A DNA stretch of 35,374 nucleotides from Planktotalea arctica (GTDB lineage: Bacteria > Pseudomonadota > Alphaproteobacteria > Rhodobacterales > Rhodobacteraceae): contig NZ_MUHR01000021.1 of assembly GCF_002105285.1 (NCBI RefSeq), positions 1 to 35,374 of the forward strand, written 5' to 3'. Shown here one piece after another: positions 1-35,374 of this stretch; within the stretch, counting starts at the first letter, position 1, and each line of letters begins with the position of its first letter. The notes under the pieces are model-generated. The model was not told the origin of the DNA, ran no database searches, and saw only the letters and a program-made list of their open reading frames with translations. The position numbers and the translations under genes were made by a program.

Positions 1-174
1 GGTAATTCTGAAATCCGCAAATCGTCATTGTTGTCATGCTCCTTTGGTTTGGAAGCATGGGCCAAATTACTCATACACAGAAGATCGGACACTCTCGGCA
101 AAGCAGCAAGTCGCTATGAGCACGCCCTGAAAGCTTTAACTGCGCAGTTTTGCTTGAGCTGAACCACACAGCCC

Positions 175-208
175 AAAACCTCATAGAATTCGTATAGTAT
201 GAGGTTTT
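175..208. repeat. 11-bp-arm perfect inverted repeat upstream of a recombinase
   Basis: AAAACCTCATA at 175-185 is exactly mirrored by TATGAGGTTTT at 198-208, with a 12-nt spacer. The arms are AT-rich and a single extra T follows, so it would be a poor intrinsic terminator. It lies 117 bp upstream of a tyrosine recombinase gene. The 11-bp arm length is like that of Xer-type core sites, but Xer spacers are usually 6-8 bp. The role is unknown: terminator, operator or recombination core. Confidence 0.6.
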
Positions 209-325
209 TGCTTAACCCATTGAATTCATTGATGGACCATTCGGTGCCATTTCCGGTCGCCCAACCAATACCTCAGACTTTATGCTCAAAGCACACAAAA
301 GCTTAGGTTTTGAGGGGATCAGCAC

Positions 326-892
326 ATGCGCCAAGCACAGACTTTGAACGAAGCGCAGCTGCGCAGGGTTATACAGTATTGCCGCAGTCGTCGTCATCCA
401 ACACGTGATGAGACCATCATACTCACCAGTTTCTACGCAGGGCTGAGGGCCAAGGAGATTGCTTCGCTCACAGTTGGCAACGTGTTTGATGAAGGGGGCA
501 ACGTGCGTGAGCAGTTCATTCTCAGTGCAGCACAAAGCAAAGGTGGGCACACACGCACGGTGTATCTCAACCAGCGGCTTCGTAAGGTGCTTGGAGACTA
601 TGGCGCAATCAAATACTTGGGCGATCCACAGCGCCCATTGTTTGAGAGTCAAAAAGGCGGGCACTTCTCAGCCAACACAATGTGTCAGCTGTTTTTGGAC
701 ATCTACAAGGCTGTAGGGCTCAAAGACGCATCAAGTCACTCAGGGCGCAGGACGTACATAACAAGGCTGGCCAACAAAGGCGTGGGCGTGCGTTTGCTGG
801 CAGAGCTGGCGGGACACAGCCACATCTCGACGACACAGAGATATATCGATGTGAATGCGGAGCAGTTGAGTGCCGCTGTGGAGTTACTTTAG
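326..892 (+). CDS. Tyrosine recombinase/integrase, catalytic domain only
   Basis: This 188-aa site-specific recombinase carries the full tyrosine-recombinase active site. Arg is in GLRAKEIASL near residue 41, the beta-hairpin Lys is in SKGGHTRTV near 71, the HSGRR box is near 138-142, the GHSHISTT box follows near 163, and the nucleophile Tyr is in QRYIDV near 172. There is no N-terminal SAM-like core-binding domain. The length suits the short stand-alone integrases seen in Rhodobacterales rather than a truncation, because the ORF starts with its own ATG and runs cleanly to the C-terminal helix. The nearest downstream gene is an unrelated small ORF, so its target is unknown. A perfect inverted repeat lies upstream and is a candidate site. 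The family call is firm; whether the protein is active is not shown. Confidence 0.88.
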   Translation: MRQAQTLNEAQLRRVIQYCRSRRHPTRDETIILTSFYAGLRAKEIASLTVGNVFDEGGNVREQFILSAAQSKGGHTRTVYLNQRLRKVLGDYGAIKYLGDPQRPLFESQKGGHFSANTMCQLFLDIYKAVGLKDASSHSGRRTYITRLANKGVGVRLLAELAGHSHISTTQRYIDVNAEQLSAAVELL

Positions 893-1021
893 GAACTTTC
901 GGCGGCGGCCTCAACCGTTAGACCGGCAGCCGTTTGCTACGGTGCAGCATCGTAAAAGCGGTCGTTTGAAGTTCCCGGCCAAAGATGCAATCCAAACAAG
1001 GAACCAAAAGGAGAGCGACCT

Positions 1022-1198
1022 ATGGGCAAGCTGAAAAAGACAGACGTCTTAACAACTGCACAACCACGATCCGAAACACCGCTCGAAAGAACTACACGTG
1101 CATTTAAAGAAATCACCGACGCTGAAGCCAAAGAACGCGAAGAGAAAACTGCGCGTCTTCGAATGGCCCGTCACGACAGCGAGGCAGGTGATACATAG
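1022..1198 (+). CDS. Small highly charged hypothetical protein
   Basis: This 58-aa ORF begins MGKLKKTDVLTT and ends RMARHDSEAGDT. A good ribosome binding site (AAAGGAG) lies about 7 bases before the ATG, which is the main reason to believe it. The protein is dominated by Lys, Arg, Glu and Thr, has no hydrophobic stretch, and its middle (FKEITDAEAKEREEKTARLR) looks like one long amphipathic helix. I recognise no family. It sits alone between the recombinase and a long stretch without genes. Confidence 0.5.
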   Translation: MGKLKKTDVLTTAQPRSETPLERTTRAFKEITDAEAKEREEKTARLRMARHDSEAGDT

Positions 1199-1422
1199 AC
1201 CGATGTCCGAGTCAGCTTAGAACGAACGTGTGCTGCGGAATAAACCAAGGACCAATAAGCGGGATTCTTGGGCTGTTGGGCATATGATGGGAAAATGGGG
1301 CTTCCGGCCCATTGCCGACATTGACCACCCCTCGGCAATGCTGCGGTGCGGCCCGCCATTCCGGCCATTCGCTGCAACTGCAAAACCCACGATGGTTGAA
1401 TTCACACAGTGCGGACAAAAGA
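1199..1422. other. Intergenic stretch resembling dispersed roseobacter sequence
   Basis: No convincing gene. Both strands are open for about 200 bases, but no initiation signal is evident and the translations have no domain character. The stretch around 1290-1400, including GCCATTCGCTGCAAC, resembles sequence that recurs between genes in roseobacter genomes. That recollection is general knowledge, not a search result. Related-looking words occur near 3700 and 23530. Confidence 0.35.
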
Positions 1423-1449
1423 GACCTTCGCCGTGAACAGGCGAAGGTC
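1423..1449 (-). terminator. Strong hairpin, probable intrinsic terminator
   Basis: GACCTTCGCC (1423-1432) pairs perfectly with GGCGAAGGTC (1440-1449) across a 7-nt loop. Read on the minus strand, the stem is followed at once by TCTTTTGT, a usable U-tract. On the plus strand CGGTTTTA follows, so it may act in both directions. The only minus-strand frame ending just before it is the short ORF at 1482-1667. Confidence 0.6.
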
Positions 1450-1481
1450 CGGTTTTAGACTTTAGGGATACGTTCTGCGCA

Positions 1482-1667
1482 CTAGGCACGCAGATGATAG
1501 GTCAATGCTGCAGCAATGTAGTGGTTTAGCACGGGGCTAAGGCCCTGCAGAAATGTGGCACTGACATCGATCAATTCGTTGCCAGCTTTTTTCACGTACT
1601 CAGAACCAACAGGCGCATATGTCGACAACGGGAAGTAACGATGAACAACTCCGAAAAACCAAAGCAC
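1482..1667 (-). pseudogene. Possible 3' relic of a minus-strand gene
   Basis: A 61-aa minus-strand frame ends 33 bases before the hairpin terminator. Its C-terminal part (VGSEYVKKAGNELIDVSATF and on) reads like a helical protein end, faintly phasin-like. Its first residues overlap the start of the plus-strand gene at 1641 and have no ribosome binding site, so the true 5' part is missing. The placement before a terminator is the reason to list it; the identity is unknown. Confidence 0.22.
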
Positions 1668-2219
1668 AAGACGACATCAATCAATATTCCCGAAGCCGTT
1701 GGAGTGTTTGACAACGTCGAAGATTTTCAGGCGGCTTTCTACGATCTTCGTGCGGTGGGATTCAGTCGGTATGACATCAGCATTCTCGCCAAACAGGAAG
1801 TTCTCGAAGAAAAGCTGGGCAAAGCTTATTGGCGTGCTTCTGATCTAGAGGACAACCCCGACGCACCGCGCGCGGCTTTCGTCTCAGAGGAAGCGTTTGG
1901 AGAACTGGAAGGGGCCATAACCGGTGGGTTCTTCTTTCTGGGATCGTATATTGCAATGGCTGCGATGCTTACCGCTGCTAGCACACTTGCGGCGTCCGCT
2001 GCCGCTATTGCAATCGGAGGCAGTCCGGCGCTTGTGCTTGGTGCGTTGCTGGCGCGTCGGGTTGGCAAGCAGCACAAGGACTACTACGCAAATCAGATTG
2101 AGCACGGCGGTATCCTGCTCTGGGTCCGCGTAAACGACGCGGCGAAAGAGGATTTGGCCGTTAAGATCATGAAAGAGCATTCAGGACGTGATGTGCATGT
2201 CCATCCATGGAGCGAGTAG
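1641..2219 (+). CDS. Stress-type membrane protein with alternating Ala/Gly helices (17M-like)
   Basis: This 192-aa protein has three parts. The N-terminal segment (about 15-60) contains VGVFDNVEDFQAAFYDLRAV and RYDISILA, the pattern of general-stress-protein-17M/DUF1269-like domains, where a short beta strand and helix describe a flip-in sequence. A hydrophobic middle (about 95-140) is made of Ala/Gly-rich helices (GGFFFLGSYIAMAAML, AAAIAIGGSPALVLGALLA) suitable for membrane insertion. The C-terminal domain (about 150-192) repeats the alpha/beta fold, with GGILLWVRV and DVHVHPWSE. The start is the ATG after AACGGGAAGTAACG. It appears monocistronic. Related proteins are annotated only as hypothetical or low-temperature/stress induced, and the role here is not known. 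Confidence 0.7.
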   Translation: MNNSEKPKHKTTSINIPEAVGVFDNVEDFQAAFYDLRAVGFSRYDISILAKQEVLEEKLGKAYWRASDLEDNPDAPRAAFVSEEAFGELEGAITGGFFFLGSYIAMAAMLTAASTLAASAAAIAIGGSPALVLGALLARRVGKQHKDYYANQIEHGGILLWVRVNDAAKEDLAVKIMKEHSGRDVHVHPWSE

Positions 2220-2475
2220 TATCCGACGTCGCACCTCATAGGTATTTTGATGGACAAGAGGGAGTGAAGCAGCAACAGCATGCCTGCGCGCTTGGTGTCA
2301 AACCACTACAAAGCCCTGACAGTCCGCAATAACTTTCGATCACAGCCTGTGGCTAAAGAAAGGTGGTTTAGCCCAAGTCGGTGGTTGCAGCTGATAGGCG
2401 AGCCGCAGGGAGGCCGTCTTAGTCCAGAGTAGGCCTAAACATGAACAGGTTCTACATCACGTTCTTCGAACTGAG

Positions 2476-2733
2476 TTAGTTGTGTGCTAGAAATCCGCTG
2501 GCCCTGTGCCTCACCCCCCCGCCACCGTCACCGGGCCCCGAAATGTTCTTTGCGACATAGGCCGCTTCGCCCACGCGTGCGATGAGACTGAGCTGGAGTT
2601 CTAGCCTCGCCTTATGGCCTTCTTCGTCGAGGACGATCTTTTCGAACAGGACGCGCGATCCGATGTCACCGTCGTCAAGCGCCTGTCGAGCCGCTTGTGT
2701 GTAAAACTTGATCGCCTCCGACTCGTGTGCCAT
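2476..2733 (-). pseudogene. Bacterioferritin-like relic, C-terminal half only
   Basis: The 85-aa minus-strand frame carries a recognisable ferritin-like helix pair: AHESEAIKFYTQAARQALDD, DIGSRVLFEKIVLDEEGHKA and LELQLSLIARVGEAAYVAKN. The DEEGH motif supplies the second-half di-iron ligands. A normal bacterioferritin is about 155-165 aa with an N-terminal helix pair bearing the first Glu and ExxH ligands. None of that is found upstream: the frame is open only to a TGA about 35 bases before the ATG, and other frames give nothing ferritin-like. The final residues (GGGGVRHRASGFLAHN) also look like a replaced tail. The gene is therefore probably dead. It lies back-to-back with an intact peroxiredoxin, suggesting a former iron/oxidative-stress pair. 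Confidence 0.6.
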
Positions 2734-2883
2734 GACAGCTTCGCCTTTTTCTGTGATTTTCTTCGCAAATCTGAATCAACGCACCGGTTGCGACGCTGAT
2801 GTGCATCAGCGCTGCACGGATATTTCCGACATAGCTTGAGTGCAATTCCGAAAGAACTGCACCGCACAAAAGGATATTTAAGA

Positions 2884-3510
2884 ATGGGCATCCACATCGG
2901 CGACACCGCTCCAGACTTCACCGCGGCCACCACGACAGGCAAGATCAGCTTTCATGACTGGATCGGCGACGACTGGGTGTTCTTCTTCAGCCATCCAGGC
3001 GACTTCACCCCGGTTTGCACCACCGAAATCGGCCGCACCGCGCAACTGGCTGATGAATTCGCCAAGCGCCACGTCAAGCCGCTGGGCCTGTCCACCGATG
3101 GTGTCGAAGAGCATCTGAAATGGATCGAGGATGTGGATGACACGCAGGATACGACGGTCACTTTCCCGATCATCGCCGACCCGGACAGCACCGTGGCGCG
3201 ACTCTACGACATGATCCATGACCATGAGAGCACGACGGCGGCCGTACGGTCGGTGTTCATTATCGATCCGGACAAGAAGATCCGCCTGACAATGACCTAT
3301 CCAATGGACGTGGGCCGCAACTTTGACGAAATCCTGCGCGTGATTGATGCGCTGCAGACCGGCGACACCAATCATATTGCGACTCCCGCCGACTGGCGGC
3401 CCGGTGACGAGGTCATAATCCCGCCCTCCATCGACGATGCGGCGGCAAAGGATTTGTTTCCGCAAGGTTGGACCACTGTCAGGCCCTACCTTCGTACCAC
3501 GACGCTCTGA
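2884..3510 (+). CDS. 1-Cys peroxiredoxin (Prx6 family)
   Basis: A 208-aa thiol peroxidase that reduces peroxides in the cytoplasm. The peroxidatic cysteine is Cys45 in the conserved PGDFTPVCTTE motif, and the upstream HPGDFTPV supplies the active-site Pro and Thr. The long C-terminal domain (PADWRPGDEVIIPPS near 175-190) with no resolving Cys in the family's 2-Cys position marks the Prx6 subgroup; length is typical. I chose ATG 2884, preceded by AAAGG, over an in-frame ATG 48 bases upstream because family members begin MGIHIGDTAPDF or similar. It stands alone, divergent from the bacterioferritin relic. Neither an OxyR nor an iron box could be assigned by eye. Confidence 0.93.
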   Translation: MGIHIGDTAPDFTAATTTGKISFHDWIGDDWVFFFSHPGDFTPVCTTEIGRTAQLADEFAKRHVKPLGLSTDGVEEHLKWIEDVDDTQDTTVTFPIIADPDSTVARLYDMIHDHESTTAAVRSVFIIDPDKKIRLTMTYPMDVGRNFDEILRVIDALQTGDTNHIATPADWRPGDEVIIPPSIDDAAAKDLFPQGWTTVRPYLRTTTL

Positions 3511-4088
3511 GCGACCAACAAATATTGATCTCTTCCTGTGTGTCCGGTGGGGGCAGAACGCATCTCAAAATGAAGGTTATGGCCACGCAGATCATATGAC
3601 GTTGCATCGGGGGATATGACAAACGCGACACTGCTCAATTGCGTTCTTGGAACGTTTGCCTTCGAGCGTGGCTTGCATTTGGCGCACGGGGCGCAAATGA
3701 GTATAGACCGGTCATTCGGTCTTGGTGGTCAAATGAACGCTCGGTCCGCACTGCGGGGGTCCAACAAACGCAAGTTCAACGTCAGTTTTGATTTGGGACT
3801 CGGTCAAAACTCATACGTTTCTGCCACTGGCGAAAACCACTGTTTGTGGCAGGACGGTATTAGCAATACGTTTTTGTCCAAAAGCCGCCGTTAGTGCAGA
3901 TCGCAGCTAACGACTACTTCGAACCAAACAGCGGCTGATACAAACGGCATTGACCGCGATCAACCAGCCGTACCGACATGGCAAAAGAATCAGAAATCAA
4001 AGATCTGAGCAAACCTGCATCAATGTGAGAAGATGGCGGCGGTGCGATAGTGGAACTGTTCGCTGGGCAACAGTGAGCATTCGACAAG
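3511..4088. other. Gene-poor stretch, no supported gene
   Basis: No coding region is supported over about 580 bases. A 92-codon frame at 3616-3894 has an ATG but no good ribosome binding site, and its translation has no domain or hydrophobic pattern. The part at 3670-3770 (GTCATTCGG, GAACGCTCGGTCCGCA) resembles degenerate dispersed roseobacter intergenic sequence, with similar words near 23530. I treat the frame as spurious. Confidence 0.35.
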
Positions 4089-4144
4089 CGAGAAACACGC
4101 GTGGAAAAACACCTCCCTGTTCCCCCCTACTAGCGTGTTTCTCG
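4089..4144 (-). repeat. 12-bp-arm inverted repeat after the Crp/Fnr gene
   Basis: CGAGAAACACGC (4089-4100) is perfectly mirrored by GCGTGTTTCTCG (4133-4144) around a 32-nt interior rich in C and A. It begins 5 bases beyond the stop codon of the minus-strand regulator. It could be a large terminator hairpin for that gene, but no U-tract follows on the minus strand, so a recombination or protein-binding role is equally open. Confidence 0.55.
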
Positions 4145-4148
4145 TCTT

Positions 4149-4904
4149 TCACGCAACGCGGGCCAAAACAGGCGCACTCACTTGAGCAGTAGGCCCAACC
4201 TGATCCAAATAGCTCTCTTCAAAATCTGCAAATTCGACAAGGCTATCATAATCATCAAATGTGACATGCCCATCGCGAAACGTGACCATGCCCTGCTCGC
4301 GCAGCTGTCGCAGTACCCGATTGACATGCACCGCACTCAGCCCGATCGCATCGGCAATCAGGTATTGGGTCAACGGACAGGCATAACCCGCCTTACTGCC
4401 CATCCCGACAAGGGACAATCTGGCACCCAGTTCTAAAAGGAAATGCGCCATACGTTCGGCAGCACCCCGTCGCCCGATGCCCACCAGATGTTCCACGACC
4501 ATGGCTTCGTCACGGGACGCCGTCCAAAAGACCGCTGTGGCCAGCCGGGGCGTTTCTGATAATGCCTTAAAAAGATCAGACGCATGAACTTCGGTAACTT
4601 CTATGTCGGTGACTGGCTCAATGCTGTGATCTGAGACGTGCAGGACCACACTGCGCAACCCTAAAAAGTCGCCCGGGATTTGAAAATCCACGATTTGTCG
4701 TTGGCCGTCATGCAGAATTTTGTACGAATACGCCCAACCAGAAACAAGGATGTAGGCTGCTTGATCCGCTTGCCCTTGATGCACCAAATCGCGCCCGGCG
4801 AAAAAGGTACGCCTGCGCTTGTGCAATCTTTCGAGAACGCAAAGCTCCGCCTCGGACAGTGCCATAAAAGCACCCAGTTTACGTGCGAGTGGTCTCGTTT
4901 CCAT
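4149..4904 (-). CDS. Crp/Fnr-family transcriptional regulator without Fe-S cysteines
   Basis: This 251-aa regulator starts METRPLARKLGAFMALSEAE. The N-terminal cyclic-nucleotide-binding-like beta roll (about 15-125) includes FAGRDLVHQGQ and FQIPGDFLGL; a long dimer helix (about 130-155) and a Crp-type winged helix (about 180-235) follow. The recognition region is LSAVHVNRVLRQLREQG. It lacks the N-terminal cysteine cluster of oxygen-sensing FNR and the E-x-x-S-R triad of FNR/CRP recognition helices, so neither ligand nor site can be copied from FNR. I chose ATG 4904 because GGGA precedes it and the alternative 30 bases upstream has no ribosome binding site. It is divergent from the gene at 5297, with two FNR-like boxes in the shared gap. 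Confidence 0.9.
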   Translation of the reverse strand: METRPLARKLGAFMALSEAELCVLERLHKRRRTFFAGRDLVHQGQADQAAYILVSGWAYSYKILHDGQRQIVDFQIPGDFLGLRSVVLHVSDHSIEPVTDIEVTEVHASDLFKALSETPRLATAVFWTASRDEAMVVEHLVGIGRRGAAERMAHFLLELGARLSLVGMGSKAGYACPLTQYLIADAIGLSAVHVNRVLRQLREQGMVTFRDGHVTFDDYDSLVEFADFEESYLDQVGPTAQVSAPVLARVA

Positions 4905-4958
4905 GATCGTCCCCTTCCCTGAAATAATGAGCACTTATCAAATGAAAATCGGCTTTGA

Positions 4959-4972
4959 CTGATCTCAATCAA
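4959..4972. promoter_or_regulatory. FNR/DNR-like box upstream of the Crp/Fnr gene
   Basis: CTGATCTCAATCAA matches the FNR/DNR consensus TTGAT-N4-ATCAA at 9 of 10 fixed positions. It is 55-68 bases upstream of the regulator's start codon, a reasonable distance for autoregulation. Whether this regulator or another Fnr-type protein binds it is inference. Confidence 0.5.
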
Positions 4973-5204
4973 CTCAAAGCCTGATGTTCCTTGCGAGCTT
5001 GTCACGAATCTCCAAATGAAATTAGTTAGGCTTAGTGTATGGGAGACTGCGCCAATGGACTTTGATCTGAGTCATGTTCGGCAAAACTGCTGTTGGCTGA
5101 GAACACCCCCGTTCCAACACTCATGACCCAAGGTCGGTTTGAACGCGCGTGCCAATTCGGACAATGCGCCATGAGCGGCACCCCTAAGGCCTCGTTTCGC
5201 GGAA

Positions 5205-5218
5205 TTGACGCGCATCAA
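5205..5218. promoter_or_regulatory. FNR/DNR-like box upstream of the 157-aa gene
   Basis: TTGACGCGCATCAA matches TTGAT-N4-ATCAA at 9 of 10 fixed positions. A -10-like TAGATT lies at 5246-5251, so the box centre would be near -45 from a start site at about 5258, close to class II activator spacing. The regulated gene would be the one beginning at 5297. Confidence 0.55.
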
Positions 5219-5296
5219 TTCATCAACGTGACACACGTGGCATTTTAGATTGAATGGCTAGCCTAGGAGGGTCTGTCGTTCAAAAAGAGAGGTCCT

Positions 5297-5770
5297 ATGC
5301 AGCATGATTTTATGCATGCACTGATGTTCCGACAACCGCAGGCCTCGTTAATGGAGTTAGCGGTACTGGAGATTGTGATCGCTGACGCGGGCTATGACAA
5401 TGGAATTGACGTAACAATTTATGCCGTCGGCTCCGGTCAGATTGTCTTTGACACCATACTTGTTGATCCAGATTCCCAAGTTCTACTGACCCATGGAAGC
5501 CCTGAAACAGAAGCTTTTTGGCAGCGTTTGAACCTACACTGTTGTATTGATGTTGTTCAAAACATCTTCGTGACTGCACGGTGCCGTTTCAGCCCCCTCA
5601 CCATTGCTGTCTCAACAAAACGCATTGGACCTGCGGAAACTCGGAATGTACGGTTCCTTCGGTTGGTAGAAGCCCTTTTGGATGAACTGCAAACACGAAG
5701 ACCTAGCTTGACAGCCCAAGTCGCTGTGACGCACAGCAACCCTAGTTTTGACCGTTGTTTTAAATCCTGA
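5297..5770 (+). CDS. Unrecognised 157-aa protein under a probable FNR-type promoter
   Basis: I do not recognise this protein. It is 157 aa, starts MQHDFMHALMF after an AGAGAGG ribosome binding site, and has no signal peptide or membrane helix. The middle contains alternating strands (IDVTIYAVGSGQIVFDTILV, PDSQVLLTHG) and the C-terminal third is helical (FLRLVEALLDELQTRRP). The two adjacent cysteines in LNLHCCIDV could be metal or redox active, but that is speculation. It is divergent from a Crp/Fnr regulator and preceded by an FNR-like box, which suggests response to oxygen, NO or redox state. The next gene, a secreted CIA30-domain protein, starts 62 bases later and may be co-transcribed. Confidence 0.7.
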   Translation: MQHDFMHALMFRQPQASLMELAVLEIVIADAGYDNGIDVTIYAVGSGQIVFDTILVDPDSQVLLTHGSPETEAFWQRLNLHCCIDVVQNIFVTARCRFSPLTIAVSTKRIGPAETRNVRFLRLVEALLDELQTRRPSLTAQVAVTHSNPSFDRCFKS

Positions 5771-5832
5771 ATGTCAGCAATGTTTTAACCATACTCCTTG
5801 CACCCAATTTTCCTCGTAGAGAATGGAACCTG

Positions 5833-6387
5833 ATGCTTTTGATCCCTTTCCGCAGACTGATCTTGATCGTTGCTCTAATATTTCCCGCAGACACATATGC
5901 TGAGGATGCGATGCTTCAATTATCACTCTCTGACCAATCTCGCTGGGCATATGTAAGCGATCAAGTCATGGGCGGTGTATCGCAAGGCGCGGCCTCATTT
6001 GAGGTTGTGGATGGTCAGCCAGCCCTGCGCCTGACCGGTGATGTTAGCACTGCCAATCGTGGTGGGTTCATTCAGGCCCGCACAAATCTTGACCCATCTC
6101 TACCCGAGACAGCACAGGGCGTTATTCTAAACGTACGCGGAAACGATCAAACCTATTTTGTGCACCTAAAGACAAACGGCACATTGTTGCCCTGGCAGTA
6201 TTATCAGGCCCCATTTGAGGTTTCACAAAACTGGACCGAAGTGCGCATTCCCTTCTGCGATTTTGCGGCTTCAGGACGACTCCTGCGCAAGACGCCGAAC
6301 CCGACAGCTGTTCGCAGTTTGGCCGTCGTCGCCTTCGGCCGCGATCACAGCGCAGACCTCACAGTTCGTTCCCTTGGTTTCTATTGA
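5833..6387 (+). CDS. Exported CIA30-domain protein
   Basis: A 184-aa protein with an N-terminal signal peptide (LIPFRRLILIVALIFPADTY, cut after TYA, about residue 23) followed by a CIA30 jelly-roll domain. The family hallmarks are visible: WAYVSDQVMGGVSQG near 38-52, LTGDVSTANRGGFIQAR near 67-83, and VILNVRGNDQTYFVHL near 97-112. CIA30 was named for a complex I assembly factor, but short secreted bacterial versions are uncharacterised and are thought to bind carbohydrate-like or protein ligands. It follows the 157-aa gene closely. The ribosome binding site (GAATGGAACC) is weak, which allows translation coupled to the upstream transcript. Length is normal for the single-domain form. Confidence 0.82.
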   Translation: MLLIPFRRLILIVALIFPADTYAEDAMLQLSLSDQSRWAYVSDQVMGGVSQGAASFEVVDGQPALRLTGDVSTANRGGFIQARTNLDPSLPETAQGVILNVRGNDQTYFVHLKTNGTLLPWQYYQAPFEVSQNWTEVRIPFCDFAASGRLLRKTPNPTAVRSLAVVAFGRDHSADLTVRSLGFY

Positions 6388-6520
6388 TGACAGGATGGGA
6401 CAGCGTCTTCTAAAAAAGGACAGGATCATTGGGGGCTCACGTTCGTTTTGGTGATTGGTGAGGTGCCCCTAGATTTATAGACGCTTTGCTTGGTAATTTT
6501 GAAACCAAGGAGAGACGGAT

Positions 6521-6592
6521 ATGAACAAGGGAATTCGGTTTACGTATGAGTTCAAACAGGACGTTGTGGCGCAGGTCGTTGAGCGTGGGTAA
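6521..6592 (+). mobile_element. IS3-type transposase orfA stub
   Basis: A good ribosome binding site (AAGGAGAG) and ATG open the frame MNKGIRFTYEFKQDVVAQVV, the start of an IS3/IS911-type OrfA helix-turn-helix (usual pattern YSxEFKxxAVxxV). It ends at TAA after 23 codons, in the position where family members continue ERGY or similar. Readthrough gives only a short unrelated tail and no OrfB follows. GGTGAGGTGCCCC near 6459-6471 resembles an IS end but cannot be proved. This is a dead remnant inserted upstream of the sulfite dehydrogenase operon. Confidence 0.62.
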
Positions 6593-6738
6593 CGGCGTAA
6601 AGACATCGGACGCGATGGCCGGTTAAACCCCAAGGCTAACCTACGTCAGTGCCGGGATGTCGGGGCAGTGTTTAGATTTAGTGTGATCACCGCATATTCC
6701 TAGAAGGCCTTGGGGCCAATGCTGGGAAAGACGTTTCG

Positions 6739-6757
6739 CGAAGCAGTGACTGCTTCG
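6739..6757. promoter_or_regulatory. 19-bp dyad upstream of the sulfite dehydrogenase
   Basis: CGAAGCAG-TGA-CTGCTTCG is a perfect 8-bp palindrome with a 3-base centre, ending 44 bases before the start codon of the molybdenum enzyme. Its size suits a dimeric repressor or activator operator or a 5'-UTR hairpin. No regulator is adjacent. Confidence 0.45.
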
Positions 6758-6801
6758 TATAGAATCCATCAAATGGGCAATCAACCGGAGGTATCTTAAC
6801 C

Positions 6802-8067
6802 ATGACTGACAAGATTTCGAAAGATGATGTGATCGACATTGATACTGCCGATGAGCCTGTCCGACGGACATTTTTGAAGACCACTGGGCTTACCGCTCTG
6901 GGGGCTTACGTTGGCATGAGCATCCCCTTTGAGGGCAATCTGATGGCGCTCGCACAAGGCATGAGTGAAGAAGACATCATGGCGAGCAAAGACGGGCTGA
7001 TCCTGATGAGCGATCGGCCACTCAACGCCGAAACGCCCGCACATCTTCTGGATAGCGACGTGACACCGTATGAACATTTTTTCGTCCGCAACAACGGTCT
7101 CGTACCAGATCACGCGCTGGACATGGATGCCGAAGGTTGGACCCTGACCATCGACGGCGAAGTGGATACGCCGCTTGAACTGAGCCTTGCCAATCTTAAG
7201 GAGCAATTCGAAGTCATTACCCAGCGGTTGGTGCTGGAATGTGGCGGTAACGGGCGGGCCTATTACAACCCGGGCGCATCGGGTAACCAATGGACGACAG
7301 GAGCAGTCGGTTGCGCCGAGTGGACTGGTGTGCGGCTCAGCGATGTTCTCAATGCCGCAGGTGTTAAGGACAGCGCAGTCTATACTGCTCACTATGGCAA
7401 TGACCCGCACTTATCCGGCGATCCGGAAAAAGACGCAATCTCTCGCGGTGCACCCATCGAAAAAGCTATGGCCGAAGGCAGCATGATCGCGTGGGAAATG
7501 AACGGCGAGCCCATTCCGGCGGTTCACGGTTTTCCACTGCGGGTCGTGATCCCCGGCTATCCCGGATCGGCATCGCAAAAATTCCTGACCCGCATCTGGT
7601 TGCGCGATCAGGTCCACGATGGCGCGAAGATGACAGGATACTCATACCGGGTGCCTGCCTATCCCATTGCCCCCGGAACTGAAGTGCCGGAGGAGGACAT
7701 GGTCATCCTAACCGAAATGCCGGTCAAATCCCTGATCACGTATCCTCAGTCCGGCACGCAAACGCCCACGGGACAAGCCACTGAGGTGCGTGGACACGCT
7801 TGGGCGGGCAACGGTGACGTGGCTGCAATGGACGTGTCTATTGACTTTGGACAGACTTGGATAAAAGCCACGCTGGAGAGCGCCAAAAACAAGTTTACGT
7901 GGCAACGGTTCCGCGCTGACGTCACATTGCCTCAGGCGGGCTACTACGAGGTCTGGGCACGGGCAACCGACCTGAACGGCGTGGAACAACCCCCTGTCGT
8001 GCCCGGCTGGAACCCGCGCGGATATGGCAACAACATGCAGCACCGCATCGCGATGATCGCCACCTGA
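6802..8067 (+). CDS. Periplasmic molybdenum sulfite dehydrogenase (SorA/SoxC-like)
   Basis: A 421-aa molybdopterin enzyme of the sulfite oxidase family that would oxidise sulfite to sulfate in the periplasm and pass electrons to a cytochrome c. A twin-arginine signal (RRTFLKTTGLTALGA, 21-35) directs folded export. The Moco domain includes FFVRNNG (93-99) and the molybdenum-ligand Cys147 in LVLECGGNGR. The C-terminal dimerisation domain (about 305-421) contains VRGHAWAGNGDVAAMDVSID and ends in the Arg-rich RGYGNNMQHR. The ribosome binding site is GGAGG. A monohaem cytochrome follows after 24 bases, which is the SorAB/SorT-type arrangement rather than SoxCD, where the partner is dihaem and other sox genes are near. 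The exact substrate is inference. Confidence 0.92.
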   Translation: MTDKISKDDVIDIDTADEPVRRTFLKTTGLTALGAYVGMSIPFEGNLMALAQGMSEEDIMASKDGLILMSDRPLNAETPAHLLDSDVTPYEHFFVRNNGLVPDHALDMDAEGWTLTIDGEVDTPLELSLANLKEQFEVITQRLVLECGGNGRAYYNPGASGNQWTTGAVGCAEWTGVRLSDVLNAAGVKDSAVYTAHYGNDPHLSGDPEKDAISRGAPIEKAMAEGSMIAWEMNGEPIPAVHGFPLRVVIPGYPGSASQKFLTRIWLRDQVHDGAKMTGYSYRVPAYPIAPGTEVPEEDMVILTEMPVKSLITYPQSGTQTPTGQATEVRGHAWAGNGDVAAMDVSIDFGQTWIKATLESAKNKFTWQRFRADVTLPQAGYYEVWARATDLNGVEQPPVVPGWNPRGYGNNMQHRIAMIAT

Positions 8068-8091
8068 TCGACGTCTTGGAAAGAAATAGAT

Positions 8092-8478
8092 ATGAACAAG
8101 CAACCAATATCTTTGCGCGTCCTATTATGTGCAACGATCGCGTTTGGGGCAACGGGCGCGTCCTCGCAAGAGGCCTATGACCCGATGCGCCCGACCGTTA
8201 ATCCGTTGGGACCTGCCGCGTCTATTACAACCGCACCCGCAGCCGAACTGGACCCCGAACTGGGCAATTTGCCTGTCGGGCTAGGTGCGGAAGATACATA
8301 TTACCAGTGCATCGCCTGTCACTCGACGGCAATAATTCGTCAGCAACACCTGACAGATCAACGCTGGGATTATTTGTGGACTTGGATGATCGAAGACCAG
8401 GGCATGTATGAACCGGATGACGAGACTAGGGACGTGATCCTCGAATATCTGAAAACGCATTTCTCATCTGAACGGTAG
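8092..8478 (+). CDS. Monohaem cytochrome c, sulfite dehydrogenase electron acceptor (SorB-like)
   Basis: A 128-aa exported protein: a signal peptide (about 1-25, ending GATGASSQ), a Pro/Ala-rich linker (30-60), then one haem c site, CIACH, at 73-77. The following helix WDYLWTWMIEDQGMYEP offers Met99 or Met105 as the distal ligand. The last helix, DVILEYLKTHF, is the usual C-terminal helix of small class I cytochromes. It starts 24 bases after the sulfite dehydrogenase gene behind a GGAAAG site, so the two form an operon and probably a complex passing electrons to the respiratory chain. Confidence 0.88.
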   Translation: MNKQPISLRVLLCATIAFGATGASSQEAYDPMRPTVNPLGPAASITTAPAAELDPELGNLPVGLGAEDTYYQCIACHSTAIIRQQHLTDQRWDYLWTWMIEDQGMYEPDDETRDVILEYLKTHFSSER

Positions 8479-8532
8479 AACAGATCGCGGTATGGATCAG
8501 AGTCTTGCCGCATTTGGCCTCGAACCAACCCA

Positions 8533-8562
8533 ATTGTGCCTCTCCATATTGTGCCTCTCCAT
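8533..8562. repeat. Exact 15-bp tandem duplication
   Basis: ATTGTGCCTCTCCAT occurs twice head-to-tail at 8533-8547 and 8548-8562, just downstream of the cytochrome gene in non-coding DNA. It has the look of a recent slippage duplication. Confidence 0.85.
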
Positions 8563-8706
8563 ACTGGGCAGGGCTGAAACAGATCAAAGCGGTCCGGCAG
8601 TTCATGTGCGAAAGACGGTTCTGGCGCATGGCAACGGACCCATACGGTGCAGCGCGCACCTGTGGTGACATATGACGGACAACTAATGCGCTGGAACAAT
8701 GGTACT

Positions 8707-8720
8707 TTGAGATTGATCAA
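8707..8720. promoter_or_regulatory. FNR-like box in a convergent gap (doubtful)
   Basis: TTGAGATTGATCAA fits TTGAT-N4-ATCAA at 9 of 10 fixed positions. It lies between the ends of converging genes, almost 1 kb from the next plus-strand start, so no target is obvious. It may be chance or the leftover of a lost promoter. Confidence 0.25.
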
Positions 8721-8751
8721 TGCTGCAATTGCCTCGCCGTGAGCAAACAGG

Positions 8752-9165
8752 TTAAGCATCGTTTTCAGACCTTGGGTGCCTGTCGATGTGTTTCCAAGCC
8801 ACAACGGATATGGCCGCCCAAACGGCTGTTCGCAGGATCATTGCCCCAACGGTGCGCATCTCGTATGCACCGCCTTGCGCCATGTTCAGCCCAAAAGCCA
8901 GCATCACCAGAAACGTGGTGGCAAGAATACCAATTGATACCCAGACCGCCGGACTGTGCCGTAGAAACAACCCGATCCCAGCGACGACATAAGCGAACCC
9001 AGCCAGAAAATTGAACCACAGCACGAAGGGCACCGCATTGCCAACCGCTGCACGGGCTTCGTCACTTCCGAAAAGTGCTCGACCACCGGACAAAACCGTT
9101 AACACTCCAAAAACGATTGCCACCCCTGCCGCAATCAACAAGCTAGTTTTTCGATTGGTACTCAT
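8752..9165 (-). CDS. Small four-helix inner-membrane protein, DoxX-like
   Basis: A 137-aa protein starting MSTNRKTSLLIAAGVAI, preceded by an AAAGGAC site. Four hydrophobic segments are evident: about 8-27, 45-68, 73-95 and 107-125, with the positive residues mainly cytoplasmic. The layout recalls DoxX/DUF4345-type membrane proteins, but no diagnostic motif is certain. Longer in-frame starts up to 9336 are rejected because they overlap the upstream coding frame and lack a ribosome binding site. Its ATG overlaps the stop codon of the PHA synthase relic in an ATGA arrangement. It was therefore probably the translationally coupled second gene of that former operon, and may now be poorly expressed. 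Confidence 0.68.
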   Translation of the reverse strand: MSTNRKTSLLIAAGVAIVFGVLTVLSGGRALFGSDEARAAVGNAVPFVLWFNFLAGFAYVVAGIGLFLRHSPAVWVSIGILATTFLVMLAFGLNMAQGGAYEMRTVGAMILRTAVWAAISVVAWKHIDRHPRSENDA

Positions 9166-9545
9166 TTGCTTTGTCCTTTGTTGTCCCACGCCCAGAAATG
9201 GTAGTCCCCTGCTTTTACGTATGTCCTCGGTGCATCGGTTATGGCCATAGAACCCGCCTTTGGCCTGCCTATTGCAGGCGGCGTTGTCTGTGCGCTCGAA
9301 TGCCTGCCAAGCCAAGTCACCCATGCTTCCCACCATGATCTATACTGGTTATCAGTCTCTGCTACCCATGACTGCGGATCGGCATAGCGATCCGCAGTCA
9401 TTACCCCGATCTGGAAGGATTGGTGCGGATGGCCAGGCTCACTAAAAATATCTGCGTTGTGGCCCTCACTGGCTAACGCAAAGGTGACATCGGTGTCGGG
9501 CAACTCCCCATTTTCCTTGCCAGCAACCATCATTCTGAACCTCCC
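9162..9545 (-). pseudogene. PHA synthase (PhaC) C-terminal relic
   Basis: The minus-strand frame contains the end of a class I poly-hydroxyalkanoate synthase: DVTFALASEGHNADIFSEPG (the catalytic-His loop), DRYADPQSWVAETDNQ, SWWEAWVTWLGRHS and PPAIGRPKAGS with DAPRTYVKAG. Family members are about 560-620 aa; here only about the last 125 aa survive. The sequence before RFRMMVAGKENGELP (upstream of about 9545) is not PhaC-like, and the lipase box with the catalytic Cys is absent, so the enzyme cannot work. A frame start exists farther upstream at 9707 but reads through unrelated DNA. Its stop codon overlaps the membrane protein start by four bases. Confidence 0.78.
9368..9401. repeat. Perfect 14-bp inverted repeat inside the PhaC relic
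   Basis: ATGACTGCGGATCG (9368-9381) and CGATCCGCAGTCAT (9388-9401) are exact complements with a 6-nt loop. They fall in the part of the relic that encodes MTADRYADPQS, so the hairpin coincides with otherwise family-typical coding sequence. It is stronger than any terminator in the window but has no U-tract. Confidence 0.7.
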
Positions 9546-9671
9546 AGCTAATATCGATGTCGAAAGGACAAAAGCTACTCTGCTTAAATTTCGACGGCAT
9601 TGATCTGTGTAAGCACGACCGACCCTGTTGTGTGGTTCCTTTGCAGGAGCGCAACCAACCGGAGTGACGTC

Positions 9672-10019
9672 ATGAAGGACTACTCGACTATCGCGGATGA
9701 ATATCACATCGGCTTTGGCAAGTTGGCCAAGGACATCCCCGGGACAGCATCCGGTTTTCAGGAATTGATGACCGCAGCAACTAAGGATGGCGCGCTATCC
9801 GCCAAGACTAAGGAGCTGATCGCTTTTGCTATTGGCATAACCGTGCGCTGCGATGGTTGTCTGGCGCATCATTCCCAAGCTGTTCTCAAAGCGGGCGCAA
9901 CCCGTGAAGAAGTGGCTGAGATGATCGGCGTTACGCTGTTGATGGGTGGCGGCCCGTCGTCTGTCTATGGCGTTGAGGCAATGCGTGCATATGACGAATT
10001 TGCTGCCGCTGCTGAATAG
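9672..10019 (+). CDS. AhpD-like carboxymuconolactone decarboxylase family protein
   Basis: A 115-aa all-helical protein of the AhpD/CMD fold. The redox motif CDGCLAHH (C-x-x-C-x-x-x-H) sits near residues 60-67 in TVRCDGCLAHHSQAVLKAGA, followed by the typical TREEVAEMIGVTLLMGGGPS helix. Such proteins act as thiol-dependent peroxidase partners or unknown oxidoreductases. I chose ATG 9672, after a GGAG site, because longer frames upstream overlap non-coding DNA and family members start near this point. It begins a co-directional run: acetoin dehydrogenase E1 alpha starts 38 bases downstream. AhpD-like proteins could protect the thiols or lipoyl groups of that complex, but this is inference. Confidence 0.88.
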   Translation: MKDYSTIADEYHIGFGKLAKDIPGTASGFQELMTAATKDGALSAKTKELIAFAIGITVRCDGCLAHHSQAVLKAGATREEVAEMIGVTLLMGGGPSSVYGVEAMRAYDEFAAAAE

Positions 10020-10057
10020 CCGCAATTGGAAAATCACCTAGCAAGGAATTTGTGACC

Positions 10058-11026
10058 ATGAAAATTGATAAACCTGAGTTACTCGAAGGCTACCGCATTA
10101 TGCGCACCATTCGTGACTTTGAGGAGCGGGTGCATAAGGAATTTATGACAGGTCAAATTCCTGGCTTCGTACACCTTTATGCGGGCGAAGAAGCCTCAGC
10201 CTCAGCAATTTGCCAGCAGCTTGGTGATCAAGACACTGTTTCCAGCACCCATCGCGGTCATGGCCATGCCATCGCCAAGGGGTGCGACGTCAAAGGCATG
10301 ATGAAAGAGATTTTTGGCCGCGGCGAAGGTCTTTGTGGCGGTAAAGGCGGATCCATGCACATCGCGGATCTGGACGTTGGCATGCTGGGTGCAAACGGCA
10401 TTGTCGGTGCAGGATCGCCAATCGCTTGTGGTGCAGCGCTTAGCGCCAAGACACTGAAGACAGGCGGTCTTTCGGTGACGTTCATTGGTGATGGGGCATT
10501 TAACCAAGGCACGACAAGTGAATCGATGAACCTCGCTCGGGTCTATGATTTGCCCGTTTTGTTTGTGCTTGAAGACAACGGCTATGCAGAATCAACGTCA
10601 AGCTCATGGTCTATCGGTGGCCACAATCCGGTGCGACGCGCCGAAGGATTTGGCATCGAAGGCACGCGCGTTGATGGACACGATTACTTTGCGGTCTACC
10701 GCGCAGCGGAAGAGGCAATCAAAGCCATTCGAAGTGGTACGGGCCCCCGCTTCATCCATATCGAGTTTACCCGCTATTATGGCCATTTCGAAGGTGATGC
10801 CTCGTCTTACAAACCTTTGGACGAAGTGAAGGATGAGCGTCGCTATCTGGATGCACTTAAGTTCTTCCGTGCTCGGACGACGGGCGGGAAAATGCTGAAA
10901 ACCGAGGACCTTGATGCCATCGACAAAGAGGTCGAAGCGCTGATTGACGCATCAGTCGTCGAGGCAAGGGCGGCACCCGTGCCCGATCTCTCGACCCTCA
11001 CGACAGACGTCTATCTGTCCTACTGA
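10058..11026 (+). CDS. acoA: Acetoin dehydrogenase E1 component, alpha subunit
   Basis: A 322-aa thiamine-diphosphate enzyme subunit. With the beta subunit it cleaves acetoin to acetaldehyde and an acetyl group passed to lipoyl-E2. The TPP-binding motif runs from GDGAFNQG (144-151) to EDN (172-174), and THRGHGHAIAKG (64-75) plus GRGEGLCGGKGGSMH (87-101) are E1-alpha hallmarks. Length (about 320-330) and the lack of the phosphorylation loop of mitochondrial PDH fit AcoA. I prefer ATG 10058 to the GTG at 10052 because the AAGGA site is 10 bases away rather than 4. It is followed 21 bases later by the beta subunit. A branched-chain or pyruvate substrate is possible, but DUF6506 and AhpD-like neighbours are typical of acetoin-type clusters. 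Confidence 0.9.
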   Translation: MKIDKPELLEGYRIMRTIRDFEERVHKEFMTGQIPGFVHLYAGEEASASAICQQLGDQDTVSSTHRGHGHAIAKGCDVKGMMKEIFGRGEGLCGGKGGSMHIADLDVGMLGANGIVGAGSPIACGAALSAKTLKTGGLSVTFIGDGAFNQGTTSESMNLARVYDLPVLFVLEDNGYAESTSSSWSIGGHNPVRRAEGFGIEGTRVDGHDYFAVYRAAEEAIKAIRSGTGPRFIHIEFTRYYGHFEGDASSYKPLDEVKDERRYLDALKFFRARTTGGKMLKTEDLDAIDKEVEALIDASVVEARAAPVPDLSTLTTDVYLSY

Positions 11027-11047
11027 CCCTGAAATTGGAGAATTAAG

Positions 11048-12058
11048 ATGCCTGTAAAATCATTTCGGGAAGCCCTCAATGAGGCCATGCGGGACGAAAT
11101 GCGTCGCGACCCAACTGTTATTATGCTTGGCGAAGACATTGCTGGTGGTATGGGTGCTGGAGGTGAGCAAGACGCCTGGGGCGGCGTGCTTGGCGCAACC
11201 AAGGGGCTGATGCCGGAGTTCGGGCGCGAACGGGTACTCGACACTCCGATCACCGAGAGCGCATTTATTGGTGCAGCAGCAGGTGCCGCGCTAACCGGTC
11301 TACGACCAGTGGCTCAAATGATGTTCGTCGATTTCTTCGGTGTCTGCGGCGACCAGATCATGAACCAGATGGCGAAGTTCCGATACATGTTTGGCGGTAA
11401 AGCAAAAACGCCCTGCGTTGTCCGGACCCTTTACGGTGCCGGAATTGGTGCTGCAAGCCAGCACAGCCAGTGTCTTTATCCGATGATTACCCATATCCCA
11501 GGACTAAAGGTCGTCATTCCGTCTTCACCTTATGAAGCCAAAGGCCTGATGACACAGGCCATTCGAGACGACGATCCGGTTATCTTTTTTGAACACAACA
11601 CAATGTTTGATGACAAAGAAGAGGTGCCGGACGAGCCCTATACGATTCCATTCGGCGTCGCGCGCACTGTTCGCGAAGGCAAGGATGTCACCATCGTCGC
11701 GTTTGGAATGATGGTTGGGCATGCCAAGACCGCAGCCGACCAGATGGCCAAAGACGGCATCGAGTGTACTGTGTTGGACCCACGCACGACATCACCTCTC
11801 GACGAAGACGCTATTATTGCGTCTGTGAAAAAGACCGGGCGGCTGATTGTTGTCGATGAGGCCTCACCACGCTGTGGAATGGCATCCGATATATCCGCAA
11901 TCGTTGCAGAACATGCCTTTGAAGCGCTGAAGGCACCTATCAAACGTGTCATGCCACCCCATTCACCGGTCCCGTTCGCCTCTAATCTGGAGAAGGCATA
12001 TATTCCCAGTGTGGATGGTATCAAAGCGGCTATCAGTGCCGTCATGGGTCAAAGCTGA
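11048..12058 (+). CDS. acoB: Acetoin dehydrogenase E1 component, beta subunit
   Basis: A 336-aa partner of the preceding E1 alpha. The N-terminal pyrimidine-binding domain carries MLGEDIAGGMGAGGEQDAWG (26-45) and DTPITESAFIGAAAGAALTG, with the catalytic Glu in ITES. The C-terminal transketolase-like domain holds TIVAFGMMVGHAKTAADQM and VLDPRTTSPLDEDAI, typical of E1 beta. The ribosome binding site is GGAG before AATTAAG. Its stop codon overlaps the start of the lipoyl-domain gene in a TGATG arrangement, implying translational coupling. Together alpha and beta form the alpha2beta2 E1 heterotetramer. Confidence 0.92.
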   Translation: MPVKSFREALNEAMRDEMRRDPTVIMLGEDIAGGMGAGGEQDAWGGVLGATKGLMPEFGRERVLDTPITESAFIGAAAGAALTGLRPVAQMMFVDFFGVCGDQIMNQMAKFRYMFGGKAKTPCVVRTLYGAGIGAASQHSQCLYPMITHIPGLKVVIPSSPYEAKGLMTQAIRDDDPVIFFEHNTMFDDKEEVPDEPYTIPFGVARTVREGKDVTIVAFGMMVGHAKTAADQMAKDGIECTVLDPRTTSPLDEDAIIASVKKTGRLIVVDEASPRCGMASDISAIVAEHAFEALKAPIKRVMPPHSPVPFASNLEKAYIPSVDGIKAAISAVMGQS

Positions 12059-12369
12059 TGGCGAACCATGACATAACGCCGATTGTCATGCCGAAATTGG
12101 GTATGACAATGACGGAAGGAAAAGTCGTCGATTGGCAGATCAAGGTCGGTGATGAGGTCACAGAAGGTGACGAGGTTGTCGGCATTGAAACCGAGAAAAT
12201 AACCAATGCCTGCGAGTCGCCCGCTGACGGAGTATTTCGTCGTCGTATTGCGGATGACGGGGGCACGCTCCTGGTTGGCGGTCTGATCGGCATTATTGCC
12301 CAAGCTGAGACAAGCGATGCCGACATCGATAGTTTTATTGCCAACTTCAAACCAGAGGAGCAGGCGTGA
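12058..12369 (+). CDS. Stand-alone lipoyl-domain protein (split E2, N-terminal part)
   Basis: This 103-aa protein is a single biotinyl/lipoyl-attachment domain: VMPKLGMTMTEGKVVDWQIK (10-29) and the modification site Lys47 in IETEKITN. Family rules make it the swinging arm that carries the acetyl group between E1, E2 and E3. In most organisms this domain is fused to the E2 acyltransferase; here it is a separate gene, and the acyltransferase three genes on has none. A short acidic tail (DADIDSFIANFKPEEQA) follows, without the usual peripheral-subunit-binding domain. It overlaps the E1 beta stop codon, so the stoichiometry with E1 is probably tight. Confidence 0.88.
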   Translation: MANHDITPIVMPKLGMTMTEGKVVDWQIKVGDEVTEGDEVVGIETEKITNACESPADGVFRRRIADDGGTLLVGGLIGIIAQAETSDADIDSFIANFKPEEQA

Positions 12370-12402
12370 TCGCCGTTTGGTGATGCCCTGCGATGTGATG
12401 AT

Positions 12403-12714
12403 ATGAGCCTGAAAGCAGCATTTATATTCTTGGCAGATGGCGCCAATTCCACAACCGACCGTCAGGTGGTTTCAACGCCAAGCGTGGATTTGACAGTTAT
12501 TGGAACCGCCAACTATGCGGATGCCGAAAAGGTCGCGATAAGCCTTATTGCTGACGGCATTGCGGCCATCGAATTATGTGGTGGGTTCGGTATTGTCGGT
12601 GCCGCACGCATTGCAAAGGCTGTGGCTGGCAAGGCTGCGGTGGGCGTCGTCCGCTTCGATGGTCATCCGGGCCTTGATGGAAAGAGTGGCGATACCGTCT
12701 TTGCTGATGGCTGA
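12403..12714 (+). CDS. DUF6506 family protein
   Basis: A 103-aa protein with the DUF6506 pattern: AAFIFLADGA at the start, VDLTVIGTANYADAEKVA, then IELCGGFGIVGAARIAKAV and the C-terminal VGVVRFDGHPGLDGKSGD. The invariant Cys in IELCGGFG and the RFD-HPGL motif look like catalytic or ligand residues, but no activity is established for the family. It sits between the lipoyl protein and the E2 catalytic subunit, which argues for a role linked to acetoin or 2-oxo acid metabolism. The start is the ATG after GATGTGATGAT, where the ribosome binding site is weak, so coupling to the upstream gene is likely. Confidence 0.82.
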   Translation: MSLKAAFIFLADGANSTTDRQVVSTPSVDLTVIGTANYADAEKVAISLIADGIAAIELCGGFGIVGAARIAKAVAGKAAVGVVRFDGHPGLDGKSGDTVFADG

Positions 12715-12745
12715 AGAACTGAACTCTCGATTGGAGGATTTTAAG

Positions 12746-13501
12746 ATGACCAGCCAGCAAAAACACACATCCGAACACCTTTCGGTTCAGGCCTATGACT
12801 ATTCCCTGTTCGGCAAGGTTAAGACAGTTCCGATGGATAAAATTCGGCAGATTATCGGACGCCGCATGGCGGCAAGTTGGCAGAACGTTCCCCATGTCAC
12901 CCACCATGACGAGGTGGACATAAGTGATCTTGAAACCTTGCGACATCAGCATAATGAAAAGGCGAAGAGTGGTAGCCGGCTTTCCACTTTGTCCTTCATT
13001 GTCAAAGCCTGTTTGGCGGGCCTGAAGGAACATCCTGATTTCAATTCGTCGCTAGATGAAACCGGAGAGAAACTCTTTATCAAAGAATATTTCAATATTG
13101 GGATAGCCGTTGATACGCTGGGTGGACTTCTCGTTCCGGTTCTCAAGAATGCTGACAAGTTGAGCCTCGAAGAAATCGCGTCATCGGCAGGATCCCTGGC
13201 CGAAAAGGCGCGCACCGGCAAACTCAGTTTTGCCGATGCCGAAGGTGGCACATTTACCGTCACCAGTCTTGGCAAGATTGGCGGCACGGCCTTCACCCCT
13301 ATCATCAATGCGCCGGAAGTTGCCATAATGGGGGTGTCGCGGGCGCGGCAAAAGCCTATTGAATTTGAAGGTCAAATCGCTTTGCGGTTGATGCTCCCTC
13401 TTTCCCTTTCTTATGATCATAGGGTCATTGACGGTGCCATGGCGGCCCGGTTCATGGGCGTCGTTCGGGATCGGCTGTTCGCGCCGGAAAGCCTGCTCTG
13501 A
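12746..13501 (+). CDS. Dihydrolipoamide acyltransferase catalytic domain (split E2)
   Basis: This 251-aa protein is the chloramphenicol-acetyltransferase-like catalytic domain of a 2-oxo acid dehydrogenase E2. It contains the substrate-channel start KVKTVPMDKIRQIIGRRMAA (24-43), NIGIAVDTLGGLLVPVLKNA, and the catalytic HRVIDG (225-230, His225 and Asp229). It lacks the N-terminal lipoyl domain, supplied by the gene at 12058, and any clear peripheral-subunit-binding domain. It should transfer the acetyl group from lipoyl-lysine to CoA. I chose ATG 12746 because GGAGG precedes it; the much longer open frame to 12548 runs over the DUF6506 gene. No E3 (dihydrolipoamide dehydrogenase) gene is in the window, so the complex must borrow one. 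Confidence 0.9.
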   Translation: MTSQQKHTSEHLSVQAYDYSLFGKVKTVPMDKIRQIIGRRMAASWQNVPHVTHHDEVDISDLETLRHQHNEKAKSGSRLSTLSFIVKACLAGLKEHPDFNSSLDETGEKLFIKEYFNIGIAVDTLGGLLVPVLKNADKLSLEEIASSAGSLAEKARTGKLSFADAEGGTFTVTSLGKIGGTAFTPIINAPEVAIMGVSRARQKPIEFEGQIALRLMLPLSLSYDHRVIDGAMAARFMGVVRDRLFAPESLL

Positions 13502-13509
13502 AAGGACAT

Positions 13510-13719
13510 TTGAGTAGAACTACTCAGGCTACGTCATTGGATAATTTGCCCAAACCGCAGCCAAAGCAGTGTGGATCAGTAGATCAAGGCCTGCCCGTTA
13601 CACCGAGAACACCGCAGACATATGCCAATGAGGTTAGCGGAACATTGATCCAAGTCAGCTCGGCTCCAAAGGATCGGAGGTATCGCTTCGTTAAGATAAC
13701 ACAACTCGATGAGGTCTAG
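13510..13719 (+). CDS. Small Pro/Gln-rich hypothetical ORF
   Basis: A 69-codon frame opening with TTG just after AAAGGA and ending 10 bases before the phasin gene. The translation is rich in Pro, Gln and Thr (NLPKPQPKQCGSVDQGLPVT) with no recognisable domain. The short spacing between AAAGGA and TTG (3 bases) is poor. It may be a real linker gene or simply open leader sequence of the phasin. Confidence 0.28.
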   Translation: MSRTTQATSLDNLPKPQPKQCGSVDQGLPVTPRTPQTYANEVSGTLIQVSSAPKDRRYRFVKITQLDEV

Positions 13720-13729
13720 GAGGACTATC

Positions 13730-14116
13730 ATGACAAAAGTATCCCAAAATTCAGCTACCGCCCCTGCGCCGCAGGCGTTTTTCGGCTTTGATCCGACTGC
13801 AATGATGCAGGCATTTACCGCAAAGGCGAGCGAGTCTTCACTCTCTGACAGCAACCCCACTGCGGGTTGGCTGGAATTGCAACAGCACGCGATGACATTC
13901 CTGTCTGACCGCTTCAAGCAGGACGCAGACCTGTTTCATCGGCTCGGGACCTGTGCCAACCAGAGCGACATGGCCGAGGCCTGCACCGATTATTCAAAAA
14001 GGGCAGCCGAAGACTACGCAAGTCACGTCGCCAAAATCACCGCGCTCGGACAACAGGCCATGACGAGCACGGTTGTGTCCGGTGAAGCTAAAGCCCAACC
14101 AAACGGAAAAGCTTGA
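13730..14116 (+). CDS. Phasin-like PHA granule-associated protein
   Basis: A 128-aa protein with low-complexity start (TAPAPQAFFGFDPTAMM) and a helical core: LELQQHAMTFLSDRFKQDAD, LFHRLGTCANQSDMAEACTD and YSKRAAEDYASHVAKITALG. This is the pattern of short phasins, which coat polyhydroxyalkanoate granules. An excellent AGGAGG site precedes the ATG. An in-frame start 21 bases earlier lacks a site of its own. It sits downstream of an acetyl-CoA-producing acetoin dehydrogenase and is followed by an SDR relic. The PHA synthase relic at 9162 is on the other strand, so the phasin may be a survivor of a decayed PHB locus. Confidence 0.72.
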   Translation: MTKVSQNSATAPAPQAFFGFDPTAMMQAFTAKASESSLSDSNPTAGWLELQQHAMTFLSDRFKQDADLFHRLGTCANQSDMAEACTDYSKRAAEDYASHVAKITALGQQAMTSTVVSGEAKAQPNGKA

Positions 14117-14122
14117 GGCAAA

Positions 14123-14320
14123 ACAATCCCCATTGCCAGCGCTGCCCAAGGGCTGCGTCAGGAAATGGCTGATGAAATCGCGCAGCACGGCACCAAATTG
14201 GCCCTCGCCGATCTGCAGAAGGACAGCCTCGATGAGGCTGTTCAGCTTTGCTTAACGGTCGGTGGCGAGGCGAAGGAATACCACGTGGATACCCCGTTCG
14301 CGTCTATCAGACGGGCTTAG
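14123..14320 (+). pseudogene. Short-chain dehydrogenase (SDR) N-terminal relic
   Basis: Directly after the phasin stop codon, an open 65-codon frame reads PIASAAQGLRQEMADEIAQH, TKLALADLQKDSLDEAVQLC and VGGEAKEYHVDT. This is the N-terminal Rossmann part of an SDR, where TGAAQGLG is degraded to ASAAQGLR and the ALADL strand end follows. There is no start codon in place, the Gly motif is mutated and the frame stops where the NAG motif and the YxxxK catalytic residues should come. An acetoacetyl-CoA reductase or an acetoin/butanediol reductase would both make sense here; the fragment is too short to choose. Confidence 0.6.
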
Positions 14321-14432
14321 GCAAAGTGCATGCCTTGATCGCTAGAGACATGGAACGGATATGCGCTGACGCACTACGCGGCATCGCATCGACACAGGCG
14401 GCAAATAGCGCCGCAAAAGGAGTCTCATAGTC

Positions 14433-15488
14433 ATGTCACGAAAACTGTCCATAGCTCTTGTACTGGCGGTGCTTGCTGCGTTTCTGGGCTACGCCGCTTG
14501 GAAGGTGCTTTTGGCACCGAGCGACCTGCCGCCAGAAGGCTTCGCACGCGGAAACGGCCGGATTGAAGCGGATCTGATCGACATCTCGACGCGGCTGACT
14601 GGACGTGTCGCCGACATTGCAGTGCGTGAAGGTGATCTAGTGCAACCCGGCGACCTGCTAGCTGTTATGGATACGAGCGAGTTGGAAGCGCAGAGTATGC
14701 GGGCGCAAGCCGCAGTGGCAAGTGCGCAGGCGACTGTGTTGGTCGCAGCCGCAGGGGTAGCGCAGGCCGAGGCGAATCTTGCTTTGGCACAGATCGAGTT
14801 GGCCCGAACTGAAACGCTAAGCGCGCGTGGTATTGTCTCGAGTGAGGAACTGGACATCAGACGCACCGAGGCGCAGCTGGCAGAGGCAGGTCTTGCCGCA
14901 TCGCGCGCAGGTGTCGTGGCCCAACAGCGTGCGGTAGACGCCGAAATCGCTGCCCTTCGCGAAATTGAGGCACGGATCGCCGATAGCACGCTCTACGCGC
15001 CTGCGGCTGGACGTGTCCTCTACCGGCTGGCACAGCCTGGAGAAGTTCTCGGCAGCGGCGGTAAGGTGCTGACACTCATTAGCCTTGGCGAGGTCTATAT
15101 GGAGTTCTTTCTGTCCGCCAGCGACGCGCCACGAGTGCGATTGGGCGACGAGGCGCGGATCGTCGTCGATGTCAGACCCGACGTCGCAATCCCTGCCGTA
15201 GTCAGCTTTGTCGCACCGCAGGCGCAGTTCACGCCGAAGCAGGTTGAAACTATCGAAGAACGCGAAAGCCTGATGTTCCGCATTCGCGTTCGGATACCAT
15301 CCGAATTGGTTTCTGCGCGGCTTTCCCAGATCAAGACTGGCGTGCGCGGTGTGGCTTGGGTGCGGCTGGTGGGGTCGGATGGCGAGGTAATAGACTGGCC
15401 AGAGGGTTTGACACCCCCTGTTGCCACCGAACTGCCTGCTCCGCTTGACGGTACCCGATCAGATGATGGGGATGCGGCCTCGCAATGA
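14433..15488 (+). CDS. yhiI: HlyD-family membrane fusion protein (YhiI-like)
   Basis: A 351-aa periplasmic adaptor. One N-terminal membrane helix (about 6-27, ALVLAVLAAFLGYAAWKVLL) anchors it. The first half-lipoyl/barrel strand (ADIAVREGDLVQPGDLLAVM) follows, then a long alpha-helical hairpin of Ala/Glu/Arg repeats (about 88-185), the second half-lipoyl segment (ADSTLYAPAAGRVLYRLAQP) and a beta-barrel domain. AAAGGAG precedes the ATG. Its last four bases (ATGA) overlap the RbbA gene. Order and overlap match the E. coli yhiI-rbbA-yhhJ export operon. The substrate is unknown in that system too; peptides or drugs are guesses. Confidence 0.88.
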   Translation: MSRKLSIALVLAVLAAFLGYAAWKVLLAPSDLPPEGFARGNGRIEADLIDISTRLTGRVADIAVREGDLVQPGDLLAVMDTSELEAQSMRAQAAVASAQATVLVAAAGVAQAEANLALAQIELARTETLSARGIVSSEELDIRRTEAQLAEAGLAASRAGVVAQQRAVDAEIAALREIEARIADSTLYAPAAGRVLYRLAQPGEVLGSGGKVLTLISLGEVYMEFFLSASDAPRVRLGDEARIVVDVRPDVAIPAVVSFVAPQAQFTPKQVETIEERESLMFRIRVRIPSELVSARLSQIKTGVRGVAWVRLVGSDGEVIDWPEGLTPPVATELPAPLDGTRSDDGDAASQ

Positions 15489-18265
15489 ACGACACCGCTG
15501 ACATTCCCGTTACCAAAAATCCGCCGGTGGCGCGACTGGATCAGGTAAGCCACAGCTATGGCAAGGTTCTAGCGTTAAACCAAGTCACACTGGATTTGCC
15601 TGCCGGGCAGATGATCGGACTGATCGGACCGGACGGGGTCGGCAAGTCGACGTTGATGGCACTGATCGCGGGTGCCAAGAAGTTGCAGACGGGGCAAGTT
15701 CAAACGCTCGGTGGCGACATGACCTCTGCACGTCACCGGGCCAACGCGGGGCGGCGGATCGCCTTCATGCCGCAGGGGCTGGGGCGCAACCTTTATCACG
15801 ATCTTAGCCTTAAGGAAAATTTGGATTTTTTCGGCAAACTCTTCGGGCTAGACGGGGCCGAGCGTGCGACGCGCATCCAGCGCTTGACCCGCGCCACGGG
15901 TCTTTCAACCTTCATGAACCGGCCTGCTGGCAAACTTTCTGGTGGGATGAAGCAGAAACTGGGGCTTTGCGCGTCGCTGATTCATGATCCGGATTTCCTG
16001 CTATTGGACGAACCGACAACCGGGGTCGATCCGCTGTCGCGGCGTCAGTTCTGGGACCTGATCGACACCATCCGTGCGGATCGGCCCGGGATGAGCGTGC
16101 TGGTGTCTACCGCCTATATGGAAGAGGCAGCGCGATTTGGTCATCTGGTGGCAATGGAGGGTGGGCGCGTCTTAGCCGAGGGCAGCCCCGCCGAATTGAT
16201 GGAACGGACCGGAAAACCCACAGTGGAAGCAGCCTATGTAGCATTGCTGAGCGGTGACAGTGCCGATACTCCCCCGCCTGAAAAACCGGCCGCCAAGGCC
16301 GAAATGGACCCCGGACCACCCGCCATTCGCGCCGAGGGTCTGACCAAGAAGTTCGGGGATTTCACCGCCGTCGATGCCGTCAGCTTCGAGATCACGCGCG
16401 GTGAAATTTTTGGCTTTCTAGGCTCGAACGGCTGCGGAAAGACAACGACGATGAAAATGCTGACCGGGCTGACACCTGCAACCGAGGGTGAGGCGTGGAT
16501 CTTCGGCAAGCCGGTCGATGCGCAGAATCTCGACGCACGGCAGCGCGTCGGTTTCATGTCTCAATCTTTCTCGCTCTATGGCGAATTGACGGTGCGGGAA
16601 AACTTGTTGCTGCATGCGCGGCTTTATCATTTGGGCCGGACACTAACCGGCGAACGGATGGCAGAACTGGTGCCGCGCTTTGGCCTTGAAACCTATCTCG
16701 ATCAGGGTGCCGCATCGCTCCCGCTTGGGGTGCGCCAGCGTCTGTCATTGGCGGTCGCGGTAATCCATGCCCCCGATATCCTGATATTGGACGAGCCGAC
16801 ATCCGGTGTCGATCCGCAGGCGCGCGATATGTTTTGGGATATGTTGCTGGAACTGGCGCGACGCGATGGCGTGACGATCTTCATTTCGACCCACTTCATG
16901 GACGAAGGCATGCGCTGTGACCGGATTTCGCTGATGCACGCGGGCAAAGTTCTTGTGTCAGATGCCCCCAAGGCGCTGATTGAGGCACGTGGAGTTGAGA
17001 CGCTTGAGGACGCCTTCATCGCATATATGATCGACGCATCACCGCCAGAGGAACCGGTGCAAGAAGGATTGCTGACTGGTACCGACGCGCCAGAGGCGAA
17101 AACCTCCGCGCCAAGTTTCAGCCTGCAACGGCTTTTGGCATTCACCTCGCGCGAGGCAATGCAGGTGCGCCGCGATCCGGTACGGCTGGTGTTTTCCTTT
17201 GTCGGTAGCGCGCTGTTACTGCTGATTATGTCTTTCGGCATCTCGCAGGAGGTCCGCAATATCCCCTTCGCGGCATTCGATCTGGACCGCAGCCCCGAAA
17301 GCAGAGCGTACCTGTCGGGTTTTGAGGACTCAGCTTGGTTCCAGCAAGCGCTGCCCATTTCTGACGCCGACGAATTGGAACGCCGGATGGAAAATGGCGA
17401 GCTGGCCCTGGCGATGCAGATACCGCCGGGTTTCGGGAAGTCTGTGCGCCGTGGTGAAACCCCCGAGATTGCAGGGCTGATCGACGGCTCCGACACAAAT
17501 CGCGCTGGCACAGTGGAAAGCTATGTCAAAGGCGCACATGCGCATGTTCTATCTGTCGGCGCACAATCAGCGTTGGCGCTGGCCGATCTAGCGACACCCC
17601 GCGCCCCGAACTCGGCACCGCCCGTGCAATTGATCCCGCGCTTTCACTACAACCCGGCGATGGAAAGCCTACCCGCCATCGGACCTTCTATCCCACCGCT
17701 TTTGTTGTTGCTGTTCCCCGCGATCCTGATGGCGGTGAGCGTGGCGCGTGAGAAAGAGATCGGCACGATCACCAACTTCTATGTTACCCCCACCAGTCGC
17801 GCCGAGTTCCTGATCGGCAAACAGCTTGTTTATATCGGCATCACGCTGTTGAATTTCGTGATCCTGACGGCACTGGTGGTCACGGTTTTGGGCGTGCCGC
17901 TTAAGGGTGATCCGGTGGCGTTAGTGCTGGGCGCGTTGCTTTATGCTGTGGCAGCGACGGGCTATGGTCTTGTCGTGTCAATGCTGACAAAAACCCAAGT
18001 CACAGCCGTTTTTGCGGCGGCAATCCTGTCGGTGATGCCAACGCTGCAATTTTCCGGCATGATGACACCTGTGTCGTCGCTGGAAGGTGCCGCGCAGATC
18101 ATGGGCACATTTTGGCCAACCACTTGGTATATGGGCATCAGCGTTGGTACCTTTACCAAGGGCTTGGGCCTTTCCGAGCTTGCGGGTCACCTGCTGCGTC
18201 TGGCCGCCTTTGGCCCTGTCCTAACGTTGCTGGCGGTGCTGGCCTTGCGCAAGCAGGAGCGCTGA
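15485..18265 (+). CDS. rbbA: RbbA-type fused ABC transporter: two ATPase domains plus ABC-2 permease
   Basis: A 926-aa protein. ATPase 1 has Walker A GPDGVGKS (48-55), signature LSGGMKQK (151-158) and Walker B FLLLDEP (171-177), but its switch position reads VSTAYMEE, with Ala for the usual His. ATPase 2 has Walker A GSNGCGKT (313-320) and a complete FISTHFMDE switch, but a degenerate signature, LPLGVRQR. The two motif losses are complementary, as in known RbbA proteins, suggesting one asymmetric ATP site. An ABC-2 permease with six helices and the large extracellular loop fills about 540-926. In E. coli RbbA was described as a ribosome-bound ATPase, but the membrane domain and adaptor neighbour favour export. 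It is coupled to yhiI and to yhhJ (2-base gap). Confidence 0.92.
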   Translation: MNDTADIPVTKNPPVARLDQVSHSYGKVLALNQVTLDLPAGQMIGLIGPDGVGKSTLMALIAGAKKLQTGQVQTLGGDMTSARHRANAGRRIAFMPQGLGRNLYHDLSLKENLDFFGKLFGLDGAERATRIQRLTRATGLSTFMNRPAGKLSGGMKQKLGLCASLIHDPDFLLLDEPTTGVDPLSRRQFWDLIDTIRADRPGMSVLVSTAYMEEAARFGHLVAMEGGRVLAEGSPAELMERTGKPTVEAAYVALLSGDSADTPPPEKPAAKAEMDPGPPAIRAEGLTKKFGDFTAVDAVSFEITRGEIFGFLGSNGCGKTTTMKMLTGLTPATEGEAWIFGKPVDAQNLDARQRVGFMSQSFSLYGELTVRENLLLHARLYHLGRTLTGERMAELVPRFGLETYLDQGAASLPLGVRQRLSLAVAVIHAPDILILDEPTSGVDPQARDMFWDMLLELARRDGVTIFISTHFMDEGMRCDRISLMHAGKVLVSDAPKALIEARGVETLEDAFIAYMIDASPPEEPVQEGLLTGTDAPEAKTSAPSFSLQRLLAFTSREAMQVRRDPVRLVFSFVGSALLLLIMSFGISQEVRNIPFAAFDLDRSPESRAYLSGFEDSAWFQQALPISDADELERRMENGELALAMQIPPGFGKSVRRGETPEIAGLIDGSDTNRAGTVESYVKGAHAHVLSVGAQSALALADLATPRAPNSAPPVQLIPRFHYNPAMESLPAIGPSIPPLLLLLFPAILMAVSVAREKEIGTITNFYVTPTSRAEFLIGKQLVYIGITLLNFVILTALVVTVLGVPLKGDPVALVLGALLYAVAATGYGLVVSMLTKTQVTAVFAAAILSVMPTLQFSGMMTPVSSLEGAAQIMGTFWPTTWYMGISVGTFTKGLGLSELAGHLLRLAAFGPVLTLLAVLALRKQER

Positions 18266-18267
18266 CC

Positions 18268-19392
18268 ATGCGCCAGCTGACAAATATCTTTTGGCTTGCC
18301 GGAAAAGAGCTGAAAAGCGTGCTGGGTGATCCGGTGATGGTGATCCTGATCCTATGGTCCTTCGTCGTTGCCGTCATACTTGAGGCAAGTGGCGCTGGCG
18401 ACACGGTCTATAACGCCGCAATCGCCATTCTTGACGAGGACAATTCCGCACTGACACGGCAACTGACCGACGCACTCGGACCACCATGGTTCCAGCCGCC
18501 AGTGAGGATCGCGCCCGATCAGATGGCCACGGAAATGGATGCCGGGCGGATCATGTTCGTGCTCAGCTTCCCACCGGGGTTCGAGGCCGACGTGATTGCG
18601 GGTCTTGCGCCTGCAGCCCAGCTTGACGTAGACGCGACAGCGGTCAGTCAGGCGCAACTCGGCACCGACTACATCGTCAATATCATGATCTCTGAAACCC
18701 GCGCATTTCTGTCTGGCAGTCCTGATGCACCCGAACCCGCCATACAGCTGGAACTGCGCCGCGCCTTCAACCCGAACGGCAATCCGGTTTGGTTCAAAGC
18801 AATGTCATCCCTACTCAATCAGCTTTCGTTGCTAACCATCGCGCTGACCGGTGCAGCGATGCTGCGCGAGCGTGAACAAGGCACCATAGAGCATCTGATG
18901 GTAATGCCCCTTACGCCCTTTGAGATCGCGCTCTCAAAGGTGGTGGCCAATGTCGTCGTTGTTCTGGCGGCATTCACACTATCACTGACGTTTGTCGTTC
19001 AAGAACTGTTGCAGGTTCCAGTGACGGGTTCGGTGCCGCTGCTTTTGGTCGGAACAGCGGTCTATCTCGCGGCAGCGGCGGCAATCGGCATGTTCCTGGG
19101 CACGATGGCGCGCAGCATGGCGCAATTTGCACTGTTGGTGATTATGGTCATCATCCCTATCATCATGCTGTCGGGCGGCATGGGGGCTATTGAGAGCCAA
19201 CCTGACATCGTGCAGCGCTTGACGACAGTTCTGCCGTCGCGCCATTTCCTGGCTTTCGCCAAAGCGGTGGTGTTTCGCGGAGCCGGAGCCAGTGCAGTCT
19301 GGCTCGAATTGTCGCTGATGGCGGGGCTTGGATTAGCTTTCTTCGTGGCGAGTCTGTTGTTGTTTCGCCGCTCGATGAGCTTGTCGGGATGA
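18268..19392 (+). CDS. yhhJ: ABC-2 type permease (YhhJ-like)
   Basis: A 374-aa inner-membrane protein of the ABC-2 family. The first helix (ILILWSFVVAVILEASG) is followed by a long periplasmic domain (about 48-195). Five helices follow, including LTIALTGAAMLREREQGTIE, whose EREQGT coupling motif is typical, and LLVIMVIIPIIMLSGGMGAI. It would pair with the permease half of RbbA. ATG 18268 is chosen although frames extend upstream, because AGGAGCG precedes it and the upstream part overlaps rbbA. It starts 2 bases after rbbA, so the three genes are one operon. Confidence 0.9.
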   Translation: MRQLTNIFWLAGKELKSVLGDPVMVILILWSFVVAVILEASGAGDTVYNAAIAILDEDNSALTRQLTDALGPPWFQPPVRIAPDQMATEMDAGRIMFVLSFPPGFEADVIAGLAPAAQLDVDATAVSQAQLGTDYIVNIMISETRAFLSGSPDAPEPAIQLELRRAFNPNGNPVWFKAMSSLLNQLSLLTIALTGAAMLREREQGTIEHLMVMPLTPFEIALSKVVANVVVVLAAFTLSLTFVVQELLQVPVTGSVPLLLVGTAVYLAAAAAIGMFLGTMARSMAQFALLVIMVIIPIIMLSGGMGAIESQPDIVQRLTTVLPSRHFLAFAKAVVFRGAGASAVWLELSLMAGLGLAFFVASLLLFRRSMSLSG

Positions 19393-19514
19393 ACCTCGTT
19401 GCAATGTGGACTGCATTTAGACGGCCCGACCACTCTACAGTATCACATCCAACCGCGAGGAGCGTCGATTTTGACAGATTGGTACGATATTTCTCAGCAA
19501 AAGGAAGGCCGAGA

Positions 19515-20636
19515 GTGACCTTCCTCCAACGCATCAATCTGAACACAACAGCTCCAGTGATTATCCTTTCACTGTTCGTTGCGGTAGCTGGGTGTGCACC
19601 ACGGCCCGGGCCGGAGGCGCTGTCTCTGGCTCCGCAAGGCGAGCTAGCAACCCGACAAGTAGCCATCACAGTTGCCACAACACGCGCACGGGATGCCAGC
19701 ACTGGCAACTACACCGATGTTCGCGCACCCGCGCTCAACTTTGAAGCGTTCACGATCTCCATCCCACCAACTCACAAGGTCACACAGATCGAATGGCCAA
19801 ATTCAAAGCCGGATCCGCAGACCAGTTTTGCTGTGATAGATCGCACGATTTTGCCAGATCTTGCGTTGGTTCACAATCCGCCCCGTTCGAGTCCGAGTGC
19901 CCCCTCCGCTGGCAAGCGCGATATCCTGATCTTTGTTCATGGCTACAATTACACCTTCGCGGAGTCGCTGTTCAGGCTTGCGCAGGTTGCTGCCGACGGA
20001 AACTTGGAGGAAGTACCGATCCTTTTTGCCTGGCCGTCTGCCGCATCTGTGACGGGCTATGTTGCAGACAAAGATGCCGTGGCCTACTCGCGGGACGACC
20101 TGGTTCACGTATTGAAGATCGCCTCGACCGACCCGGACATTGGAAACATCACCCTGTTCGGGCACAGCATGGGTGGCTATCTTGTCGTCGAGGCTTTGCG
20201 TCAGCTCAGGCTCAGTGGTCAGGACAGAGTGATCGACCGTTTGGAGAATGTAGTGCTGGCTGCCCCGGATATCGACATTGATGTATTTCGACGTCAGGTC
20301 CAAACAATCGGCGCACTGAACCCGCCGATGACCCTGCTCGTCTCACCAGATGACCGGGCGCTCAGGCTCTCGGAGCGGCTGGCTGGATCGCGCGGCAGAG
20401 TTGGCACACGGGACGCAAACGATCCTAGGGTTCAAGCCCTCGCGGCGGCCAATGGCATCCGAGTGATCGATATCTCGAATGTTGACGCTCTAGACGGAAG
20501 CAAACACAACAGGTTCGTTGCGCTGATGAATGTGCTCCCGCGCAGAACTAAGGAGACATTCGCTTCGCTTGCGCATGTGGGCACGTTCATCCTTGAACCA
20601 ATAAGCGCCACGTTGATTGCATCGCGTCAACCTTAG
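19515..20636 (+). CDS. Lipoprotein alpha/beta hydrolase (DUF900 family)
   Basis: A 373-aa probable serine esterase or lipase of the DUF900 family. From GTG 19515 the protein has a lipoprotein signal (APVIILSLFVAVAGC) with the lipobox VAGC and Cys27 as the lipid-modified residue. The hydrolase core follows: FVHGYNYTF (oxyanion-side strand), FAWPSA, and the nucleophile elbow GHSMGG, with later Asp (LVSPDD) and His (SKHNRF) completing the triad. AGGAAGG lies 6 bases before the GTG. An alternative ATG at 19389 overlaps the yhhJ stop, but would put 42 unrelated residues ahead of the signal peptide. Membrane-surface location and position after an export system suggest envelope lipid or ester work; the substrate is unknown. 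Confidence 0.82.
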   Translation: MTFLQRINLNTTAPVIILSLFVAVAGCAPRPGPEALSLAPQGELATRQVAITVATTRARDASTGNYTDVRAPALNFEAFTISIPPTHKVTQIEWPNSKPDPQTSFAVIDRTILPDLALVHNPPRSSPSAPSAGKRDILIFVHGYNYTFAESLFRLAQVAADGNLEEVPILFAWPSAASVTGYVADKDAVAYSRDDLVHVLKIASTDPDIGNITLFGHSMGGYLVVEALRQLRLSGQDRVIDRLENVVLAAPDIDIDVFRRQVQTIGALNPPMTLLVSPDDRALRLSERLAGSRGRVGTRDANDPRVQALAAANGIRVIDISNVDALDGSKHNRFVALMNVLPRRTKETFASLAHVGTFILEPISATLIASRQP

Positions 20637-20678
20637 GGCAACCGCCCAAAAACTGGAAGTTGTTCTCCCATATTCACA

Positions 20679-20978
20679 TTGGCTCTTTGTCACGGCCCTG
20701 CCGCGTTATTGGCCGCGAAGACTGAAAAAGGGTTCTTGTATGACGGATACAAGATGACTGTGCTCCCGGATTCGGTCGACAAACAAACCCCCATGATCGG
20801 CTACTTGCCAGGCCCGATGCCGTGGTGGGTGTCTGAGAAGTTGACTGTTCTGGGCGCACAGATCACCAACACGAAAGCCGATGCGTTATGCCATGTTGAT
20901 CGTCGTCTGATTACGGGCACGAGCCCCAAGGCCGCAAATGCTTTTGGCCGACTGGCTTCGGAAACATTGCTGAAATAG
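20679..20978 (+). pseudogene. Hsp31/HchA-type DJ-1/PfpI relic, C-terminal part
   Basis: The frame LALCHGPAALLAAKTEKGFL, YDGYKMTVLPDSVDKQTPMI, GYLPGPMPWWVSEKLTVLGA and CHVDRRLITGTSPKAANAFG matches the C-terminal 100 residues of Hsp31-type proteins, which act as glyoxalase III or chaperone. The nucleophile Cys in CHGP is retained. The N-terminal half (about 120 aa, with the metal-binding Glu/His set) is missing: upstream codons read TGSCSPIFT, unlike the family. The only start would be a TTG with no ribosome binding site. The truncation point lies 40 bases after the DUF900 gene. Confidence 0.72.
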
Positions 20979-21000
20979 ATGCACAAGCTCGAAACTGATC

Positions 21001-21033
21001 GCAAGGCGCATAGCAGACATTCGTGCGCCTTGC
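21001..21033. repeat. 10-bp-arm inverted repeat, possible terminator
   Basis: GCAAGGCGCA (21001-21010) and TGCGCCTTGC (21024-21033) pair perfectly over a 13-nt loop, 22 bases after the Hsp31 relic stop codon. No U-tract follows. The right arm is part of a 31-bp sequence repeated near the window end. Confidence 0.5.
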
Positions 21034-21054
21034 AGCATCGGTCGAATTGGGCTC
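21024..21054 (+). repeat. 31-bp dispersed repeat, copy 1
   Basis: TGCGCCTTGCAGCATCGGTC followed by GAATTGGGCTC is found again in the same orientation at 35331-35361 with 29 of 31 identical bases. Copy 1 lies just left of the integrase gene. It may be a dispersed intergenic family or a boundary repeat. Confidence 0.7.
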
Positions 21055-21185
21055 CAAGCCGCCTTCTGGCGGTGCAGAAAGAAACTGAGTTCCTCGGCAA
21101 TGTGAATGTCAGCTCTCACACTTGACGCATACACACATCGCGCTCGCAGCGAACGTCCAGTCTCCGCCCAAGATGTAGATCGTAT

Positions 21186-22427
21186 CTACTCGTTAGCTTC
21201 ATTGTCCACATCAAACTCATCTCGCGACAACTCATACCGCTTGCCCGTGAGCATATCCTTTTTGAGGCGCGGCGTAAGATGGCTGTAATGGCGCTCAATC
21301 ATGCCAATTGATGTGCCCATTTGTATGGCTAGTGCGTGTATATCCATACCATCGTTTAGTAGGGCAAAGGTCGCGTAAGTGTGACGCAGGCTATACAGAG
21401 TTCTGTTCTGCCCTGTACGTGGGCATGTGATTAGCCCTGTATCGTTTAGGAACTTGCGGAAGGTTTGGTGGATGTTCTTAGATACGGTGCCATCGGGTAA
21501 TCTAAACACCGGCAGATCAACACGCTGCTTAAGTAAATCCGCGAATGGGATGTTCCGTATGTCCTCACTGCGCTCATGGATGCGTTTCAGGTAATTGATC
21601 GTTCCACTGCGGCAGATGATATCCCTGCGCCCAGTTTTGCCTGACACGCTCATCTCCAAATACTGCAGATCCTTTTCCTCAAACAGCGTCACATGCTTCC
21701 ACCGTAGGTTCAGCGCCTCTGTGCCGTGCCTCATGCCCGTATTGGCCATGATCAGCACATAGTCTCGCATCAAATGGCGCATCTCTGTGGGCTTGCCTGC
21801 TTTGCCTGAGTTGATCCAGCTTGGCATCTTGCGGATCATTGTCGCGTATTCTTCTCGCGTGAAGTCAGGGCGGCGTTCGCTCTTTTCGCCCTTGTTCACC
21901 AACAGCGGTACATTCTTGTGCGCCAGAAACCCTCGAGCCACAGCTTCTTCAAACACACGGTTCATGGCTGAGTTATGCGTGTTGAGCGTAGAGGCCTTTG
22001 GCTCACGGCCCATCTTAGCCCGCCGCCAGTCGTAGAACTGCTGCACTTTCTCATAGTCGATGGTGGTCACATACTGCGCCCCAAAGAACGGGATCAGATA
22101 ACGCTCAATACAAACGATGTAATCTGCGAACACCTTGCGTCCCAAACCTGCGTCCAGCTGCTTGCGCATATCGGCAATAGCCAGCTTAGCAACATCAGAG
22201 AACTTTTTGGTGACAACAGGCAGGTCGTTCTTGTGGCGGAACTTGTATTCCAAATAAGTATCGCGGGCATACTCCTTGGCCTCTGCCAAATCGCGCTTGC
22301 CAGTGCTGATGCGGATGGTGTGCCCATCAATCACAAAGGCTGCCTGCCAGCGCTTGCTGCGCTCACGCTGATACACACGCACTTCGCCGTCCAGTATCAG
22401 ATGTGTATCATCCCGCAGCTGCCGCAT
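21186..22427 (-). CDS. Tyrosine-type integrase of a genomic island or prophage
   Basis: A 413-aa integrase. The N-terminal arm-binding-like region (about 10-65) reads RVYQRERSKRWQAAFVIDG, with a core-binding SAM-like domain at about 80-190 and the catalytic domain at about 200-395. Active-site residues are Arg in NTGMRHGTEALNLRW, Lys in SGKTGRRD, the box LYSLRHTYATFAL (Tyr in place of the usual first His), and MGTSIGMIERHYSHL with the nucleophile Tyr in RHY. The missing canonical His residues are also seen in a known alphaproteobacterial integrase clade, so it may be active. Its 5' end faces a 46-bp tRNA-Phe 3' fragment about 840 bases away, with one gene between: the usual layout of int beside its attachment site. 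Confidence 0.9.
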   Translation of the reverse strand: MRQLRDDTHLILDGEVRVYQRERSKRWQAAFVIDGHTIRISTGKRDLAEAKEYARDTYLEYKFRHKNDLPVVTKKFSDVAKLAIADMRKQLDAGLGRKVFADYIVCIERYLIPFFGAQYVTTIDYEKVQQFYDWRRAKMGREPKASTLNTHNSAMNRVFEEAVARGFLAHKNVPLLVNKGEKSERRPDFTREEYATMIRKMPSWINSGKAGKPTEMRHLMRDYVLIMANTGMRHGTEALNLRWKHVTLFEEKDLQYLEMSVSGKTGRRDIICRSGTINYLKRIHERSEDIRNIPFADLLKQRVDLPVFRLPDGTVSKNIHQTFRKFLNDTGLITCPRTGQNRTLYSLRHTYATFALLNDGMDIHALAIQMGTSIGMIERHYSHLTPRLKKDMLTGKRYELSRDEFDVDNEANE

Positions 22428-22554
22428 GTCTTGCTCCTTGTCACAACATTATGGCTCAACGCACGGACAAGTCTACCAAAGTGTGTGTTTGAAGGCGTTT
22501 TGAAAATCACAACATGCACGCTACATAAGCCTCACTGACGCAAGGGGGGCTCAT

Positions 22555-23112
22555 ATGTGCCGTAAAGTATTCGCTGCATTACTATGGCTGTTCATGGTTA
22601 ACGCATCCTATGTGAGTGCAGAAACACAGACGCTTGATGATGCTGTTAAAGCTATCAATGCAAATGTGCTGTTTATGCGTCATGCGCTCGCGCCCGGCTT
22701 TGGGGATCCAGAAAGCTTCACTGTTAAAGAGTGTGCGACACAGCGCAATCTGAGTGATCAGGGTAGGGATCAAGCTAGGCGTATAGGGGCGGCGCTTAAG
22801 CAGGCAGGCTTTGCATTTGATGAAGTGCTTTCCAGCGAATGGTGCCGATGCAAGGAAACTGCACGCCTTCTGGACCTTGGCGATTTCCAAACTTTTTCTG
22901 GACTGAACTCATTCTTCCAATCACATGCGCCAAAAGACGAAACACTTGCTATTCTTAGACGTAAATTAGACGGGCTTTCGGAAAACACGTTCACACTGAT
23001 GGTGACACATCAGGTGGTCATTCAGGCTATTACGTCAAATAGCGTCAGCTCTGGTGGACTGGTTGCCTACAACACGTTCACACAACAAGCGGTAAATGCC
23101 AACATAGACTGA
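22555..23112 (+). CDS. Exported histidine phosphatase family protein
   Basis: A 185-aa protein with a signal peptide (MCRKVFAALLWLFMVNASYV, cut after VSA, about residue 22). The phosphoglycerate-mutase-like domain has the phospho-acceptor motif FMRHALAPG (His43), the second Arg in GRDQARRIGAAL, DEVLSSEWCRCKETARLL and the late catalytic His in LMVTHQVVI. Small secreted members of this family are poorly characterised acid phosphatases. The C-terminal GGLVAYNTFTQQAVNA is normal for the family. GGGGGG precedes the ATG. It lies between the integrase and the attachment site, so it is probably carried by the mobile element as cargo. Confidence 0.86.
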   Translation: MCRKVFAALLWLFMVNASYVSAETQTLDDAVKAINANVLFMRHALAPGFGDPESFTVKECATQRNLSDQGRDQARRIGAALKQAGFAFDEVLSSEWCRCKETARLLDLGDFQTFSGLNSFFQSHAPKDETLAILRRKLDGLSENTFTLMVTHQVVIQAITSNSVSSGGLVAYNTFTQQAVNANID

Positions 23113-23241
23113 TTGTGCGAGCAACAGCCAACACAGTGTCCAACACAGCGAATCCACAGTCAAAATAGTCAGCAACACGGCAAAAAGTGTGTTTAAGGTG
23201 TGTTTTTGAATCACACAACTTTAGCGCGCAATGCGCTCAGA

Positions 23242-23352
23242 TAAGTCATTGATATTGTTGGTAAAAATGGTGCCCAGGGGCGGAATCGAACCACCGACAC
23301 GAGGATTTTCAATGGAAACGGTGTAAATTATTGACTTATAATCAATGACTTA
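23242..23352. repeat. 12-bp inverted repeat framing the tRNA fragment, with direct repeats around
   Basis: TAAGTCATTGAT (23242-23253) and ATCAATGACTTA (23341-23352) are exact complements on either side of the tRNA-Phe fragment. Outside them GTGTGTTTTTGA occurs twice in the same direction (23198-23209 and 23381-23392), and CCAACACAG is repeated at 23128-23136 and 23140-23148. Such a set is what integrase and excisionase arm sites look like. Binding is inference. Confidence 0.55.
23268..23313 (-). other. tRNA-Phe 3' fragment, probable att core
   Basis: Read on the minus strand the segment gives TGAAAATCC (anticodon GAA with its loop), a GTGTC variable region, the T-arm GGTGGTTCGATTCCGCC and the acceptor end CCTGGGCACCA. 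This is the 3' half of an alphaproteobacterial tRNA-Phe. Sequence on the 5' side of the anticodon (23314 onward, plus-strand GGAAACGGTG) shows no D-arm or 5' acceptor strand, so it is not a working gene. A 46-bp tRNA 3' end beside an integrase gene is a classic attachment-site duplication. The CCA end points toward the integrase. Confidence 0.85.
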
Positions 23353-23705
23353 AGTGGTAATATTTTAAGTGTGTGCGCGAGTGTGTTTTTGATGTCTTTT
23401 TGAGGGTAGGGCGGAAACGCTGTGTTGAACACGGTAATCTTAAGAGTTTGATTCTAACACACTGTTCAACATTCAAAAAGACGCAAGACTGGACACAGAC
23501 TAAATGAAGTGGACGTTCACTCGGACTATTGTTTATGGCCGAAGTGCGGACAAACCGAGCATTCGCTGCGGGTGAGCCAATGACTGCATTGCGCCCTTTG
23601 CGATCGCTGTAAAAATACGTCTTGGGCGAAACGAGTAAGTTTGTTGCACTAGCGAGATGGTCGTCAGTAACAAAAACTAAGTTGATGGAAACGTATTAAG
23701 CGCAA
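23314..23705. other. Gene-free stretch right of the att core
   Basis: No gene is supported. It holds the right inverted-repeat arm (to 23352), the second GTGTGTTTTTGA copy and a looser dyad, TGTTGAAC near 23422 with GTTCAACA near 23464. From about 23530 there are words (GAGCATTCGCTGCGGG) that resemble the dispersed intergenic material near 1370 and 3700. It may include the end of the neighbouring element. Confidence 0.4.
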
Positions 23706-24128
23706 TCAACTGAGTTGGGACAAAAGTTGGATCAGTAGCGCACCGTCCTTGGTATCAAATTGCTCCGCCAATGCACGATCTTCGTCTTCGACATCTTGTC
23801 GGACTTGAAGCATCCGCCTCCGTCCTAAGTTGGTCAAAAGCAGGTTGATCTGGCGTTGATCGGCGGTTGCGATCTGCCGATGGACCAATCCATCAGACAC
23901 CATTCTGTCTACGAGCTTACTCAACGCGGGCGGATTGAGCAGCGCCTGCTTTGCTAACTCTCCCATGGAAAGTTTGGTACCTGCGTCAAGGCATTCCATG
24001 ACCCGCCATGCCTCAATCTGAATGCCATGCTTTTTCAGGCGAACAGTCAGCGCTTGCGTAACCGACCTATGCGCCGCGGCCAGTGCGTAGGATAGGTGGT
24101 TGCCAAGAGGGTTAAGCTCGGTCGTCAT
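23706..24128 (-). CDS. MarR-family transcriptional regulator
   Basis: A 140-aa winged-helix regulator starting MTTELNPLGNHLSYALAAAH. Helix 1 and the dimer region are followed by the HTH (SMGELAKQALLNPPALSKLV, about 58-77), then DRMVSDGLVHRQIATADQRQ with the wing and the usual D-R pair, and a C-terminal dimer helix. Longer in-frame starts run across the divergent gene and are rejected; GAGG precedes this ATG. It is divergent from the AmiC-like sensor gene with a 57-base gap, so the pair probably share an operator. MarR proteins often sense aromatic acids, and a product of the adjacent amidase is a reasonable ligand, but this is inference. Confidence 0.88.
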   Translation of the reverse strand: MTTELNPLGNHLSYALAAAHRSVTQALTVRLKKHGIQIEAWRVMECLDAGTKLSMGELAKQALLNPPALSKLVDRMVSDGLVHRQIATADQRQINLLLTNLGRRRMLQVRQDVEDEDRALAEQFDTKDGALLIQLLSQLS

Positions 24129-24163
24129 TCTCAGCCTCGGTAAATCGTTCAAAGTGAAATTAG

Positions 24164-24192
24164 TTGACTTGGAAAGCAAATTCAATTGCAAT
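24164..24192 (+). promoter_or_regulatory. Possible sigma-70 promoter between marR and the sensor gene
   Basis: TTGACT (24164-24169) and TGCAAT (24187-24192) are 17 bases apart, matching 5 of 6 and 4 of 6 consensus bases. They lie in and just beyond the 57-base divergent gap, so MarR binding here could control both genes. If real, the transcript would start near 24199 and the sensor would have to begin at GTG 24225 or later. Confidence 0.3.
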
Positions 24193-25352
24193 GTGCCAAT
24201 TCGCCGTGCAAACTTGAGAAGGATGTGGCCCTGGGACGCCTCACAGCAGAGCTGGCTCTTCCAATCGAACTCGCGGATTTGCGCGAGAGCGGCCATTTGC
24301 ACGCGCAAGGCAGTTTCAACGTGGCGCTTCTAATTCCGATGTGTGGACCTGCTGGCATTTGGGCGCCGTCTTGCATTTCGAGCGCGCAAGTCGCCGCCGC
24401 AGAGTTGAACCGCACCAACGGGATTCAAGGTCGCCGGGTTCAGTTGATCATGATTGATGCCGCACTTGAGGCCGGTGAACCCATTGAAGAAATCATCAAC
24501 GAACTGATCGAGCTTGGCGCAATTGATGCGATTGTCGGAATGCATCTGAGCGCGGTGCGCCAAAGGTTGTCCAAAGTGGTGCGCCAACGCATTCCCTACA
24601 TCTACACCCCGCTTTATGAAGGCGGCGAAACGACGCCGGGCCTCTTTGCGATTGGCGAGACCCCTCAGGAACAACTCGGCCCTGCGATGGCGATGCTTCA
24701 GCAAGCGTTTCGACCCCGCAAATGGGCACTGATCGGGAATGATTACGTCTGGCCGCGCAGCTCGCACAGTTTTGCCAAGACCTGCCTGAGGCAGATGAAT
24801 GTGGATTTGGCGATGGAGTGCTATGTGCCATTCGGACTGCCCAGCATGACTGATCTGGTCGATAGGTTGGAAGCGTCGGGCGCCGACGCTGTGCTTGTGT
24901 CACTGGTTGGGCAAGATGCCGTCGATTTCAATCGCGTGTTCGGTCGTCGTGGCCTGCATAAATCGATATTGCGTCTGTCCTGTGCGCTTGAGGAAAATGG
25001 CTTGATGGCCTGCGGTGAGGGGAATCTAGAGCGGTTGTTTTCTGTCTCTTCGTACTTTGGGTCCATTTCCACCGATGCGAATGCCTGCTTCAAAGAGCGC
25101 TATTATGCGATGCATGGGGAAATCGGGCCCGCGTTGAATGCGCTTGGACAATCAACTTATGAAGGCTTGCATTACTTGTCAGCGCTCTTGCGCGACTTTG
25201 GCGACATTTGGCGCGAACGTTCCACGCAGGACGGTCTGCCTGTGATTCACGAAAGTGGTCGCAGTTTTGAGCGAAATGGCAAGAGAGAGCGCCCGTCCAT
25301 CTACCTAGCGCGTGCGGATGGTGTACAATTTTGCGACTTTAAGGTGCTGTAA
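24186..25352 (+). CDS. AmiC/urea-type ligand-binding protein, probable cytoplasmic amide sensor
   Basis: Up to 388 aa, in the periplasmic-binding-protein type I fold of amide/urea receptors: FNVALLIPMCGPAGIWAPSC opens the domain, and HLSAVRQRLS, PYIYTPLYEGGE, NDYVWPRSSHSF, LVSLVGQDAVDFNR and LNALGQSTYEG are typical of the AmiC/FmdD group. No signal peptide is present, which favours a cytoplasmic sensor over a transport receptor; a separate exported binding protein is at 27159. The start is uncertain: TTG 24186 (longest) and GTG 24225 both have poor sites. No AmiR-type antiterminator lies beside it; the divergent MarR may be its partner. A gap of about 100 AT-rich bases precedes the flotillin gene. 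Confidence 0.78.
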   Translation: MQCANSPCKLEKDVALGRLTAELALPIELADLRESGHLHAQGSFNVALLIPMCGPAGIWAPSCISSAQVAAAELNRTNGIQGRRVQLIMIDAALEAGEPIEEIINELIELGAIDAIVGMHLSAVRQRLSKVVRQRIPYIYTPLYEGGETTPGLFAIGETPQEQLGPAMAMLQQAFRPRKWALIGNDYVWPRSSHSFAKTCLRQMNVDLAMECYVPFGLPSMTDLVDRLEASGADAVLVSLVGQDAVDFNRVFGRRGLHKSILRLSCALEENGLMACGEGNLERLFSVSSYFGSISTDANACFKERYYAMHGEIGPALNALGQSTYEGLHYLSALLRDFGDIWRERSTQDGLPVIHESGRSFERNGKRERPSIYLARADGVQFCDFKVL

Positions 25353-25426
25353 TATAATAAACATCCCGATATTATTTTCCTATTCAAATAAAATGCTTGA
25401 AATGGAAAATAAAATCTCACACCGTA

Positions 25427-25445
25427 GCATCAACTGATTTGATGC
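25427..25445. promoter_or_regulatory. 19-bp dyad before the flotillin/amide operon
   Basis: GCATCAA-CTGAT-TTGATGC is a perfect 7-bp palindrome with a 5-base centre, ending 10 bases before the GTG start. The preceding 70 bases are very AT-rich, with AAATAAAAT twice (25386-25394 and near 25407-25415), promoter-like in composition. The dyad is a candidate MarR operator or 5'-UTR hairpin. Confidence 0.45.
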
Positions 25446-25455
25446 GCTGGCCTGT

Positions 25456-27111
25456 GTGCCGGACGCGGTGGGGGAACTTATTTTGTACTGGCTCTTGGCT
25501 CTCGTCATATTGGCAATCGCTCTGCTGATCGGCATCTGGTTTCTTCAGCGATTTTACGCAAAAGCATCGTTGGAAAGCGCGCTTGTGCGCACCGGCATGG
25601 GCGGGCGGCGCGTGATGACGGACGGTGGCTGTGTGGTGCTACCGATCGTGCATCAATCACTGCGCGTATCGATGCAGACCAACACTGTAACCGTGTCACG
25701 CACAGGGCGCGAGGCGGTGCTCACATCCGATCCGCTGCGCGCCGACATCACTATGAAGTTCGAGCTGCGCGTCGCCTCAGATACCGACAATATCGCTACC
25801 GCAGCACAGGCCTTTGGCAATCGCATTGCGCGTGGCGGCGAAGCATTTGAGGATGCGCTCGCAGGTCCTTTGGCCAACGCGATCCAGACCGCTGCTGCAT
25901 CGCGCGATTTGAACAATATCCACCTAGAGCGCGCTGAATTCACCCAAGAGGTCGCGCGCGTTGCCTCTGAGCACGCTGGGCGGTTGGGACTAGAGCTGGT
26001 GACAGCCGCGCTTGTCTCCATTGATCAAAGTGATTTCGCAGGGCGGGATGAAAACAACACCTTCAACGCACGCGGCATGCGCCGTTTGGCGGAGATGGTC
26101 GCAGAAGAACGCAAGGCCCGCATTCTTGTTGAAACGTCCACAGAAACCGCCGTTCGCGAACATCGTTTGGCCCAGCATCAGCGCCAGATGGAGCTGCAAC
26201 GCGCAGAGCGTGAAACAGAGATTGCCCAGCAAGAACACTTGACCAAACTGGAGGCCGAAGCAGAGAGCCGAGCGTCGCAAGCACACTCAGAGGCGCGGCA
26301 TGCCTCCGAGACCAGTCGCATCCAGCAAGAGCAAGAAACAGAAGCTGCAAAAGTCACCAGCGATGAAGCACTTCGCAAGGTTGAGATGCGCGCGCTGCTG
26401 GAGCTGGAAGAAGCGAAAATTGCCAACGGGATCAAGCTGTCGCAATCGCGCACCAAAGAGGCAAAAGCACAAGCAGAAGAGGAAGAAGCCCGCGCGCAAG
26501 TAATTCTAGCGGCCGAAAACGTGCAGGCGCAAAAGGAACGCGCAGTCACGATGCGCGAAATGGAAATCGCCAAACTCAAGCAAGATCGCGATATCGAACT
26601 TGAAGGCGCACGCGTCACAAGCGACGTCAACACGCTTCTTGCCAAAGCACAGGCAGACGCATCGGTCCGCACCGCCAGCGCACATGCTGAGCAATCCGCG
26701 ATGGAGGCCGAGGCGGCAGGCAGAGTTGCCCTGAATTCAGCAGAGAACACGCTCAGCGATGCGGTGATCCGCATGCGCCTAGAAGAACGCAAGCTCGACA
26801 AAATGCCCGAGATCATGACCCAGATGATGAAGCCTGTGGAGAAAATCGACTCGATCCGCATCAACCAGATCAGCGGACCCGGCGGCGGTTCTGGCTCTTC
26901 TGGCGGCGACGGCGTCGACAGCGCCTTTGGGGCCGCGATGGACCAGATACTCGGAATGGCCGTGCGCCTGCCTGCGATGAAGCAAATGGGCGAAGAGATC
27001 GGCTTGGATTTTGACGTCCCCACCGCAGGGCGAACGGCAGATTATGCCAACCGCATTAAGGCCAAAGACGAACCTAAACCCACCTCTAAATCCGAAAAAC
27101 CCAAAGAGTGA
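25456..27111 (+). CDS. Flotillin-like SPFH-domain membrane protein
   Basis: A 551-aa protein. One N-terminal membrane helix (about 8-30, LILYWLLALVILAIALLIGI) is followed by an SPFH/band-7 domain (about 45-205: GMGGRRVMTDGGCVVLPIVH, DPLRADITMKFELRV). A very long Glu/Ala/Arg-rich coiled coil follows (about 210-450), then a Gly/Ser linker (GPGGGSGSSGGDG) and a C-terminal helical part ending in a Lys/Pro tail. This matches bacterial flotillins (FloT/YqiK type), which organise membrane microdomains. GTG 25456 is chosen; a second GTG 12 bases on is possible and neither site is strong. It lies in the amide cluster, 47 bases before the binding protein gene. A role in clustering the transporter-amidase is inference. 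Confidence 0.87.
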   Translation: MPDAVGELILYWLLALVILAIALLIGIWFLQRFYAKASLESALVRTGMGGRRVMTDGGCVVLPIVHQSLRVSMQTNTVTVSRTGREAVLTSDPLRADITMKFELRVASDTDNIATAAQAFGNRIARGGEAFEDALAGPLANAIQTAAASRDLNNIHLERAEFTQEVARVASEHAGRLGLELVTAALVSIDQSDFAGRDENNTFNARGMRRLAEMVAEERKARILVETSTETAVREHRLAQHQRQMELQRAERETEIAQQEHLTKLEAEAESRASQAHSEARHASETSRIQQEQETEAAKVTSDEALRKVEMRALLELEEAKIANGIKLSQSRTKEAKAQAEEEEARAQVILAAENVQAQKERAVTMREMEIAKLKQDRDIELEGARVTSDVNTLLAKAQADASVRTASAHAEQSAMEAEAAGRVALNSAENTLSDAVIRMRLEERKLDKMPEIMTQMMKPVEKIDSIRINQISGPGGGSGSSGGDGVDSAFGAAMDQILGMAVRLPAMKQMGEEIGLDFDVPTAGRTADYANRIKAKDEPKPTSKSEKPKE

Positions 27112-27158
27112 TCGCAAGATCAGCTCTTCCCCTCAAACCAATCAACGGAGGACTTTTT

Positions 27159-28379
27159 ATGTCTCTGAACAGGCGAGAACTACTTGGCGGCGCAGCAGCG
27201 CTTAGCACCGCAGCGATGTTACCCAGCGCATCAATGGCGGCGGATACGATCCAGTTGGGATCAATCCTCGACACATCCGGCATCTTTGACGCCTATGGCA
27301 AACCGATGGATCAAGCGATGCGCTTGGCTGTGAAAGAGATTAATGATGCAGGCGGCTTGCTTGGCAAGCAGGTCGAAGTTGCCGCCTACGACACCCAATC
27401 TGACATGGCGCTTTATTCGCAATATGCGCAGCAACTGACCCGTCAGGACAAAGTCGATGTTGTTCACGGCGGCATCCTGTCTGCCTCGCGTGAAGCGATC
27501 CGTCAGACCATGCGCAAGACCAAGACCTTGTACTTCTACAACGTTCAATACGAAGGCGGCGTCTGCGATCGCAACATATTTGTGACGGGCGTGACCCCCG
27601 CGCAGCAAGTCGAGGTGCTGGTGCCTTATGCGATGAAAAAATCTGGCCCCAAGGTGCATATTCTTGCGGCTGATTATAACTATGGCCAGATCACCGCACG
27701 CTGGATTCAGAAGTTTGTCGAAGACAATGGCGGCGAGGTTGTTGCGACTGATTTCTTCCCGCTCGACGTTGCTGATTTCGGCTCTACTATCACAAAGATC
27801 CAGCAAACAGCGCCGGATCTGGTGTTTGCCCCACTCGTGGGCGGTGCGCATCTGTCCTTCTTCCGCCAATGGTCGGCAGCGGGCATGAAAGACAAGGTCC
27901 CCCTCGCGTCGACGACGATGGGCGTAGGCAATGAGCATAAGGTCCTGACGCCTGAAGAAGGCAACGGCATCATGGTCGCCTACAACTACAGCCAAGAGCT
28001 GGAAACACCCGCCAACATCGCGTTCAAAGCAAAATGGCAGGCTGAGTATGGCGATACAACTGCGATCCATGAATTGGCCGTGTCTACGTATCAAGGCATC
28101 ATGCTTTGGGCCGCAGGTGTGCGCAAAGCCGGCAGCGTCGAGCGCGACGCAGTCGTGGATGCGCTTGAGACTGGCATTTCCATCGAGGGTCCAGCAGGCA
28201 AAGTCACCATTGATCCGCAAACCCACCATGCTACAGTCGATGTGCACATAATGGAGTTTGAAGGCCAAGGGATGACCGTGATCGAAACCCTGCCTCAACG
28301 CGCGCCAATTGACACTCAGGCCGTGTGCGATTTGCAAGCCAATCCCGGCGACAACACCCAATACGAGATCGAAATCTGA
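27159..28379 (+). CDS. Periplasmic amide/urea-type substrate-binding protein of an ABC importer
   Basis: A 406-aa exported receptor. The signal has a twin-arginine (NRRELLGGAAALSTAAML), cut after SMA near residue 29, so export by Tat is likely. The type I binding fold starts IQLGSILDTSGIFDAYGKPM, with ADYNYGQITARWIQKFVEDN, PLVGGAHLSFFRQW and AVSTYQGIMLWAAGVRKAG, typical of UrtA/FmdD-type proteins for urea or short-chain amides. GGAGG precedes ATG 27159. A hairpin follows 20 bases after the stop codon, and the permeases come next. Linkage to an amidase and lack of urease genes suggest an amide rather than urea as substrate. Confidence 0.88.
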   Translation: MSLNRRELLGGAAALSTAAMLPSASMAADTIQLGSILDTSGIFDAYGKPMDQAMRLAVKEINDAGGLLGKQVEVAAYDTQSDMALYSQYAQQLTRQDKVDVVHGGILSASREAIRQTMRKTKTLYFYNVQYEGGVCDRNIFVTGVTPAQQVEVLVPYAMKKSGPKVHILAADYNYGQITARWIQKFVEDNGGEVVATDFFPLDVADFGSTITKIQQTAPDLVFAPLVGGAHLSFFRQWSAAGMKDKVPLASTTMGVGNEHKVLTPEEGNGIMVAYNYSQELETPANIAFKAKWQAEYGDTTAIHELAVSTYQGIMLWAAGVRKAGSVERDAVVDALETGISIEGPAGKVTIDPQTHHATVDVHIMEFEGQGMTVIETLPQRAPIDTQAVCDLQANPGDNTQYEIEI

Positions 28380-28398
28380 TCTCTTTGGGTTCTCCCTG

Positions 28399-28422
28399 TC
28401 AGGGCGGTGCGAGCCGCCCTGA
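28399..28422 (+). terminator. Perfect hairpin between binding protein and permease genes
   Basis: TCAGGGCGG (28399-28407) pairs with CCGCCCTGA (28414-28422) around TGCGAG, followed by TCTTCTCCTTA. It lies in the 69-base gap after the binding protein gene. Stem-loops here commonly act as partial terminators or RNA stabilisers that give the receptor higher expression than the membrane parts. Confidence 0.72.
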
Positions 28423-28448
28423 TCTTCTCCTTACAGACGTTGGGCACT

Positions 28449-29315
28449 ATGGACCTCAGTTTCGTTATTCTTGTTGAAGTGCTTTATGGCGTCGCGTCGC
28501 TGGTGTTGATCAGTGCCGGACTGGCCGTGGTGTTCGGGATGATGAAAGTCATCAACCTTGCGCATGGTGAATTCATGATGATGGGCGGCTATGCGACAAT
28601 CACCGCTGTCGGGCTAGGTGTGAATGTCTTTGTTGCCATGCTCGTTATCGCGCCCCTTGTCGTTGGGTTGATCGGATTGATCGTCGAACGCTTGGTGATC
28701 CGCCATCTATATGGACGCTTGGTCGATACGATGCTGGCCACTTGGGGTCTTAGCCTCGTTTTTATCGGGCTGGCGACGATGATTTTCGGCAATACAACGA
28801 CAGGTATCTCGACCCCGATCCCCGGCTTTGCGGTCGGTGGCTATCAGGTCAACGGCTACAACTTTTTCATCATCATCGTGACCATTGTGCTGGTCATTGC
28901 CATGTTTGCTGTATTGCGCGGCACACGCGCTGGCTTGATCGCACGCGGCACGATGCAACGCTCTGATATGGCGGCTGCACTCGGCTATAGTCCGGATCGC
29001 ATTTACATGATGACATTCTTCTGCGGCTCGGCCTTGTCCGGACTTGCAGGTGCCGTTTTGGCCCCTTTGGTCGGCCTCGTTCCCACTTCTGGCGGGGCTT
29101 ATATTGCCAAAGCCTTTATCACCGTGATCGCGGGTGGACCTTCGCTGATCGCGGGTCTCGTGAGTTCTGCCACCTCGTTCGGCCTCGTCAGCCAGTTCTT
29201 CACATTCGCAATCTCGCCGGTCATCGGTGAAGTCGCGCTATTGATCGCCGCTGTCGTCCTGCTGCGCACCATGCCGCAGGGGATCACCGGTCGCTTCTTC
29301 AAAGGCAAATTGTGA
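28449..29315 (+). CDS. Branched-chain/amide ABC transporter permease 1 (LivH/UrtB-like)
   Basis: A 288-aa inner-membrane permease with about eight helices. The N-terminus LYGVASLVLISAGLAVVFGM then MKVINLAHGEFMMMGGYA is the signature of the LivH/UrtB group, and the cytoplasmic coupling loop is ALGYSPDRIYMMTFFCGSAL. ATG 28449 is preferred although its ribosome binding site is weak, because the open frame upstream to 28407 lies within the hairpin. Its stop codon overlaps the next permease start (TGATG). It would form the channel heterodimer with that protein. Confidence 0.9.
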   Translation: MDLSFVILVEVLYGVASLVLISAGLAVVFGMMKVINLAHGEFMMMGGYATITAVGLGVNVFVAMLVIAPLVVGLIGLIVERLVIRHLYGRLVDTMLATWGLSLVFIGLATMIFGNTTTGISTPIPGFAVGGYQVNGYNFFIIIVTIVLVIAMFAVLRGTRAGLIARGTMQRSDMAAALGYSPDRIYMMTFFCGSALSGLAGAVLAPLVGLVPTSGGAYIAKAFITVIAGGPSLIAGLVSSATSFGLVSQFFTFAISPVIGEVALLIAAVVLLRTMPQGITGRFFKGKL

Positions 29316-30340
29316 TGGGCCGTAGCGCGTCGCAAGATGTGATGATCACGCTGGTGGTTTCGGCTATGCTGATTTGGCTGCTACCGTTGATGATCAGCAC
29401 ATATACGCTGACTGTGCTCGTGATCTACGGCATGCTCGGCCTTAGCCTTGGGCTGATCTGGGGCTTTGGCGGGATCTTATGCTTTGGTCAGGCAGCCTTC
29501 TTCGGTTTGGGTGCCTATACCTACGCCATCGCTGCCATCAACATTGGCGAGAGCACGCTGCCTATGATCCTCGCGGTTCTGGTGCCTGCGGTATTCGCGG
29601 CACTGCTCGGGGCGATGATGTTTTACGGGCGTCTGACGGATGTTTATCTAGGTGTCATCACGCTGGTCGTCACGCTGATCTTGTTCAAATTTGTGAACTC
29701 GACCGCTGGTCCGCAATACGTGATTGGCAACGCGCGCTTGGGCGGTTTCAACGGCATCCCCGGCTTTCAGACGCTCAACGTGCCGGGTGATCCTGGCGCT
29801 TATATCTGGGGTGATCCCTATTTCTATGTCTGCGCGATTGCGCTGGTGATCGTGTTTTTATTAGTCACTTGGCTGCTGCGCTCATCATTCGGACGCATTG
29901 CCGTTGGCATTCGAGAAAACGAAGTGCGCATGGGCCTGATGGGCTATGACGTCGCCGCACGCAAAACTGTGTTGTTTGCGATTGGGGCTGCAATTGCGGG
30001 GCTTGCAGGTGCGCTGTTCGCCAATTGGGGCGAGATCGTCACTCCCAACTTGTTTTCGCTGGGTCAATCAGCGGAGATCATTATTTGGTGCATCGTGGGC
30101 GGTCTTGGCACGAGGTTTGGGCCGATAGTTGGGGCAGCCGGTTTGGCATACCTCAAGTTCATGCTGGGCCAGCAAAGTATGATCGACAATACGCTAGTCA
30201 TGGGTCTGATCCTTGTGCTGTTTGTTTTGTTCTTACCGCGCGGTCTGGTGCCAGCAGTTGCGTCGCTTTTGAACAGCATTTTTGGCCGCACAAAGCGCAA
30301 GCCAAGACCTCGCCGAATGAGGAGAGCGCGGCATGGTTGA
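29315..30340 (+). CDS. Branched-chain/amide ABC transporter permease 2 (LivM/UrtC-like)
   Basis: A 341-aa permease. Helices are evident at about 10-28, 32-60, 75-97, 101-125, 175-195, 222-243 and 262-305, with GLIWGFGGILCFGQAAFFGL GAYTY typical of LivM/UrtC, and the coupling loop ENEVRMGLMGYDVAARKTVL. It starts at ATG 29315, overlapping the TGA of permease 1; a GTG three bases earlier is also in frame. The C-terminus ends in an unusually basic tail (RTKRKPRPRRMRRARHG) of about 17 residues that overlaps the ATPase gene by 8 bases. The tail may contact the ATPase or nucleic acid; it may also be only a by-product of the overlap. Confidence 0.9.
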   Translation: MGRSASQDVMITLVVSAMLIWLLPLMISTYTLTVLVIYGMLGLSLGLIWGFGGILCFGQAAFFGLGAYTYAIAAINIGESTLPMILAVLVPAVFAALLGAMMFYGRLTDVYLGVITLVVTLILFKFVNSTAGPQYVIGNARLGGFNGIPGFQTLNVPGDPGAYIWGDPYFYVCAIALVIVFLLVTWLLRSSFGRIAVGIRENEVRMGLMGYDVAARKTVLFAIGAAIAGLAGALFANWGEIVTPNLFSLGQSAEIIIWCIVGGLGTRFGPIVGAAGLAYLKFMLGQQSMIDNTLVMGLILVLFVLFLPRGLVPAVASLLNSIFGRTKRKPRPRRMRRARHG

Positions 30341-31049
30341 AACGGTTTTGGAAACCAGCGGACTGACGATGCGGTTTGGCGGTGTAACGGCAAGCGATAA
30401 TGTCAATTTCAAGCTGAAAGCACGCGAGTTGCGCTGTTTGATCGGACCTAATGGTGCGGGCAAATCGACCTTCTTTAAATGTGTGACGGGATTGCTGACA
30501 CCAACCGAAGGCCACGTCTATATGCGCGGTCAAGAGGTTACAGGATGGCAACCGCATCAGATTGCCTCGCTCGGCGTAGGCATCAAAACCCAGACACCGA
30601 ACGTCATGGACGCGCTCAGTGTACATGAAAATATCTGGCTGGCGGCTCGGCGCTTTTACAACGTTGTTGAGGCCCGAGAGCGCGCGGATTCGATCATTGA
30701 TCGATTGGCATTGGGCGCAATTGCACGCACGCAACTGGGACAGTTGGCCCACGGCGAACGCCAGCGCGTCGAACTGGGGATTGTAGCGGTAGCCGACCCT
30801 TGGCTCGTGCTGCTCGATGAACCCGCCGCTGGAATGAGCGCGCAGGACGTTGATCGCATGACCGAGATCATCCATGAACTCACTCGCTTCGCAGCCGTCG
30901 TAATCGTCGAGCACGACATGCAATTTATCCGCTCCATCGCGCAAACCGTGACCGTATTCCATCAAGGGGCTGTGTTGATGGAGGACCATGTCGAACGAGT
31001 CATGTCGGATCCCCAAGTGCGCGCCGTTTATCTAGGAAAGAAAGCGTGA
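30333..31049 (+). CDS. ABC transporter ATPase 1 (LivG/UrtD-like)
   Basis: A 238-aa ATPase. Walker A GPNGAGKS (38-45), the signature-position sequence LAHGERQRVELGI (LAHGE in place of LSGGQ, as in UrtD), Walker B WLVLLDEP and the switch His in VEHDMQF are all present, so it should hydrolyse ATP. It drives the amide importer together with the ATPase half of the next gene. The start overlaps permease 2 by 8 bases and its stop overlaps the next ATG (TGATG), so translation is coupled throughout. Length matches UrtD-type proteins. Confidence 0.91.
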   Translation: MVETVLETSGLTMRFGGVTASDNVNFKLKARELRCLIGPNGAGKSTFFKCVTGLLTPTEGHVYMRGQEVTGWQPHQIASLGVGIKTQTPNVMDALSVHENIWLAARRFYNVVEARERADSIIDRLALGAIARTQLGQLAHGERQRVELGIVAVADPWLVLLDEPAAGMSAQDVDRMTEIIHELTRFAAVVIVEHDMQFIRSIAQTVTVFHQGAVLMEDHVERVMSDPQVRAVYLGKKA

Positions 31050-33421
31050 TGTCTAAAGATCGCGAAATATTGCTATCCGCCAAAGGGTTGTCCGGTGGAT
31101 ATGGCCGCGTGCCGATCTTGCATGGCATTGACCTTGATGTCGCCGAGAACGAAGTTGTCGGCGTGTTAGGTCATAACGGCATGGGCAAGACGACGCTTTT
31201 GAAAACTCTGATGGGCTTTCTCCCTGCAAGTTCGGGTCAAGTTCGCTATGACCAAAACGATATCACGCGGCTTGCGCCCAATGAACGCAGCCAAATGGGC
31301 CTGGGCTATGTGCCGCAAGGGCGCGGCATCTTTCCGCAACTTTCTGTGCGCGACAACTTACGTTTTGCTTGGCACGATCATGGCGCTGGTTCTGAGCATG
31401 ATGTGATCGAAGCAGTGCTCGCTGATTTCCCACGCCTCTCTCGCTTGCTGGACCGCGAGGGCGGGGCCTTGTCGGGGGGCGAGCAACAATTGCTCTCACT
31501 GGCGCGATGCCTAATGGGCGATCCGGACTTCCTACTGCTTGATGAGCCCACGGAGGGCATCCAACCTTCCATCATCGAGGAAATGTCCGAAACCTTGTTG
31601 ACGCTGCGCCAAACTCGCGGGCTGTCTATTTTGCTGGTTGAGCAGAACTTTGACTTTATCGCTGACCTGTCTGACCGCGTTTTGGTGTTGGAGCGTGGAC
31701 GGATCACAGGCGAGCTGACGCGCGAAGAGCTGTCAGATCAATCTAAGGTCGATCAATTTTTGGGCTTTGGTGCCGCGCGCGGCACACGTCAAAAAACCGC
31801 GCGAGTGAAGACCCGAGCTGCTGCGCCACAACGCACGGAAACTTTTGCCCAGCAACCGAGCGCTACAGCGCCCACCCGATCGCAACCCTCAGTCTCAACG
31901 GTGACAGCAATGACTATCAAACGCCCAACTCTTGCTCAAATGCGCACCATGGCCGAACGGTTTGGGATGAGCCTGTCGGACGAAGATCTGAGTGAGTACA
32001 CCGAGATCATCGAGCCTTACATGCAGGCCTATGACAGGTTGGACGCGATGCCCGACAACCTGCCCGAAGTGCGCTATCCACGTAGCCCAGGCCGTTTCCC
32101 TGATCCAAGCGAAAACTCGTTGAATGCATGGTATGTAAAGACGGAAGTGCGCGGCGCACCAGATGGTAAATTGCGCGGTAAGCGAATTGCGCTAAAGGAT
32201 ACAATCTGCCTTGCAGGTGTACCCCTGATGAACGGTTCATCCATCATGGAAGGCTACACGCCAGAAATTGACGCCACTATCGTCACGCGAATGCTCGACG
32301 CGGGCGCTGTCATTGCAGGCAAAGCACATTGCGAGAACTTTTGCCTCTCTGGCGGTTCGCACACCAATGCCAAAGGCCCAATCCATAACCCATATAAACG
32401 CGGCTATATGGCAGGCGGCTCCTCTGCTGGATCTGCTGCATTGGTTGCCGCAGGCGAGGTGGATATGGCAATTGCTGGCGATCAAGGCGGCTCTATCCGC
32501 ATTCCGGCATCTAATTGCGGGTGTTACGGGATGAAACCTACACATGGACTGGTGCCCTATACAGGCGCAATGCCGATTGAACAAACCATCGACCACCTTG
32601 GCCCTATCACTAACAGTGTCGCAGATAATGCTTTGTTATTAGAAGTATTGGCAGGCGAAGACGGCCTTGATCCACGCCAGTACAAACCGAAGGTCTATAG
32701 CTACACCGAGGCATTGGGTCGCGGCGCGCATGGACTGCGCATTGGCGTTTTAAGTGAGGGCTTTGGCCACCCCAATTCAGAAGCGGACGTTGATCAAAAG
32801 GTGATGCAGGCCATCGAGCGTTTCCGCGAGCTCGGCGCGCGCGTTGAGGATGTCTCGGTTCCCGAACATCACACCGCGATGGACGCATGGACTGCAATCA
32901 CTCTTGAAGGGCTGCAAGATGGCATGATGTGGGGCAATTCCACAGGGACCAATTATCGCGGTCTCTTCCTACCCTCAATGACCGATCACATGTCACAATG
33001 GAAAGGCCGCGCGGACGAGCTGAGCCATTCGTTAAAGGCCTGCATGTTCGTCGGGGAGCATTTCCAGCAACAATATCGCGGGCGCTTTTACGGTAAAGCG
33101 CAAAACATTATGCGCCGGTGCAATGAACGGTATTTGGCCGCGCTCAAGCAATATGACCTGTTGCTGATGCCGACGCTGCCAATCAAACCCCAGGAACATC
33201 CGCCTGCCGATTGCTCGCTGAGCCTGTACGTGCAGCGCGCTTTTGAAATGGTGCCGAACACGGCCCCCTTTAACGGAGGCTTGCCCGCGATGAGCATCCC
33301 TTGCGGCTTTAGCGAAGGGCTGCCAATCGGATTACAATTGGTCGGGCCACACTACGGCGAAATGAAAATTTATCAGGCAGCCCACGCCTTTGAGCAATCA
33401 GGTGATTGGCGCGATATGTAA
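31049..33421 (+). CDS. Fusion: ABC transporter ATPase (LivF/UrtE-like) joined to an amidase-signature amidase
   Basis: A 790-aa protein with two complete enzymes. Residues 1-240 are a LivF/UrtE-like ATPase: Walker A GHNGMGKT (41-48), signature LSGGEQQ (141-147), Walker B FLLLDEP (161-167) and the EQNFDF switch region where His is replaced by Gln, as in LivF relatives. Residues 243-287 are a disordered Ala/Pro/Thr/Gln linker. Residues 288-790 are an amidase-signature enzyme of the nitrile-linked enantioselective amidase type: Lys383 (ALKD), the cis-Ser in GGSSAGSAAL (about Ser459) and nucleophile Ser482 in GDQGGSIRIP. Met288 is where stand-alone amidases begin (MTIKRPTLAQM), but no ribosome binding site precedes it, so one polypeptide is favoured. 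It would hydrolyse amide to acid plus ammonia at the importer's inner face. Confidence 0.93.
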   Translation: MSKDREILLSAKGLSGGYGRVPILHGIDLDVAENEVVGVLGHNGMGKTTLLKTLMGFLPASSGQVRYDQNDITRLAPNERSQMGLGYVPQGRGIFPQLSVRDNLRFAWHDHGAGSEHDVIEAVLADFPRLSRLLDREGGALSGGEQQLLSLARCLMGDPDFLLLDEPTEGIQPSIIEEMSETLLTLRQTRGLSILLVEQNFDFIADLSDRVLVLERGRITGELTREELSDQSKVDQFLGFGAARGTRQKTARVKTRAAAPQRTETFAQQPSATAPTRSQPSVSTVTAMTIKRPTLAQMRTMAERFGMSLSDEDLSEYTEIIEPYMQAYDRLDAMPDNLPEVRYPRSPGRFPDPSENSLNAWYVKTEVRGAPDGKLRGKRIALKDTICLAGVPLMNGSSIMEGYTPEIDATIVTRMLDAGAVIAGKAHCENFCLSGGSHTNAKGPIHNPYKRGYMAGGSSAGSAALVAAGEVDMAIAGDQGGSIRIPASNCGCYGMKPTHGLVPYTGAMPIEQTIDHLGPITNSVADNALLLEVLAGEDGLDPRQYKPKVYSYTEALGRGAHGLRIGVLSEGFGHPNSEADVDQKVMQAIERFRELGARVEDVSVPEHHTAMDAWTAITLEGLQDGMMWGNSTGTNYRGLFLPSMTDHMSQWKGRADELSHSLKACMFVGEHFQQQYRGRFYGKAQNIMRRCNERYLAALKQYDLLLMPTLPIKPQEHPPADCSLSLYVQRAFEMVPNTAPFNGGLPAMSIPCGFSEGLPIGLQLVGPHYGEMKIYQAAHAFEQSGDWRDM

Positions 33422-33433
33422 GGAGCCCTCACG

Positions 33434-35197
33434 ATGACTATCCTGAACGAGAGTATTGCAAGCCGAATCCAGAATTTTGGGCTGGAACAAGATGTATCTG
33501 CGCAAAGTAATCTCGCGCCGCGTGATGGAAAATCATATGTGCAAGGCGCGAAACATCCTGAACTTGCCTACGCCACGATCCCGCAGCTTTTGCGCGATGC
33601 CGTGTCGCGATATGGCCCACGCGATGCGCTGATCTTTCCAGAGGCACGGCTGAGCTACTATGATCTTGATCGCGCCGTAGATGCATTGGCAGCGGGTTTT
33701 CTGGCACTGGGGTTGGAAAAAGGGGATCGCCTTGGCATCTGGTCGCCAAACCGGCTTGAGTGGGTTCTGACCCAGTTTGCCACCGCACGCATTGGCGTGA
33801 TCTTGGTGAACATCAACCCTGCGTATCGCTTGTCTGAATTGGAATACGCGCTGAACAAAGTGGGTTGCAAAGCCTTAGTTTTGGCGCGGTCTTTCAAGTC
33901 CTCTGAATACCTTGAAATGATCCACACTTTAGCGCCAGAATTGTCGCAGGTTGAACGCGGGCGGCTACACTCGGTAAGATTGCCAAACCTGCGCCATGTG
34001 ATCGTGATGGACGATGCGCCAGAGGGTAGCGGTGTCTGGGCCTTTGCCGAGGTGGCAACGCTTGGTGGGCCAGCTCAGCAGCTGCGCCTGCCCGAGATCG
34101 ACCGCACGCTTCAACCGGATGACGCGATCAACATTCAGTTCACCTCTGGCACAACCGGACAGCCGAAAGGCGCAACGCTTTCGCACTACAACATCGTCAA
34201 CAATGCGCGTTTTGTGACTGATCGGATCAAGCTGACAGAGAACGACCGCCTCGCCATTCCAGTGCCGCTTTATCATTGTTTCGGCATGGTCATGGGCGTT
34301 CTCGGCGGTGTAAGTAAAGGTGCCGCACTGATCTTTCCGGGTGAAACGTTTGATGCGAAGCAAACGCTTCACGCACTCGCCACTGAGCGTTGCAGCGCCC
34401 TTTACGGCGTGCCAACAATGTTCGTTGCGATGCTACAGGAGCTGACCGACGCACCGCGCAATCTGTCCGCTTTGCGCACAGGAGTTATGGCGGGCGCACC
34501 TTGCCCGGTTGACGTGATGAAACAGGTCAACGACCAGATGCACATGAACGAGGTCACGATCTGCTATGGCATGACCGAAACCGCACCCGTATCGTTCCAG
34601 AGCTTTGTTGATGACACCACCCAGCGGCGCTGTGAAACTGTTGGGCGCGTGCATCCGCATCTGGAGGTCAAGATAGTCGATGAGGCGGGTCAAATCGTGC
34701 CAGTGGGCATCCAAGGTGAGCTGTGTACGCGCGGTTATTCGGTGATGAAGGGCTACTGGGAAGAGGCCGCACGCACATCGGACGCCATTCGCGACGGTTG
34801 GATGCATTCAGGCGATCTTGCGGTGCTAGACGTTGGCGGATTTTGTACGATCACGGGCCGAGTGAAGGACATGATCATCCGTGGCGGCGAAAACATCTAC
34901 CCGCTAGAGATCGAAGAATTCCTGTTCAGCCACCCCAATGTGAGCGAAGTCCAGGTCTTTGGCGTACCCGATACGCGATTAGGCGAAGAGGTTTGCGCTT
35001 GGGTTGTGGCTCAAAAAGGTGGCGACGTTTCACCCGAAGCACTACGCACGTTCTGCGCAGGTCAGATCGCTCACTTCAAAGTGCCCCGCCATATTCGCAT
35101 CGTCGACGAACTTCCGATGACAATCACTGGCAAGCCACAGAAATTCGTCATGCGTGACCGGATGATTGAAGAGTTGAGTAGTGGCTCTGCTGATTGA
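33434..35197 (+). CDS. AMP-forming acyl-CoA synthetase
   Basis: A 587-aa ANL-family ligase that would activate the acid released by the amidase to its CoA thioester. The P-loop TSGTTGQPKG lies at 237-246. The A5 motif CYGMTETAPV, the hinge region GRVKDMIIRGGENIYPLEIE and the C-terminal catalytic Lys in TITGKPQKF are all intact. Length (about 540-590) and GGENIYPLEIEEFLFSHPNV are typical of medium-chain or fatty-acyl-CoA ligases; aromatic acids are also possible. It starts 12 bases after the fusion gene behind AAGGAG, so it belongs to the same operon. It is the last gene of the cluster; no convincing terminator follows. Confidence 0.92.
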   Translation: MTILNESIASRIQNFGLEQDVSAQSNLAPRDGKSYVQGAKHPELAYATIPQLLRDAVSRYGPRDALIFPEARLSYYDLDRAVDALAAGFLALGLEKGDRLGIWSPNRLEWVLTQFATARIGVILVNINPAYRLSELEYALNKVGCKALVLARSFKSSEYLEMIHTLAPELSQVERGRLHSVRLPNLRHVIVMDDAPEGSGVWAFAEVATLGGPAQQLRLPEIDRTLQPDDAINIQFTSGTTGQPKGATLSHYNIVNNARFVTDRIKLTENDRLAIPVPLYHCFGMVMGVLGGVSKGAALIFPGETFDAKQTLHALATERCSALYGVPTMFVAMLQELTDAPRNLSALRTGVMAGAPCPVDVMKQVNDQMHMNEVTICYGMTETAPVSFQSFVDDTTQRRCETVGRVHPHLEVKIVDEAGQIVPVGIQGELCTRGYSVMKGYWEEAARTSDAIRDGWMHSGDLAVLDVGGFCTITGRVKDMIIRGGENIYPLEIEEFLFSHPNVSEVQVFGVPDTRLGEEVCAWVVAQKGGDVSPEALRTFCAGQIAHFKVPRHIRIVDELPMTITGKPQKFVMRDRMIEELSSGSAD

Positions 35198-35330
35198 TAA
35201 GCCTGAATTAGGACATCACAGGCCCGATTATTAGGATCACCATTGAAATTCCACGACCTGTCGGCAAGCAACTGCCGTAAGTCGCTTAAAAAAGTATAAA
35301 TAGCTGCTTTCTACGGAATTCTGCCATTGG

Positions 35331-35361
35331 TGCGCCTTGCAGCATCGGTCCGATTGGGCTC
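35331..35361 (+). repeat. 31-bp dispersed repeat, copy 2
   Basis: This is the second copy, in the same orientation, of the sequence at 21024-21054, differing only at two adjacent bases (CG for GA). The 133 bases between the ligase stop codon and this copy hold no gene that I can support, only a weak 5-bp hairpin (CGGCA...TGCCG) near 35265. Confidence 0.7.
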
Positions 35362-35374
35362 TTGGACGAAGCCG

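Follow-up and report, generated by a model that had tools for sequence, protein, structure and literature searches.

The closest described enzyme to the one studied here is the RhAmidase-type amidase (3a1k/3a1i; NF005565/PRK07235), which stands alone. Amidases are also encoded as separate genes with their own starts in split amide-import operons, such as those of Agrobacterium tumefaciens pAtAF1_95, Pleomorphomonas pSM30-1, Tistrella pTM2 and Aureimonas pAU20a. Six of seven such plasmid loci have the order substrate-binding protein (SBP)-permease-permease-ATPase-ATPase-amidase (Bradyrhizobium pCB82_1 has the SBP second), and a second substrate-binding-domain protein is annotated nearby in 6/7. 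Enzymes covalently joined to transport proteins are found in aquaglyceroporin-arsenate reductase fusions, which, according to PMC9775063 (citing Wu et al. 2010), combine an export channel with an enzyme that makes its substrate. In-frame dual-start genes (i.e., N-terminal proteoform pairs) use an internal start to give a shorter C-terminal product, according to PMC11005335.

Here, we analyzed a window of 35,374 nucleotides from Planktotalea arctica in which a UrtE/LivF-type ATPase and an amidase share one frame. The amidase is the same enzyme as RhAmidase over almost the whole length (residues 292-783 align on 5-499) but here makes up the C-terminal portion of an ABC ATPase protein. The importer has its architecture and the family matches of all five subunits in common with the urea importer UrtABCDE and the branched-chain amino acid importer LivFGHMJ; unlike UrtABCDE, all five subunits score below the urea-specific NCBIfam cut-offs and the UrtE position carries an enzyme. 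As in the aquaglyceroporin-arsenate reductase fusions, enzyme and transport protein are covalently joined and belong to the same substrate chain; unlike them, the transporter is an ATP-driven importer, joined via its ATPase, and the enzyme is expected to consume the cargo. The fusion partner is a cytoplasmic ATPase and thus not the membrane-spanning channel of a channel-enzyme fusion. In full-text searches of mainly open-access literature for an ABC-amidase or transporter-enzyme fusion or its gene cluster, none of the listed titles and abstract openings describes a fusion of this kind. The features described below suggest a read-through fusion with a retained start, in which one gene probably gives two products, a transporter-tethered and a free amidase. 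Unlike the dual-start genes of PMC11005335, this one would use the start of a formerly separate gene, and its predicted shorter protein would thus be the ancestral enzyme in full.

Domains and motifs of the fused gene

The frame of the fused gene (31046/31049-33421) is uninterrupted, and its ATG shares one base with the stop codon (TGA) of the ATPase gene upstream (Table 1). Pfam ABC_tran (PF00005) matched residues 24-168 with 111.7 bits and Pfam Amidase (PF01425) matched residues 364-772 with 303 bits (profile 36-442 of 445), both far above cut-off. NCBIfam UrtE (TIGR03410) matched residues 10-238 with 261.3 bits; because this falls below the urea-UrtE equivalog cut-off of 285.8, the ATPase half is, by profile score, UrtE-like and not assignable as urea UrtE. 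The NCBIfam amidase PRK07235 (NF005565) matched residues 288-789 with 750.5 bits (cut-off 545) over profile positions 1-505 of 506.

Table 1 Predicted features of the putative amide-import locus in the window
Feature	Position	Strand	Remarks
MarR-type regulator, divergent	23706..24128	-	start set at MTTELNP Met
AmiC-like Peripla_BP_6 protein, possible amide sensor	24186..25352	+	no evident signal peptide (by sequence); start codon uncertain
Flotillin-domain protein	25456..27111	+	start uncertain
SBP, Peripla_BP_6	27159..28379	+	sequence-related to urea-binding proteins and AmiC
Permease 1, UrtB/LivH-like	28449..29315	+	start chosen from annotated homologue's length
Permease 2, UrtC/LivM-like	29312..30340	+	Pfam, NCBIfam
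Second importer ATPase, UrtD/LivG-like, not fused	30333..31049	+	Pfam, NCBIfam
Fused gene, UrtE/LivF-type ABC ATPase + linker + amidase	31049..33421	+	790 aa, counted from ATG 31049
ATPase domain, residues 1-242	31049..31774	+	Pfam, NCBIfam, motif alignment
Linker, residues 243-287 (~45 aa)	31775..31909	+	predicted disordered
Internal Shine-Dalgarno (SD)-like GGTGA	31900..31904	+	5 nt before internal ATG; conserved nucleotide island at linker end
Internal ATG (M288), at the original start of the amidase	31910..31912	+	alignment of 103 distinct fusions
Amidase domain, or free 503-aa amidase if internally started	31910..33421	+	PRK07235/PF01425
Acyl-CoA ligase	33434..35197	+	nearest NCBIfam model PRK12583, 783.7 bits, below cut-off 832

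A preliminary description of this DNA, made from the letters and their open reading frames, had proposed an intact ATPase, a low-complexity linker of 45 residues and an intact amidase with Lys383-cis-Ser-Ser482, and all three parts were borne out. On 3a1k, an amidase of solved structure, the counterparts of K383, S458 and S482 are residues 96, 171 and 195 (positions counted by hand along the alignment), and 101/101 distinct complete fused proteins have all three; judged by these matches, the amidase half is a complete Lys-cisSer-Ser signature enzyme with a predicted intact active site. The Walker A Lys, Q-loop Gln, LSGG, Walker B Asp and catalytic Glu that mark an ABC importer ATPase are likewise present in all 101, and among the motif residues checked Walker A varies only by the usual T/S exchange. 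In the AlphaFold model (mean pLDDT 82.5, pTM 0.62, 66 sequences), residues 240-288, which span the linker, have pLDDT <50, and the domains on either side are well modelled.

The joint and its probable start site

The architecture, whose recurrence the preliminary description had left to a database search, was found in 118 of 178 amidase ORFs above 250 bits across 179 loci, some of which are the same genome fetched twice. Judged by the first 100 amidase residues, 103 of these fused ORFs are distinct, and counts at the joint use these 103. M288 coincides with residue 1 of 3a1k (counting back four residues from the alignment start), and 28/29 split relatives (i.e., those with separate ATPase and amidase genes) carry ATG or GTG at the equivalent position. 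The M288 codon is ATG in 101 fusions, GTG in one and ATC in one (L055). The base at -10, a wobble position lying under 12 different amino acids, is G in 92/103 fusions, where 45.5 were expected by each gene's codon usage and 36.3 by linker usage; in a thinned set of 19 rows (<80% identity) it is G in 15, where 8.8 (gene usage) or 6.8 (linker usage) were expected. Anti-SD pairing averaged -6.80 in the 103 fusions vs -3.85 in synonymous reshuffles, and 0/200 reshuffles were as low (because fusion rows are related by descent, reshuffle counts here and below are not clean probabilities). The same count, 0/200, was obtained with the 19 thinned rows and, using linker codon usage, with both sets. Folding was computed for the 19 thinned rows only; there, the mRNA around the internal ATG was also less structured than its reshuffles (-7.17 vs -11.56, 0/60; with linker codon usage the reshuffles averaged -10.47, and 0/100 were as open).

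The exact GGTGA is present in 60/103 distinct fusions and 7/19 thinned rows, and some deeper members instead carry AGGA/GGAGG variants at a similar position. The joint outscores all 28 other linker positions in 69/103 rows and does not in 34, and 34% of other in-frame ATGs reach -4 unaided; like the ATC of L055, these figures count against an internal start. Across 67 loci it averages -6.68, compared with -5.07 at the first start of the fusion, which was guessed. Among other starts used as yardsticks, those of the SBP (-8.81, 72) and the ligase (-9.88, 76) pair better than the joint, and those of permease 1 (-3.25, 8 usable) and flotillin (-4.57, 22 usable), both guessed, pair worse. The joint thus combines a conserved start codon, an SD-like site and weakly structured mRNA to a degree that the encoded amino acids do not explain, and these are the sequence marks of a dual-start gene. 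Cas11b is reportedly an example of an in-frame internal-start product. The preliminary description overlooked the start site preserved at the joint: it assumed a single 85-kDa product, but the conserved SD-like site and start codon predict a second, free product of ~54 kDa. We also considered the +1-frame stop (TGA within GGTGA) as the selected element; it was rejected as a common feature because the AGGA/GGAGG forms of some deeper members lack the stop.

Alternatively, only the full-length protein may be made, with the GGTGA and the open mRNA acting as a programmed pause that gives the ATPase time to fold ahead of amidase synthesis. SD-like sites within genes can slow ribosomes (although this is debated), the SD-like sequence at the joint sits exactly on the domain boundary and could act as such a pause, and the site is weak (pairing above -4) in 13/103 rows and 6/19 thinned rows, including L094, L095, L105 and L108. 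We consider this explanation unlikely, because the signal is tied to the ancestral-start codon (ATG or GTG in 102/103), mRNA structure is lowered around that very ATG in the 19 rows folded, other in-frame ATGs average only -3.44, and the AGGA/GGAGG variants resemble those at ordinary start sites.

In the favored reading, one mRNA would give both the full-length ATPase-amidase and a free 503-aa amidase from ATG 31910. Through a flexible tether, the full-length product would give each importer one amidase on its cytoplasmic side; the expectation of one fused ATPase per transporter is upheld by the separate UrtD-type ATPase gene directly upstream. The free amidase could outnumber the transporter, and this pool could pair with the tethered amidase, rather than transporters pairing via amidase dimers as had been suggested. 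We infer from the features of the locus that both products are made, that an amide is the substrate and that tethering is of benefit.

Origin of the fusion

In an amidase tree of 92 rows (which omits amidases <400 residues, fused ones <480, L124 for its short flank, and near-copies >88% identical), the 45 fused rows form one clade (SH-aLRT 96) and 0/47 non-fused amidases fall inside it. The same grouping appears in the ATPase tree (74 rows, 45 of them fused; support 95). A slower amidase tree of 53 rows, which omits L163, L164, both L170 rows, the repeat fetch of the L129 locus and any fused row >72% identical to a retained one, recovers the fused clade with 94/89, just below that tree's star threshold. 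In these trees, the fusion is a single clade among relatives in which the two genes are separate. The ATPase and amidase genes of these split relatives are operon neighbors with a gap of 3-372 nt. With the ATPase frame as reference, the amidase is in frame 0 in 7 of 26 cases (29 less three repeats), in frame 1 in 11 and in frame 2 in 8. Split relatives manage with free amidase alone, an observation that counts against the favored reading.

Among fused ORFs the linker spans 27-86 aa and evolves fast. Its composition across fusions is 72% P/A/S/T/Q/R, its amino-acid sequence is not conserved, and its length has undergone an estimated 32 changes at least on the 45-row fused tree (an approximate figure, as lengths were taken from BLAST boundaries). 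Most likely, the linker descends from the intergenic gap between the ATPase and amidase genes. One ancestral read-through of a short ATPase-amidase gap in an amide-import operon would have created the fused gene, in which the original ribosome-binding site and start codon of the amidase would have survived. Such a retained start would exemplify the conversion of an operon gap into a protein linker without loss of the downstream gene's independence.

The fusion could also be a functionless accident, i.e., a harmless chance event in an ancestor, after which the amidase works as before and tethering brings no benefit. That split relatives encode both halves as separate proteins and that the linker sequence itself is not conserved are consistent with this account, but we find it rather improbable: the frame has stayed open through ~32 or more changes of linker length, it is open in every clade member that can be judged, and the 92-row tree has no split row within the fused clade (the candidate L124 ends at a contig edge and so is not judgeable). 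An amidase with its own start would not need read-through, and neutral drift should therefore have given stops or frameshifts somewhere.

The importer operon and its distribution

The fusion lies in a conserved operon order, MarR / AmiC-like / flotillin / importer / fusion / acyl-CoA-ligase. Flotillin is encoded in 71/71 fused loci with enough flank and in 9/9 deeper members fetched with flanks, and is absent in 7/7 split plasmid loci within the stretch fetched; the AmiC-like gene is present in 69/71 fused loci. The AmiC-like protein is related to AmiC 1pea; of the ANTAR antiterminator AmiR, which accompanies AmiC in the aliphatic amidase operon ami, no domain was found among nine window proteins scanned. 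The N-terminus of the SBP, as read from sequence, resembles a twin-Arg signal. The operon probably serves to import and break down an organic amide: the importer would take up the amide, the amidase would split it into a carboxylic acid and ammonia, and the product of the downstream ligase gene could activate the released acid to acyl-CoA. The direct coupling of uptake to hydrolysis put forward in the preliminary description is plausible and fits this operon content.

Nitriles as a direct source of the amide were considered and set aside. A BLAST search with the nitrile hydratase alpha of the window genome had no match in 75 fused loci over 12 kb (flanks of ~9 kb or less) vs 3/7 split plasmid loci, and within this range the fused loci lack the nitrile hydratase beside the amidase that defines a nitrile-degradation cluster. 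An external amide is thus as likely a source. In the window genome, the nitrile hydratase alpha gene is on another contig, between a lipid-A acyltransferase-like gene and fliG (6/26 ORFs of that stretch scanned).

The flotillin pattern (71/71 fused loci and 9/9 deeper members, not found in the seven split plasmid loci) also points, tentatively, to a possible membrane amide-processing complex, in which the internal start would set the ratio of free to tethered amidase, the two forms would dimerise into clusters under the importers, and the flotillin of the operon would gather these in a membrane patch. If so, incoming amide would be hydrolysed before diffusing away. An importer ATPase that covalently carries the enzyme expected to consume its cargo makes the benefit of tethering versus free enzyme testable, and the ATPase-amidase family provides this gene set naturally in both fused and split form.

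It is very unlikely that the ATPase has given up its role as a transporter motor to become a scaffold or regulator of the amidase. Fusions can change roles, and the H-loop position is Gln, not His, across the 101 aligned fusions; however, Gln is usual at this position in LivF-type ATPases, the remaining motif residues checked are invariant apart from the Walker A exchange, and both permeases, the SBP and the second ATPase are encoded in 77/77 loci with enough flank.

The fusion is found in many marine and some other bacteria, members of Sulfitobacter, Hoeflea and Ruegeria among them. In evenly drawn genomes it was verified in 25/295 of the family and 11/385 of the class, with the window genome counted in each. 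One genome scan yielded 80 retained loci, every one of them fused (L087 and L115 are cut by the contig end within the amidase), a proportion that carries no information on frequency because the scan was seeded with the fusion itself. From 118 plasmid records with a match, nine were fetched, and two complete plasmids carry the fusion annotated as one CDS. An assembly or sequencing error joining two genes, or a chance ORF, can be dismissed almost entirely, as the same architecture recurs in many independent assemblies, including these plasmids and the 80 genome loci, which also excludes the missed frameshift or stop in the linker against which the preliminary description had cautioned.

A triple fusion with a second ATPase, suspected for ORFs >980 aa (L032, L058, L107-L109), was rejected: the extra length is upstream open frame, and none of the 118 fused ORFs has an in-frame UrtD match >80 bits upstream of the UrtE domain. 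Annotation as a lone 'amidase' conceals the ATPase and the probable second product.

Two complete domains in one reading frame

The fused gene comprises 790 open codons, and its ATG shares one base with the stop codon (TGA) of the ATPase gene that precedes it. The amidase triad named in the preliminary description proved correct: with positions counted on the printed alignment, K383, S458 and S482 match the catalytic residues 96, 171 and 195 in the solved structure of amidase 3a1k. The triad and the checked ATPase motif residues are kept in every one of 101 distinct complete fusions, among which the last Walker A position is T or S. The H-loop position (residue 199) is Gln in all 101, as is usual for LivF-type ATPases. 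An AlphaFold model of the fusion (66 sequences; mean pLDDT 82.5, pTM 0.62) renders both domains mostly well, except for some amidase loops (e.g., 630-649), and drops below pLDDT 50 at residues 240-288; we take the placement of the ATPase relative to the amidase to be undefined in this model. Because the domains are intact and the frame is kept, the full-length fused protein is very probably made and would tie the amidase to the importer. Such a tie may be beneficial.

Coordinates of the fused gene, its parts and other features mentioned in the text
Feature	Location	Strand	Matched by
Fused gene	window 31049-33421	+	
UrtE/LivF-type ATPase	residues 10-238 of fusion	+	Pfam, NCBIfam
Complete amidase, PRK07235 subfamily	residues 288-789 of fusion	+	Pfam, NCBIfam
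H-loop codon	window 31643-31645	+	
ORF with two ABC ATPase matches	window 15485-18265		
Genes following the split operon, P. methylovorus plasmid	L177 11115-12894		
Nitrile hydratase alpha-like gene, window's genome	L181 6959-7621		
Stretch with a second amidase in tandem	L188 6324-9307		

Fusions of membrane facilitators to enzymes are described as rare, with aquaglyceroporin-arsenate reductases as described cases (PMC9775063). Transporters are common among gene fusions in a study that handles ABC transporters as modular families and whose main text does not contain the word "amidase" (PMC4921024). Our literature search did not bring up any description of an ABC ATPase joined to an amidase, and both annotated plasmid records that we examined label the fused gene plainly as "amidase".

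Origin, maintenance and spread of the fusion

In related operons, for instance those carried by plasmids of Agrobacterium, Pleomorphomonas, Tistrella, Rhizobium, Paracoccus, Aureimonas and Bradyrhizobium, ATPase and amidase are adjacent but separate genes. In an amidase tree thinned for near-copies (92 rows), a single branch (SH-aLRT 96) separates the 45 fused rows from all others, of which 24 have adjacent genes and 23 have no ATPase nearby. The fused branch received 94/89, just short of the star threshold, in a slower amidase tree (53 rows, 10 fused) and 95 in a 74-row tree of ATPase domains. Across 26 split loci, left after repeats were dropped from 29, the gap from ATPase to amidase is 3 to 372 nt, and the frame of the amidase relative to the ATPase is 0, 1 and 2 in 7, 11 and 8 loci, respectively; fusion linkers span 27-86 codons. 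The simplest reading is that an in-frame ancestor lost its ATPase stop once, whereby the intergenic gap would have turned into the linker.

A fusion had to be in frame to be counted, and the informative point is the absence of broken members within the clade: the 92-row tree shows none there that is out of frame or carries a stop, and one locus (L124), which ends at a contig edge, could not be judged. The 45-row tree of fusions requires at least 32 changes in linker length, as estimated from BLAST boundaries. Linker residues are not conserved among fusions, and P/A/S/T/Q/R make up 72% of them versus 36% in the amidase.

With the fusion itself as query, scanning one genome per species returned 145 relatives, and the one-frame fusion was present in all of the best 80 of these 145 (two cut by a contig end). 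Evenly drawn genome sets give fairer frequencies than this fusion-seeded scan. In the window's family, 33 of 295 such genomes have an amidase of the fusion's kind (E up to 1e-80); among 30 of these examined, 25 carry a verified fusion (the window's included) and 5 have an ATPase gene adjoining a separate amidase. In the class, 53 of 385 genomes match, and loci fetched from the window's genome and 29 others, the more similar 30 of these 53, yielded verified fusions in the window's genome and 10 others; one fetched locus, L124, stops at its contig edge. In the phylum, 22 of 398 genomes match, and among the loci for all 28 places the window's is the sole fusion. Carriers by name include Sulfitobacter, Ruegeria, Shimia, Phaeobacter, Hoeflea, Nitratireductor, Roseibium and Sneathiella, as well as a MAG labelled Arenicellales (L118). 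In a MAG labelled Halieaceae (Gammaproteobacteria; L041, JABJAS010000377.1), a 12.7-kb contig holds a fusion whose best segment matches the query at 97% identity; this is perhaps a misbinned alphaproteobacterial contig. L188, L034 and L142 carry two amidases of this kind in tandem, the second behind the fused or adjacent one.

A candidate start site at the joint

Alignment of 103 distinct fusions at the joint (the amidase's original start, M288) revealed a single conserved nucleotide island directly 5' of the amidase, with consensus GGTGA at -10 to -6 followed by ATG; 60 of the 103 have GGTGA exactly. Position -10 is the wobble base of a codon that encodes 12 different amino acids across fusions, and is G in 92 of 103 (expected 45.5 from each gene's codon usage or 36.3 from linker usage) and in 15 of 19 rows thinned to below 80% mutual identity (expected 8.8 or 6.8). 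For the 17 bases upstream of the joint ATG, predicted pairing with the 16S rRNA 3' end averages -6.80 in the 103 fusions, versus -3.85 (gene usage) or -3.36 (linker usage) in synonymous reshuffles. With either usage 0 of 200 reshuffles reached the observed pairing, and again 0 of 200 in the thinned rows. In 69 of 103 rows (11 of 19 in the thinned set), the joint site is stronger than each of the 28 other positions in the linker, and pairing at other in-frame ATGs averages -3.44. In the thinned rows, mRNA folding at the joint ATG is weaker than in protein-preserving reshuffles (-7.17 versus -11.56, 0 of 60) or in such reshuffles with linker usage (-10.47, 0 of 100). The joint codon is ATG in 101 fusions, GTG in one and ATC in one; its Met falls at the expected residue 1 of the stand-alone amidase 3a1k, counted back four residues from the aligned part, and the matching place is occupied by ATG or GTG in 28 of 29 split relatives.

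As yardsticks from the same loci, starts of the substrate-binding protein (SBP) and ligase genes average -8.81 (n = 72) and -9.88 (n = 76), and those of permease 1 and flotillin, with guessed start codons, -3.25 (8 usable) and -4.57 (22 usable). Across 67 distinct loci, the internal start averages -6.68 versus -5.07 for the fusion's own first start, itself guessed. Weak sites, with pairing above -4 (13 of 103 rows, 6 of 19 thinned), speak against an internal start, and the main rival explanation is that the conserved site is a pause. Because start signals at the joint are conserved, we predict that free amidase is likely made as well.

The operon and its predicted pathway

The gene order MarR(-)-AmiC-like-flotillin-SBP-permease-permease-UrtD-like-fusion-ligase is complete in 67 of 82 fused loci; 2 have MarR on the opposite strand and 13 are without outer genes, most through short flank. 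Where flank suffices, flotillin is present in 71 of 71 fused loci, AmiC-like and MarR in 69 of 71, and importer genes and the acyl-CoA ligase in 77 of 77. Deeper fused members with flanks have flotillin and importer in 9 of 9 and a ligase match in 7 of 9; in seven split plasmid loci, flotillin matched in none and ligase in one. By sequence, the SBP is closest to 8tg1, an extracellular ligand-binding receptor of solved structure, followed by urea-binding proteins and AmiC. This gene content and the SBP's relatives suggest a pathway in which an organic amide would be imported and hydrolyzed to ammonia and an acid, which would then be activated to a CoA ester.

On a Paracoccus methylovorus plasmid, the split operon is followed by genes for a substrate-binding-domain protein and an ANTAR-domain protein; control there is possibly of AmiC/AmiR type, in place of the MarR of fused loci. 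On another contig of the window's genome, a nitrile hydratase alpha-like gene with a CTLCSC motif is flanked by fliG and a gene resembling a lipid A acyltransferase, and no beta subunit was found among the six scanned ORFs of that stretch. Elsewhere in the window, an ORF of 926 aa matches ABC ATPases twice and, to judge by its sequence, continues into an apparent membrane part, a layout that looks like that of RbbA.
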